A DNA stretch of 58,529 nucleotides from Egibacteraceae bacterium (lineage in GTDB: Bacteria > Actinomycetota > Nitriliruptoria > Euzebyales > Egibacteraceae), in assembly GCA_035540635.1 (NCBI GenBank), contig DATLGH010000042.1, positions 1 to 58,529 on the forward strand. Direction: 5' to 3'. The translations under genes and the position numbers were made by a program. Below, piece by piece: positions 1 through 58,529 of the stretch. The notes below the pieces were generated by a model that made no database searches, had not been told where the DNA came from, and saw only the letters and a list, made by a program, of their open reading frames with translations. Position 1 is the first letter of the stretch; each line of letters starts with the position of its first letter.

Positions 1-141
1 CCCCCGAGGGGCCCCTCAACCCACCCGCTCGACAGCCCGCCGGCCGCGGCCCGCCTCGAGGGAGTCGACCGGTACCGCCGCGCCGCGTAACCTTCGCTCT
101 TCACGCACCCCCGCCCCCCTTGGCCCGAGGAGTCCACGCCC

Positions 142-924
142 ATGGAGCCGGTGTACACACCTGTGGTCGGTGCGGCGATCGCCTTCTTCAAGATCATGGG
201 ATGGGACCTCCGCGTCCGGGGGAGCGAGCACGTCCCGGCCGAGGGGCCCGCCGTCCTCGCCACCAACCACATCGGCTACCTCGACTTCGCGTTCGTGGGC
301 TACGCCGCGCGCGACCAGGGGCGCCTCGTGCGGTTCCTGGCGAAGAAGGAGATCTTCGACCACCCGGTCGCGGGGCCGCTCATGCGCGGCATGAAGCACA
401 TCGCGGTCGACCGCTTCGGCCGAGCCGACGTCGCCGTGCGCGCCGCGAGCGACGCCCTGCGCCGCGGCGAGGTCATCGGCATGTTCCCCGAGTCGACGAT
501 CAGCCGCTCCTTCGTGCCGGCGGCCGGCAAGACGGGCGCCGCCCGGATGGCGATGAACGCCTCGGCGCCGCTCGTGCCGGGCGCGGTCTGGGGGTCGCAG
601 CGGATCGTCACGAAGGGCCGCCCGCCGAACTGGCAGCGGCGCGTCGTCATCACCGTCGACTTCGGCGCCCCGATCCCCTACGAGCCCGACGACGACGCCG
701 GGGAGGTCACCAAGCGCCTCATGGCCCGCATCGGCGAGCTCGTCGAGCGGGCCGCCGAGGAGTACCCGCAGCGACCCGCTGACGACGACGACCGCTGGTG
801 GCTGCCCGCCCACCTCGGCGGCACCGCCCCGACGACCGCGGAGGCGGAGGAGATGGCGGTCAAGGAGCGCATCCGCCGCCGCACTCGGCGCCAGGCCGAG
901 CGCAAGCGCGAAACGGGCGCCTGA
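142..924 (+). CDS. PlsC-type 1-acylglycerol-3-phosphate acyltransferase
   Basis: A 260-residue member of the LPLAT/PlsC acyltransferase superfamily, expected to transfer an acyl group from acyl-CoA or acyl-ACP to a lysophospholipid at the inner face of the membrane. The catalytic NHxxxxD box is NHIGYLD at residues 42-48. The second conserved block is FPESTISRS at 115-123, where most relatives have FPEGTRS, so the Gly is replaced by Ser. Length is normal for the family and the C-terminal 30 residues are Arg/Lys-rich. The ATG follows a GAGGAG ribosome site by about ten bases. It stands alone and converges on the L,D-transpeptidase gene. A second, more canonical PlsC lies at 19139-19897. The exact substrate cannot be read from sequence. 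Confidence 0.88.
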   Translation: MEPVYTPVVGAAIAFFKIMGWDLRVRGSEHVPAEGPAVLATNHIGYLDFAFVGYAARDQGRLVRFLAKKEIFDHPVAGPLMRGMKHIAVDRFGRADVAVRAASDALRRGEVIGMFPESTISRSFVPAAGKTGAARMAMNASAPLVPGAVWGSQRIVTKGRPPNWQRRVVITVDFGAPIPYEPDDDAGEVTKRLMARIGELVERAAEEYPQRPADDDDRWWLPAHLGGTAPTTAEAEEMAVKERIRRRTRRQAERKRETGA

Positions 925-956
925 ACCCGGCCCACCACACAGCCACTGCCGTTGCC

Positions 957-1008
957 GCACGTCACCCGACGTGCGCCCCGGCGCCCGGCCGTTCCCGCCG
1001 CGGCGGGA
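957..1008. terminator. Paired hairpins between convergent genes
   Basis: Two perfect inverted repeats lie between the convergent acyltransferase and L,D-transpeptidase genes. The first has a 7-bp stem, 957-963 with 968-974, around the loop ACCC. The second is a 16-base palindrome at 993-1008 (TCCCGCCG then CGGCGGGA). There is no U-tract on either side, so this would be a hairpin-only, bidirectional transcription stop typical of GC-rich actinobacteria. Confidence 0.45.
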
Positions 1009-1041
1009 GCGCGGTTCCTCGTCTGACGTGCCGCCGGCGCC

Positions 1042-2157
1042 CTACGCGCGCAGCGAGACGATGGCCGCGCCCTCACGGACGAGGTCGTAGAGCTGGACCA
1101 CGTCGGTGTTCGTGAGACGCACGCAGCCCTTCGACGCGTCGGTGCCGATCGAGTCGACGTTCGCGGTGCCGTGGAAGCGGATCGCGGGCGCGTCCCAGTT
1201 GATGGCGCGGACGCCGAGGGGGTTGTTCACCCCTGGGCCGATGGTGGGCGGCATGTTGGCTCCCCAGCCGTTCGGCGAGGGGTTGACCCACGTCGGCATG
1301 TGGCGCTTCGCCGTGACGGTGTACCGCCCGACCGGCGTGGGATGGTCGCCCGTCCCCACCGCGACGTCCCAGGAGTGGGTGATCACGCCGCCCCGGTAGA
1401 GGTAGAGCTTGTGCTCGAGCTGGCGGAGCAGGAGCACCTGGTCGAAGGACGCCGTGGTGACCTCGGGCGCGACGGGGTGGACGACGAGGTCGACGGCCTC
1501 GTCGCCCTCGGTCACCGCCTCGTAGAGGCTCTCGGCGCCGGCCTCGGTGTCAACGACCCGCCCGTCGCTGCCCGCGACGATCTGCACCCAGCCCGTCGAG
1601 TAGTCCAGGGCGGCGTCCGTGGGAGCGAGGTTCACCTCGGCGGCGATCGCGTCGACGAAGTCGCGCGCGCCCTCCTCGGAGTGCGTGACGGTGACGTCCC
1701 GCGCGAAGTCGAGCTCCTCGCCGAACCAGCGCATGCGAGCGTAGCCGATCCACCCGGGGTGGGCGCTCGCGTCCACGGCTGCGGCGACTGCCTCCTCGGC
1801 GTCGCTCGTCGCTCCGAGCTCGCGGGGGGTGGTGGACCACTCCTCCGTCTGCCAGCGCACGGTCACCGGGCGGTCGAGCTCGGGCGCGATGGACTCCTCG
1901 ACGGCGGCGAGCGCCTCCTCGGCCGTGAGGCCGCTGACGTCCACGCCGGCCACGGTCGCGGTCGGCAGGATGCGCCCGTCGTAGCTCCCCGCGTACGCAG
2001 CCGTCCCGTAGCCGACCACCGCACCGGCGGCCAAGGCCGCGAGCCCCACCACGGCGCCGGTCCCCCACAGCCACCTGCGCCGGTGTCCACGCTCAGGCAC
2101 GACCGGCTCCCCCGCCGCGGGGACGGAAGGCGCACCCTCCAAAACGTCCGTGGTCAT
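1042..2157 (-). CDS. Membrane-anchored L,D-transpeptidase (YkuD domain)
   Basis: Predicted peptidoglycan 3-3 cross-linking (or protein-anchoring) L,D-transpeptidase of 371 residues. A short cytoplasmic N-terminus is followed by one membrane segment at about residues 29-56. A VanW/YoaR-like peptidoglycan-binding region covers roughly 60-230, and the YkuD catalytic domain takes the last 130 residues. The YkuD signature is visible: His about 16 residues before the nucleophile and SKGCVRL with the catalytic Cys at about 345. I chose the ATG at 2157 (MTTDVLEG) over the in-frame GTG at 2214, because a purine-rich GAAGGGG stretch precedes it and the earlier 19 residues are unlike a signal region. 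Its promoter probably lies in the 120-bp gap to aceE, where TAGACT is a -10-like element on this strand. Function confidence is high; substrate specificity is unknown. Confidence 0.88.
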   Translation of the reverse strand: MTTDVLEGAPSVPAAGEPVVPERGHRRRWLWGTGAVVGLAALAAGAVVGYGTAAYAGSYDGRILPTATVAGVDVSGLTAEEALAAVEESIAPELDRPVTVRWQTEEWSTTPRELGATSDAEEAVAAAVDASAHPGWIGYARMRWFGEELDFARDVTVTHSEEGARDFVDAIAAEVNLAPTDAALDYSTGWVQIVAGSDGRVVDTEAGAESLYEAVTEGDEAVDLVVHPVAPEVTTASFDQVLLLRQLEHKLYLYRGGVITHSWDVAVGTGDHPTPVGRYTVTAKRHMPTWVNPSPNGWGANMPPTIGPGVNNPLGVRAINWDAPAIRFHGTANVDSIGTDASKGCVRLTNTDVVQLYDLVREGAAIVSLRA

Positions 2158-2278
2158 CGCGCCCCTTCGCCCCTGCTTGCCTTCCCTGCCCATGAGCAAC
2201 ATGGATCGCACCACGCCGCAGTAGAAGACGGGAGTCTAGTGCAAGCGCGCGCACCGTGCCGCTGGACTTTCGACCACG

Positions 2279-5038
2279 TCAAGGAACCGCAGTCGTCGCG
2301 TCGGGGTCGACGTCGTAGCGCGCGATGGCCTCGGCGACGGTCGCGTGCTTCACGTCCCCCTCGAGGGCGAGCTCGTGGAGGATCGCCACGACGATCGACG
2401 CGGCGTCGACCCGGAAGTGGCGACGCAGCGCGGCACGGGTGTCGGACCGGCCGAAGCCGTCGGTGCCGAGCACCCCGTAGGGCCTCGGCACCCACCGGGC
2501 GACGAGACCGGGCACGGCCGCCTGGTAGTCCGACACGCCCACGACCGGTCCCTCGGCGTCCGCGAGGAGCTGCGTGACGATCGGCCACCGCGGCTTGTCG
2601 GTCGGGTGGAGCTGGTTCCAGCGGTCGCAGTCGACCCCGTCCCGGTGCAGCTCGACCCAGCCGGGGGCGCTCCACACGTCCGCGTCGACGTCCCACTCCT
2701 CGCCGAGGAGCCGGGCGGCCTCGAGCGCCTCGCGCATGATGCTGCCGCTCGCGAGGATCTGCGCGCGGTGGCTGCGTTCCCCCTCGGCCTGCTGGTAGCG
2801 GTACAGGCCCCGGAGGACAGCCCCCTCGTCGAGGCCCTCGGGCATCGGCGGCTGCACGACCGGCTCGTTGTAGACGGTGAGGTAGTACATGACGTCGGGC
2901 GAGCGGCCGGTCGCGTCGCCGAACATGCGCCGGATGCCGTCCTCGACGATCACCGCGATCTCGTAGGCGAACGACGGGTCGTAGGCGACCACCGCCGGGT
3001 TCGTGGCCGCCATGAGCAGCGAGTGGCCGTCCTGGTGCTGCAGGCCCTCCCCGTTCAGGGTCGTGCGGCCCGCGGTCGCGGCCATGAGGAACCCGCGGGC
3101 ACGCTGGTCGGCTGCGGACCAGATCGAGTCGCCGGTGCGCTGAAAGCCGAACATCGAGTAGAAGACGTACACCGGCAGCATCGGCTCGGCGAACGTCGCG
3201 TAGCTCGTGCCGGCGGCGTGGAAGGAGCCCATCGAGCCGGCTTCGGTGATCCCCTCGTGGAGGATCTGGCCGTCCCTGGCCTCGCGGTAGGCGAGGAGCA
3301 TCTCGCGGTCGACGGGCTCGTACTGCTGCCCGTGCGGCGAGTAGATCTTCTGCGACGGAAACAGCGAGTCCATGCCGAAGGTCCGCGCCTCGTCGGGGAT
3401 GATCGGCACGATCCGCCGGCCCAGCTCGTCCGCCTTGAACAGGTCCTTGAGCAGCCGCACGAACGCCATGGTGGTTGCGACCTCGTGCTTGCCCGAGCCC
3501 TTCTTCAGCTCCGCGTAGGCGTCCTTCGCCGGCAGCTTCAGGGGCTTGGCGCGCAACACCCGTCGCGGCAGCGAGCCGCCGAGCTCGCGGCGACGGTCCA
3601 TCATGTACGCGATCTCCTCGGAGTCGCGGCCGGGGTGGTAGTAGGGCGGCAGGTCGCCCTCGAGCTCGGCGTCGGAGATCTCGAGGTAGAGACGGTCGCG
3701 GAACTTCTTCAGGGCCTTCTGGGTGAGCTTCTTCATCTGGTGGGTGGCGTTGCGCGCCTCGAAGTCCGGCCCGAGCGTCCACCCCTTGATGGTCTGCGCG
3801 AGGATGACCGTCGGCTGCCCGGTGTGCTCGACGGCGGCCTTGAACGCGGCGTAGACCTTGCGGTAGTCGTGCCCCCCACGGTCGAGGACCGGCAGGTCCT
3901 CGTCGGTGAGCCCGCTCGCGGCGAGGATGCGCTGCAGCTCGTCGCTGTCGAAGAACTGCTCACGGATGTACTTGCCGCTCGAGGTCGTGTAGGTCTGGAA
4001 CTGGCCGTCGGGGGTCTCGTTCATCTTGCGGACGAGCTCGCCGTCGCGGTCGTGGGCGAGCAGCTCGTCCCACTTGCGGCCCCACACGACCTTCACGACG
4101 TTCCAGCCCGCGCCCCGGAAGTAGGCCTCGAGCTCCTGGATGATCTTGCCGTTGCCACGCACGGGGCCGTCGAGGCGCTGGAGGTTGCAGTTGATGACGA
4201 AGGTGAGGTTGTCGAGCTCCTCGCGGCCGGCCACGCCGAGGGCGCCGAGGGCCTCGGGCTCGTCCATCTCGCCGTCCCCGAGGAAGCACCACACCCGCGA
4301 GCCGGAGGTGTCGGCGATGCCGCGGTTGTGGAGGTAGCGGTTGAACCGGGCCTGGTAGATCGCGTTGATCGCGCCGAGCCCCATGGAGACCGTGGGGTAC
4401 TCCCAGAAGTCGGGCATGAGCCGGGGGTGTGGATAGCTCGACAGGCCCTCCGACGAGCTCTCCTGGCGGAAGCCGTCGAGCTGGTCCTCACTCAGGCGGC
4501 CCTCGAGGTAGGCGCGCGCGTAGATGCCCGGCGAGGCGTGGCCCTGGATGAAGATCTGGTCACCCGCCTGGGTGGTGTCGTCCCCGCCCGCGGCACCGCT
4601 GCCGCCCTTCCCCGCGGCACCGCTGCCGCCTTTCCCCCGGAAGAAGTGGTTGAACCCGACCTCGTAGAGCGACGCGGACGAGGCGTACGTGGCGATGTGG
4701 CCGCCGACGCCGATCTCCGGACGGTTCGCGCGGCTGACCATGACCGCGGCGTTCCAGCGGATGTAGGCGCGGATGCGCCGCTCGATGTGCTCGTCGCCGG
4801 GGAACGGCGGTTCCCGCTCCGGCGGGATGGTGTTGATGTAGTCGGTGGAGGTGAGCGCCGGCACGCCGACCTGGTTGGCCTGCGCCTCCTGGAGCAGCCG
4901 CAGGACGAGGTAGCGCGCGCGATCACGCCCGTGGGCGTCGATCACCGCGTGGAGGGAGTCGAGCCACTCTCGCGTCTCGGCGGGGTCGGCGTCGGGCAGC
5001 TGGCTCGGCATCCCGTCGACGATGACCTTGTCGCTCAC
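2279..5038 (-). CDS. aceE: Pyruvate dehydrogenase E1 component, homodimeric type
   Basis: The 919-residue E1 subunit decarboxylates pyruvate with thiamine diphosphate and hands the acetyl group to the lipoyl E2 of the pyruvate dehydrogenase complex. The TPP motif starts at GDGEMDE (254-260) with its Asn near 283-285, and the homodimeric AceE architecture runs full length. The start is GTG at 5038, preceded by a strong GAGGAGGG site. The GTG overlaps the udgX stop as GTGA, so translation is probably coupled. An unusual Gly/Ala/Ser/Lys insert of two perfect 8-residue units sits at residues 136-151, in a surface-loop region before the QGHASPG motif. E2 and E3 genes are not in this window. Placement behind a DNA-repair gene is odd for a housekeeping enzyme and suggests it also has another promoter. 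Confidence 0.97.
4586..4633 (-). repeat. aceE: In-frame 2 x 24-bp tandem repeat inside aceE
   Basis: Two adjacent 24-base units each encode KGGSGAAG (aceE residues 136-143 and 144-151). They differ only at the Lys wobble base (AAA versus AAG) and one or two other third positions. They form a flexible glycine-rich insert not present in the AceE proteins I know. Its DNA core resembles that of the repeat at 25218-25289 in an unrelated gene. Confidence 0.85.
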
Positions 5039-5724
5039 CGTTCCCTCCTCGATCGCGGGCCGTTGTCGTCCAACCCTAGTGCGCCCGACCGGCCGAGGAG
5101 GCGGGCCGCCGCGGTGAGATCATCGACGAAGTCGGCGCGAGCCTCGGCGCGGGCGTCCTCGTCGGGTCGCCCGCCCCCGCGGGCCCGAAGGATAGACGAG
5201 GGGTGCACGGTGGCGATGACCGTGCGCCCGTCCTCCCACGCGATCGGCTCACCGCGCTGGGCCGTGACCCGGAACGACCGGCCGAGCAGGGCCTTCGCGG
5301 CGGTCGCCCCGAGCACGACGATCACCTTCGGGTCGACGACCGCGATCTCGGCGTCGAGCCACGGGCGGCAGGCGGTGATGTGCTCGGTCTTCGGCGTGGC
5401 GTGGATCCGCCGCTTGCCGCGGGGGGTGAAGCTGAAGTGCTTGACGACGTTGGTGACGTACGCGGCCTCACGGTCGATGCCGGCGGCCTGCAGCCCTTCT
5501 CCGAGCTCGCGGCCCGCCGGGCCGACGAAGGGGTGACCCTCCCGGTCCTCGCGGTCGCCCGGCTGCTCGCCGAGGAGCATGAGCGGCGCGGGCGCCGGCC
5601 CCTCGCCGAACACCGTCTGGGTGGTGCCCTCCCACAGGGCGCAGGCGCGGCAGCCGGCGGCGGCTTCGCGCAGCTCGGGCAGGGTCGCGCGCTCGGGGAC
5701 GAGGGGCGCGGCGGCGGCGCTCAC
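5035..5724 (-). CDS. udgX: UdgX-type uracil-DNA glycosylase
   Basis: A 229-residue uracil-DNA glycosylase of the UdgX branch. Known UdgX proteins excise uracil and stay covalently attached to the DNA sugar through a His in the KRRIH loop. That loop is intact here at residues 104-108 (catalytic His108). GEQPGD at 52-57 carries the family-4 motif A and HPSSILR at 174-180 is motif B. Cys25, Cys28 and Cys119 are candidate 4Fe-4S ligands; His96 in VVKHF sits where ordinary family-4 enzymes have a Cys, so the fourth ligand is uncertain. GTG start at 5724. It follows DUF6504 by about 100 bp on the same strand, and its stop overlaps the aceE start (GTGA). The upstream promoter carries an SOS box, so DNA-damage induction is likely. 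UdgX identity is clear; operon membership is inferred. Confidence 0.93.
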
Positions 5725-5826
5725 CGGGCCGGCCCCCCCGATGCGCCGAGCGCGACTCGCACGACACCTCGTCGGGGGATCATGGCAGCGGTGTGCCCGC
5801 GCTGGCGCCGCGTTGAACGTCGGTCG

Positions 5827-6075
5827 CTAGTCCCACACCCGGTCGAGGCGCCAGGCGCCGGCTTCGTGGACGAGCTCGTACACCCCGCCCCCCGCCTCGA
5901 CCCGCCAGAGGTCCCGCTGGGGTACCTCGATCGCCCCGCCCGACCAGTAGCCGGCGTCCTCCCTCCAGTGGCCGAGCACCGCCCGCACCCGGTAGCTGGC
6001 GCCACGCCAGGAGAACCGCGTCGGGCCCGTGCGGTCGACGTCGACCTCGACCGGTTCCCGGTAGCGCTTGGCCAT
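5827..6075 (-). CDS. DUF6504 family protein
   Basis: An 82-residue protein of the DUF6504 type, recognised by its MAKRYREP start, the WRGASYRVRAVLGHW block and the terminal VYELVHEAGAWRLDRVWD-like block. No catalytic motif is visible; it is rich in Trp and Arg and looks like a small compact fold. From memory, relatives in many actinobacteria sit beside imuB/dnaE2 translesion-polymerase genes, but no polymerase gene is present here. The ATG at 6075 is chosen over GTG at 6165 because a perfect GGAGGG site lies five bases before it and the extra 30 residues are low-complexity Arg/Pro. It is the first gene after an SOS-box promoter and is followed by udgX. Function unknown; DNA-damage response is inferred from context. 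Confidence 0.8.
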   Translation of the reverse strand: MAKRYREPVEVDVDRTGPTRFSWRGASYRVRAVLGHWREDAGYWSGGAIEVPQRDLWRVEAGGGVYELVHEAGAWRLDRVWD

Positions 6076-6185
6076 TCGTCCCTCCGCGGTTGCGCGGCTG
6101 CGCGAGCGGCGTGGACGTGGCAGCGTGGCGGCCGGCTCACGCCTTCCCTCGCGTCCGGCCGCCACGCCGTGGTTGCCAGGACCGA

Positions 6186-6242
6186 ATCGAACTTCCGTTC
6201 GATCCCGACGGGCACGGTACGCCCGCGACCAGCCCGCGTCAA
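6186..6242 (-). promoter_or_regulatory. LexA-controlled promoter (SOS box) for DUF6504-udgX
   Basis: On the minus strand, TTGACG (6242-6237) and TACCGT (6219-6214) are separated by exactly 17 bases, a good sigma-70-type promoter. Four to six bases downstream of the expected start site lies the perfect palindrome ATCGAAC-N4-GTTCGAT (6203-6186), which contains the actinobacterial LexA/SOS box GAAC-N4-GTTC in its extended TCGAAC...GTTCGA form. Repressor bound here would block initiation. The -35 hexamer overlaps the stop codon of the upstream lipoprotein gene. The leader to the DUF6504 ATG is about 130 bases. Confidence 0.8.
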
Positions 6243-7156
6243 GACGGTGGGGGGAGGACCTCGTCGAGGAGCTCCTCGGCGAGCTCCTCGGGCTCGGCGC
6301 CGCCCACGACCTCTCCGTTCAGGCGGGCGAGGCGGTCGGTGTCGAGCAGCGCGACGACCGGGGCGAGGGCAGCCGCGACCTCCGGCGCCCGCTCGAGGGT
6401 GCGGCTGCGCGCGACCGGGGCGACGACGAAGGCAGGGAACACGACGAGGTCGTCGCTCACCGGCACGAGACCGGCCCGCCGTGCGGCCCCCGAGGTGGCC
6501 GTGGCCAGACCCGCGTAGCACGAGCCGTCCGCGACCTGCTCGATGGCCTGTTGCTCGTCCGCGGCCACGAGCTCGACGTCGTCGACGTTGAACGCGTACG
6601 CCCGGGCGAGGTCGGCGAGCCCGCCGGGCCGCCGGATGAAGTCCCGGTCGGCGCAGAGCCGTTGCCCGGACAGCCCACGTGACAGCCACGAGAGCGTGGC
6701 CGGCTCGTCGGCGGGCAGCTGGGACTCGCGGACGAACAGGGCGAGGGTGGCGTTGGCGGCAGCCGGCTCCAGCCAGGTGAGGTTGCGCTCCTCGTCGGCC
6801 CGGCGCACCCGCTCGTAGGACTCCGTGGGGTCAGCGGGCGGGGTCTGCTGGTGCAGCCCGAGCGCCCACGCGGCGCCCGTGTAGTCCCAGAACAGGTCGA
6901 TGTTGCCCCGGATGGCCTCCCGCCGCAGGTCGACGGTGCTCCCGAGGTCCGCGCGGATCTCCGGGGCGAGGCCCGCGCGGTCGAGGGCGACGATGCTGAG
7001 CGCCGCGAGCAGGCGCTGCTCGTCGGTGGAGCCGACCCCCACGACAACCGTCGGGGACGGACGCGACGTCGCGGGCAGGCACGCCGTGACGGCGAGCACG
7101 CACGCGACGAGGGCGGCGAGCACGATGCGGGGCCGATGCGGAGCGCAGGGGCGCAT
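6239..7156 (-). CDS. Osmoprotectant/glycine-betaine ABC transporter substrate-binding lipoprotein (OpuAC-like)
   Basis: A 305-residue extracytoplasmic binding protein of the OpuAC/ProX group, which binds quaternary ammonium osmolytes. The N-terminus is a lipoprotein signal with lipobox LAVTAC and Cys26 as the lipid-modified residue. The mature part opens with the typical VVVGVGSTDEQ-like strand and contains GNIDLFWDYTG, the segment that forms the binding cleft in this family. No permease or ATPase gene is adjacent, so it must partner with a transporter encoded elsewhere or be a solitary sensor. It is divergent from the thioredoxin-fold lipoprotein gene (82-bp gap). Its stop codon lies within the -35 element of the SOS promoter. 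The ligand is inferred from family only. Confidence 0.82.
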   Translation of the reverse strand: MRPCAPHRPRIVLAALVACVLAVTACLPATSRPSPTVVVGVGSTDEQRLLAALSIVALDRAGLAPEIRADLGSTVDLRREAIRGNIDLFWDYTGAAWALGLHQQTPPADPTESYERVRRADEERNLTWLEPAAANATLALFVRESQLPADEPATLSWLSRGLSGQRLCADRDFIRRPGGLADLARAYAFNVDDVELVAADEQQAIEQVADGSCYAGLATATSGAARRAGLVPVSDDLVVFPAFVVAPVARSRTLERAPEVAAALAPVVALLDTDRLARLNGEVVGGAEPEELAEELLDEVLPPPS

Positions 7157-7238
7157 ACGGCGAGTCTGCCGTCAGTTGCCCGGTGCCGCCGACGCTACGC
7201 TGGTCGGCGCCCTCCCTTTCGAGAAGGACCGTAGCCGC

Positions 7239-8129
7239 ATGCACCGAAGAGCTCTGCTGAGATCCGCCGGCCTGGCAGCGGGGGCTCTCGCCGCCGGTGG
7301 AGCCCTCGGCGCGTGCGGCGAGGAGGCGCAGCCCCCCGGGCGACCCCCCGGCAAGGCGTCGGTGGAGACGAGCACCGGCGAGGAGCAGAGCCTGGTCGTG
7401 ATCAGCGCCTCGTTCGAGACCCTGGCCGGCACCGACCGGCGGTTCGCGTTCGGGGTCACGACCGCCGACAGCGTCCCCCTGCGCGAGGCAGACCTCGACG
7501 TCCGGGTCCACGACCTCGAGGGCAACGAGCTCGCGGGGCCGTTCCCCGCGGAGTTCGTCGACGCCGGCGGACCGCTCGGCGTCTACGTCACCCGCATCGA
7601 CGTCCCCGAGCCGGGACGCGTCGTCGTCGTCGTCCGCGACGGGGACGCCGTCGGCGAGGTGGCGGTGAGCGTCGTCGCCCCGGAGGACAGCAAGCTGCCG
7701 GTGCCCGGCGAGGCCGCGCCCGTCACCGCCACGCCGACCGTGGCCGACCCGATGGGCCTCGAACGGCTCTGCACCCTCGAGCCCGAGGCCTGCGGCATGC
7801 ACGAGGTCAGCCTCGACGAGGCGATCGCCGGCGGCCGGCCCGTCGTGCTCCTCTTCGCCACCCCCGCCTATTGCCAGACCGCGGTGTGCGGGCCCGCCGT
7901 CGAGAACCTCGAGGCGGTGCGCACCGACGGCGACTGGGGCGACGTGGCGTTCGTCCACGTCGAGATCTACAGCGACGCTGGGCGGAGCCTCACCCCGCCC
8001 GTGGTCGAGTGGAACCTGCCGAGCGAGCCCTGGGTGTTCACGATCGCGGGCGACGGCACGGTCGTCGACCGCCTCGATGCCATCCTCGTCCCCCAGGAGC
8101 TGCGCGCAATGACGAGCGCGCTGCTGTAG
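7239..8129 (+). CDS. Tat/lipoprotein with thioredoxin-like fold
   Basis: A 296-residue exported protein. The first 25 residues combine an RRALLRSAG twin-arginine-like stretch, a hydrophobic Ala/Gly core and the lipobox LGAC, so the mature protein is probably lipid-anchored outside the membrane. Residues about 45-150 form an immunoglobulin-like beta-rich region. The C-terminal ~120 residues look like a thioredoxin fold, with VVLLFATPAYCQTAVCG carrying two Cys spaced by four residues (C-x4-C) rather than the usual CxxC. The final EPWVFTIAGDGTVVDRL block is typical of TlpA/AhpC-like folds. The ATG at 7239 follows GAGAAGGA by about ten bases. A role in extracytoplasmic thiol chemistry is plausible but unproven. 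Confidence 0.8.
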   Translation: MHRRALLRSAGLAAGALAAGGALGACGEEAQPPGRPPGKASVETSTGEEQSLVVISASFETLAGTDRRFAFGVTTADSVPLREADLDVRVHDLEGNELAGPFPAEFVDAGGPLGVYVTRIDVPEPGRVVVVVRDGDAVGEVAVSVVAPEDSKLPVPGEAAPVTATPTVADPMGLERLCTLEPEACGMHEVSLDEAIAGGRPVVLLFATPAYCQTAVCGPAVENLEAVRTDGDWGDVAFVHVEIYSDAGRSLTPPVVEWNLPSEPWVFTIAGDGTVVDRLDAILVPQELRAMTSALL

Positions 8130-8140
8130 AAGGTCCCTGG

Positions 8141-8794
8141 TCAGGCCCGGCGCAGGAGGGCCGCGAGCTCGGCGGCTGCGGCGGCGGGTCGGGCAGCCTC
8201 GCTGAGGGCGCGGACCACCACGAGGCGGCGCGCGCCCGTGGCGAGCACCGCGGGGGCGGTGGCGGGCGCCATGCCGCCGGTCACGAACCACGGCCGGTCA
8301 CCGGCGACGGCCGCGGCGTGACGCAGCGGCTCGAGGCCGATCGGTGGCCGGCCCTGCTTCGTCGGCGTCGCGTGGACGGGTCCGACGGCGAAGTAGTCAC
8401 AGTCCTCGACGAGCGCCCGGTCGATCTCCGCGACGGTGTGCGTGGAGCGGCCGACGATCCGCTCGACCCCGACGATCACGCGCGCCTCGGCGGGCAGGGC
8501 GTCGTCCTGGCCGACATGCACACCGTCGGCGTGGACCTCCACGGACAGGGACGGGTCGTCGTTCAGCACGAACAGGGCACCGTGGCGCTCCGCGGCGGCC
8601 CGGAAGACCGCGGCGGCCGCACGCAGCTCGTCGACGCCCGCGGCCTTGTCGCGAAGCTGCACGACGTCCACCCCGTTCGCGAGGACCGCGTCGAGCAGCT
8701 CGGGCAGGTCGCCCTGCTCGGCGCGCCGGTCCACGCACAGGTAGAGCACCGCGTCGGCGAGCCGCCGCCGCCGCCAGTCCCCGTCGCGGGTCAC
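8141..8794 (-). CDS. thiE: Thiamine-phosphate synthase
   Basis: Joins HMP-pyrophosphate with the thiazole phosphate to make thiamine phosphate. The 217-residue TIM-barrel protein shows the family landmarks VDVVQLRDKAA (PPi/Mg site), LFVLNDD, DGVHVGQDD, VGPVHATPTKQG and FVTGGM. The GTG start at 8794 (VTRDGDWRRRR) gives the usual length of about 215 and has a GGGGAG site before it; longer in-frame extension is Arg-rich and unlikely. It converges on the thioredoxin-fold gene with an 11-base gap. No other thiamine genes and no TPP riboswitch are visible nearby. The product feeds TPP-dependent enzymes such as the nearby AceE, but linkage is only positional. Confidence 0.95.
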   Translation of the reverse strand: MTRDGDWRRRRLADAVLYLCVDRRAEQGDLPELLDAVLANGVDVVQLRDKAAGVDELRAAAAVFRAAAERHGALFVLNDDPSLSVEVHADGVHVGQDDALPAEARVIVGVERIVGRSTHTVAEIDRALVEDCDYFAVGPVHATPTKQGRPPIGLEPLRHAAAVAGDRPWFVTGGMAPATAPAVLATGARRLVVVRALSEAARPAAAAAELAALLRRA

Positions 8795-8876
8795 GGCCCG
8801 CGGCTCCCCACGGGCGCGCCGGGCGCGGCCTCGGCGGCGGGGTCGCGCAGGGGCCCGTCGCCGCACCCCCGGGTCC

Positions 8877-9224
8877 TCACAGGGCCGGGTCGGCGAGGTT
8901 CAGGCCGCTGAGACGTGACTCCAGGCGCGCCACCTCCGCCGCGACCGCATCGATCTCGCGGGTGAGCTGCACGTCGAACTGCGGGTAGAGGATGTGCAGG
9001 CTCGTCTCGGCCGCCCCGATCTGCCACCCGGCGGCGTCGCAGTACTCACCGAGGGCGAACTCCCAGGTGAAGAGTGCCTCGGAGCCGTCGTCGTGCACCC
9101 ACTCGGTGAGGTAGCTGTTCGCCCGGCGCGCGTACTGCAGCACCCCCCGGCGGTCCTTCTGCACGGCGGAGAAGCCGAACGCCACGAGATCGTGGTGGAA
9201 CCCGTCCGGTCGCGCGTCGGTCAT
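8877..9224 (-). CDS. Small conserved-looking hypothetical protein
   Basis: A 115-residue soluble protein that I do not recognise. It opens MTDARPDGFHHDLVAFGF and continues with an alpha/beta pattern containing many aromatic residues (LFTWEFALGEYCDAAGW). The C-terminal 35 residues are a predicted amphipathic helix ending in VARLESRLSGL, a possible short coiled coil. Codon use matches the neighbours. The ATG at 9224 is 72 bases from the divergent protein-kinase gene, so the two may share a control region. It is 82 bases upstream of thiE on the same strand and could be co-transcribed with it. Confidence 0.7.
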   Translation of the reverse strand: MTDARPDGFHHDLVAFGFSAVQKDRRGVLQYARRANSYLTEWVHDDGSEALFTWEFALGEYCDAAGWQIGAAETSLHILYPQFDVQLTREIDAVAAEVARLESRLSGLNLADPAL

Positions 9225-9296
9225 GGGGTCGCAAGGATAGGGCAGCGCTCTGCCTCCCGCGAAGCGCGCCCACCCCGCCGTAGACTCACTGCCGGT

Positions 9297-11216
9297 ATGG
9301 ACATCACCTCGAGGACCGTCGCCGGCGACGGCTCCGTCACGGTGGGCAGCCTCGTCGCAGCCCGCTACCGCCTCGTCGCACGCATCGGCGCCGGCGGCAT
9401 GGCGACGATCTTTCGCGCCCGCGACGAGACCCTCGACCGCGATGTCGCGGTGAAGGTCCTCCACGGCCACCTCGCGGACGACGCCACCCTGCTCGAGCGG
9501 TTCCGCTCCGAGGCCCGGCTGGCCGCCTCGCTGCTCCACCCCTCGGTGGTCAACGTCTTCGACCAGGGCGTGGCCGACCTGCCCTACATCGTCATGGAGC
9601 ACGTCGACGGGCCGTCGCTGCGCGAGATCCTCACCGCGCGCGGGCGACTCCCCCCGGGGGAGGCCCTCGCGGTCATCGAGCCCGTCTGCCACGCGCTCGC
9701 CCGCGCGCACGCGTCAGGGCTGATCCACCGGGACGTGAAGCCCGAGAACGTGCTCATCGCCCCCGACGGGACACCGAAGGTGGCCGACTTCGGCATCGCG
9801 CGGGCGGTGGCGGAGACCGGGCACACGCAGACGGGTGCGCTCATCGGCAGCGTGCACTACCTCGCCCCCGAGCTCGTGGACGGCCGGGAGGCCACGCCGG
9901 CGAGCGACCAGTACGCCGTCGGGGTCGTGCTGTTCGAGCTGCTGACCGGCCGCAAGCCCCTGCCGGCCGACAGTCCCATGGCGATCGCCGTGCGCCACGC
10001 ACGTGAGAGCGTGCCCCCGCCGAGCGCGTTCGTGTCCGACTCCTCGCGCGCCCTCGACCGGGTGGTCACCCGCGCGACGGCGATCAACCCCGACAAGCGC
10101 TATCCCGATCTGCTCGCCCTCGTTGCGGCGCTCCGCGCCGCCGTGCCGGGCGGTCCGCGACCGGTCACCGTGAGCGCCGCCGACGGGGCCGAGCGCACGC
10201 TCGTCATCCCCGCGGAGACGGCGGAGACGGTGTCGGTGCCCGCGGTCTCGTCTGCGGAAGACGGCGCCGGGGCGGCTCCGCGGCGCCGTCGGCCGGCACG
10301 ACTGCGCAGGGCGCTCGTCGCGTTGCTCCTGCTCGCCGCCGCCGTGGGTGGCGCCTTCGCCGTCTGGAACTTCCTCCTGGCACCCGTCACCGGGGTGCCC
10401 GGGCTCCTCGGCACTTCCCAGGAGGAGGCCGCGGCCGAGCTCGCGCGCCTCGGCCTGGAGCTGACGGTCGCCGGCAGCGAGCACGACTTCGCCATGCCGG
10501 CCGGCCACGTGCTCGCACAGGATCCCGGGCCGGGCGCGCGGCTGCGTCGCGGCGGGTCCGTCGCGGTCGTCGTCTCGGCGGGCCGGGCACCGGTCGTCAT
10601 GCCGGGTGTCGCGGGCTTGGAGCGGGAGGAGGCACTCGCGCTGCTCCAAGGCCCCGAGTACCGCTTCGAGGTGCGCGTCGACGAAGAGCACTCGCGCGTG
10701 CCGGCCGGCCAGGTGCAGGCGCAGATGCCCCCCGAGGGTGAGGCGCTCACCCAGGGTGACGCCGTCGTCATCAACGTCTCGCTCGGCGTCCGGCAGGTCA
10801 CCGTGCCCGACTTGTCCGGCATGGACCGCGCCGAGGCCGAGGAGGCGCTCGCCGAGGCCGACCTTCTCGCGGCGTTCACCGGCGAGTACAGCGACGAGTT
10901 CCCCACACCCGGCGACGTCATCCGCCAGTCGGTCGGTCCCGGGACCGAGGTCGACGAGGGCTCGACGGTGACCGTGACGGTCTCCCGGGGCCCGGCGACG
11001 GTCGAGGTGCCCGACGTGCGCAACGACCCGGTGGCCGACGCGGTGGCCGAGATCGAGGGCGCCGGCCTCGTCGCGCGGGTCGTCGCCGAGCCACGCCCGC
11101 GCCTCGGACCGTTCCCCGCCGGGCGCGTCGGGCGCATCGAGGTGCAAGACCCCGCTCCCGGGACGAAGCTGCGCCGGGGCCAGACGGTGACGCTCTACAC
11201 CTTCTCCGAGGGCTGA
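9297..11216 (+). CDS. pknB: Serine/threonine protein kinase with four PASTA domains (PknB-like)
   Basis: A 639-residue transmembrane Hanks-type kinase. The cytoplasmic kinase domain spans about residues 20-285: Gly loop IGAGGMATIF, ATP-anchoring Lys53 in VAVKVL, catalytic loop HRDVKPEN with Asp146, and DFG at 164-166. A juxtamembrane linker precedes one membrane helix at about 339-361. Four extracellular PASTA repeats follow to the end (starting near VPGLLGTS, VMPGVAG, VPDLSGM and VPDVRND); they sense muropeptides/lipid II in PknB. ATG at 9297, with TAGACT at 9282-9287 as a -10 element giving a very short leader. Unlike classical pknB it is not next to pbpA, rodA or pstP; the nearest cell-wall gene is the L,D-transpeptidase 7 kb away. 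The gene symbol is by domain layout. Confidence 0.93.
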   Translation: MDITSRTVAGDGSVTVGSLVAARYRLVARIGAGGMATIFRARDETLDRDVAVKVLHGHLADDATLLERFRSEARLAASLLHPSVVNVFDQGVADLPYIVMEHVDGPSLREILTARGRLPPGEALAVIEPVCHALARAHASGLIHRDVKPENVLIAPDGTPKVADFGIARAVAETGHTQTGALIGSVHYLAPELVDGREATPASDQYAVGVVLFELLTGRKPLPADSPMAIAVRHARESVPPPSAFVSDSSRALDRVVTRATAINPDKRYPDLLALVAALRAAVPGGPRPVTVSAADGAERTLVIPAETAETVSVPAVSSAEDGAGAAPRRRRPARLRRALVALLLLAAAVGGAFAVWNFLLAPVTGVPGLLGTSQEEAAAELARLGLELTVAGSEHDFAMPAGHVLAQDPGPGARLRRGGSVAVVVSAGRAPVVMPGVAGLEREEALALLQGPEYRFEVRVDEEHSRVPAGQVQAQMPPEGEALTQGDAVVINVSLGVRQVTVPDLSGMDRAEAEEALAEADLLAAFTGEYSDEFPTPGDVIRQSVGPGTEVDEGSTVTVTVSRGPATVEVPDVRNDPVADAVAEIEGAGLVARVVAEPRPRLGPFPAGRVGRIEVQDPAPGTKLRRGQTVTLYTFSEG

Positions 11217-11267
11217 GCGCCTGCCGCTCCCCCGAGGCTCTCCCCCCGGGCAGTCACACCCCCCGCG

Positions 11268-11280
11268 TACGGTCGTCCCA
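11268..11280 (+). promoter_or_regulatory. -10 element positioned for a leaderless transcript
   Basis: TACGGT at 11268-11273 is a -10-like hexamer followed by six bases and then an ATG at 11280. This is the spacing expected when the transcription start is the A of the start codon. No convincing -35 is seen. The transcript would start with the 12-codon leader ORF. Confidence 0.45.
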
Positions 11281-11318
11281 TGACCCGCCTGACCCTGCCG
11301 CAAGGGGCCCCACGATGA
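11280..11318 (+). CDS. 12-codon leader ORF coupled to the metallopeptidase gene
   Basis: An ATG directly at the predicted transcription start opens a 12-residue frame (MTRLTLPQGAPR). Its TGA overlaps the metallopeptidase ATG as ATGA. AAGGGG inside it (11302-11307) serves as the ribosome site for the downstream start. The arrangement suggests that ribosomes loading on a leaderless mRNA translate the leader and reinitiate. The peptide itself probably has no function. Small size makes this tentative. Confidence 0.45.
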   Translation: MTRLTLPQGAPR

Positions 11319-11818
11319 GCGTTGTCGACCGCATCCCCGAGCTTCCCGTCGAGGTCGTCCGCAGCCCGCGGCGGCGCAAGACCGTCGAGGCCCGCATGGT
11401 CGGCGGCGTGCTGCGCGTGTCGATACCCGCCGCGATGACCGCCGCCGAGGAGGCGCACTGGGTCAGGGAGATGAGCCGGCGGGTCGCCCGCAAGGTCCGG
11501 TCCGGGGCGGTCGACCTCGACCGTCGCGCCGCGGATGTCGCCGCCCGCTACGGACTGCCCCGCCCCGCGGCGATCCGCTGGGTGGACAACCAGGAGTGGC
11601 GCTGGGGCTCGTGCACGCCCGCGCACGGCACCATCCGCCTGTCCCGCCGCCTGGCGGCCTACCCGCCGTGGGTGCTCGACTACGTCATCGTTCACGAGCT
11701 CGCCCACCTCGCCGAGCCGAACCACAGCCGAGCCTTCTGGGCGCTCGTCGGCCGTTACCCGAAGGCCGAGCGCGCACGGGGCTTCCTTATCGCCAAGGGT
11801 GACGACCCCGACGACTAA
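11315..11818 (+). CDS. YgjP/SprT-like zinc metallopeptidase domain protein (DUF45)
   Basis: A 167-residue protein of the DUF45/YgjP family of predicted zinc-dependent peptidases. The zinc site is VHELAHL, with the third ligand expected in the following EPNHSRAFWALV segment. The WRWGSC block about 35 residues earlier and the LSRRLAAYPPWVLDYV segment are also family hallmarks. The N-terminal RSPRRRKTVEARM strand pattern fits the same family. Starts at ATG 11315, overlapping the leader ORF stop. No signal peptide, so cytoplasmic. Physiological substrate unknown. The terminal DDPDD tail is short and acidic. Confidence 0.85.
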   Translation: MSVVDRIPELPVEVVRSPRRRKTVEARMVGGVLRVSIPAAMTAAEEAHWVREMSRRVARKVRSGAVDLDRRAADVAARYGLPRPAAIRWVDNQEWRWGSCTPAHGTIRLSRRLAAYPPWVLDYVIVHELAHLAEPNHSRAFWALVGRYPKAERARGFLIAKGDDPDD

Positions 11819-11847
11819 TGTTGCGGCGGTCTCCTCCAGGCGACCAA

Positions 11848-11876
11848 TTGACGCATCACTCCGGTTCGAGTACGGT
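11848..11876 (+). promoter_or_regulatory. Promoter of the secreted DUF11 protein
   Basis: TTGACG at 11848-11853 and TACGGT at 11871-11876 are separated by 17 bases, a good match to the actinobacterial housekeeping sigma consensus. The expected start near 11884 leaves a leader of about 130 bases before the ATG at 12013. This leader is less GC-rich than its surroundings. Confidence 0.6.
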
Positions 11877-12012
11877 CCCGCCACGGATGCAAGGCATCCA
11901 GCGGGGCGCAAGGCGGGATGGGACTCGGGGGAGGAACGCTTTCTTCACCCTGTGTCAACCCTGCCCGATCGTGCCGACTTTGTCCTGTTTGAGGCGCACA
12001 CGGGGGGTAGCG

Positions 12013-13677
12013 ATGCTCCAGGGAAATGCTGTTCAGCAGAATGCAGCTCGTGGGCTGCGCGCCAGTCTGGCGGCAGTGGTCGGTCTGTTGCTCCTGCTTG
12101 CGCCGATGCCGGCGGAGGCGGCGCACAACGCCCTGCCGGAGATCACCTCGGCCGGGCCGCTGGAGCGGATCATCATCAGCGACGAGCTGAACTGCCAGGT
12201 CAAGCACGCGGCGGACTCGGTCTTCTCCTTCTACCCCTCGTCTGACCCCACCGGGGCCTGCGCCACGCTGGTGGCGACCGGCGGGACGCTGTACGGACCC
12301 ACACACATCGCGGCGGGAAGCGGCGCGACACCGCGCACAGCGTTCACGCGCGTGAGCCAGAGTGCGGTGACCGGGACCGGCACCGGCGCAGACCCCTACC
12401 GCCTCGTGACCGTCGTCGACCTCGGGGACACGGGTCTGCGCCTGAGGCAGACGGACTCGTACGTCGTCGGTGAGGAGAGCTACCGCACCGACGTGCGCCT
12501 GGACAACACCGGCAGTGCCGCCGCCCCGGCGATCGTCTACCGCGCCGGTGACTGCTACCTGCAGGGCAGCGACTTCGGGTTCGGGCGTGTGGACGCCAAC
12601 GGGGCTGTTGCCTGCACGACGTCGACCGCGCCGGGCGCCCGGATCGAGCAGTGGCTGCCGATCACCCCGGGCAGCAACCACTACCACGCCGGCTACAGCC
12701 AGGTGTGGTCGCGCATCGGTGCGCAGCTGGCCTTCCCCGACACCTGCCGGTGCAACGAGCTCATCGACAACGGGGCGGGGCTCAGCTGGACGGTGACCGT
12801 GCCGGCCGGGGGTGCCTTGACCCTCTCGCACCTCACGACCTTCTCCCCGATCGGCAACGTGCCGCTGACGACCACGAAGACCGCGGCCTCTCCGACCACC
12901 CCCGCCGGTGGTCAGAACTCCTACACCATCACGGTGACGAACCCGAACGTTGCCGCCGCGACCCTGGACACGATCACCGACACGCTCCCGGCAGGCTTCA
13001 GCTATGTCGCGGGGAGTTCGAGCGGTGCCACCGTCACCGATCCGGCGGTGGTCGGCCAGGCGCTCACGTGGAGTGGCCCCTTCACGGTTCCCCCCGATGG
13101 GGGCACGACGTCCCTGGCGTTCAACGTCGTCGTGGCCGCGACACCGGGCACCTACCACAACGAGGCACACGCGACTGCGAGCGGGCTGACCGTGAGTCCC
13201 ACGGGGCCGACCGCGCCGGTGGAGGTGACCGCGGGGCAGACTCCGACGGAGGAGCAGTGCACGCCGCTGCTCGCGGGCCAGACGATCAACGTCGGCCAGG
13301 TCTGCGTCAGTCACGACGCCACCGACCTCATCGTGACCTACCGCACGACCGGCGGCTGGGTGCTCACCGAGACCCACCTCGCCGTCGGGAACGAGGTTGG
13401 CGACATCCCGGCCACGCGGCGCGGCGCCAACGCGGGCCAGCCCACCCCGGGCCACTTCCCGCACAAGGCTCGGCATAGCCCGGCCGTGAACACCTACTCC
13501 TACACGATGCCGCTGGGAGATCTTGACCCGGCGGAGGGCATGGTCGTCGCCGCGCACGCCAAGGTGCAGCGGGTCGTGGACGACACGACGGCGGAGGAGT
13601 CCGCCTGGGGGGCGGGGCAGCGGTTCGTCCAGCGTGGCAACTGGGCCACCTACTTCTGGTACTCCTCGACTCCGTAG
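12013..13677 (+). CDS. Secreted DUF11-domain protein
   Basis: A 554-residue exported protein. Residues 1-36 form a Sec signal (hydrophobic core [18 protein letters not shown], cleavage after AEA). Residues about 37-290 are a beta-rich region with paired Cys, which I do not recognise. Residues about 290-405 are one DUF11 repeat ([12 protein letters not shown]... YTITVTNPN... [12 protein letters not shown]). After a Cys-containing linker, the last ~140 residues form a domain recognised by [15 protein letters not shown] and [13 protein letters not shown], found at the end of many bacterial extracellular beta proteins. No sortase motif or C-terminal membrane anchor, so it is released or surface-bound. 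GGGGGG precedes the ATG. It has its own promoter and a strong terminator, so it is a monocistron. Function unknown; surface or matrix role inferred. Confidence 0.85.
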
Positions 13678-13697
13678 GCGCGGACCGACACCGACCA

Positions 13698-13735
13698 GGG
13701 AGACCACCAGGCGAGATCGGTGGTCTCCCTTCATT
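13698..13735 (+). terminator. Intrinsic terminator after the DUF11 gene
   Basis: A perfect 11-bp stem (GGGAGACCACC at 13698-13708 with GGTGGTCTCCC at 13719-13729) around a 10-base loop is followed by TTCATT. It begins 20 bases after the DUF11 stop codon and is the clearest terminator in the first half of the window. Confidence 0.8.
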
Positions 13736-13756
13736 GGGAGCCTGAGCATCTCGTGG

Positions 13757-13882
13757 TCCGTCGACGGTGGAAGCGTCGAACAGATCCGTCGTGCCGTTGC
13801 GCTCATAGTCGTGGGTCATCGTTCCGGCCCGGCCGGGTTCCATCGGCAGAGACGGCTGGGTACGGTCAGCGCCTGCGTTTGG
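13757..13882 (-). mobile_element. IS630-family transposase remnant
   Basis: The minus strand encodes about 40 residues containing [20 protein letters not shown] followed by [10 protein letters not shown], a diagnostic stretch of the IS630 DDE transposase catalytic core (usual form [22 protein letters not shown]). The frame leaves the family consensus after TVDG and there is no upstream or downstream transposase sequence or terminal repeat. Only this internal fragment survives. It lies directly after the DUF11 terminator, head-to-head with the next fragment. Confidence 0.8.
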
Positions 13883-13898
13883 GTCCGGACGACGCGCC

Positions 13899-14069
13899 AG
13901 CCCCTACGAGGCGCTCGCCGCATTCACGTCCCGCATGATCGGGACGACGCCCGGCAGCGGGATGCTCGTCGAGATGGCCCCAACGGTCGCGAACGCGGTG
14001 GGCGCCGGGGCAGGAGAGGTGTGGTTGCGGGGCGGCTCGCAGCTGCGCCGCTCGGCCCGCTGGCCCGGC
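13899..14069 (+). pseudogene. Sensor histidine kinase GAF-domain fragment
   Basis: An open stretch encodes [20 protein letters not shown] followed by GMLVEMAPTVANAVG and VWLRGGSQLRRSARWP. This matches the start of a GAF sensor domain seen in a group of actinobacterial histidine kinases, from memory. Nothing resembling a HisKA/HATPase region follows, and the next recognisable coding signal is in another frame. It is a short, decayed internal fragment with no start codon or ribosome site. Confidence 0.55.
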
Positions 14070-14070
14070 G

Positions 14071-14207
14071 CCGCCGGACAACCGCAGCGACGTCAACGCC
14101 GCGCAGGTGCGGCTTGTCAACACCGCCTCGAGTGGGAGCAAGATCGTCTCTGCGGTGCCGGACCAGGGCACCTTGCACGATAAGAACCCGGCCTATTGGC
14201 GCGCGCG

Positions 14208-14211
<4 letters not shown>
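14071..14211 (+). other. Unrecognised coding-like tail ending at TAA
   Basis: A 46-codon open stretch (starts PPDNRSDVNAAQVRLVNTAS, ends HDKNPAYWRAR then TAA) has amino-acid composition like a real protein C-terminus and unlike random GC-rich frames. It lies in a different frame from the preceding kinase fragment and has no start codon. Its end overlaps the last codons of the convergent threonine aldolase gene. I cannot name its family. It is probably a third gene fragment in this scar region. Confidence 0.3.
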
Positions 14212-15243
<1,032 letters not shown>

Positions 15244-15251
<8 letters not shown>

Positions 15252-16281
15252 AGAAGACCTCGGCGACGCGGTACACCTCCGGCGGCACGGTCTTCAACGT
15301 CGCGGTGGCCTCCCGCAGCGGCACGGGGACCACCGCGTTGCCCTGCAGGCCGACCATGGCGCCCCACTCGCCGCGGGCGACGGCGTCGACGGCGGCGACG
15401 CCGAGCGTCGACCCGAGCACGCGGTCGAAGGCGTTCGGCGAGCCGCCCCGCTGCACGTGCCCCAGCGTGGTGACGCGCGTGGCGAAGCCGGTGCGCTCCT
15501 CGATGATCGGTGCGAGCACGTTCCCGAGGCCGCCGAGCACCGGCCGGCCGAACTCGTCGCGGTCGTAGTCGGGTAAGCCGACGGTCCCCTCGACGGGCAC
15601 GGCCCCCTCGGCGACGACCACGATCGAGAACGGTCGGCCCATGCCGTGGCGCCGCTTGAGATGGCGGGCCACGCGGTCGATGTCGAAGGGGTGCTCGGGG
15701 ATGAGGATGGCGTCGGCGCCTCCGGCGAGTCCCGCGTAGGTGGCGATCCAGCCGGCGTTGCGGCCCATGACCTCGAGGAGCATCACGCGGTTGTGGCTCT
15801 CCGCCGTCGAGTGGAGGCGGTCGACCGCCTCGGTCGCGATGTCGAGGGCCGTGGAGAAGCCGATGGTGAACTGCGTGCCGGACAGGTCGTTGTCGATGGT
15901 CTTCGGCACCCCGATGATCGGCACACGGTGCACCTCCCACAGCGCCGTCGCCGCGGACAGCGTCCCCTCGCCGCCCACGACGATGAGGCCGGAGAGCCGG
16001 TGGATGTCGAGCGCCTCGCGCACCCGCTCGACGCCCCGGTCGGCGGCCTCGGGGTTCGTCCGGCTCGTGCCGAGGACCGTGCCGCCCCGGTGGAGGATCC
16101 CTCGGGTCGACTCGAAGGTCAGCGGCTCGGCGGCGCCGTCGAGCACCCCGCGCCACCCGTTGCGGAAGCCCGAGACCGCGATGTTGTGCTCGTCGATCCC
16201 GCGGCGCACGACCGCGCGGATGACCGCGTTGAGGCCGGGGCAGTCACCCCCGCCGGTGAGGATGCCCACCCGCGTGCTCAT
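15244..16281 (-). CDS. pfkA: 6-phosphofructokinase (group III)
   Basis: Phosphorylates fructose 6-phosphate in glycolysis. The 345-residue protein shows GGDCPGLN (10-17), GGEGT (103-107), PKTIDND (126-132) and the [13 protein letters not shown] block. Residue 106 is Gly, as in ATP-dependent enzymes, whereas PPi-dependent actinobacterial enzymes carry Asp there. Lys127 replaces the Gly of E. coli PfkA, as in the group III ATP enzymes of Streptomyces. I therefore favour ATP dependence, and this group is usually not allosterically controlled like E. coli PfkA. It overlaps the downstream threonine aldolase by eight bases and diverges from glpK over a 160-bp region with a possible TAGCAT -10 on this strand. 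Confidence 0.95.
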
Positions 16282-16441
16282 CGCACGGCGGAGGGTCGCG
16301 CACCGCGGACGGTCACGTCTCCCCCTTCGGATCGGGTCGGCACCGGGTCTCCGGCTCGCGGCAGGTTACCGAACCGCGCCCGGGCGCTGTCACCGCGCCG
16401 CGGTGCCATGCTACGGGGGTCCGGCGGCTACGGGAGCGAGC

Positions 16442-17932
<1,491 letters not shown>

Positions 17933-17936
17933 CGGC

Positions 17937-19139
17937 TCAGTGCTCGGGGCGCCGGCCACGGCCGAAGACGGGCGGCCCTTCGGCGCCGCGGCACACGACG
18001 GGCATCGGGTCCTCGCCCTTCAGCGCGAGCACGCGCGCGGCGGCCTCGTCGAGGCGATCCGCGTCGACCCGGCCCGTCTCGACCGCCTCGACGAGGGCGT
18101 CGCGCATCGCGCGGGCGTGGTTGCCGTCGGTGGCGAGCACGGCGTCGGCGCCCGCAGCGACGGCCATGACCGCCGAGCTGGGGAAGTCCCAGGTCCGGTG
18201 GACGGCGCCCATGCCCGTCGAGTCGGTGATCGCCACGCCGTCGAAGCCCATCCGCCGCAGGAGCGCGTAGGCCGGCGGGGCCAGGCTCGCCGGCAGGTCC
18301 GGGTCAAGGGCCGTGTACGCGACGTGGCCCACCATGACGAGCGGCACGCCCGCGTTGATCTGCGCGGCGAACGGCAGGAGATCGGACGCCTCGAGCTCGT
18401 CGAGGGAGGCGTCGACCACCCCGAGCCGCCAGTGACTGTCGACGTCGCTGCGCCCGTGGCCGGGGAAGTGCTTCGCGGTGGGCAGGACGCCCGCCGCGGC
18501 GAGCCCGGCGGAGAACGCGAGCCCGTACTCGGCGGCGCGTTCGGGATCGCGGGAGAACGAGCGGTCGCCTATGACGCCCCGGGCGGGACCGTCGTCGACG
18601 TCGACCACAGGCGCGAGGTTCGCGTCGATCCCGAGCTCCGCCAGGGATTGGCCGAGGTCGCGGGCGAACCGGCGCACGTCGGCCGGGTCCCCGCGCGCCG
18701 CGAGGGTGCGCGCCGAGCTCGTGCGGCCGAGCAGGGCCCCGAAGCTCGAGACCCTGCCGGGCTCCTCGTCCGTCACGACGAGGAGCCCGTGGCGTGCCCC
18801 GCCCCGCAGGCCGCGGACGAGTTCACGGACCTGCCATTCGTTCTCCACGTTGGCCTTCGTGAGGAAGACCCCGCCGACACCGACCTCGCGCACCTCGGCG
18901 ACCAGCCGGTCCCCGGGTGCGAGGACCCCGGGCAGGCCGACGATGAGCACCTGGCCCGCGCGCTGCTCCAGCGAGGCGCCCGCACAGGTGGGCTCTGTGG
19001 GCGGCGGCGCCGGGGCCGGGCGGTCCGCCGCCAGCGCGGGCGCTTCGGCGGGGCTCTGCACCCCGATGACGACGGCTGTGCCGAGGCCGACCAGGAAGCC
19101 GACCGCCAGCAGCACTGGCAGAACCACCCTGCCGCCCAC
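17937..19139 (-). CDS. Glycoside hydrolase family 3, NagZ-like beta-N-acetylhexosaminidase
   Basis: A 400-residue GH3 enzyme predicted to remove N-acetylglucosamine from muropeptides. One N-terminal membrane segment (about residues 5-27) anchors or exports it, and a Pro/Ala linker follows. In the catalytic barrel, the NagZ landmark AKHFPGHGRSDVDSHW carries the Asp/His general acid-base pair, and AITDSTGMG carries the nucleophile Asp. Unlike many secreted GH3 enzymes it lacks the C-terminal sandwich domain, consistent with NagZ. Start GTG at 19139 shares one base with the TAG stop of the upstream acyltransferase (TAGTG), so translation is coupled. Extracytoplasmic location implies cell-wall turnover rather than cytosolic recycling. 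Confidence 0.9.
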   Translation of the reverse strand: MGGRVVLPVLLAVGFLVGLGTAVVIGVQSPAEAPALAADRPAPAPPPTEPTCAGASLEQRAGQVLIVGLPGVLAPGDRLVAEVREVGVGGVFLTKANVENEWQVRELVRGLRGGARHGLLVVTDEEPGRVSSFGALLGRTSSARTLAARGDPADVRRFARDLGQSLAELGIDANLAPVVDVDDGPARGVIGDRSFSRDPERAAEYGLAFSAGLAAAGVLPTAKHFPGHGRSDVDSHWRLGVVDASLDELEASDLLPFAAQINAGVPLVMVGHVAYTALDPDLPASLAPPAYALLRRMGFDGVAITDSTGMGAVHRTWDFPSSAVMAVAAGADAVLATDGNHARAMRDALVEAVETGRVDADRLDEAAARVLALKGEDPMPVVCRGAEGPPVFGRGRRPEH

Positions 19140-19897
19140 TACCCTGCCTTGCGGATGACGAGCTCGTCGTCGTCGAGCATCTCGCCGAGCTCGTCGAGGT
19201 CTCCCGAGCCGATGATGACCTCACCGGACTTCACCTTCGCAGCGTACTCGTCGACGTACTCCTGGCCCGACAGCATCATGAGCTCGTACATGAGCTCGTC
19301 GGTCGCGCTACGCAGCGCGAAGCGGTCGGAGTCGGCGGACCCGTACCGGCCGGCGATGTCGAGGGGCCGACCGACCCGGATGCCCGCCCGGCGGATCTTC
19401 GGCACCTTCGCCGTGGGCGGGAGGATCTCGAAGGTGCCGATCATCGCGACGGGAATGAGGGGGGCGCCGGTGCGCATCGCGAGACGCGCCGGTCCGGTCT
19501 TGCCCCGGTACAGCCGCCCGTCCGGGGAGCGGGTGCCCTCCGGGTAGATGCCGAGCAGGCGCCCGGACTCGAGGATCTCCTGGCCCCTGCGCAGGCTCGC
19601 CTCCCCCGCGTTGCCGCCCTGGCGCGCCACCGGCATCACGCCGACGTTCTCGAAGAAGTAGCGCTTCCAGCCCCTGAAGTAGTCGCTCTTACCGAGGAAG
19701 AACACGGGCCGGTCGATGACCGCGGGCAGGAAGACGGAGTCGAGGAACGACAGGTGGTTGGACGCGAGGATGGCTGCGCCCGAAGCAGGGATGTGCTCGA
19801 GCCCCTCCGTCCTCGGCCGGTAGACCGCGTTGACGACCGGGGGGATGACCGCGTGCAGGACCCGGTACAGCGGCGGACCGCGGTCCTGCTTGGCCAC
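19139..19897 (-). CDS. PlsC-type lysophospholipid acyltransferase (second copy)
   Basis: A 252-residue LPLAT acyltransferase with canonical motifs NHLSFLD and YPEGTRSPDGRLYRGKTG, so it is probably the housekeeping 1-acylglycerol-3-phosphate acyltransferase. GTG at 19897 (VAKQDRGPPLYR) is chosen because GAGAGGATG precedes it; the 50-residue in-frame extension upstream has no family resemblance. The C-terminal 60 residues form a helical extension ending in an acidic DLDELGEMLDDDEL stretch. Its stop overlaps the start of the NagZ-like hydrolase, giving a two-gene unit. It diverges from the small membrane protein at 20010 over a 112-bp region. Confidence 0.92.
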   Translation of the reverse strand: MAKQDRGPPLYRVLHAVIPPVVNAVYRPRTEGLEHIPASGAAILASNHLSFLDSVFLPAVIDRPVFFLGKSDYFRGWKRYFFENVGVMPVARQGGNAGEASLRRGQEILESGRLLGIYPEGTRSPDGRLYRGKTGPARLAMRTGAPLIPVAMIGTFEILPPTAKVPKIRRAGIRVGRPLDIAGRYGSADSDRFALRSATDELMYELMMLSGQEYVDEYAAKVKSGEVIIGSGDLDELGEMLDDDELVIRKAG

Positions 19898-20009
19898 TGG
19901 GTCATCCTCTCCGCGGTGGCGGCCCGCGCGGGCGGCCGCTGCGTGGCCGGGCAGGGGTAATCTCGACGGGAGTTTACGCGAACCCGCGCCTGCCATCGCC
20001 GGAGAACCC

Positions 20010-20474
20010 ATGCCATCCGACCGCGAGACGACCACGCAGCTCGCCACGTTCGACCCGTCCCTGGCGGAGGCGGTCGCAACGGTGCTGCGGCGCCAGGGCG
20101 TACCGGCCGTGACCGGGCCCGCGCCGGGTCCCGGCCCCGACGACGACGTCGAGGTCCGCGTGCCGCCCGAGCGCCGCGACGAGGCGCTCGGGCTGCTCGC
20201 CGGTCACATGGAGGAGATTCGCGCGATCGTGCACGCCGGAAACTCGGTGACCGCCACGCCGCTGCCGCTCGTCGAAGGGGACGCCGAGCAGGTCGGCACC
20301 CCGCTCGTCATGTCCCGCGTGCGGTCGATGGGGCTCGGCGTCGCGGTGCTGCTCGTGCCGCTGCTCGTCGTGACCCTCGCCCAGACGGGCCTGCCGGTCG
20401 GCTACGCGATCGCCGTGTTCTTCGTCGGGCTCGTCGCCGTCGTCTACTGGCGCAACCGCGACGACCGGGCGTAG
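20010..20474 (+). CDS. DUF2007-like small membrane protein
   Basis: A 154-residue protein. The first ~75 residues resemble the DUF2007 signal-transducing fold (TFDPSLAEAVATVLRRQG, then VEVRVPPERRDEALGLL). Two adjacent membrane helices occupy about residues 105-148 and the tail is short and basic (WRNRDDRA). ATG at 20010 follows CCGGAG. A TAATCT -10-like element near 19968 gives a leader of about 35 bases. It converges with the ROK kinase across a single base, so terminators must lie inside the coding regions. Function is unknown; the DUF2007 assignment is from pattern only. Confidence 0.7.
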   Translation: MPSDRETTTQLATFDPSLAEAVATVLRRQGVPAVTGPAPGPGPDDDVEVRVPPERRDEALGLLAGHMEEIRAIVHAGNSVTATPLPLVEGDAEQVGTPLVMSRVRSMGLGVAVLLVPLLVVTLAQTGLPVGYAIAVFFVGLVAVVYWRNRDDRA

Positions 20475-20475
20475 G

Positions 20476-21435
20476 TCACGCCCCGGTCGTGGCGGCGACG
20501 TCCATGGCGAGGAGCGCCGCGCCCACGAACCCGGCCGCGTCGGCGAGCCCGGCGGGCTCCAGGAGTGGCAGCGGCCGGTGCGCACGGCCCATGAGCCGCT
20601 CGGCGAAGGCGGCGCGGGCCGGTTCGAGCAGCAGGTCCCCGGCTTCCATGGCGCCGCCACCGACGACCACCATCTCGGGGTCGAGGGCGTTGACGAGGGA
20701 GGCGATGCCGACGCCCAGCCAGAACCCCGCGCGGGCGAGCAGGCCCTCGGCGAAGGGGTCGCCGGCTTCCGCCGCCTGTGTGACGGTCTTCCCCGTCAGG
20801 GCTGCCGGCGCCGCGCGCGCAAGCGGGGAGGCGTGCGGCATCTCCCCCGCCGCGAGGGCCTCGCGGGCTGAGCGCCCGATCGCTGTCCCGCTCGCGAGCG
20901 CCTCGAGGCACCCGCGGTTGCCGCAGGGGCACGGCGGACCGCCCTCGAGGAGGATGACGTGCCCGAGCTCGGCGGCGAGCCCGTGGGCACCCCCGACGAG
21001 GCGGCCGTCGAGCACGAGGCCGCCACCGACGCCCGTGCCGACCGTCACCATGACCATGTCGGATGCTGCCGACCTACCCGCGCCGGCCCGGAACTCCCCC
21101 CAGGCAGCGACGTTCGCGTCGTTGTGAACGGTCACCGGGGTGCCGAGGGCGCGCGCGAGCTCGTCGCGCAGGGGGTAGTCCGCCCACGCGATGTTCGGCG
21201 CGTAGCGCACGACGCCGACGCGGTCGATGATGCCGGGGGCTCCGACGCCGACGGGCAACACACCCACCCCCGCCTCGTCGCACAGCTCCCGGACGATCTC
21301 GACGACGAGGGGGGCGACCTCGCGGGCGTCGCCAGGGGTGGCGTGGCGGCGGGCGGCGACGACCACGCCGTCGGCGCGCGCCAGCCCCGAGGCGATCTTC
21401 GTGCCCCCGATGTCGACGCCGACGGCGAGCGCCAC
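20476..21435 (-). CDS. ROK-family glucokinase
   Basis: A 319-residue ROK sugar kinase, most likely glucokinase. It has the phosphate loop VGVDIGGTKIASG, NDANVAAWGE with the catalytic Asp, the VGTGVGGGLVLDG loop, and the zinc motif GHVILLEGGPPCPCGNRGC, with its His and three Cys. There is no N-terminal DNA-binding domain, so it is a kinase rather than an NagC/Mlc-type repressor. GTG start at 21435 directly follows the TAA of the eRF1-like gene with no gap, indicating co-transcription and coupling. Glucose specificity is inferred from the family; N-acetylmannosamine or fructose are alternatives. Confidence 0.92.
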   Translation of the reverse strand: MALAVGVDIGGTKIASGLARADGVVVAARRHATPGDAREVAPLVVEIVRELCDEAGVGVLPVGVGAPGIIDRVGVVRYAPNIAWADYPLRDELARALGTPVTVHNDANVAAWGEFRAGAGRSAASDMVMVTVGTGVGGGLVLDGRLVGGAHGLAAELGHVILLEGGPPCPCGNRGCLEALASGTAIGRSAREALAAGEMPHASPLARAAPAALTGKTVTQAAEAGDPFAEGLLARAGFWLGVGIASLVNALDPEMVVVGGGAMEAGDLLLEPARAAFAERLMGRAHRPLPLLEPAGLADAAGFVGAALLAMDVAATTGA

Positions 21436-22560
21436 TTAGAAGCGGAGCAAGGCGGCCACGGGGTGCCCGTCGAGGCGCACCTCGTCGCGGAAGAACTCGA
21501 TGTGGGTGTCTGCGCGGACGGCCTCGTCGATCATCTCGTCGACGAGGTCATCGACCGGGGTCACCGGCGTGCCGTAGGCCGCAGCCTCCTGCTCGTGCAG
21601 GGCGAGCGCCCCGCTGCTGCTGCGGTAGCCGGGGACGCCCGCGCCCTCGACGACGAAGAGCACCTCGGCACGCTTGCCGTTGATGGCCTCGATCACGTGA
21701 CGGATGCCGCGGGCGGCCTTCTCCGCCTGGCCCTGGGCCGCGGCGAGCCGTTCGAGCAGGTGGCTGCGCCGCGCGCTGACGAGCTGCTGCTCGACCTGCT
21801 GGAAGCGGGAGAGCAGGTCGTGGGCCTCCACCTCGAGCGGCAGGCTCATCGGCTCCCCGTGCACGACCCGCTGCAGGTGGGGGTGGAGGTTGCGGGAGAA
21901 CTCCATGACCTCGTGGTGGGGACCCGCGAGCACCAGGGCGTCGATGGTCTGGTCCTCGTGCAGGCGGAGGAGGATCTCCCCGGTGTCCTTCATGTGGTGG
22001 AGGACCTGGTGCTCGATGTTCTTCTCGAATCGGCGCGCCGACCAGCCGCCCTTGCGGTGCTGGCCGTGGACGTCGGACTCGATGCCCTGGTACTCCCAGA
22101 CGACCCCGAGCTGGTAGCGGAAGATGCGTGCCTTGTCCCGCTCGATGATCGCCAGCGCGAGGTGGTGGTGGCGGCCGAGCAGCGCCTCGAGGGGGACGAC
22201 GTAGGGTCGGTCGTTGACCCGCACGATGTTGCGCACGCCCAACGCGAGCTGGACCTGTTCGAAGATCAGCCCGTCGGAGGAGAACAGCCCGATCCCGCGG
22301 ATCCCGCTGCGGTCGAACTCGTCGCGGACCCAGCGGGTGATGGCCGTGGCGTCGGCCTCGACCGCGCTCCGTGCCGGCTCGCCCAGTGTGTCGGCCTGGC
22401 GCCGGGCCTGGCGGAGCAGCCCGTCAAGGCGCGCCTCGTAGTCGGCTGATCGGGGGAGTCGTGCACCGTCGGTGTTGAGGTACACGCTCGTCACGGGAGC
22501 TTCGGTGGGAGGACGGTCGACGAGCTTGCGGATCTCGGCAGCGGTCAGCTCCACGGGCAT
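21436..22560 (-). CDS. Bacterial eRF1-like (baeRF/Vms1-type, Rv2629-like) protein
   Basis: A 374-residue protein of the bacterial archaeo-eukaryotic release factor superfamily. The N-terminal part contains VTSVYLNTDG. The central domain follows DVHGQHRKGGWSARRFEKN, the position where eRF1-like proteins carry a catalytic GGQ-type loop; here it reads GQHRKGG. The C-terminal ~150 residues resemble a Pelota/L7Ae-like domain. Related proteins act as ribosome-rescue peptidyl-tRNA hydrolases or ribosome-associated stress proteins, so a translation-rescue role is plausible, not shown. ATG at 22560 has a perfect GGAAGGAG site. It is the first gene of a pair with the ROK kinase. Confidence 0.78.
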   Translation of the reverse strand: MPVELTAAEIRKLVDRPPTEAPVTSVYLNTDGARLPRSADYEARLDGLLRQARRQADTLGEPARSAVEADATAITRWVRDEFDRSGIRGIGLFSSDGLIFEQVQLALGVRNIVRVNDRPYVVPLEALLGRHHHLALAIIERDKARIFRYQLGVVWEYQGIESDVHGQHRKGGWSARRFEKNIEHQVLHHMKDTGEILLRLHEDQTIDALVLAGPHHEVMEFSRNLHPHLQRVVHGEPMSLPLEVEAHDLLSRFQQVEQQLVSARRSHLLERLAAAQGQAEKAARGIRHVIEAINGKRAEVLFVVEGAGVPGYRSSSGALALHEQEAAAYGTPVTPVDDLVDEMIDEAVRADTHIEFFRDEVRLDGHPVAALLRF

Positions 22561-22596
22561 CTCCTTCCGTCGCGGGGTGATCTGCCCCGCTCAGTC

Positions 22597-22720
22597 GATG
22601 TCTGCCGACCTCCGGCCGGGAGGTGGTCATCACCTGCAGCAGGACGCACACCGGGCAGTGGGCGCACCCGCCGTTGCCGCCGGATGCGGCGTGCTCGTGC
22701 GCGTCGTTTTCCCACGCCGG
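22597..22720 (-). pseudogene. Remnant of a small CxxCPxC protein gene
   Basis: On the minus strand a frame without any start codon (it opens directly after a TGA) encodes GGCAHCPVCVLLQ followed by RPEVGRH, then loses its pattern. Small proteins with a C-x2-C-P-x-C centre and a following RPEVxxH segment lie next to glucokinase genes in some actinobacteria, from memory. Here the N-terminus is missing and the C-terminus drifts out of frame. The lack of any usable start is what makes this a remnant rather than a gene. Confidence 0.35.
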
Positions 22721-22776
22721 TCAGTGTAGAGGCCCGCGTCGTGCTCGCCGCACGTGGTGCGCGCTGGCCCTGAGGG

Positions 22777-23307
22777 TCAGGCGGCGCCCTGGTCGCCGCC
22801 CGACCCGACGCGCGCGTCGTAGACCTCCTCGGCCGGCAGGGCGAGCAGCCGGCGAGCCATGTCCTCCTTCGCCCGGACGAGCGTCTCAGCCTCGGCCGGC
22901 GTCGCGGGCCCCCGGCCGGCGAGCTCGAGGAAGTCGTCGCTCATATGCCCTGGGCGCAGCGTGAGGTCGGCGGACCGGCCGCGGTAGGCGAGACGGAAGA
23001 AGAAGGGCCCCTCCGGGCCGGGCGGCGCGTCCCGAGGCGCGATCTCGGGCGCGAGCCGGTAGCGGTTGCCGGTCACCGCCCGGGTGACCATCTCGAAGGC
23101 GTCGCGGGTGCCCGCCCCCGCGAAGGCGCTGTCGACCGTGATCGCGTAGCGCTCCGGGGGTTCGTCGGCGAGCAGGGGGAACGCGCGCTCCATGACCTTG
23201 AAGCCGTGCGCGAGACCGGCGATGGAGCTGCGGCCGTGGTACTTCACGAGGTCGTCAAAGAACACGACGATGAGCTCGCCGTGGTCGAGCACCTCCAGCG
23301 TCGCCAT
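22777..23307 (-). CDS. FmdE-like protein with altered metal-site residues
   Basis: A 176-residue soluble protein. The sequence VKYHGRSSIAGLAHGFKVMERA near residue 22 and AFAGAGTRDAFEMVTRAVTGN near 62 follow the layout of the FmdE (formylmethanofuran dehydrogenase subunit E) family, in which HGHxCPG and C-x-VDA-x-Q supply metal-ligating His and Cys. Here the Cys positions are Ser, Ala or Gly/Thr, so metal binding is doubtful. The C-terminal 40 residues are helical and charged. The ATG at 23307 follows GAGGAGACC. It stands alone between the eRF1-like gene and a decayed glycosylase gene. Family call is tentative; a non-metal descendant or an unrelated fold is possible. Confidence 0.55.
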   Translation of the reverse strand: MATLEVLDHGELIVVFFDDLVKYHGRSSIAGLAHGFKVMERAFPLLADEPPERYAITVDSAFAGAGTRDAFEMVTRAVTGNRYRLAPEIAPRDAPPGPEGPFFFRLAYRGRSADLTLRPGHMSDDFLELAGRGPATPAEAETLVRAKEDMARRLLALPAEEVYDARVGSGGDQGAA

Positions 23308-23403
23308 GGTGGTCTCCTCGGGTTCTGGCGTCTCGAGGGTGCCCTCGACGCCGGGCAGACCATTCTGCGCCCGACGGGTGTGCGCGGCGATCAGCCGTCG
23401 GGG

Positions 23404-23699
23404 TCAGCGCGCGCGGGCGCCGGGGGCGTCGAGCGGGTCGCCGAAGGCGGTGCCCGCAGCGGCAAACCACGTGCCCGCAGCCGCCCAGTGGTACTGGCTC
23501 GAGAGCCAGGACCCGGCGGGTCCGGCGCGCACGATCCCGCCCTCCATCGCCAGCAGGAACAGGTGACCGGGTCACTCGAGTGCACCGCGACGAGGTCGCG
23601 AACCCCGCTCACCACATCGGAAGCGGTGACGGCGAGGTGGTGGCGAGCCACAAGGCGCGCCCGGCGCTCGGCGGTCGTGATGCGCGGGCGCGGCGTCAC
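23404..23699 (-). pseudogene. AlkZ-like winged-helix DNA glycosylase, internally deleted
   Basis: The frame from GTG 23699 encodes about 45 residues (ITTAERRARLVARHHLA, then VRDLVAVHSSDPVT) matching the N-terminus of the HTH_42/AlkZ-like family of DNA glycosylases. After a frame change the same strand encodes LFLLAMEGGIVRAGPAGSW and LSSQYHWA, matching the middle of that family, followed shortly by TGA at 23404. A complete relative has roughly 350-400 residues, so about 100 internal residues and the whole C-terminus are gone. It lies directly downstream of the VOC gene, on the same strand, behind an SOS box. Non-functional as it stands. Confidence 0.7.
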
Positions 23700-23730
23700 C
23701 GCGCTGGACCGCCGGCGGGCCGCCCGCTGG

Positions 23731-24195
23731 TCACCCGCCGGGCGTCCACTCGGCCGCACGTCGGGCCATCTCCTCCTCGGAGACGTCCTCGACGTGGCTG
23801 GCCACGCCCCAGCGGTGCCCGAAGGGATCCTCGAACCTCCCGGAACGATCGCCGTAGAACTGGTCAGCGACCGCTTCGAGCACGCGTGCGCCCGCCTGCA
23901 CGGCGCGATCGAAGACCGCATCGACGTCCTCGACGTAGACGTGGAGGCTGACCGGGCTGCCGCCGACCGTTCGGGGGCTCGGCATGTCGGTGCCGGGCTG
24001 CTCGTCGCCGAGCATGATGACGGAGTCGCCGATCACGAGCTCGGCGTGCGCCACCGTGCCGTCGGGACCCGCCATGCGCATCCTCTCCGTCGCCCCGAGC
24101 ACCGCGACGTAGAAGTCGATGGCGTCTGCCGCGCCGGCAACGATCAGGGCGGGTATGACGCGCGGATAGCCCTCGGGAATGGGGTCGACGGGCAT
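23731..24195 (-). CDS. VOC-family (glyoxalase/PhnB-like) protein
   Basis: A 154-residue vicinal-oxygen-chelate protein with two beta-alpha-beta-beta-beta modules. It starts YPRVIPALIVAGAADAIDFY and contains RMAGPDGTVAHAELVIGDSVIMLGDE and RFEDPFGHRWGVASHVEDVS. The pattern is that of PhnB-like VOC proteins, for which no single substrate can be assigned; metal-ligand His/Glu positions look partly retained. The ATG at 24195 has AGGAG nearby. An SOS box lies 37-50 bases upstream, so DNA-damage control is possible. The downstream gene is the broken AlkZ-like glycosylase. Confidence 0.85.
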   Translation of the reverse strand: MPVDPIPEGYPRVIPALIVAGAADAIDFYVAVLGATERMRMAGPDGTVAHAELVIGDSVIMLGDEQPGTDMPSPRTVGGSPVSLHVYVEDVDAVFDRAVQAGARVLEAVADQFYGDRSGRFEDPFGHRWGVASHVEDVSEEEMARRAAEWTPGG

Positions 24196-24231
24196 AGGCT
24201 CTCCTGTTCATCGCAGCCGTGTGGCGGGTAG

Positions 24232-24245
24232 CGAACGTATGTTCG
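24232..24245 (-). promoter_or_regulatory. SOS (LexA) box upstream of the VOC gene
   Basis: CGAACGTATGTTCG is a perfect palindrome containing GAAC-GTAT-GTTC, the actinobacterial LexA box. On the minus strand a TATACG -10-like element (24250-24245) abuts it, and the VOC ATG is 37 bases downstream. No good -35 is seen. It is the second box of this type in the window. Confidence 0.65.
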
Positions 24246-24251
24246 TATACC

Positions 24252-24540
24252 TTAGCAGAGCGCTCGCCGCCAGGCAAGGGACACTTCGGCCGACCACTCG
24301 GCGCCGAGGTCGGCGAGCCGCGCCGCCACCTCCCATGCCGCATGGGACGCGCGGCCTGCGCTGCGGCGGCTTCGAGCCGATGAACCCGCCGCAGCGTGGC
24401 CGTGCGGAACTGCGGCGCGTGACCGCAGCATCGCCGCGTCGCACCGAGAAAGCGACCCGGCGAAGCCGCCACCGTAACGGCGGAGTGTGACGGCGACGCT
24501 CCGAGCGTGTTGCGATCAGGTGAACGGTGGGGAGCGTGGC
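24252..24540 (-). other. Gene-free stretch with decayed minus-strand coding signal
   Basis: No intact gene fits here. The minus strand ends with a coding-like segment (AAWEVAARLADLGAEWSAEV, then SLAWRRALC and TAA at 24252). In a second frame upstream of it lies LRRVHRLEAAAAQAAR, which would join after one frameshift into a helical protein end. I cannot name the family. A 9-bp inverted repeat (24361-24369 with 24386-24394) lies within it. Confidence 0.3.
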
Positions 24541-24579
24541 CGCAGGTCTCCGCCGTCGGTGGGCAGTCCATGACGAGCA

Positions 24580-24708
24580 GGTCGGGGTAGGTGGCGAAGT
24601 CGGCGATCACGTCCGGACGGCGTCCGGGCCGGCCTCCACCGTGATGCTGTCGGATACGGCGTCGGACACCTGGCGCTCGTGGGGCTCGGGAAGCTCCCGC
24701 GGGGTCAT
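24580..24708 (-). pseudogene. Truncated SRPBCC (START-like) gene
   Basis: An ATG at 24708 overlaps the stop of the zinc-ribbon gene as ATGA and begins a frame reading SDAVSDSITVEAGPDAV. After a one-base shift it continues VIADFATYPDL, together matching the N-terminus of SRPBCC/polyketide-cyclase-like proteins. The frame is broken at VRT-TGA and homology stops after about 45 residues, where a normal protein has about 150. The intact SRPBCC gene at 25428 is in the same unit. Confidence 0.6.
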
Positions 24709-25427
24709 CCCACGCGGGCCATCTGCAGTCCCGGGGCGCCCGCAGCTGCGGTGAACAGGCCGAGGATCGACAGGGCGAGCACGGCGACGACGAGCCAGAG
24801 CAGCGTGCGGCCGCCGAGCAGCTCCCTGCGCCGGTGCTTGAGCGCCCGCAGGTCGACGAGGCTGCCGGCCCAGAGCAACCCGGCTCCGGCGAGCATGGGT
24901 CCCCCGGCGAGGCCGCCCCCGGTGCGCCACAGCACCACACCCCCGGCCGTCCACACCGCGAACAGCACCGCCCGGGCGAACCCCGAGCTGTAGCGGCCGA
25001 GCCCGATGTGGCCCGCGCCGGGCACGACGGCGCTGAGCGCGAAAGCCGCGGTCCACGGCTCGGCGAAGCGGCGCTCGAGCCCGGGGGGTCGGTCGTCGGC
25101 AAGCTGCCAGCGCGCGGACAGCGGCGTGGCGCACGCGCCGCACTGCAGGGACTCCACGCTCGTCCAGCGCCGACAGGCGGGGCACTCCCACTCGATGATC
25201 GCGCCGCGCCGGCGGAAGCCCTCCGCAGCCGGGTGCCCCCCGCCGTCGCCCTTCCCGGTCGGGGCCGGGTGCCCCCCGCCGTCGCCCTGCCGGGCCGCGT
25301 CGACCGCCGGGGGGGCCACCGCCCCTTCCGGCACGTCGGGCGCCGTCGGCGCGACCAGCGCGGCGTAGCACTGGCTGCACCAGTCCGCCGACTCGGCGTT
25401 CGTGGCCCCGCAGGCCGGGCAGCGCAC
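24705..25427 (-). CDS. Zinc-ribbon membrane protein
   Basis: A 240-residue protein with two zinc ribbons: CPACGATN...CSQC at residues 3-20 and CPACRRW...CGAC at about 82-100. They are separated by a low-complexity linker with a 12-residue tandem repeat (residues 47-70). The C-terminal half has about three or four membrane helices with the pattern AFALSAVVPGAGHIGLGRY, typical of small TM2/zinc-ribbon membrane proteins. GTG start at 25427 directly follows the TAG of the SRPBCC gene. Its stop overlaps the start of the truncated SRPBCC remnant. Function unknown. Confidence 0.75.
   Translation of the reverse strand: MRCPACGATNAESADWCSQCYAALVAPTAPDVPEGAVAPPAVDAARQGDGGGHPAPTGKGDGGGHPAAEGFRRRGAIIEWECPACRRWTSVESLQCGACATPLSARWQLADDRPPGLERRFAEPWTAAFALSAVVPGAGHIGLGRYSSGFARAVLFAVWTAGGVVLWRTGGGLAGGPMLAGAGLLWAGSLVDLRALKHRRRELLGGRTLLWLVVAVLALSILGLFTAAAGAPGLQMARVG
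25218..25289 (-). repeat. In-frame 2 x 36-bp tandem repeat in the zinc-ribbon gene
   Basis: Two adjacent 36-base units encode QGDGGGHPAPTG and KGDGGGHPAAEG. The first 25 bases of each unit are nearly identical. They sit in the flexible linker between the two zinc ribbons. The core AAGGGCGACGGCGG resembles the aceE repeat core AAGGGCGGCAGCGG. Confidence 0.8.
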
Positions 25428-25955
25428 CTACCCCTCCTCCGGGGCGACGGTCCGGCGGGCGCGGGCCCGCGCCTCCCGCTCCTGCACGGCGAGCGCCTCG
25501 TGCTGGTGGGCGAGCAGCGCGGGGTCGGGTTCGCTGCCGGGGGTCCGCCCGGCCTCGAGGCGGTCCTTCAGGCGGTGCAGCGCCGCGCGGACCGTCGCAC
25601 GGTGAGCGACCAGGCGCCGCCTCCCGCCCCGGTCGGCAACGTCGACGTCGAGCAGGTAGTGCACGACGGAGCCGGTCGGCTCGTCGAGGTAGTACCACTC
25701 CGCCGCGCCGTCGAAGTCGCCGGTGTAGCGCATGCGGATGCCCTTGGCCGCACGGTTCTCGGTGACCTCGACGAGCAGGTGCTGCGGGCGCCGGATGAGC
25801 CCCGGTGGACGCAGCGTGAGCGCGACGCGCCCGTCAGCCGCGCGGCTCGTGGCTCCCGGCCACCAGAGGCCCCACCCGGCCACGTCGGCGACGACGAGGT
25901 GCACGTCGGCACGCCGCGCACGCACGAACACCGAGTCCCAGGCCCTGATGCGCAT
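25428..25955 (-). CDS. SRPBCC-like (polyketide cyclase/START fold) protein
   Basis: A 175-residue soluble protein. MRIRAWDSVFVRARRADVHL followed by DVAGWGLWWPG is a typical SRPBCC start (strand, helix and the W-x-x-WWP turn). VEVTENRAAKGIRMRYTGDF, EWYYLDEPTGSVVHYLLDVD and the long C-terminal helix RATVRAALHRLKDRLEAG complete the helix-grip fold. These proteins bind hydrophobic ligands; the ligand here is unknown. ATG at 25955. The C-terminal 35 residues are charged and probably disordered. First gene of a unit with the zinc-ribbon gene (no gap) and the SRPBCC remnant. Confidence 0.78.
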   Translation of the reverse strand: MRIRAWDSVFVRARRADVHLVVADVAGWGLWWPGATSRAADGRVALTLRPPGLIRRPQHLLVEVTENRAAKGIRMRYTGDFDGAAEWYYLDEPTGSVVHYLLDVDVADRGGRRRLVAHRATVRAALHRLKDRLEAGRTPGSEPDPALLAHQHEALAVQEREARARARRTVAPEEG

Positions 25956-25981
25956 CGTTGTGAGGGTAGGCCGCCGGAGCG

Positions 25982-26815
25982 CTACAGGGCGACGAGCGCA
26001 AGCGCGGCTGCGCCGACGAGCGCCGCCACGACCGTGCGCAGGAGGCCCACGCGGGATCGGTCTCTCAGCGAGAACCACAGGAACGCGATCACGAACCCGG
26101 CCACGAGACCACCGAGGTGCGCCTCCCAGGCGATCCCGGGCACGAACAGCGGCAGGGCGAGGTTCAGCCCGAGCACGAGGAGCAGCTGACGCAGGCCGGC
26201 CGCACCGGCCGGAGTGTGGCGGCTGCGCAGCGACGCCGCGAGCCATGCGCCGAACAGGCCGAAGATCGCGCCGGAGGCGCCGACCGCGACGCCGCCGGGC
26301 GAGGAGAGAGCGAACGCGGCGCCACCGGCCAGCGCCGAGGCGAGGTAGAGCGTGGCGAACGGCACGCTGCCCGCCTGACGCTCGAGCTGCGGCCCGAACA
26401 GGTAGAGGGCGAACATGTTGAACAGGATGTGCGTGAAACCGGCCGGAGAGTGGAGGAACGCCGCGGTGAACAGCCGGTACCACTCGCCCCGTTCGACGAG
26501 GGGGTTGACCTGGGCGCCGGCGGCGAAGATCCGCTCCCCGACCTCGGGCAGCACCAGCCCGACGACGTGCACGGCCACGGCGACGGCGAGGATGGTGAAA
26601 GTCACCGGCGTGGCGCCACGCGCGCCGGCGCGGACGTCGCTTGCGGTGATGACCCGCGCGTTGCCCTCCGGCGCCGCGCAGTCACGGCACTTCTGGCCGA
26701 CGGGGGCGCGCTGCACGCAGTCGACGCACGCGGGCCGCCCGCACGATGAGCATGCCAGGCGGGTCTCGCGGTCCGGGTGGACGTAGCAGGTCGGGAGGGA
26801 GGTGTCCGCGCTCAC
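25982..26815 (-). CDS. Rhomboid intramembrane serine protease with N-terminal zinc finger
   Basis: A 277-residue polytopic protease. An N-terminal B-box-like zinc region (CYVHPDRETRLACSSCGRPACVDC ... CRDCA, quoted in pieces) precedes about seven membrane helices. The active-site Ser is in GASGAIFG and the His in EAHLGGLVAGF; the ER/HILFNMFALYLFG segment matches rhomboid helix 2. GTG at 26815 (VSADTSLPTC) is chosen because it immediately precedes the zinc finger and has a purine-rich GGTGGGG upstream. This zinc-finger rhomboid arrangement is common in actinobacteria. It would cleave membrane-protein helices; targets unknown. It ends 26 bases before the SRPBCC gene starts and may be co-transcribed. 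Confidence 0.93.
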   Translation of the reverse strand: MSADTSLPTCYVHPDRETRLACSSCGRPACVDCVQRAPVGQKCRDCAAPEGNARVITASDVRAGARGATPVTFTILAVAVAVHVVGLVLPEVGERIFAAGAQVNPLVERGEWYRLFTAAFLHSPAGFTHILFNMFALYLFGPQLERQAGSVPFATLYLASALAGGAAFALSSPGGVAVGASGAIFGLFGAWLAASLRSRHTPAGAAGLRQLLLVLGLNLALPLFVPGIAWEAHLGGLVAGFVIAFLWFSLRDRSRVGLLRTVVAALVGAAALALVAL

Positions 26816-26933
26816 CGGCCCCACCCTACCCCCGCCTCCTGCGCCGGGCCCCGCAAGCACCACGGCGCACGTGGTTCACTGCGGGTGAGAGGGACGTGGC
26901 CGTTCCGGCACGGTCACGGCAGGGGGAGGCCGC

Positions 26934-28229
26934 GTGGACGAGCCCGGGTGGCAGGAGGCGAGGGAGCGGCCGGCTCGGCGCCTGCCGGTGGTGCTCGGGC
27001 TGCTCGCGGCGGTGGTCCTCGTCGGCCTGCTCGTGCGCGTCGACGACGGTTCGGGTGGCGACCGCAACCTCGAGGTCGCCGACGACCCCGAGCCGCGGCC
27101 CACGCCCCGGCGGACCCGCTCGCCGCGGCCACCGCGCAGCCCCCCGCCGGCTCCGCCCGAGGCGTCGGGGACCTGGACGGCGGGAGCGGCGCTGCCGCTG
27201 GCTCCGCGCGACGTCCACGGCGTGTGGTCGGGCACCGAGCTGCTGCTGTGGGGTGGGGAGCTCTGGGGGCCCGACGGCGGCCGGCGCACGTTCCTCGGCG
27301 ACGGGGCCGCCTACGACCCCGCGGCGGACCGCTGGCGCCCGATCGCACCCTCGCCGCTCGCCGAGCGGGCGGGTCACGCGGCGGTGTGGACCGGCGGTGA
27401 GCTGCTCGTGTGGGGCGGCAGCGGTCCCGTCGGCTACTTCGCCGACGGGGCGGCCTACGACCCGGCGGCTGACCGCTGGCGCCCGATCGCCCCCTCGCCG
27501 CTGTCACCGCGGGCCGGCGCGAGCGCGGTCTGGACCGGCGAGGAGGCGCTCGTGCTCGGGGGGTTCGACAACGCCGGGCCGCTCGGCGACGTCGCCGCCT
27601 ACCACCCCGCCCGCGACGCGTGGCGCGTCCTACCCTTCCCCGAGGCTATTGCCGGTATCGCCGGTTACCAGGGCATGGAGAGCCTCGAGGCCCTGTGGGA
27701 CGGCCACACGGCGGTCCTCTGGCACCGCTGGGACTACCATCCCGGGGCTGCGCGCGTCGCGCGCTACGACCCGCGGACGGGCTCCTGGACCGACCTGCCG
27801 CCCGTGCCGGCCGCCCGAGGGTCGGCGCCGGCCACCAGGCAGCTCCTGTGGACCGGATCGGAGCTCGTGGCGGTCCTCTTCCGGGGGGACGGCCGGCCGG
27901 CGGACGTCGCGCTGCTCGCTCCCGGCGACGGCGACTGGCGGGTGCTCGAGCTGTCCCCGACCCGCTGGCGCACGTCGTCGCAGGGTGAGGGCGCGGTCGT
28001 GTGGGGTGGTGACCGCCTCTACCTGCTCCTCGGTTCGGCGCGCGGCATCGCCCTGGACGTGCACCGGGGGGAGTGGGCGCTCCTGCCCGACGCGCCCTGG
28101 CATCGCCGGGGGTGGGCGCAGTCCGCGGTGTGGACCGGTGACGCCCTGCTCGCCTGGCAGCGGGCGGACCCTCACGCCGGCCCCGACCGACCCTGGCTCG
28201 AGGTCGCGCTCTGGCGCCCTGCCGGCTGA
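26934..28229 (+). CDS. Membrane-anchored kelch/beta-propeller protein
   Basis: A 431-residue protein with a short cytoplasmic N-terminus, one membrane helix at about residues 18-36 and a Pro/Arg-rich linker (50-78). It is followed by a kelch-type propeller of six or so blades with recurring VWTGxELLVWGG and YDPAADRWRPI motifs. Two blades contain an identical 20-residue stretch (123-142 and 171-190), suggesting recent blade duplication or correction. The propeller should lie outside the cell. GTG start at 26934 follows GGGGGAGG. It diverges from the rhomboid protease and converges on the PIG-L gene with a six-base gap. Binding or enzymatic role unknown. Confidence 0.85.
   Translation: MDEPGWQEARERPARRLPVVLGLLAAVVLVGLLVRVDDGSGGDRNLEVADDPEPRPTPRRTRSPRPPRSPPPAPPEASGTWTAGAALPLAPRDVHGVWSGTELLLWGGELWGPDGGRRTFLGDGAAYDPAADRWRPIAPSPLAERAGHAAVWTGGELLVWGGSGPVGYFADGAAYDPAADRWRPIAPSPLSPRAGASAVWTGEEALVLGGFDNAGPLGDVAAYHPARDAWRVLPFPEAIAGIAGYQGMESLEALWDGHTAVLWHRWDYHPGAARVARYDPRTGSWTDLPPVPAARGSAPATRQLLWTGSELVAVLFRGDGRPADVALLAPGDGDWRVLELSPTRWRTSSQGEGAVVWGGDRLYLLLGSARGIALDVHRGEWALLPDAPWHRRGWAQSAVWTGDALLAWQRADPHAGPDRPWLEVALWRPAG
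27300..27503 (+). repeat. Direct repeat pair in the kelch gene
   Basis: Bases 27300-27359 and 27444-27503 encode the identical 20-residue stretch DGAAYDPAADRWRPIAPSPL and differ only at a few third positions, 144 bases (48 residues) apart. Identity this high between propeller blades points to recent duplication or gene conversion. Confidence 0.8.
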
Positions 28230-28235
28230 GCCCGC

Positions 28236-29018
28236 TCAGGTCACTCCGGCCCGCGCGGCGAGCCGCGCGTGCTCCGCGGCCGCGAGACGGATGAACGCCT
28301 CCGCGTGGCCCCGGCCGCCGAGACCCCCCGCGGCGCTGCGGTAGGCCGCCAGGCCGGCGGCGGTGCGGACGTAGTCGACGGACTCCAGGGCCACGGCGTA
28401 GCAGCGCAGCGCCGCCTCCTTGCGCGGGTAGACGCCGGTGACGTCGAGCAGCACGTCGGCGGGCGCGGGCGTCCACACCTCGTAGCCGTAGACGTCCGCG
28501 CCGAGCCCCGCCGCGACGAGGGCGGTGTTCGCAGCGCGGTGGTCGCGGTGGGGGTCGAGCAGCGACGGGGCGTACACGGCCGCGCAGTCCCGCCCGTGCT
28601 CGGCGATGACCGCCGCGAGCGCCACGGCATGCTCGGCGAGCGCGCCGTCGGGCAGGCGGGCGAACACCGGCTCGCGGGCTCCGAGGGTCGCGCAGGCCGC
28701 CCGGCACTCCCGCTCACGTTCGCCGCCCACGCGCCGACCGGAGCGTGACCCGCCCGAGGTCGCCTCGCCGCTGGTCGCGACGAGCACCGTCACGGCGTCG
28801 CCGCGGTCGACGTGACGGGCGATCGCGCCACCGCAGCCGATCGTCTCGTCGTCGGGGTGCGGCGCGACGACGAGGACCGGCCCGGTCGGCGGTCCGGGAA
28901 GGAGGGCAGGGCCGTCGACGGCGCGGGCGGCGAGCGCGAGCCCGACCTCCCGCACCGCCGGCGGCAGTGACCGCGCGGCCCGGCGGGCGACGCCACAGGC
29001 GATCCGCCGCAGCGCCAC
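28236..29018 (-). CDS. PIG-L family deacetylase
   Basis: A 260-residue zinc-dependent de-N-acetylase of the GlcNAc-PI deacetylase/LmbE family. The metal and catalytic motif is APHPDDETIGCGG (His-Pro-Asp-Asp) with the third ligand in LDPHRDHRAA; LVATSGEATSGG follows the first motif as usual. Such enzymes act in mycothiol or bacillithiol biosynthesis, glycolipid synthesis or antibiotic tailoring. The mycothiol enzyme MshB is one possibility, but no other mycothiol gene is adjacent and the N-terminal 30 residues are an Arg/Ala extension. GTG start at 29018. It is 22 bases downstream of the acyl-CoA ligase on the same strand. Confidence 0.9.
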   Translation of the reverse strand: MALRRIACGVARRAARSLPPAVREVGLALAARAVDGPALLPGPPTGPVLVVAPHPDDETIGCGGAIARHVDRGDAVTVLVATSGEATSGGSRSGRRVGGERERECRAACATLGAREPVFARLPDGALAEHAVALAAVIAEHGRDCAAVYAPSLLDPHRDHRAANTALVAAGLGADVYGYEVWTPAPADVLLDVTGVYPRKEAALRCYAVALESVDYVRTAAGLAAYRSAAGGLGGRGHAEAFIRLAAAEHARLAARAGVT

Positions 29019-29040
29019 CGCGCGACCTGCTGACCGCCGT

Positions 29041-30837
29041 CTACTGCGTGTAGAGCTCCTCGATCTGGGTGGCGAAGTGGCTGTGGACCTCGCGGCGTCG
29101 CAGCTTCAGCGTCGGCGTGAGCTCCCCCTCGTCCTGGCTGAAGTCGCGGTTGAGGATGACGAACCTGCGGATCGACTCGGCCTTGCTCACCGCGCCGTTC
29201 GCGTGGTCGACCGCCTTCTGCACCTCCGCCCTGACCGTTGGGTCGTTGTGGAGCTGGGCAGCGCTGGTGGCCGACAGCCCCTGTTCCTTCGCGTAGGCGG
29301 CGAGCTGCTCGGGGTCCAGCGTGACGAGCGCCGCCACGAAGGGGCGGTCGTCGCCGACCACCAGGGCCTGGCTCACGAGACGGTGCGCCTTCAGCCGCTC
29401 CTCGAGGGCCGCGGGCGCCACGTTCTTGCCACCGGCCGTGACGATGATCTCCTTCTTGCGGCCGGTGATCTTCAGGAAGCCGTCGTCGTCGAGCTCGCCG
29501 AGGTCCCCGGAGCGCAACCAGCCGTCGTCGGTGAGGATCTCCTTCGTGGCGGCCTCGTTGTGGTAGTAGCCGGCGAAGACGTTGCCGCCCTTGATGAGGA
29601 TCTCGCCGTCCTCGTCGATGCGGATCTCGACCCCGGATATCGGCCGTCCCACCGTGCCGATCCGCAAGGCGTCGGGCATGTTGACGGTCGCGGGGGCGGT
29701 CGTCTCCGTGAGGCCGTAGCCCTCGAGGATCGTGACGCCCGCCGCGTGGAAGAAGTGGGCGAGGTACGGTGCGAGCGGTGCGCCACCCGACACGCAGTAG
29801 GTGATGCGCCCGCCCATCGCGTCCTTGAGCTTGGAGTACACGAGCTTGTCGACGAGGCCCCTCTTGAGGTTCGTGGCGAGACCCGGGTCACGCCCTTCGT
29901 TCACCGCCGTGGACCATTGCTGGCCGGTTGCGACGGCGAAGTCGAAGACCTTGCGCTTCGCGCCCTCGGCCTTGCGCTGCGCGCCGTTGAAGACCTTTTC
30001 GAACACCCGGGGGACGGCGAGGAGGAAGGTCGGGCGGTACGAGACGAGGTCCTCCGCGAGCTTGTCCACCGAGCGGGCGTAGCCCATCTGCACGTCCGCC
30101 TCCAGGCAGGCGAACTGGATGAGGCGCGCGAACACGTGCGCGAGGGGCAGGAACAGCAGGGTCGAGTCGTCGGCGCCGAACAGCGCCTTGAGGTTGACCT
30201 CGACCTGGCGGGCCGTCCACACGAGGTTGCCGTGGGTCAGCATGCAACCCTTGGGGTTCCCCGTCGTGCCCGACGTGTAGATGATCGAGGCGAGGTCCGT
30301 GGTCGTGAGTGCCTGCGAGCGCACCGTGACCTGCTCGGCTTCTGTGGGCCCTGCCCGCTCGGCGAGGGCGTCGAGCCCACCGTCGTCGATCACGAAGATC
30401 TCCCCGAGGTCGGGTGCGTCGTCGCGCGCGATGTCGAGGCTCTTGGCGTGGGTGGCGAGCTCGGCGATGGCGACCCTCGCCCCCGAGTCCCGCAGGATCC
30501 AGGCGCACTGCTCGGGCGAGCTCGTCTCGTAGATCGGCACGGTGACGCCGCCGGCCGCGAGCACGGCGAGGTCGGCGATGGTCCACTCCAGCCGCGTGCC
30601 CGACATGAGCGCGACGCGGTCGCCCGGCCCGACACCGAGGGCGATGAGCCCCGCGGCGACCTTGCGGACCCGCGTGCCGAGATCCTTCCAGGTCACCCCC
30701 CGCCAACCGCCGCCGTCGTGGTAGCGCAGGATCTCACGGGCGCTCGACGACTCTGCCCGTTCCCACAGCCTCGTCGCGAGGTGCTGGTCGGTCCCGACGT
30801 CGACGGGATCCGGGCCTTTGGCGTGCGTCTTCACCAT
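29041..30837 (-). CDS. Long-chain fatty acid-CoA ligase (FadD15-like)
   Basis: A 598-residue ANL-superfamily enzyme that adenylates long-chain fatty acids and transfers them to CoA. The AMP-binding loop is YTSGTTGNPKGCMLTHG, then GYGLTETTAPATV and the DGWLRSGDLGELDDDGFLKITGRKKEIIV hinge region (quoted in part), with the catalytic Lys in the C-terminal lid near LRRREV. The shape matches actinobacterial FadD15 proteins of about 600 residues. ATG at 30837 is preceded by AGGAG. A TAGTGT -10-like element lies about 45 bases upstream on this strand. PIG-L follows closely. The role may be fatty acid degradation or supply of acyl-CoA to the PlsC enzymes. Confidence 0.94.
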   Translation of the reverse strand: MVKTHAKGPDPVDVGTDQHLATRLWERAESSSAREILRYHDGGGWRGVTWKDLGTRVRKVAAGLIALGVGPGDRVALMSGTRLEWTIADLAVLAAGGVTVPIYETSSPEQCAWILRDSGARVAIAELATHAKSLDIARDDAPDLGEIFVIDDGGLDALAERAGPTEAEQVTVRSQALTTTDLASIIYTSGTTGNPKGCMLTHGNLVWTARQVEVNLKALFGADDSTLLFLPLAHVFARLIQFACLEADVQMGYARSVDKLAEDLVSYRPTFLLAVPRVFEKVFNGAQRKAEGAKRKVFDFAVATGQQWSTAVNEGRDPGLATNLKRGLVDKLVYSKLKDAMGGRITYCVSGGAPLAPYLAHFFHAAGVTILEGYGLTETTAPATVNMPDALRIGTVGRPISGVEIRIDEDGEILIKGGNVFAGYYHNEAATKEILTDDGWLRSGDLGELDDDGFLKITGRKKEIIVTAGGKNVAPAALEERLKAHRLVSQALVVGDDRPFVAALVTLDPEQLAAYAKEQGLSATSAAQLHNDPTVRAEVQKAVDHANGAVSKAESIRRFVILNRDFSQDEGELTPTLKLRRREVHSHFATQIEELYTQ

Positions 30838-31101
30838 TGCCGCTGCTCCTGTTTCGCGTCACTCGATCTGGTCACCTGACACTACCCAAACCGCCGACGC
30901 GGCGTGGGCGACCCGACGATTCCTCGGGCCCCACCGGGTCATTTCCGAGGGGTGTCAGCGGTCACGGTGGACTAGTCGCAGGGCCCCCACCAGCGCCTTT
31001 TCTCCCCGACGTCCGCGCAAGGGCCTGAAGGGACAAGTTCGACCCGCAGGGGATCCGCGGGACCATGCGAGAAACCGTCGCCGACCGGGAGGGACCATAG
31101 G

Positions 31102-31470
31102 ATGAAGCCCGAACGCCAGCTGAGCGCACCGCTGTACATCCCCGAGGAGCTCCAGCTCGCCTACGGCGCCGAGGCCCGACGCCAGGTGCGGGACAGCTGG
31201 GCGGCCGCCGTCCAGCGCGACGACGACGGCCCGTCCCGGGCGGCTCCGCCGCCGCGCGGACTTCGGGCCGCACTCGTCCTCGCCATGGTCGCGTGGGGCT
31301 GCCTCGTCGCCGTGTGGTGGGGGCTCGCGCAGCGCAGCGGGTCACCGGTGTGGAGCGCCGTCGCCGTCCTCGGCGCGATCGTGTTCGTGCTCGCCACCGT
31401 GGCGCTCCCGCGCACGCTGTCGCGGGCGTGCGTGCCCGCCCGCGAGCACGCCGCCGCCTCGCTGGACTGA
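31102..31470 (+). CDS. Small two-helix membrane protein
   Basis: A 122-residue protein that I do not recognise. A cytoplasmic N-terminal 53 residues is acidic/basic mixed (YIPEELQLAYGAEARRQVRD). Two membrane helices follow at about 54-76 and 82-103, and the tail is short. ATG at 31102 has GGGAGGG upstream. It ends 24 bases before hemQ. hemQ has its own -10, so it may be independent. The 263 bases upstream (30838-31101) hold the divergent fadD promoter region and no other gene that I can see. Confidence 0.65.
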   Translation: MKPERQLSAPLYIPEELQLAYGAEARRQVRDSWAAAVQRDDDGPSRAAPPPRGLRAALVLAMVAWGCLVAVWWGLAQRSGSPVWSAVAVLGAIVFVLATVALPRTLSRACVPAREHAAASLD

Positions 31471-31482
31471 GGAAGCCGCCGC

Positions 31483-31495
31483 TACGCTTGCGGCA
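31483..31495 (+). promoter_or_regulatory. -10 element for a leaderless hemQ transcript
   Basis: TACGCT at 31483-31488 followed by six bases and the hemQ ATG puts the expected transcription start on the start codon. No Shine-Dalgarno sequence precedes this ATG, which supports leaderless initiation. Confidence 0.45.
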
Positions 31496-32298
31496 TGGCA
31501 ACCAAACCCGTCGTGCCCAGCGAGGGCTGGGGAGTGCTCCACCTCTTCTTCCACGTGCGCAGGGAGCTGCTGGAGGACGCCGGGAGCGCCGGTCGGGACT
31601 TCGTCGGCCGCCTGCAGCGCTTCAACGCCCGCGACGACTACCAGGTCCTGGCCTTCAGCGTGCTCGGGCAGAAAGCCGACCTCGGACTCGTCGCGCTCGG
31701 CCCTGACCTCGCCGAGCTCGACCAGCTCAGCATCGAGCTCACGGCCTCCCCGCTCGGCGCCGCGCTGCTGCCGGCCGCCTCCTACGTGTCGCTCACGGAG
31801 CTGAGCGAGTACACCTCGAACGCCGACGACGAGGCGCGGCGGCTCGTGGAGGAAGACGGCATGGCAAAGGGGTCCGCCGAGCACGCCGAGGCGCTCGAGG
31901 CGTTCCGTGCCCGCATGGCGGGCTACGCCGAGCACCGCCTGCATCCGAAGCTGCCGCACCGCCAGATGATCGCCTTCTACCCCATGAGCAAGCGGCGGGC
32001 GGGGCAGGACAACTGGTACGCGCTCGACTTCGCCGAGCGCAAGCGGCTCATGGCCGGTCATGCCCGCGTGGGGCGCACCTACCGGGGGCGGGTGCTCCAG
32101 CTCATCACCGGGTCGGTGGGGCTCGACGACTGGGAGTGGGGGGTCACACTGCTCGCGGACGACCCCAAAGCGCTCAAGGACATCGTGTACGAGATGCGCT
32201 TCGACGAGGTGAGCGCCCGCTACGGCGAGTTCGGGCCGTTCGTCACGGGTCTCGTCATGCAGCCCGAGGACCTGCTCGACCATCTCGGGCTGACGTAG
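31495..32298 (+). CDS. hemQ: Coproheme decarboxylase (HemQ/ChdC)
   Basis: Last enzyme of the coproporphyrin-dependent heme pathway of Gram-positive bacteria: it decarboxylates coproheme III to heme b using hydrogen peroxide. The 267-residue chlorite-dismutase-fold protein carries the radical Tyr162 in FYPMSKRR and the proximal heme ligand His189 in MAGHARVG. TGSVGLDDWEWGVTL completes the heme pocket. The distal position is not the Arg of true chlorite dismutase as far as I can judge. No other hem gene is nearby, but an iron-regulated Fe(III) transporter follows 95 bases downstream, an apt functional neighbour. Confidence 0.94.
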   Translation: MATKPVVPSEGWGVLHLFFHVRRELLEDAGSAGRDFVGRLQRFNARDDYQVLAFSVLGQKADLGLVALGPDLAELDQLSIELTASPLGAALLPAASYVSLTELSEYTSNADDEARRLVEEDGMAKGSAEHAEALEAFRARMAGYAEHRLHPKLPHRQMIAFYPMSKRRAGQDNWYALDFAERKRLMAGHARVGRTYRGRVLQLITGSVGLDDWEWGVTLLADDPKALKDIVYEMRFDEVSARYGEFGPFVTGLVMQPEDLLDHLGLT

Positions 32299-32347
32299 AG
32301 CCCAGGACTTGCGCGGACGCCCGTGTGGCGTCACAGTGGACGCACCC

Positions 32348-32366
32348 TTAGGTTCGCCTAACCTCT
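32348..32366 (+). promoter_or_regulatory. DtxR/IdeR-type iron box
   Basis: TTAGGTTCGCCTAACCTCT matches the 19-base IdeR/DtxR operator TTAGGTTAGGCTAACCTAA at 15 positions and has the inner dyad AGGTT...CTAACCT. It lies 27 bases before the ATG of the Fe(III) permease, so iron-replete repression of the transporter is the natural reading. Confidence 0.8.
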
Positions 32367-32392
32367 ACGCGTCCGGAGAGCTAGAGCCGCCC

Positions 32393-34066
32393 ATGTCCGA
32401 CCTCGCCGTCGACCGCAGGCCGGCGACCGACAGTCCCGTGGGCCCGTCCCGGCCGGCCCGCCGGGAGGGGCGTCCACGCCGCCGCGCTCGCCGTAGCCGA
32501 GCGCCGGCGTGGCTGTGGGTGCCTGCCCTGCTCGTCGCGGTCGTCATGCTCCTGCCACTCGTGTACCTCGCGGTGCGCGCCAGCGAGGCAGGCCGGCAGG
32601 GGCTGGCGATCGCGGCGGACCCCGCCACGGTGCGGGTACTCGCCAACACGGCGCTGCTGGCGGGTCTCGTAACGGCTGCCGGCGCCCTCCTCGCGATCCC
32701 GCTCGCGTGGCTCACGACACGCACGAACCTCCCCGGCCGACGGCTCTGGTCGGTGCTCACCGCCCTCCCGCTCGTCATCCCCTCCTACGTCGGGGCGTTC
32801 ACCTACATCGCCGCCTTCGGCCCCCGCGGGATGCTCCAGTCGGTGCTCGCACCCCTCGGCGTGGAGCGGCTGCCCGACATCTACGGGATGCCGGGCGCGG
32901 TGCTCACGCTCACGCTTTTCACCTACCCCTACCTCCTGCTCACCGTGCGCGGCGCGCTGCTCGGCATGGACCCCGCGCTCGAGGAGGCCAGCCGCAGCCT
33001 CGGCCACTCCCCCGCCCGGACGTTCCGGCGCGTGACCCTGCCGCAGCTCCGACCGGCCATCGGTGCCGGCGCGCTCCTCGTCGCGCTCTACACCCTGAGC
33101 GACTTCGGGGCGGTGAGCCTCATGCGGTTCAACTCTTTCACGCGGGCGATCTACGTGCAGTATCAGGCGGCGTTCGACCGCACCCCGGCCGCGGTGCTCG
33201 CGGCCTTGCTCGTCCTGTTCACCCTCGCCCTGCTGGCCGTGGAGGCACGCACCCGCCGCCGCGTGCGCTACCACTCGTCGCACGCCGGCGCCCCGCGGAG
33301 CCAGCCGGTCGTCGAGCTCGGCCGGTGGCGCGGCCCGGCGCTCGCCCTGTGCTCCACCGTCGTGGTGCTCGGCCTCGTCGTGCCCCTCAGCGTCATGGGC
33401 TTCTGGCTCGCCCGCGGCCTGCGCGCCGGCGAGCCGCTGCGCCTCGTCGCGACGGCCGCCGTCAACTCCGTGCAGGCCGCCGGGCTGGCCGCCGCGGTGG
33501 CCGCCGCCGCGGCCGTCCCCGTCGCCCTCCTCGCGGCACGCCACCGCAGCCGCGTCGCGACCCTCATCGAACGCGCGACCTACCTGGGCCACGCACTGCC
33601 CGGCATCGTCGTCGCGCTGTCGCTCGTGTTCTTCGGCGCCCGCTACGCCGGCCGGCTGTACCAGACTCTCGCGCTGCTCGTGTTCGCCTACGTCGTGCTC
33701 TTCCTGCCCCAGGCGGTCGGGGCGACGCGCGCATCCGCCCTGCAGATCCCGCCGTCGGTGGAGGAGGCCGCCCGCGGGCTGGGTCGCCGCGTCCCCGCGG
33801 TGCTGCTGACGGTCACCGCTCCCCTCATCCGCCCGGGCGTCCTGGCCGGCGCGGCCCTCGTCTTCCTCACCGCCATGAAGGAGCTGCCCGCGACGCTCCT
33901 GCTCGGCCCAGCCGGTTACACGACCCTTGCCACGAGCATCTGGATCGCGACGAGCGAGGCGTTCTTCGCACGGGCCGCCGCCCCTGCGCTCATGCTCGTC
34001 GCCCTCGCCGGTGTGCCGCTGGCGTTCCTGCTCGCCCGTCATCACCGGCTGGGAGGCACGGCGTGA
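32393..34066 (+). CDS. fbpB: Fe(III) ABC transporter permease (FbpB/SfuB type, fused)
   Basis: A 557-residue permease with two tandem binding-protein-dependent transport domains, about 12 membrane helices in total. Each half ends with the EAA loop that contacts the ATPase: EEASRSLGHSPARTFRRVTLPQ in the first half and EEAARGLGRRVPAVLLTVTAP in the second (quoted in part). This fused form is the rule for FbpB/SfuB iron transporters. The N-terminal 40 residues are Arg/Pro-rich and cytoplasmic. ATG at 32393 follows CCGGAGAG by some distance. The iron box upstream supports iron as substrate. Its stop overlaps the ATPase start (GTGA). A binding protein gene is missing here. Confidence 0.9.
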   Translation: MSDLAVDRRPATDSPVGPSRPARREGRPRRRARRSRAPAWLWVPALLVAVVMLLPLVYLAVRASEAGRQGLAIAADPATVRVLANTALLAGLVTAAGALLAIPLAWLTTRTNLPGRRLWSVLTALPLVIPSYVGAFTYIAAFGPRGMLQSVLAPLGVERLPDIYGMPGAVLTLTLFTYPYLLLTVRGALLGMDPALEEASRSLGHSPARTFRRVTLPQLRPAIGAGALLVALYTLSDFGAVSLMRFNSFTRAIYVQYQAAFDRTPAAVLAALLVLFTLALLAVEARTRRRVRYHSSHAGAPRSQPVVELGRWRGPALALCSTVVVLGLVVPLSVMGFWLARGLRAGEPLRLVATAAVNSVQAAGLAAAVAAAAAVPVALLAARHRSRVATLIERATYLGHALPGIVVALSLVFFGARYAGRLYQTLALLVFAYVVLFLPQAVGATRASALQIPPSVEEAARGLGRRVPAVLLTVTAPLIRPGVLAGAALVFLTAMKELPATLLLGPAGYTTLATSIWIATSEAFFARAAAPALMLVALAGVPLAFLLARHHRLGGTA

Positions 34067-35142
34067 CCGATCCGGTGATCCGACTGGAGGGCGTGCGCAA
34101 GTCCTTCGGCCGCGCGTCCCGCAAAGCCACCACCGCCAAGGGCGCGACGCCGGTGGTGCGGGCAGTCGACGGGGTCGACCTCGCGGTGACCGGCGGCCGG
34201 GTGCTCGCGCTGCTCGGCCCGTCGGGATGCGGCAAGACCACCCTCCTGCGGCTCATCGCCGGGTTCGAGCGGCCGGACGCCGGCAGCGTCACGATCGCCG
34301 GCGCGGAGGTTGCCGGGGCCCGCACCTGGGTGCCGCCCGAGCGGCGGCGGGTCGGCATGGTCTTCCAGGACTACGCGCTGTTTCCCCACCTCACCGTCGG
34401 AGGCAACGTCGCGTTCGGGCTGCCGCGGCGCCGTGCCCGCGCGCGCGGCGCCCTGCCGGGGCGGGTGACCGAGGTGCTCGAGCTCGTCGGCCTCGGCGGC
34501 CTCGCCGACCGCTACCCCCACGAGCTGTCGGGTGGCCAGCGCCAGCGCGTCGCGCTCGCGCGCGCCCTCGCGCCCGAGCCCGCCGTCGTGCTGCTCGACG
34601 AGCCGTTCTCCAACCTCGACGCCGGGCTGCGGGCGCAGGTGCGCGCCGACATCCACCGCATTCTCTCGGTGGCGGGCGCAACCGCGCTGTTCGTCACCCA
34701 CGACCAGGAGGAGGCCCTCTCGGTGGCCGACGAGGTCGCGGTCATGCACGCCGGGCGCATCGTCCAGCAGGCGACGCCCGAGGACCTCTACCGCTCCCCC
34801 GCCGACCGCACGGTGGCGGCCTTCGTCGGCGACGCGGAGCTCCTGCCTGGCCACTCGGTGGGCCTGTCCGCCGAGACCGACCTCGGTATGGTCGCCCTCA
34901 CCGGGCCCGTGCAGGGAGCGGTGGAGGTCGTCGTCCGACCCGAGAGCCTCGTGCTCACGAAGGACCAGACCGGGGACGCGGTCGTCGTAGCGCGGGAGTT
35001 CTACGGCCACGACCAGGTTCTCCACCTGCGGCTCGCCTCCGGCCGCCTCGTGCGGGCGCGTCTCGGGCCCGTGACCGACCTGCTGCCGGGCGACCGCTGC
35101 AGGGTCACCGTCCCCGGCTGCCATCCCGCCTTCCCCGCGTAG
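34063..35142 (+). CDS. fbpC: Fe(III) ABC transporter ATP-binding protein (FbpC type)
   Basis: A 359-residue ABC ATPase: Walker A GPSGCGKTT, Q-loop VFQDYALFPH, signature LSGGQRQRVALARAL, Walker B VVLLDEPFSNLD and switch His in FVTHDQEEAL. The C-terminal 120 residues form a TOBE-like regulatory domain, as in FbpC/PotA. An unusual 14-residue basic insert (RASRKATTAKGATP) lies between strands one and two before the Walker A. GTG at 34063 overlaps the permease stop codon, so both are made together. It is iron-regulated through the upstream box by inference. Confidence 0.93.
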   Translation: MTDPVIRLEGVRKSFGRASRKATTAKGATPVVRAVDGVDLAVTGGRVLALLGPSGCGKTTLLRLIAGFERPDAGSVTIAGAEVAGARTWVPPERRRVGMVFQDYALFPHLTVGGNVAFGLPRRRARARGALPGRVTEVLELVGLGGLADRYPHELSGGQRQRVALARALAPEPAVVLLDEPFSNLDAGLRAQVRADIHRILSVAGATALFVTHDQEEALSVADEVAVMHAGRIVQQATPEDLYRSPADRTVAAFVGDAELLPGHSVGLSAETDLGMVALTGPVQGAVEVVVRPESLVLTKDQTGDAVVVAREFYGHDQVLHLRLASGRLVRARLGPVTDLLPGDRCRVTVPGCHPAFPA

Positions 35143-35266
35143 GCCCTGAACGGAGAACGGACTGGGCTGTCCTCGACGGCCTTGTGGACCGCTGTTGCGG
35201 TGGGGAGCCGCTCACGGCCCGTATCCCCCCTGCCGGTATGCGGCGCCGCTGTTGGGGAATTCCGCG

Positions 35267-35947
35267 TCAGGGAGCCGGCGCCGCGACGCCGCTCGTGTCC
35301 CCCCGGCGGCCGGCGGTGAGCCTGGCGAGCAGGGCGATCTCGCGGAGCTCGGCGCTCCGAAACCGCGGGCCGAACTGGCGGGCCACGAGGAGCGCCTCGT
35401 CGGGGCCGCCGAGAGGGACGGCGGCGACGGCGTAGCGCTGCTCGCCGTTGCTCCACGTCGGCGGCATCCACGGCGCCGGTTCGAGCCGCCGCGGCTCGGT
35501 CAGCGGCAGCCAGGGCGTCTGCGCGCTCACGAACGAAGGCCCTCCGACGCTCGCCGTGACGACCGCGGGCCGACGCGCACCCGCGCGGAGCACCGCCGCC
35601 CACGTGAGCCGCGCGGCGTCGGGCAGCTGCTCCACGAGCACGTCGAGCGCCCGCTCGGCAGGTGTCCCCGAGAGCGCGACGGCGAGCTCCAACGGGGAGC
35701 CCCCCGACCGCTCGGCGAGCGGTCGGACGTCCTCGACGACGACGCCGTGGAGCTCCTCGAGGACGTAGCGCAGGTCGACCGACTTGCCCTCGCCCACGTC
35801 GACGACGAGCTCGTCGACGGCGAAGCCGTCCTCGACGTCTACCACCTCGAGGGAGCGGATGTCCGCACCCCGCCGACCGAGGCTGGCGGCCACGGCACCG
35901 AGCGCGCCCGGCCGGTCGGGAAGGGAGATACGGACCGAGCACCGCAC
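35267..35947 (-). CDS. ACT-domain protein
   Basis: A 226-residue protein with an N-terminal ACT domain (residues 1-75: MRCSVRISLPDRPGALGAVA, then GADIRSLEVVDVEDG and VDELVVDVGEG), a fold that binds amino acids to control metabolism. The remaining 150 residues contain YAVAAVPLGGPDEALLVARQ and resemble a GAF-like or small sensory fold. GTG at 35947 is the start because AAGGAGGA sits five bases before it; the ATG at 35974 has no such site. No enzyme domain, so a stand-alone regulator or sensor is likely. It converges with fbpC over 124 bases that hold only weak inverted repeats. Confidence 0.78.
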   Translation of the reverse strand: MRCSVRISLPDRPGALGAVAASLGRRGADIRSLEVVDVEDGFAVDELVVDVGEGKSVDLRYVLEELHGVVVEDVRPLAERSGGSPLELAVALSGTPAERALDVLVEQLPDAARLTWAAVLRAGARRPAVVTASVGGPSFVSAQTPWLPLTEPRRLEPAPWMPPTWSNGEQRYAVAAVPLGGPDEALLVARQFGPRFRSAELREIALLARLTAGRRGDTSGVAAPAP

Positions 35948-36052
35948 CGCCGTCCTCCTTGCCTCACCTTGCATCGACAGGCGCACACGGTAACGGACGC
36001 ACGTTTCCGGCACGTTGAGCGCAGACTACGCGCCTGCTACGGCCCGTCGCGG

Positions 36053-36508
36053 TCAGACGACGCGCCGCAGGTCGCGGGGCTGGTCGGACGGATCGCGCCT
36101 GCGGGGCGCGTAGTCGGCCGACATGAGCGGGGAGGAGATGAGGAAGTCGGCGCTCGTGCGGTTGCACGCGACGGCGATGTTCCACACGACGGCGATGCGG
36201 AGCAGGGCCTTCACGTCGGGGTCGTGCGGTTGCGTCTCGAGAGGATCCCAGAAGAAGACGAGGACGTCGACGCTGCCCTCGGCGACCATGGCACCGATCT
36301 GGAGGTCCCCGCCGAGCGGTCCGCTCTGCAGCCGCTCGACGTGCAGACCGAGCTCGTGCGTGAGGATCGTGCCCGTCGTGCCGGTCGCGACGAGCCGGTG
36401 CTCGGCGAGCCCTCTGCGGTTGAAGTCCGCCCACTCGACGAGGTCGGCCTTGCAGTTGTCGTGCGCCACCAGGGCGATCGTCCTGCGCGAGCGCAGTGGA
36501 TCCTTCAT
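36053..36508 (-). CDS. mgsA: Methylglyoxal synthase
   Basis: Converts dihydroxyacetone phosphate to methylglyoxal and phosphate, a bypass used when phosphosugars accumulate. The 151-residue length equals that of E. coli MgsA. Landmarks: IALVAHDNCKADLVEW, ATGTTGTIL (phosphate binding), SGPLGGDLQIGAMVAEG with the catalytic Asp, FFWDPLETQPHDPDVKALLR, and VWNIAVACNRTSADFL. ATG at 36508 (MKDPLRSRRT) is chosen; an in-frame GTG lies nine bases earlier. It stands alone near hup and the ACT gene. The nearby glpK and pfkA products feed the same triose pool, though 20 kb away. Confidence 0.95.
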   Translation of the reverse strand: MKDPLRSRRTIALVAHDNCKADLVEWADFNRRGLAEHRLVATGTTGTILTHELGLHVERLQSGPLGGDLQIGAMVAEGSVDVLVFFWDPLETQPHDPDVKALLRIAVVWNIAVACNRTSADFLISSPLMSADYAPRRRDPSDQPRDLRRVV

Positions 36509-36650
36509 GGGTTGCACCGGGCGGTGCGGCGCCCGCGGGTCATGTTCCCTCCCCGTCTCGTCGCGTGTCTTCGACGCCAGGTGTAGCACCGGGCTGTGGC
36601 TGCGCCGTTACCGGACGGTGACGACCCGCGAAACGGTTGCTCCGGGCCGT

Positions 36651-36926
36651 TCAAACGTTCACCGCGTCCTTGAAGGCCTTCCCGGGCTTGAACGCGGGCG
36701 CCTTCGACGCGGGGACCTGCATCTCCTGGCCGGTCTGCGGGTTGCGGCCGGTGCGGGCGGCACGCTCGCGCAGCTCGAAGTTGCCGAACCCGGTGAGCGC
36801 CACCTTCTCGCCGTTCTTCACGGCCTGGGTGATCTCTTCGAGGACGGAGTCGAGAGCGCGCTGCATGTCCGCCTTCGGCAGTCCTGCCGACGCGGCCGCC
36901 GCGTCGATGAGCTCGGCCTTGTTCAT
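36651..36926 (-). CDS. hup: HU-family DNA-binding protein
   Basis: A 91-residue histone-like protein that bends DNA and compacts the nucleoid. It begins MNKAELIDAAAASAGLPKAD and has the HU signature GFGNFELRERAARTGRNPQTG with the beta-arm Pro region and FKPGKAFKDAVN. It lacks the Lys/Ala-rich C-terminal tail of mycobacterial and streptomycete HupB/HupS, so it is the short bacterial form. ATG at 36926 follows AGGAG. Strong general expression is expected. The 150 bases upstream carry no other gene. Confidence 0.96.
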   Translation of the reverse strand: MNKAELIDAAAASAGLPKADMQRALDSVLEEITQAVKNGEKVALTGFGNFELRERAARTGRNPQTGQEMQVPASKAPAFKPGKAFKDAVNV

Positions 36927-37084
36927 CACATGCTCCTGTGGTCGGGGGGCGAGGAAGGAGGTCAACGGGCTACGTTGCCCGCTTCTCGACGTCATGGCAA
37001 GCCCGCCCCCCCGTCCGTATGGCTGCACGCCTGCCCGTCGGCGGCGCCGAGAGCCGCCCGGGGTGTGCGCGCCGGGGGCCGCCG

Positions 37085-37435
37085 TCAGCCCGACGGCCCG
37101 TGCGCGAGGGGGCACGCCACCCCGTGCGGGCACATGCGGGGCGCGGCCTCCCGCAGCAGGCCGATGGCCCGCGCGCGCATCGCCTCGGCGTCGTAGGGCT
37201 CCCGCTGCTCCTGCTGGCGCAGCAGGTCGGAGACGGCGAACATGTGCCCCGCCGTCTCGAGCATGTGGTCGGTGCTCGCGAGCATGACGGCCTTCACCTC
37301 CCCCCAGGGAGCGAAGTCGGATCCGTGCTCCGTGCGGTAGGTGATCCCGCGGTCGTCGAGCCGGGTGACGTCCGCGGTCAGCACCGCCCCGCTGCGCAGG
37401 GTGATGCCGGCGGTGAAGTCCATGTCCTCTGGCAC
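37085..37435 (-). CDS. Hypothetical protein with C-terminal CPHGxxCPLAHG
   Basis: A 116-residue soluble protein that I do not recognise. The first ~50 residues form a beta-rich, possibly SH3-like segment (AGITLRSGAVLTADVTRLDD, then GITYRTEHGSDFAPW). A helical region follows, and the end CPHGVACPLAHG has two Cys and two His in a pattern able to bind a metal. GTG at 37435 is preferred because GGAGG sits five bases before it; the ATG four codons later has its purines too close. It lies upstream of hup on the same strand with 158 bases between. Confidence 0.6.
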   Translation of the reverse strand: MPEDMDFTAGITLRSGAVLTADVTRLDDRGITYRTEHGSDFAPWGEVKAVMLASTDHMLETAGHMFAVSDLLRQQEQREPYDAEAMRARAIGLLREAAPRMCPHGVACPLAHGPSG

Positions 37436-37501
37436 GCTGGCCTCCGCGTCGACGTGGGCGGTGGTGGACGATACGCGCCGGCGCCCGTGCGGGCGTGGGC
37501 G

Positions 37502-37724
37502 TCAGGGCGAGGTGGTCTCCGGCGGGTGGGCGACGTAGGTCGCCACGGTGAACGACGCGGTCACCGCCACGGGCTCGGCAAGCGCGGTGCGGGGCGAGCT
37601 GGCTGTGCACCCGTGCCGGGCGACGTCGAAGGCGTGGTTCCTGATGCAGCGCACGGCGCCCTCCCAGGGCCAGCCCCCCGGCGCAGTGGGGACAGCGCAG
37701 GTAGGCGAGGACGTGGGAGAGCAC
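37502..37724 (-). pseudogene. RlmA-like rRNA methyltransferase remnant (ends retained, middle lost)
   Basis: GTG at 37724 with a GGGGGAAG site begins MLSHVLAYLRCPHCAGGLAL, the zinc-ribbon start of RlmA-type 23S rRNA guanine methyltransferases. In a second frame the strand continues AVRCIRNHAFDVARHG, the next conserved block (normally RCPxGHSFDxARxGYxNLL). After this, LAEPVAVTASFTVATY to the TGA at 37502 looks like the family's last beta strand. About 75 codons remain of the expected 270 or so. The SAM-binding domain is absent and the frame is broken, so it is non-functional. Confidence 0.65.
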
Positions 37725-37787
37725 TGCTCGCTTCCCCCTTTCAGGTGCCGCTCCGCCCGCGTCAGGCCCCCCGGACCGCCGACGACC

Positions 37788-38147
37788 TCAGGCGCCCCGC
37801 GCGGCGTCGGCGAGGCGCTGCCAGCCGTCCGGGTCGTCACCCACGGCGAGCTCGGTCCCGCACCGGACCAGGGGCAGGGCGAGCGCCGACGGATCGGCGG
37901 AAAGGCGCTCCACCCAGTCGTCCGGCGAGGCGGACACGTAGCGCAGTCCCTGCTCCTCGTAGGCCTTCGACGCGGGATCGAGGACGGCCTCGACGCCGAA
38001 TCGCTGGACCCAGCGGCGCAGCTCACCCGGTGCCGGGTTGCGCCTGCGCAGGTCGACGAAGTGAACGGGCACCCGCCGCTCGCTGAAGAAACGCCGGGCC
38101 TTGCGGGTCGCCTTGGACTTCGCGGTGCCGAAGAGCTGGACGTCCAT
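37788..38147 (-). CDS. ArsC-family protein lacking the catalytic cysteine
   Basis: A 119-residue protein of the ArsC/Spx/YffB thioredoxin-like family. VQLFGTAKSKATRKARRFFS aligns with the family start, where arsenate reductases have a Cys in place of the AKSKAT segment; no Cys is present there (the only Cys is in LVRCGTELAVG). VHFVDLRRRNPAPGELRRW and the later PLVRCGTELAVGDDPDGW match the rest of the fold. It therefore cannot act as a thiol reductase and may be a protein-binding adaptor like Spx or YffB. ATG at 38147 with a weak ribosome site. It diverges from the amidase (42 bases). Confidence 0.8.
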   Translation of the reverse strand: MDVQLFGTAKSKATRKARRFFSERRVPVHFVDLRRRNPAPGELRRWVQRFGVEAVLDPASKAYEEQGLRYVSASPDDWVERLSADPSALALPLVRCGTELAVGDDPDGWQRLADAARGA

Positions 38148-38189
38148 GACGCGCCGATGGTAGCGGCTCGTCTGCTACAACCGGCCCCC

Positions 38190-39587
38190 ATGGAACCTGA
38201 CCTCGCGTTCGCTCCGGCCGTCGCGCTGGCCGGCATGGTCCGTGACCGCGTGATCTCGCCCGTCGAGCTCGTCGACGGCTACCTCGACCGCATCGACCGC
38301 ATCGACCCCCACCTCAACAGTTTCGTCACCCTCGACGCGGACCGCGCGCGGGACGCCGCCCGTGCCGCCGAGGCCAGCGCGGGCCGTCCCGGCACCCCTG
38401 CCTTCCACGGCGTGCCAATCGCCATCAAGGACCTCCACGTCACCGCCGGCCTGCGCACGACGTTCGGGTCGAAGGCCCTTGCCGACTTCGTCCCCGACTT
38501 CGACGAGGAGAGCGTGCGGCGGATCCGCGCCGCCGGCTTCGTCATCCTCGGCAAGACGAACGTGCCGGAGTTCGGTTCCCTGCCCGTGACCGAGCCCCTC
38601 CTCCACGGCCCGTGCCGCAACCCCTGGGACACCGAACGGACCCCGGGCGGCTCCTCGGGCGGGGCGGCGGCGGCGTTGGCCGCCGGCCTCGTCCCCGTCT
38701 CGCAGGGCTCCGACGGCGGCGGGTCGCTGCGCATCCCGGCGTCGAACTGCGGGGTGTTCGGCCTGAAGCCGGCGCGGGGGCGGGTGTCGAACGCCCCGCT
38801 GTTCGGGGACCGCCTCGCCGGCCTGTCGACCACCGGGGTGCTCGCCCGCCACGTCGTCGACGCCGCTGCCCTGCTCGACGTCATGGCCGGCTACGCCCCG
38901 GGTGATCCGCACTGGGCACCGCCACCCGCCCGTCCCTTTGTGAAGGAGTCCGCCACCGACCCGCCGCCCCTGCGGGTCGGGGTCGTGACGTCCTTCCCGC
39001 TCGCACCCTTCCAGCGCGAGCCCCTGGCGGCGGTGGAGTCGGCGGCGGGCCTGCTCACCGATCTCGGTCACCACGTCGAGCCCTTCGCGCTGCCGGTGGA
39101 CGCCGGCGTCGCCGAGCACTTCAAGCTCGTGTGGGCCACGGGCATCGCCGCACTGCCCGTCGACCGCGCTCTCCTCGAGCCGTTCAACGCCGGCCTGTAC
39201 GACCGCGGCGGCACCGTCTCCGCGCCCCGTCTGCTGCAGGCGATCAACGCGCTGCAGCTCGCGTCGCGGACGATCGTCGGCGCGAGCCTCGCCTTCGACG
39301 TCGTCGTCTCGCCGACGCTCGCCGAGCCACCCCTGCACATCGGGGAGATGCGCGGCCTCGACGTCGATGCGACGCTGGCACGCGCCGCGGCCTACGTGGG
39401 CGTGACGCCCGTGGCGAACATCACCGGCCAGCCGTCCATGAGCCTGCCTCTCGGCTGGAGCGTCGAGGGGTTGCCGATCGGCGTCATGGTCACCGGCCGC
39501 CCCGCCGGCGAGGCGACGCTTCTCCGCCTGGCCGGGCAGGTCCAGCGCGCCGCCGACTGGTCGGCGGCGCGACCCCCCGGAGGCTGA
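38190..39587 (+). CDS. Amidase (amidase-signature family)
   Basis: A 465-residue amidase-signature hydrolase. The Ser-cisSer-Lys triad is visible: Lys in IAIKDLHVT, cis-Ser in TPGGSSGGAAAALAAG, and nucleophile Ser in GSDGGGSLRIPASNCG. The protein is free-standing, without GatB/GatC neighbours, so it is a general amidase or an aryl/aliphatic amide hydrolase rather than the Glu-tRNA amidotransferase subunit. ATG at 38190; TACAAC nine bases upstream may be a -10 giving a near-leaderless mRNA. The SDR gene follows three bases after the stop and is likely co-transcribed. Substrate unknown. Confidence 0.92.
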   Translation: MEPDLAFAPAVALAGMVRDRVISPVELVDGYLDRIDRIDPHLNSFVTLDADRARDAARAAEASAGRPGTPAFHGVPIAIKDLHVTAGLRTTFGSKALADFVPDFDEESVRRIRAAGFVILGKTNVPEFGSLPVTEPLLHGPCRNPWDTERTPGGSSGGAAAALAAGLVPVSQGSDGGGSLRIPASNCGVFGLKPARGRVSNAPLFGDRLAGLSTTGVLARHVVDAAALLDVMAGYAPGDPHWAPPPARPFVKESATDPPPLRVGVVTSFPLAPFQREPLAAVESAAGLLTDLGHHVEPFALPVDAGVAEHFKLVWATGIAALPVDRALLEPFNAGLYDRGGTVSAPRLLQAINALQLASRTIVGASLAFDVVVSPTLAEPPLHIGEMRGLDVDATLARAAAYVGVTPVANITGQPSMSLPLGWSVEGLPIGVMVTGRPAGEATLLRLAGQVQRAADWSAARPPGG

Positions 39588-39589
39588 CC

Positions 39590-40357
39590 GTGCTCGTCGA
39601 CGCAACCGTCCTCGTCACCGGCGCGTCCAGCGGGATCGGTGAGGCCTGCGCCCGGGCGTTCGCCGCCGCGGGCGCGCGACTGCTGCTCTGCGCGCGGCGG
39701 GAGGAGCGGGTGCGCGCGCTCGCGGGGCGGCTCGACGCCGAGACCCACCCCTTCCGCCTCGACGTGCGCGACCGCGAGGCCGTGAACGCCGCCGTCGAGG
39801 GACTGCCGGAGGGCTGGCGCACCATCGACGTGCTCGTGAACAACGCGGGCCTCGCCGCCGGGCTGGCCCCGCTCCACGAGGGCGACCCCGACGACTGGGA
39901 CCGCATGCTCGACACGAACGTGCGGGGCCTGCTCAACGTCACTCGCGCGGTCACGCCGGGCATGGTGGCGCGTGGACGCGGCCACGTGGTCAACATCGGC
40001 TCGGTCGCCGGGCGCGAGACGTACCCCGACGGGGCCGTCTACTGCGCCTCCAAGGCGGCGGTGGACCGCATCACCCGGGGTCTGCGCATGGACCTTCTCG
40101 GCACGGGCGTGCGGGTCTCCACGGTCGACCCGGGCCTCGTCGACACCGAGTTCAGCACGGTGCGCCTCCACGGCGACCGCGACCGGGCCGAGGCCGTCTA
40201 CGCCGGCATGATCCCGCTGACGGGCGACGACGTCGCGGAGGCGGTCGTGTGGGTCGCCGACCGTCCCGCCCACGTGCAGGTCGCGGAGGTCGTGATCCTG
40301 CCCGCCGCCCAGGCCTCGGCGACGCGCGTCGCCCGCGACGTGAACGGCGCGCACTAA
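39590..40357 (+). CDS. SDR-family oxidoreductase (YdfG-like)
   Basis: A 255-residue classical short-chain dehydrogenase. It has the cofactor loop VTGASSGIGEACA with CARREERV following (the Arg pair suggests NADPH), NNAGLAAG, the catalytic Ser in INIGSVAGRE and YCASKAAVDR with Tyr and Lys. The set matches YdfG-type 3-hydroxy acid/serine dehydrogenases. GTG at 39590 has GGAGG in the end of the amidase gene, three bases after its stop; the two form a unit. The substrate may relate to the amidase product, but this is only inferred. It converges with the glutaredoxin gene. Confidence 0.92.
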   Translation: MLVDATVLVTGASSGIGEACARAFAAAGARLLLCARREERVRALAGRLDAETHPFRLDVRDREAVNAAVEGLPEGWRTIDVLVNNAGLAAGLAPLHEGDPDDWDRMLDTNVRGLLNVTRAVTPGMVARGRGHVVNIGSVAGRETYPDGAVYCASKAAVDRITRGLRMDLLGTGVRVSTVDPGLVDTEFSTVRLHGDRDRAEAVYAGMIPLTGDDVAEAVVWVADRPAHVQVAEVVILPAAQASATRVARDVNGAH

Positions 40358-40377
40358 ACTGGGTGCCTACGCGGGCG

Positions 40378-40617
40378 TTACGCGGCTTTCGCGGCGGCGA
40401 GCACCTCGGCGGCGGTGGGGTTCACGAAGAAGCGCTCACCGACCTGCACGGTCGGCACGATCTCGTCCCCGCCGGTGGCGGCGCGCACGATCTCCGCCTT
40501 GTCGCGGTCTCGCCAGATGTCGACGTCGGTGAAGGCGACGCCATGCCGGGCGAGGTCCCGCTTCAGGACCTCGCAGTACCCGCACATCGGCCGCCAGTAC
40601 AGGATCACGGAGTCCAT
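40378..40617 (-). CDS. Mycoredoxin/glutaredoxin-like protein
   Basis: A 79-residue redoxin with the active site MCGYC (Cys-Gly-Tyr-Cys), a cis-Pro region EIVPTVQVGERFFVNPT and the usual babab-fold length. CGYC is seen in actinobacterial mycoredoxins, which reduce mycothiolated proteins, so mycothiol is probably the cellular thiol; that fits the PIG-L gene at 28236 only weakly. The ATG at 40617 (MDSVILYWRPM) is preferred over GTG three codons earlier. It lies 30 bases downstream of gltB on the same strand. Confidence 0.88.
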   Translation of the reverse strand: MDSVILYWRPMCGYCEVLKRDLARHGVAFTDVDIWRDRDKAEIVRAATGGDEIVPTVQVGERFFVNPTAAEVLAAAKAA

Positions 40618-40647
40618 GCGCGCCACTGTTCCCTGCGCGCGGGTGCT

Positions 40648-45192
<4,545 letters not shown>

Positions 45193-45208
45193 GCGATCTC
45201 CTCAGGAT

Positions 45209-45242
45209 GAAGAAACGGCGCCCGCAGAGTGCGGAGCGCCGT
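45209..45242 (-). terminator. Terminator or attenuator hairpin in the gltB leader
   Basis: On the minus strand, ACGGCGC-T-CCGCA-CTC-TGCGG-GCGCCGT forms a 12-bp stem with one bulged base and a three-base loop (45242-45215), followed directly by TTTCTTC. It lies 22 bases before the gltB ATG and 77 bases after the exporter stop. It can end the exporter transcript or, if gltB starts upstream of it, act as an attenuator. Confidence 0.7.
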
Positions 45243-45318
45243 CGCTCGTTGCCGCTCATGGTACCGCCTGCGGGGCGGCGCTCCAACCGCGCAGCCGGCG
45301 CCGCGCCCCACCCCGGCG

Positions 45319-47277
45319 TCAGGCGGTGCGGGCGAACTGCGTGCGGTAGAGGTCGCGGTAGGGGCCCCGGTCGTGGAGCAGCTCGGCGTGGGTGCCCCGC
45401 TGGACGACCCGCCCGCCGTCGAGGACGAGGATCTCGTCCGCCCCGACGATGGTGGACAGGCGGTGGGCGATGACGAGGGACGTGCGGCCGCGAAGGGCCG
45501 TCGCCAGTGCCTGCTGCACGGCGGCTTCGGACTCGCTGTCGAGGTGCGCGGTCGCCTCGTCGAGGATGACGATCGCCGGGTCCTTCAGCAGCACCCTGGC
45601 GATGGCCAGCCGCTGCTTCTCGCCTCCCGACAGGCGGTAGCCCCGCTCCCCGACGAGGGTGTCGTAACCGTCGGGAAGGGCCGCGATCACGTCGTGGATG
45701 TGGGCCGCCCGGCAGGCCGCCTCGATCGCCGCGTCGGAGGCGTCGGCACGCGCGTAGCGGAGGTTGGTCCGGATCGTGTCGTGGAACAGGTGCGGGTCCT
45801 GGCTCACGACGCCTACGGCGCGGGCGAGGGAGGCCATCGTGAGGTCGCGCACGTCGTGGCCGTCGATGCGCACGGCGCCGGTGGTCACGTCGTACAGGCG
45901 GGGGACGAGGTTGCAGACGGTCGTCTTGCCGGCGCCGGAGTGGCCGACGAGCGCGACCGTCTCGCCGGGGCGGGTCCTGAACGACACGCCGCGCAGCACC
46001 GGCGCCCCGGGCCGGGCGTCGAGCAGGTCGCCGAACCCGCGCTCGAGCGACGCGATCGACGAGTCGGCCGCCGAGGGATAGGCGAAGGTGACGTCGTCGA
46101 AGGCCACCTCCCCGGCGGCGTCGGACAGGTCGACCGCGTCGGGCGCGTCGGCGATCGGCTGGCGCACGTCGAGGATCTCGAAGACCCGGTCGAAGCTCAC
46201 GAGGGCGGTGAGCACCTCGACGGGGGCGTTGCTCAGCGCGGACAGGGGCCCGTACGCCTGCCCGACGAGCAGCGCGAACCCGACGACGTCGCCGGGCTGC
46301 ATCCCGCCACCGATCACGAGGTGGCCCCCGAGCCAGTACACGACCGCGGTGCCGATCGCGCCCATGAGCGTGAGCGTGACGTAGAAGAGGCGGCTGACCA
46401 CGGCGCTGCGCACCCCGACGTCGGCGACGCCGCGTGCGGTCTGCGCGAAGCCGGCCGACTCGCGGCGCGCGTCACCGAAGAGCTTGACGAGCAGGGCCCC
46501 CGCGACGTTCAGGCGCTCCGACATGAGGCTGTTGAGGTCGGCGTTGAGGGTCATCTGCTCACGTGTGAGCCCCTGCAGGCGCCGCCCCACGGCCTTCGCG
46601 AGCATGACGAACAGCGGCAGGACCGACAGCACGAGGAGGGTGAGCCGCCACTCGAGCGCGAGCATGACCCCGACGGCGGTGACGACCTGCACGACGTTCG
46701 CGGTGAGCGTGCCGAACGTGCCCGTCAGCGCCCGCTGGGCTCCCTGGACGTCGTTGTCGAGCCTGCTGATGAGCGCGCCGGTCTGCGTGCGCGTGAAGAA
46801 CGCGAGCGGCATGCGCTGGACGTGGTCGAACAGACGGCGGCGCAGGTCGAGCACGAGGTGCTCGCCGATCCACGCCACGAGGTAGCGCTGCCACAGGCTG
46901 AACGCCGCCGCGACGAGGGCGAGGCCGACCGCGACGAGGGCGAGGAGGTTCAGGTCGCGGACGGCGGCCGGCCCGGGAGCGGAGATGACGTTGACGATTC
47001 CCCGGAAGACGAGCGCGGGAACGACGGTGAGGGCCGAGGCGCCGACGATGGCGACGATGAGCATGCTGAGCCGACGGCGGTAGGGGCGGGCAAACTCCCG
47101 CCACACCCGGCCGACGAGCCCCTGCGGCAGCTTGCCGCCGGGCGGCAGCTGCGCCCCCTCCCGCACGAGCCGCGTGCCCGGTACCATGCCGCGGCCGCCC
47201 CCCAGGCGGGCGGAGCCCATGCCGAGCGGGCCCATCCCGTGGCGGTCCATCCGGGGCATGCTCACGTCCGCCAGCAT
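45319..47277 (-). CDS. ABC exporter, fused permease and ATPase
   Basis: A 652-residue half-transporter of the ABC-B (MsbA/LmrA-like) type that functions as a homodimer or heterodimer. Residues ~60-340 hold six membrane helices with ARPYRRRLSMLIVAIVGASAL as the first. The nucleotide-binding domain follows with Walker A GHSGAGKTT, signature LSGGEKQRLAIARVL, Walker B AIVILDEATAHLD and switch His in VIAHRLSTI. The N-terminal ~55 residues are Gly/Met/Arg-rich. ATG at 47277 is used; ATG at 47259 is an alternative. The ABC-F gene ends 37 bases upstream on the same strand. Lipid or drug export is likely, but the substrate is unknown. Confidence 0.92.
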   Translation of the reverse strand: MLADVSMPRMDRHGMGPLGMGSARLGGGRGMVPGTRLVREGAQLPPGGKLPQGLVGRVWREFARPYRRRLSMLIVAIVGASALTVVPALVFRGIVNVISAPGPAAVRDLNLLALVAVGLALVAAAFSLWQRYLVAWIGEHLVLDLRRRLFDHVQRMPLAFFTRTQTGALISRLDNDVQGAQRALTGTFGTLTANVVQVVTAVGVMLALEWRLTLLVLSVLPLFVMLAKAVGRRLQGLTREQMTLNADLNSLMSERLNVAGALLVKLFGDARRESAGFAQTARGVADVGVRSAVVSRLFYVTLTLMGAIGTAVVYWLGGHLVIGGGMQPGDVVGFALLVGQAYGPLSALSNAPVEVLTALVSFDRVFEILDVRQPIADAPDAVDLSDAAGEVAFDDVTFAYPSAADSSIASLERGFGDLLDARPGAPVLRGVSFRTRPGETVALVGHSGAGKTTVCNLVPRLYDVTTGAVRIDGHDVRDLTMASLARAVGVVSQDPHLFHDTIRTNLRYARADASDAAIEAACRAAHIHDVIAALPDGYDTLVGERGYRLSGGEKQRLAIARVLLKDPAIVILDEATAHLDSESEAAVQQALATALRGRTSLVIAHRLSTIVGADEILVLDGGRVVQRGTHAELLHDRGPYRDLYRTQFARTA

Positions 47278-47314
47278 GGCACAGGCGCCGGCGGGCGCGC
47301 GGCCTGGCGCGACG

Positions 47315-49339
<2,025 letters not shown>

Positions 49340-49401
49340 CCTGCGAGGGTAGCGCCCTGCCGACGTGCTCCCCACGCGTGACCCCCGGGCACCCTCGGCG
49401 G

Positions 49402-49414
49402 TAATGTGCCGCCA
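49402..49414 (+). promoter_or_regulatory. -10 element for a leaderless transcript
   Basis: TAATGT at 49402-49407 is followed by six bases and the ATG at 49414; GTGACC 18 bases upstream (49378-49383) is a weak -35. The spacing predicts transcription starting on the start codon of the small membrane protein. No Shine-Dalgarno sequence is present. Confidence 0.5.
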
Positions 49415-49812
49415 TGAACCTCACCGCCATCCACGGCTACATGCTCGGCTTCGCCGTCATCGGCAGCTGGCTGATCATCGGCTTCTGGGCGCTGGCGCTG
49501 CGGTTCACCCGCTACGAGGAGACCCCGACCTTCTGGCGCGCGGTGTCGATCGCCCAGCTGCTGCTCGTCGCGCAGGTGATCGTCGGGGTCGTGCTGCTCG
49601 TCCTCGGACGGATGCCCGGACCCGAGGGGGGGATGGGCACCTTGCTGTTCCACCTGTCCTACGGGCTGTTCTCGCCGCTCGTCGTGCTCGTCGTGGCGCA
49701 TGCGTGGGCGCGCTCGGGCCGGTTCGACCCGCACGCGATCTTCGCGTTCGTCGGTCTTGTGAACTTCGGTCTGATGGTCCGTGCCTGGCAGGTGGGGGTC
49801 TGGGGCGCATAG
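49414..49812 (+). CDS. Small polytopic membrane protein
   Basis: A 132-residue protein with four predicted membrane helices (about 5-29, 43-66, 75-97, 107-125) and short loops. I do not recognise the family; the His near residue 7 and those at about 80 and 93 recall small heme- or quinone-associated membrane proteins, but this is only an impression. Codon use is normal. It starts at ATG 49414, apparently on a leaderless mRNA. The next small gene begins 20 bases later and is likely co-transcribed, followed by the 7TM-HD gene. Confidence 0.7.
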   Translation: MNLTAIHGYMLGFAVIGSWLIIGFWALALRFTRYEETPTFWRAVSIAQLLLVAQVIVGVVLLVLGRMPGPEGGMGTLLFHLSYGLFSPLVVLVVAHAWARSGRFDPHAIFAFVGLVNFGLMVRAWQVGVWGA

Positions 49813-49831
49813 CCGCAGAGGGGAGACGGCG

Positions 49832-50044
49832 ATGGACGAACGCGAACCCGGTACGCACGCGGCGCTTGTCGAGCAGCTGCGGGACAGCGTCGCTCGCCTG
49901 CGCCTGGACCTCGAGGCCCGCACCGACCCGCTGCTCGAGGAGGTCGCGCACGCCCTGGAGCTCGTCATCGAGCTCAACGCGCACGTCCACGACCATGCGC
50001 TGGCCAACCGCGAGCGGATCGAACGGCTCGAGAGCGGATCCTGA
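49832..50044 (+). CDS. Small helical hypothetical protein
   Basis: A 70-residue, mostly helical acidic protein (LVEQLRDSVARLRLDLEART then VAHALELVIELNAHVHDH) that probably forms a coiled coil. No family recognised. A strong GAGGGGAG site precedes the ATG at 49832, which argues that it is really translated. It lies between the small membrane protein and the 7TM-HD phosphodiesterase on the same strand. Confidence 0.55.
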   Translation: MDEREPGTHAALVEQLRDSVARLRLDLEARTDPLLEEVAHALELVIELNAHVHDHALANRERIERLESGS

Positions 50045-50191
50045 CCCCCCCGGCCTGCTGCAACGCGGGCACGCGCCGACGGGTGTACCGTTCGGGGTTG
50101 GACCTTTCGCACCGCCGCCGAGGGAGGAGGTGACAACCTGGCGTCCTTCCGTGGCCCGCAGGGGCTTCATGGCCTGCTCGCCGTCGCGCTG

Positions 50192-52333
50192 ATGGTGCTC
50201 GGTGTGCCCGCCCTCCTCGGGGTCTCCGAGTTCCTCCAGGACACCCCGATCCGCGTCGGAGAGCCCTCCCCCCGGACGGTCGTCGCGCCGGACACCATCC
50301 GGGTGGCCGACCCCGATGCGACCGCGCGCGCGAAGCGGGAGGCCGCTGAGGCGGTGGCGCCGGTCTTCCTCGACGACGAGGACGCGAAGGCGGCCATCGT
50401 CGAGCAGGTCAGCGACGTGTTCGCTCGGGCGGCCGCGGCGCGGGAGGCCGGCGGGGACGAGCGGGCGCCGACCCGCGGGGAGCAGATCGAGGCTCTGCGC
50501 GACCGCCTGCCGATGCTCGACGAGGAGGGGCTGACCCTCCTCGTCGGCCTGTCCGACGAGCAGCTCGCCCGGGTGGCCGCAGAGTCGACGCAGATCGCCC
50601 AGCAGTTCGCCCGCCAGTCCATCACCGAGGACAGCGTCACAGCCCTCGCCGACGAGGAGCTGCCGACCGAGCTGGTCGTGCGGCCCTTCCCCGACGGGGT
50701 GGCGGAGGCGGTCGTCGACCCCGTCATCCGCGACGCGCTGCGGCCGACGGTGCGCCTCGACGAGAGCGCGACCGCCGAGGCCCGGCGGCAGGCCGCCAAC
50801 GACGTGGCCGACGTCGAGCGGTCCTACCTCGGCGGCAGCGTGATCGTCAGCGCCGGCGAGGTCGTCGACTCCGTCCAGTTCGCCGCCCTCCAGCGCCGCG
50901 GGCTCGAGGGCCGCGAGCCGTGGGGCAGCCTCCTGCGGGGGCTGCTGCTGTCGACGCTCCTCACCGTCGCGGTCGCCACCTACCTGCGCGCCTACCGCCC
51001 GCACGTGTGGCGCTCCGGCAAGCGGCTGCTGCTGCTCGCGGTGCTCGCGGTGATGTTCGCCGCGGCGCTGCAGGGGGTGGTCCTCACCGCCCCGTCGTCG
51101 GGCTGGCTCTACGCGGTGCCGGCGGGGGCCGTCACGATGCTCGCGACGATCCTCTTCGATCCGCCGGTCGGCGTGCTCGCCACCGTCCCCCTCACCGCCC
51201 TCGTCGCCTTCACCGTCCCGGGGGAGCCGGGGCTTGCCGCGTTCGCGGCGGTTGCGGGCCTCGGCAGCGTGCCGCTCGTGTCGCGGTTGTCCGCCCGGGG
51301 GGACCTCCGGCGCGCGGCGTGGCAGTCGACGCTCGGCTACACGGGGCTCGCCGGCACGTTCGCGCTCATCTTCTCCACCCCCGAGGGCCTCCCGACGGCG
51401 ATGGCCGCCGGCCTGCTCAACGGCGTCATGACCGCGGTCATCCTCAACGGCAGCCTGCCGTTCCTCGAGTCGGTCTTCGGTGTCCTCACGGCCACGAGCC
51501 TGCTCGACCTCGCCGACCGCAACCACCCGCTGCTGCGCGAGCTCGAGCAGAAGGCGCTCGGCAGCTACAACCACTCGATCATGGTGTCGACGCTCGTCGA
51601 GCGGGCGGCCCGGCGCATCGGCGCGGACAGCCTGCTCGCGAGCGTCGCGGCGCTCTACCACGACATCGGCAAGGTCGCGCGGCCCTACTTCTTCGTCGAG
51701 AACCAGTACGGCATCCCGAACCCCCACGACGGGCTCGACCCGGCGGCCTCCGCGATCATCATCCAGCGCCACGTCACCGACGGCCTGGAGATGGCGCGCA
51801 CCTACCGCCTGCCCGCCGAGGTGGTCGAGGGCATCGCCACCCACCACGGCACGACTCGCGTCGGCTACTTCTATCAGCAGGCGCTCAACCAGGCCTCCAA
51901 CGGCCAGGAGATCGACGAGCAGCACTTCCGCTACAAGGGGCGCAAGCCGTCGACGAAGGAGATGGCGATCCTCATGCTCGCCGACTGCTGTGAGGGTGCG
52001 AGCCGGGCGGCGGCGCTGACCAACCGCAACCTCAGCCGCGAGGACCTCGCCGACATCGTCCACAACCTCGTCGCCGAACGAGTCGACGACGGCCAGCTCG
52101 ACGAGGCGTCCTTGACGTTCCGCGAGCTCGCCACCGTCCAGGACACGTTCATCGAGACGCTTGTGGGCGTCTACCACCCGCGCATCGCCTACCCGGAGCC
52201 GAAGGGGGTCGGACAGGCTCCGGCGGCTGGTGACGACGAGGCCGCGTCCGACGAGGCGGCGCTCGCCGACCGCGCCGGGACGCGCACCGCGACGGAGGCG
52301 GCGCTCGACGACGCTGCGACAGCCGAGCGCTGA
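50192..52333 (+). CDS. pgpH: 7TM-HD c-di-AMP phosphodiesterase (PgpH/YqfF family)
   Basis: A 713-residue (or longer) membrane phosphodiesterase predicted to hydrolyse cyclic di-AMP. Layout: N-terminal membrane helix, an extracellular 7TMR-HDED domain (about 20-245), seven membrane helices (~250-435), and a cytoplasmic HD domain with NHSIMVSTLVE, YHDIGK (metal-binding His-Asp), ATHHGT and DCCEGASRAA. The annotated ATG at 50192 lies inside the first membrane helix and has no ribosome site. A near-perfect GGGAGGAGG lies 60 bases upstream, seven bases before an in-frame CTG at 50138. Using it would add RGPQGLHGLLAVAL and complete the helix. The acidic C-terminal tail of ~40 residues is disordered. 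ybeY and phoH, frequent neighbours, are absent. Confidence 0.9.
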   Translation: MVLGVPALLGVSEFLQDTPIRVGEPSPRTVVAPDTIRVADPDATARAKREAAEAVAPVFLDDEDAKAAIVEQVSDVFARAAAAREAGGDERAPTRGEQIEALRDRLPMLDEEGLTLLVGLSDEQLARVAAESTQIAQQFARQSITEDSVTALADEELPTELVVRPFPDGVAEAVVDPVIRDALRPTVRLDESATAEARRQAANDVADVERSYLGGSVIVSAGEVVDSVQFAALQRRGLEGREPWGSLLRGLLLSTLLTVAVATYLRAYRPHVWRSGKRLLLLAVLAVMFAAALQGVVLTAPSSGWLYAVPAGAVTMLATILFDPPVGVLATVPLTALVAFTVPGEPGLAAFAAVAGLGSVPLVSRLSARGDLRRAAWQSTLGYTGLAGTFALIFSTPEGLPTAMAAGLLNGVMTAVILNGSLPFLESVFGVLTATSLLDLADRNHPLLRELEQKALGSYNHSIMVSTLVERAARRIGADSLLASVAALYHDIGKVARPYFFVENQYGIPNPHDGLDPAASAIIIQRHVTDGLEMARTYRLPAEVVEGIATHHGTTRVGYFYQQALNQASNGQEIDEQHFRYKGRKPSTKEMAILMLADCCEGASRAAALTNRNLSREDLADIVHNLVAERVDDGQLDEASLTFRELATVQDTFIETLVGVYHPRIAYPEPKGVGQAPAAGDDEAASDEAALADRAGTRTATEAALDDAATAER

Positions 52334-52423
52334 CAACCGCCGCCGGGAGCACGCCGCCGACACGGTCCTGCTGGGCGAGGCCGAGATCCTCGACGCCGCC
52401 CTCCGCCTCACCTGACCCCGCCG

Positions 52424-53983
52424 TCAGCCGGGGAGGCGGAACGAGCGGTCGGCGGTGACCGCCGGCGTGTCCATCTGCGCCTTCTGCAGTCTGCCGGCGT
52501 AGTCCCAGTTCATCGACTGCCAGCGGGTGAACTGGTCGAGCACCCACCGGCCGGACAGGCGCCCGCCGTTGCCCGACTTGCCGTTGCCGCCGAACGGCAG
52601 GTGCGCCTCGGCGCCCGACGTGGAGTTGTTCACGCTCACCATCCCCGCCGACACCCGCTCGCGGAAGCGGAACACCGCGCGGGGCGAGCTGGTGTAGATG
52701 GCCGCCGACAGTCCGTAGCCGTGGCCGTTGGCGAGCGCGACCGCCTCGTCGAAGTCGGCGAAGGACGCGACGCCGACGATCGGGCCGAACGTCTCCGAGC
52801 GGTAGAGCTCGTCCTTCGGCGTGACACCGTCGACGATCGTCGGGTGGCAGTAGAGGCCGGCGTCGGGGTCGCCGACGAACCCCGGGCGCGGGTTGTCCGC
52901 CGTGATGCGCCCCACGCCCGGCGAACCGAGCAGCCGGTGGTGGCCCTCGACCAGGTCGAGCCACCCGAGGAAGCGGTCGCAGAAGCGCTGCGAGATCATC
53001 GGCCCGTACAGCACGTCGGCCATCGGGTCGCCGACCGGCGCGGACTCGACCGCGGCGGTGAAGCGGTCGAGGAACGCGCCATGGACCGCCTCGTGGACGA
53101 TGACCGTCCCGAGCGAGGTGCAGCGCTGGCCGGCCGTGCCGAAGCCGCTGAACAGGGCGCCCTCCACCGCCAGGTCGAGGTCCGCGTCGGGCATCACGAC
53201 GAGTGGGTTCTTGCCGCCGAGCTCCAGGCAGGGCGTCTGCAGGTGCCGCCCGCACAGTTCGCCGATGCGCCTGCCCACCTCGGAGGAGCCCGTGAAGCCG
53301 ACCTTGTCCACCAGGCCCGCGTCGAGCGCCGCGGACAGCCCCGTGAAGGTCGTCGGCCCGTCGGCGAACACGACGTTGACCGCGCCGGCGGGGAAGCCGG
53401 CGTGCAGGAACAGCTCAGCGAGCGCCTCGCCGACCGCCGGGGTGTAGTCCGCCGGCTTCCACACGACGGTGTTGCCGCACAGCAGGGCAGGGACGAGGTA
53501 CCACGCCGGCACGGCCACGGGGAAGTTGCCGGCGGTGACGACCGCCGCCACGCCAACCGGCACGCGGAACGTGAAGAGCTGCTTGTCGGGCATCTCGCTC
53601 GGCACGGTCTGCCCGTACAGCCGCCGGCCCTCACCGAGGAAGAACTCGGCGGTGTCGATGACCTCCTGCACCTCGCCGAGCGCCTCGGCGTAGGGCTTGC
53701 CGATCTCGCGGGTCACGAGACGCGCGAGCACCTCCTTGTTGTCCTCCACGAGCCGTCCGAGCTGCCCGACCGCCCGGCCGCGCACGGGTGCGGGCACCGC
53801 CGACCAGGTCCGCTGCGTCTCGCGGGCCACGCGGCACGCGTCGACGAACGTCGCCGTGTCGGCGAGGCGCACCTCGGCGACGACCTCGTCGGTGTGGGCG
53901 GGGTCGACCGACGCCGACTTGCCGCCGGCAGCGTCGGGCCGGCGCTGTCCGTCGATGATCGAGGAGACCGTGCGGGCCAACAC
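52424..53983 (-). CDS. Aldehyde dehydrogenase, probably L-2-aminoadipate semialdehyde dehydrogenase
   Basis: A 519-residue NAD(P)-dependent aldehyde dehydrogenase. VTAGNFPVAVPAWYLVPALL and NTVVWKPADYTP bind cofactor, the general base is the Glu of CLELGGKNPLVV, and the catalytic Cys lies in TAGQRCTSLGT. It directly follows lysine 6-aminotransferase with no gap. The likely step is oxidation of the lysine-derived 6-semialdehyde to L-2-aminoadipate. GTG start at 53983 is adjacent to the lat stop; a TTG follows immediately. Assignment of substrate rests on neighbourhood. It converges with pgpH; the 90 bases between contain no gene that I can name. Confidence 0.88.
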   Translation of the reverse strand: MLARTVSSIIDGQRRPDAAGGKSASVDPAHTDEVVAEVRLADTATFVDACRVARETQRTWSAVPAPVRGRAVGQLGRLVEDNKEVLARLVTREIGKPYAEALGEVQEVIDTAEFFLGEGRRLYGQTVPSEMPDKQLFTFRVPVGVAAVVTAGNFPVAVPAWYLVPALLCGNTVVWKPADYTPAVGEALAELFLHAGFPAGAVNVVFADGPTTFTGLSAALDAGLVDKVGFTGSSEVGRRIGELCGRHLQTPCLELGGKNPLVVMPDADLDLAVEGALFSGFGTAGQRCTSLGTVIVHEAVHGAFLDRFTAAVESAPVGDPMADVLYGPMISQRFCDRFLGWLDLVEGHHRLLGSPGVGRITADNPRPGFVGDPDAGLYCHPTIVDGVTPKDELYRSETFGPIVGVASFADFDEAVALANGHGYGLSAAIYTSSPRAVFRFRERVSAGMVSVNNSTSGAEAHLPFGGNGKSGNGGRLSGRWVLDQFTRWQSMNWDYAGRLQKAQMDTPAVTADRSFRLPG

Positions 53984-55306
53984 TCACACTCCGGCGATCG
54001 CCGAGAGAACGCGGTTGAGGGCTGCGCACGCGATCGCGAGCTCCTCCTCCGTCACGGTCAGCGCCGGCCGGAAACGCACCGAGCGGGCGCCGCCGGGAAG
54101 GACGAGGACGCGCTCGTCCCGATAGAGCCCCCGCACGACGGCGTCCCGCGTCGGCCCGTCCGGCAGGTCAATGGCGCACATGAGCCCGCGTCCGCGCACG
54201 TTGTCGACGCCCGGATGACGGGCCGCCACACCGTCGAGCAGATCGACGAAGACCTTGCCGAGGGTTGCCGCCCGCGCCACGAGGCCCTCCTCCTCGACGA
54301 CCTCGAGGATGCGCCGGGCGCGCACCATGTCGGCGAGGTTGCCGCCCCACGTCGAGTTGATCCGCGACGAGACCTTGAAGACGTGGTCGCCGACCTCGTC
54401 CAGGCGCCCGCCGCCCATCACGCCGCACACCTGCAGCTTCTTGCCGAACGCGACGAGGTCGGGTTCGACGCCGAGCTGCTCGTAGGCCCACCCGCTGCCG
54501 GTCAGGCCGCAACCGGTCTGCACCTCGTCGAGCACGAGCAGCGCGTCGTGCTGGCGGCACAGTGACTGCATCGCCTGGAGGAACTCGGCGCGCAGGTGGT
54601 TGTCACCGCCCTCGCCCTGGATCGGCTCGGCGAGGAAGCAGGCGACGTCGTGGAGATGCGCGGCGAACGCGGCCTGGGCCTGCTCGAGCGCCCGCGCCTC
54701 GGCGGCCTCGACGTGATCCCGATGATCCTCCATGGGGAACCGCACCGCCGGCACGTCGACGCGGGGCCAGTCGAACTTCGGGAAGCGGTCGGTCTTGACC
54801 GGTTCGGTGTTCGTGACCGACAGGGTGTAGCCGCCGCGCCCGTGAAACGCTCGGGTGAGGTGGAGCACCTTCGAGCCGAGCGCAGGGGAACGCCCGGCCG
54901 CCTCGTTGTGGCGCGACTTCCAGTCGAACGCCGCCTTCAGGGCGTTCTCCACCGCCGGCCCGCCCCCTTCCACGAGGAACAGGTAGGGCAACGCCGGGTC
55001 GCCGAGGACTCGGGTGAAGGTCTCGACGAACTCCGCCATCGGCACGGAGTAGATTTCGGAGTTGGCCGGCTTGTTCAGCGCCGCGGCAGCCAGCTCGGCG
55101 CGAAAACCCGCGTCGTCGGCGAGCGCCCGATGGTTCGATCCGAGCGGCGACGACGCGTAGTGCGTGAACAGGTCGAGGTAGCGGTCGCCGTTGCGCGCGT
55201 CGACGAGCCAGGACCCGCGGCTGGCGGCGAGGTCGAGGACGAAGTCGTAGCCGTCGACGAGCAGGTGGCGGCGAAGCGTTGCGTGCACATCTGCGGCGCG
55301 GACCAT
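53984..55306 (-). CDS. lat: L-lysine 6-aminotransferase
   Basis: A 440-residue fold-type I PLP aminotransferase that moves the epsilon-amino group of lysine to 2-oxoglutarate, giving 2-aminoadipate 6-semialdehyde and glutamate. The sequence matches actinobacterial Lat: THYASSPLGSNH, NKPANSEIYSVPMAEFVETF, FVEGGxAVENALKAAFDWK-type block, AFHGRGGYTLSVTNT, LDEVQTGCGLTG (PLP Asp) and the Schiff-base Lys in FGKKLQVCG. ATG at 55306 (MVRAADVHAT). Followed without gap by the aldehyde dehydrogenase. Glutamate product links it to gltB chemistry. The divergent Lrp regulator at 55423 probably controls it. Related genes act in lysine persistence or beta-lactam precursor pathways. Confidence 0.94.
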   Translation of the reverse strand: MVRAADVHATLRRHLLVDGYDFVLDLAASRGSWLVDARNGDRYLDLFTHYASSPLGSNHRALADDAGFRAELAAAALNKPANSEIYSVPMAEFVETFTRVLGDPALPYLFLVEGGGPAVENALKAAFDWKSRHNEAAGRSPALGSKVLHLTRAFHGRGGYTLSVTNTEPVKTDRFPKFDWPRVDVPAVRFPMEDHRDHVEAAEARALEQAQAAFAAHLHDVACFLAEPIQGEGGDNHLRAEFLQAMQSLCRQHDALLVLDEVQTGCGLTGSGWAYEQLGVEPDLVAFGKKLQVCGVMGGGRLDEVGDHVFKVSSRINSTWGGNLADMVRARRILEVVEEEGLVARAATLGKVFVDLLDGVAARHPGVDNVRGRGLMCAIDLPDGPTRDAVVRGLYRDERVLVLPGGARSVRFRPALTVTEEELAIACAALNRVLSAIAGV

Positions 55307-55346
55307 GCTCGTCAGTGTCGCAGGCGCCACGCCGGGGGAGGGCGGG

Positions 55347-55389
55347 CGAAGCGTCGGACGTCCCGGCCCCGCGCGACGAAGCGTAGAAT
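55347..55389. promoter_or_regulatory. Divergent lat/lrp control region with direct repeats
   Basis: The 116-base region between lat and the Lrp-type gene has the octamer CGAAGCGT at 55347-55354 and again at 55377-55384, 30 bases apart (about three helical turns), and TAGAAT at 55384-55389 as a -10 for lrp. Spaced direct repeats of this kind are plausible half-sites for an Lrp/AsnC octamer. No experimental basis. Confidence 0.35.
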
Positions 55390-55422
55390 CGACCGACGAT
55401 CCGTGTGTGGCGGGGAGTCCCC

Positions 55423-55869
55423 GTGGACGAGTTCGACCGCAGCCTCGTACAGCAGCTCCGCTCGGACGCACGGCTGTCCATGGCTGAGCTCGGACGGCGC
55501 ATCGGCCTGTCACGCACCGCCACCCTCGCCCGGGTACGACGCCTGGAGGCCGACGGGGTCATCCATGGCTACCACGCCGACGTGCGCGACGCGCCGCCGG
55601 CCCGCGCGCACTGCGCGCGGGTCGGCATCGTCGTGCGGACCGCCGACCTCGCCGGCTACGTCCGGCGTCTCGCCGCCTTCCCCGAGCTGCAGGAGGCGGA
55701 GACGGTCGCAGGCGAGCTCGACCTGCTCGTGCGCTTCGCCGCTCCCGACGCCGCGCGCCTCGACGAGATCCTCGACCGGATCAACGCCTGGGCGGAGACC
55801 GTGCGCACGACCACCTACGTCGTGCTCACCCGGTACGTGGGCGGCCCGGCCGGCGAGCGGCGACACTGA
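55423..55869 (+). CDS. Lrp/AsnC-family transcriptional regulator
   Basis: A 148-residue feast/famine regulator: N-terminal winged helix-turn-helix (VDEFDRSLVQQLRSDARLSM, then LGRRIGLSRTATLARVRRLE) and a C-terminal RAM (ligand-binding, octamerising) domain with ETVAGELDLLVRF. GTG at 55423 is chosen as GGGGAG lies eight bases before; a GTG at 55405 would add six residues. It is divergent from lat, so lysine is the likely effector, as for LysR/Lrp-type control of lat elsewhere. The methyltransferase starts one base after its stop. Confidence 0.93.
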   Translation: MDEFDRSLVQQLRSDARLSMAELGRRIGLSRTATLARVRRLEADGVIHGYHADVRDAPPARAHCARVGIVVRTADLAGYVRRLAAFPELQEAETVAGELDLLVRFAAPDAARLDEILDRINAWAETVRTTTYVVLTRYVGGPAGERRH

Positions 55870-55870
55870 C

Positions 55871-56461
55871 GTGGTGGAAGATCAGCCCGCCAACCGCTGG
55901 CTCGCGACACGGGCGGAGTCCCGTGGCGAGACCTACGACAACGCCTTCGACGAGCTCGCCGCGTCGGGCGCCGACGTGCACGGCGAGGCGGCTTTCGTCG
56001 AGGCGCTCCGCCCACGCTCGGTCCTCGACGCCGGCTGCGGTACGGGGCGCGTCGCCGTCGAGCTCGTCCGGCGGGGGATCGAGGCGGTCGGCGTCGACCT
56101 CGACCCGGCGATGCTCGCGGTCGCCCGCCGCAAGGCTCCCGACCTGCAGTGGGTGGAGGCGGACCTCGAGACGGTCGACCTCGGGCGGCGCTTCGACGTC
56201 GTCGTCGCTGCGGGCAACGTGTTCATCTTCCTCACTCCCGGGAGGGAGGCGGCGGTTACGGCCAACCTCGCGCGCCATCTCGAGCCCGGTGGCCTGCTCG
56301 TCGCGGGCTTCCAGCTGGACGAGGACGGCCTGACCCTCGCCGACTACGACGCGTTCTGCGCCGCCGCGGGCCTCGACCTCCTCGCGCGGTTCGCCACCTG
56401 GGACCGCGAGCCCTACGAGGGCGGGGACTACGCCGTCTCGGTGTCGGGCCGCCGCGGGTGA
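55871..56461 (+). CDS. Class I SAM-dependent methyltransferase
   Basis: A 196-residue methyltransferase. Motif I VLDAGCGTGRVAVEL binds SAM, motif II VGVDLDPAMLAVAR follows, and VEADLETVDLG and FDVVVAAGNVFIFL are motifs III-IV. LARHLEPGGLLVAGFQLD is the motif VI region. It is a compact methyltransferase without an extra domain, so a small-molecule substrate is likely but unknown. GTG 55871 (or GTG 55874) starts one base after the Lrp stop, so the pair is co-translated. It converges with the Rieske gene. Confidence 0.9.
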   Translation: MVEDQPANRWLATRAESRGETYDNAFDELAASGADVHGEAAFVEALRPRSVLDAGCGTGRVAVELVRRGIEAVGVDLDPAMLAVARRKAPDLQWVEADLETVDLGRRFDVVVAAGNVFIFLTPGREAAVTANLARHLEPGGLLVAGFQLDEDGLTLADYDAFCAAAGLDLLARFATWDREPYEGGDYAVSVSGRRG

Positions 56462-56520
56462 CGGTCGAAAGGGCGGCCGGTGCCGGAGCCGCGCCAACTC
56501 GAGGAGGTCCCTCCGGGTGG

Positions 56521-57260
56521 TCAGGCGTCGAGGACGTGGACGGTGAAGGTGTACGTGTCGCGGGCGTCCGAACCCCACGGCTTCGCGTACGTGCAGTACA
56601 GGACTGCCGTGCCCGCAGCCGAGGCGACCGCGCTGAGCACGTGGCGCGGCTCACCGGCCTCCTCGTCGAGGCGCTGCCCCGTCACCTCGACGGCCTCGCC
56701 CTCCACCTCGACGCTCCAGAGGTGGTTCGGGACGATGCGCGTTGCGAGCGTGAGGTCGAAGGTCTGGCCGACGACGATCTCGAGCGTCTGCGGGGGGCGC
56801 TCGACGATCTCGTCGGGGGGGCCGTGGACGGGACCGGCGATCTCGGCGGGGACACCCAGATCCAGCCGTCGCGCTCCTCGACCGGATACGTCGTGAGGTA
56901 GCCGGGCTTCAAGCGCTCGAGCGCCTTCGGCGACGCGTCGCGGCTCGGCAGGATGTTGCGGCCTGTCCGGGGGTCGTAGACGAACTTGTGCTGCTCGCAC
57001 CGGATGTTCCCGGAGAAGATCGTCGCCCGGCGCAGGGTCGTGCCCTGATGCGGGCAGTAGGCGCCGATCGCGATCACCTCGCCGGTCGCAAGGCGGGTCA
57101 GCAGGACGCTCTGGCCGTCGACGTCGACCTCGCGGATCTCCGGCACCGCGATGGTCCCTGCGGTGGCCTGGTCGCGCAGGCGCGCCGGGCTGTCGGCGCG
57201 CGAGGCGGGGAGCGGTAGCTCCTCGGCTCGCAGGACTCGGCGAAGCGCGCGGTCAGCCAT
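56521..57260 (-). pseudogene. Rieske iron-sulfur protein with C-terminal domain, split by a frameshift
   Basis: ATG at 57260 with GGAGGT starts a protein whose Rieske domain (residues ~45-135) has YCPHQGTT and CEQHKF, the Cys-x-His and Cys-x2-His ligand pairs. The frame then continues into low-complexity Arg/Ser, while the -1 frame continues a sensible second domain (QTFDLTLATRIVPNHLWSVE ... CTYAKPWGSDARDTYTFTV), which resembles a chagasin-like (I42) beta fold. One missing base in the run of C (56848-56851, GGGG on the plus strand) would restore WVSPAEIAG and a single protein of about 245 residues. This is either a genuine mutation, slippage site or sequencing error. It lies 27 bases downstream of the NuoF-like gene and may be its electron partner. 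Confidence 0.7.
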
Positions 57261-57287
57261 GCGGACCTCCTGCAACGTCGGGGATCG

Positions 57288-58529
57288 CTACGGCTTCGCG
57301 TCGGCCTGCTCGCGGGCGTCGGCGTCCTCGCGCGGCGGTCCGTAGGACCAGTCGCGGCGCTTTCGGTAGTACTCGGGGTCGAAGACGACGCCGCCCGTGT
57401 CGTCGTCGATGGTGACGATCTTCGGGATCTCGACGGCGACCGCCGGGTCGGTCGCCACGCCGACGTGGTCGATGAACGCCTGCGGGAAGGCCTCCAGGGT
57501 GCTCGCGATCAGCAGCGACGCCCCGACCGGCAGGTAGCAGCGGTTGAGGTCCGTCACCGTCACGCAGCGCTTGCGGATCTCCTCGATGTCCCCGTGCGTC
57601 CCCTCACCGCGCACGAGGCGGTCGAGGCGCTCGTAGAGCTCGCCGGTGCCGAGCTTGCACGCGAGGCACTGACCGCAGGACTCGATGGCGAGGAAGCGGG
57701 CGAGGACGGCGGTGACCTGGACGATGTCGCGGTGCGGGCCGTAGACCATGAAACCGCCGCTGCCGAGACCCGTGCCCGCCTCGGCGAACGAGTCGAAGTC
57801 CATCGGCAGATCGAGGAGGTCGGGGGTGATGACGGTGTTCGACGTGCCGCTGTAGATCGCCATGACGTCGGTCCCGCCGGCGATGTCGCAGATGAGGGTG
57901 CGCAGCGGCGTGCCCATCGGCAGCTCGTAGAAGCCGGGGTTCTCCACGTCGCCGACGACGGTGAAGATCATCGTCCCCGGGGTCTCGTGCGTGCCCCGCT
58001 CGCGGAACCAGTCGACGCCCTTGGCGAGGATGTGGGTGACGTGCGAGAGCGTCTCGACGTTGTTCACCACCGTCGGGTTCGGCGAGTGCATGCTCGCGAA
58101 CAGGCCCATCTGGTAGGGCGGCAGGATCCGCGGCATCGGCAGCTTGCCCTCGATGACCTCGAGCATGGCGGACTCCTCACCGTAGAGGTACTCGTCCGGG
58201 CCGGGCACGATCGTCACCGCGTCGGCGCCCCGCCAGCCTGCATCGACCATCGCGTCGCGGGCGTCCTCCAGCCGCGCGCGCTCGTGGTGGAACCGCTGCT
58301 TCGTCGCGATGAAGGCCCGGACCGCACCGCTCGCGTACATGCCGATGAGCACGCCCTCGACGAGCTGGTAGGGGTTGCGAGCCATGAGGACCCGGTCCTT
58401 GTACGTGCCCGGCTCGCCCTCCGCGGCGTTGCAGACGAGGTAGACCTCCGAGCCGTCGCTCGCGCTCTGCGCCACCGACGCCCACTTCATCCCCGTTGGG
58501 AACCCCGCCCCTCCCCGCCCGCGCAGGCC
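57288..58529 (-). CDS. NuoF-like NADH dehydrogenase subunit (5' end beyond window)
   Basis: At least 413 residues of a NuoF/51-kDa-type flavoprotein that oxidises NADH with FMN. The window edge cuts the start; the visible N-terminus reads GLRGRGGAGFPTGMKW, the FMN-binding motif. Then come ANEAEGEPGTYKD-type (here CNAAEGEPGTYKDR) FMN contacts, GEESAMLEVIEGKLPMPR, the SLBB-like region NPGFYELPMGTPLR, and the 4Fe-4S N3 site SCGQCLACKLGT with a later Cys in LNRCYL. The following gene is a Rieske protein instead of nuoG. That, and the CLAC spelling, suggest a NuoF homologue in an accessory dehydrogenase (formate- or hydrogenase-type) or an orphan diaphorase. Complex I membership is possible but not supported here. 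Confidence 0.88.
   Translation of the reverse strand, partial: GLRGRGGAGFPTGMKWASVAQSASDGSEVYLVCNAAEGEPGTYKDRVLMARNPYQLVEGVLIGMYASGAVRAFIATKQRFHHERARLEDARDAMVDAGWRGADAVTIVPGPDEYLYGEESAMLEVIEGKLPMPRILPPYQMGLFASMHSPNPTVVNNVETLSHVTHILAKGVDWFRERGTHETPGTMIFTVVGDVENPGFYELPMGTPLRTLICDIAGGTDVMAIYSGTSNTVITPDLLDLPMDFDSFAEAGTGLGSGGFMVYGPHRDIVQVTAVLARFLAIESCGQCLACKLGTGELYERLDRLVRGEGTHGDIEEIRKRCVTVTDLNRCYLPVGASLLIASTLEAFPQAFIDHVGVATDPAVAVEIPKIVTIDDDTGGVVFDPEYYRKRRDWSYGPPREDADAREQADAKP

What the first reader, a model, noticed from the sequence alone, without database searches (positions are those of the whole stretch)
23404..24250. Second SOS box heads a VOC gene and a wrecked AlkZ-like glycosylase
GAAC-GTAT-GTTC abuts a TATACG -10 and precedes the VOC gene by 37 bases. 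The next gene on that strand is an internally deleted AlkZ-like DNA glycosylase. So a second damage-controlled unit once encoded another DNA glycosylase. The VOC protein may be a leftover partner, for example in resistance to a DNA-damaging compound.
Basis: partly seen in the sequence, partly recalled or inferred. Interest (0 to 1): 0.65.

Follow-up and report, generated by a model that had tools for sequence, protein, structure and literature searches.

The report
DNA-damage-switched small-molecule-binding VOC gene
An intact gene of the glyoxalase/antibiotic-binding (VOC) family sits behind a textbook LexA "SOS" switch that recurs in front of the same gene in two distant actinobacterial lineages, so it is very probably turned on by DNA damage; the broken DNA-repair gene next to it is real, but it looks like one of several pieces of local genome debris rather than its lost partner.

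Summary
CGAACATACGTTCG (24245-24232, minus strand) is the best LexA-box match in the window and scores as high as the lexA boxes of the same genome. It lies just after a -35/-10 pair and 36 bp before an intact 154-aa PhnB-like VOC gene. Downstream is a genuine AlkZ-like (PF06224) wreck: residues 1-46 joined out of frame to the middle of the protein, with about 131 codons and the last third missing.

The box is not chance. Perfect boxes at 27-37 bp recur before VOC orthologs in two more genera of the same family and two genera of a distant actinobacterial family; about 97 other VOC homologs have none. So there is a real, patchy SOS-VOC unit.

The proposed VOC-AlkZ partnership is not supported. 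No relative has the pair behind a box. Intact relatives of the wreck lie elsewhere without a box. The region also holds SRPBCC and ArsA fragments, so it is a deletion scar.

Fold and sequence point to TioX and TnmS1, which bind DNA-damaging antibiotics, so SOS-induced sequestration of a genotoxin is the favoured but untested function. It is a new member of the SOS regulon, not a new system.

The parts
24232..24245 (-). LexA (SOS) box CGAACATACGTTCG, palindromic, just downstream of the -10 and overlapping the likely transcription start
   Evidence: same motif at the genome's lexA (three boxes), recA, exonuclease/GIY-YIG gene and DUF6504-UDG
24272..24277 (-). -35-like TTGCCT, 17 bp upstream of the -10
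   Evidence: sequence; TTGCC/TTGTC at the same place in G012, G017, G196
   Evidence: sequence; TAGGAT, TACCAT, TAGGGT in the relatives
23731..24195 (-). intact PhnB-like VOC protein, 154 aa, with AGGAG ribosome site before the ATG
   Evidence: PF00903 E 2.6e-16; GC3 0.89; AlphaFold2 pLDDT 92
23562..23699 (-). AlkZ-like wreck, N-terminal piece (46 aa)
   Evidence: 78% identity to intact AlkZ-like of G006, 77% to that of G001
23446..23562 (-). AlkZ-like wreck, middle piece in a different frame; about 131 residues missing before it and the C-terminal part missing after it
   Evidence: 72% identity over 36 aa
24581..24669 (-). fragment of a SRPBCC/polyketide-cyclase gene (residues 1-30, one frame slip)
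   Evidence: tblastn with the intact G001 gene, 78% and 73% identity; intact in G001, G005, G014
24542..24583 (-). fragment of an ArsA ATPase gene (residues 126-139)
   Evidence: 71% identity over 14 aa directly at the SRPBCC break; intact gene at this place in G001, G005, G014

Best explanation
The feature is a one-gene SOS unit. LexA bound at 24232-24245, over the transcription start, blocks a sigma70-type promoter. DNA damage activates RecA, LexA cleaves itself, and the VOC protein is made. The protein most likely binds, and perhaps inactivates, a small genotoxic compound, as the VOC-fold proteins TioX, TnmS1 and BlmA do, so it lowers the cause of damage while the rest of the regulon repairs it. 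The AlkZ-like wreck is debris in a region that has lost several genes, not a needed partner. Shown: box, promoter layout, conservation across two lineages, intact gene, wreck. Inferred: LexA binding, induction, ligand and function.
For: Box equals the genome's own LexA sites in score and matches the ChIP-seq motif tCGAAC-N4-GNNCGa of Streptomyces venezuelae (PMC9380542). Perfect boxes at -36 (G012), -32 (G017), -30 (G196) and -27 (G331) before VOC orthologs, none in about 97 other homologs. In four of the five the box lies 1-9 bp after a TANNNT -10 with TTGnC 17-18 bp above (G331's -10/-35 was not examined closely). Reversed-pattern controls of the linked search gave 0 in 396 genomes. The VOC gene is intact while three neighbours are in pieces. 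Best profile and fold matches: TioX 3itw (E 1e-13; rank 1) and TnmS1 5umq (rank 5). TioX sequesters the DNA bisintercalator thiocoraline (PMC4052310).
Against: No binding or expression data. The ligand is unknown, sequence identity to TioX is only about 26%, and many VOC folds (fosfomycin enzymes, glyoxalase I, PhnB) match nearly as well. Most orthologs have no box and must do their job without SOS control. The genome has a second, box-less copy 66% identical.
Confidence: 0.68

Rival explanations
1. VOC and AlkZ were once a two-gene SOS operon for resistance to one DNA-alkylating compound (binder plus glycosylase), and AlkZ was later lost here.
For: Same strand, 31 nt between VOC stop and AlkZ start; azinomycin producers pair AlkZ with a drug-binding protein (PMC6804068); G017 has both genes 1.1 kb apart.
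Against: No relative has the pair in an operon; G017's AlkZ is only 27% identical to the wreck's relatives and lies behind an opposite-strand cyclase gene; the wreck's intact relatives in G001 and G006 have neither VOC nor box nearby; a 15-nt stem-loop lies between the two genes; two other gene fragments show general decay here.
Confidence: 0.1
2. The SOS-induced VOC protein is a glyoxalase-like detoxifier of reactive metabolites such as methylglyoxal that arise or matter during DNA damage.
For: M. tuberculosis SigG, itself DNA-damage induced, switches on two glyoxalase-like VOC genes, and methylglyoxal detoxification was proposed (PMC3776920). The VOC family is widespread in non-producers.
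Against: In that study the sigG mutant was not more sensitive to methylglyoxal or DNA damage. The nearest profile match is a drug-binding protein, not glyoxalase I.
Confidence: 0.22
3. The box is a chance palindrome and the VOC gene is not in the SOS regulon.
For: One-mismatch boxes are as common as chance.
Against: Perfect box, promoter position and recurrence in four other genomes; a rough estimate from the reversed-control rate (3 sites in 3.46 Mb) gives far fewer than one chance hit among the roughly 100 upstream regions examined.
Confidence: 0.04

Closest known systems
Actinobacterial LexA/SOS regulon (e.g. Streptomyces venezuelae, PMC9380542)
   Same: Same operator CGAAC-N4-GTTCG; placed at the promoter like the lexA and recA boxes of this genome
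   Different: The main text of that regulon study contains no 'glyoxalase'; a VOC gene as a direct LexA target was not found in the papers searched
TioX (3itw), TnmS1 (5umq), BlmA: VOC-fold drug-binding self-resistance proteins
   Same: Fold and best profile match
   Different: Those lie in biosynthetic clusters of producers; no cluster was seen in the genes I examined here, and identity is about 26%
M. tuberculosis SigG regulon VOC genes Rv0887c and Rv0911 (PMC3776920)
   Same: DNA-damage-linked control of VOC genes
   Different: Control there is through SigG, RecA-independent, not by a LexA box at the gene
AlkZ-like DNA glycosylases (PF06224)
   Same: The wreck is a remnant of this family
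   Different: Not functional here; G000 has no intact copy found

Membership tests
LexA/SOS regulon | Operator matching the genome's own LexA sites | tested here: met
   score 23.2 against 18.4-22.5 for lexA, recA and repair genes; this genome encodes LexA with three boxes of the same kind
LexA/SOS regulon | Operator overlaps or abuts the promoter of the gene | tested here: met
   TTGCCT-17-TAAGGT directly before the box; hexamers picked by eye
LexA/SOS regulon | Operator conserved with the gene in relatives | tested here: met
   G012, G017, G196, G331; but absent from most homologs and only a degenerate site in G007
LexA/SOS regulon | LexA binding and induction by DNA damage | not testable with these tools
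   needs experiment
VOC superfamily, PhnB-like | Pfam Glyoxalase match and VOC fold | tested here: met
   PF00903 E 2.6e-16; model pLDDT 92, PhnB, TioX and FosB-type folds
Drug-binding VOC (TioX/TnmS1/BlmA type) | Binds a DNA-damaging natural product | not testable with these tools
   only similarity
Glyoxalase I | Metal-ligand set and activity on methylglyoxal-thiol | not tested
   no residue-level comparison with 1f9z was made
AlkZ-like glycosylase (PF06224) | Full-length domain (329 profile positions) with intact frame | tested here: not met
   two pieces in two frames, about 131 codons and the C-terminal part missing; not found by the family search in G000

The most novel reading that the evidence does not exclude
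Some actinobacteria outside the antibiotic producers place a genotoxin-sequestering VOC protein directly under LexA, so that the SOS response includes removal of the damaging chemical as well as repair; the unit arose at least twice.
Probability: 0.3. Interest if true: 0.62.

Novelty: new member of a known kind. Interest (0 to 1): 0.42.

Why it matters
It gives a clean, testable case of a non-repair gene under direct LexA control in little-studied actinobacteria. If the protein binds a DNA-damaging compound, the SOS response would include neutralising the cause of damage, and the box-VOC pair could be used as a marker to find unknown genotoxin-resistance proteins.

Tried and rejected
VOC-AlkZ operon: rejected on linkage, subtype and context. 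Mobile carriage: no match in phages; only chromosome-like megaplasmids of other groups among the best plasmid hits. The stretch 24255-24560 as a dispersed repeat: only weak short matches in the genome. The downstream 176-aa gene (22777-23307) as a partner: found only in the two genomes of this genus, apart from one weak short match, with paralogs elsewhere. First pattern search failed because the gap was too short; repeated correctly. The G135 match shows no VOC gene on the ORFs seen, and G095 and G022 are not VOC matches on the ORFs seen. The tree could not resolve whether the box-bearing VOCs form one clade. Literature searches for LexA with VOC or glyoxalase found no direct precedent.

Full report
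WHAT IS THERE. The window is contig 42 of a 3.46-Mb actinobacterial genome assembly in 110 contigs. On the minus strand the perfect palindromic box CGAACATACGTTCG lies at 24245-24232, 36 bp (37 bp from the 12-mer core) before an intact 154-codon gene at 24195-23731 with a good ribosome site. The protein is a PhnB-like VOC protein (PF00903, E 2.6e-16). The next gene on that strand is a broken AlkZ-like glycosylase gene.

IS THE BOX REAL. The relaxed 12-mer pattern is at chance level in the window, so the claim rests on the perfect 10-base form. That form occurs 13 times in the whole genome against 3 for the reversed control. The list includes lexA (two perfect boxes plus one near-perfect), recA, an exonuclease/GIY-YIG gene and the DUF6504-UDG unit at 6188 of this window. 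A matrix made from those sites, without the VOC box, scores the VOC box 23.2, as high as the best lexA boxes, and next in the window after the 6188 site there is nothing above 10.7. The motif agrees with the ChIP-seq consensus tCGAAC-N4-GNNCGa of S. venezuelae (PMC9380542).

PROMOTER ANATOMY. Reading the minus strand: TTGCCT (24277-24272), 17 bp, TAAGGT (24254-24249), 3 bp, box. G012 has TTGCCG-18-TAGGAT, G017 TTGCCC-17-TACCAT and G196 TTGTCC-18-TAGGGT, each with the box 1-9 bp after the -10. This is the layout of a LexA-repressed promoter. The hexamers were picked by eye; no promoter scan was run.

CONSERVATION. VOC homologs were collected from 61 genomes, the window's own and its relatives, and from the named genome collection. 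Of about 101 homologs with upstream DNA, a perfect box within 60 bp of the start was found in the window, G012 (-36), G017 (-32) and G196 (-30), with one degenerate site in G007 and none in the others. A second linked-pattern search added G331 (-27; VOC confirmed by translation). G196 and G331 are two genera of one family distant from that of the window; a neighbouring isocitrate lyase of a long type suggests, but does not prove, an acidimicrobial family. Within that family only 2 of 42 genomes match, and 3 of 396 and 5 of 396 phylum genomes match the two patterns; together these are three VOC genes (G000, G196, G331) and three matches without one; the reversed-pattern controls gave 0 in those two searches. 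The unit is therefore real but patchy: gained, or lost, repeatedly. A tree of 100 VOC proteins does not resolve the backbone, so one origin inside the window's family is neither shown nor excluded. The box-less second copy in the same genome (66% identical) groups with the box-less copy of G015.

THE ALKZ-LIKE WRECK. Residues 1-46 (23699-23562) match intact AlkZ-like proteins of G006 (78%) and G001 (77%); the sequence then continues, in another frame and without a gap in the DNA, with the segment 131 residues further on (72% over 36 aa), and the last part is missing. G000 has no intact PF06224 gene by the family search, while 26 of 30 genomes of the order have a match.

WERE VOC AND ALKZ PARTNERS. 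The AlkZ start lies 31 nt after the VOC stop, so an ancestral transcript could have covered both. But in G012, G007 and G015 the genes are on other contigs or more than 270 kb apart. In G017 an AlkZ-like gene lies 1.1 kb downstream, but a cyclase gene (PF04199) on the opposite strand lies between, and that AlkZ is only 27% identical to the relatives of the wreck. The wreck's true relatives in G001 and G006 have no VOC gene and no box near them. G012, G007 and G196 have an opposite-strand gene directly after VOC. In this genome VOC is thus best read as a single-gene unit.

THE SCAR. In G001, G005 and G014 the order is zinc-ribbon, SRPBCC, ArsA, (small gene in G001), baeRF10 (the zinc-ribbon match in G005 is weaker). 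In the window the zinc-ribbon and baeRF10 genes remain, SRPBCC is cut after about 30 residues, and 14 residues of ArsA follow at once. VOC, the AlkZ wreck and a 176-aa gene restricted to this genus occupy the gap. The VOC gene, with good codon structure (GC3 0.89), has stayed intact among three wrecks, which suggests it is kept by selection; this is inference.

FUNCTION. AlphaFold2 gives a confident VOC fold (pLDDT 92). The best profile match in the PDB is TioX (3itw, E 1e-13), also first by fold, with the antibiotic-binding TnmS1 (5umq) fifth, among PhnB-like, fosfomycin and glyoxalase folds. TioX captures thiocoraline, a DNA bisintercalator, in the manner of BlmA (PMC4052310). That TnmS1 protects against an enediyne is from my own knowledge. 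A damage-induced binder of a genotoxin is a natural reading, but the fold is shared by many enzymes, so I give it about 0.45 as the function and about 0.9 to LexA control; the single figure of 0.68 for the best explanation is a compromise between the two. The main functional rival is detoxification of reactive metabolites, with the SigG-controlled VOC genes of M. tuberculosis as precedent (PMC3776920).

NOVELTY. LexA control of lineage-specific genes and DNA-damage control of VOC genes are both known; direct LexA control of a VOC gene was not found in the papers searched, although supplements and subscription papers were not read. I file it as a new member of a known kind.

Noticed in passing
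L011 1-1509 (G000:C67, recA): The SOS-boxed recA gene is interrupted by an intein with a LAGLIDADG endonuclease domain (Pfam), directly after the residues ...KVGVMFG.
   Followed up: partly
window 5035-6201: First SOS box (6188-6201) heads a DUF6504 gene and a uracil-DNA glycosylase gene (PF20114, PF03167).
   Followed up: partly
L001 3-1484 (G000:C6): SOS box directly before a gene fusing a DnaQ-like exonuclease with a GIY-YIG nuclease domain.
   Followed up: partly
L023 (G025) 1453-3235: A related but box-less VOC gene lies tail to tail with a dinB-type polymerase gene whose start carries the box CGAACACATGTTCG.
   Followed up: partly
L090, L098, L109 about 90 bp before the VOC start: Three Terriglobia VOC genes share a site like CCAACTTGTGTTCT at nearly the same distance; whether it is an operator is unknown.
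   Followed up: no
window 22777-23307: A 176-aa protein family found only in the two genomes of this genus (two copies each, one broken in G000:C18; one weak short match in G006), with a weak FmdE match.
   Followed up: partly
window 24300-24500: Non-coding stretch rich in inverted repeats (for example 24359-24373 with 24382-24396), with only short weak matches elsewhere in the genome.
   Followed up: partly
L190 (G022:C2), positions 1885 and 1914: Two perfect LexA boxes side by side in a small-genome relative, one identical to the VOC box; the gene they control was not identified.
   Followed up: no
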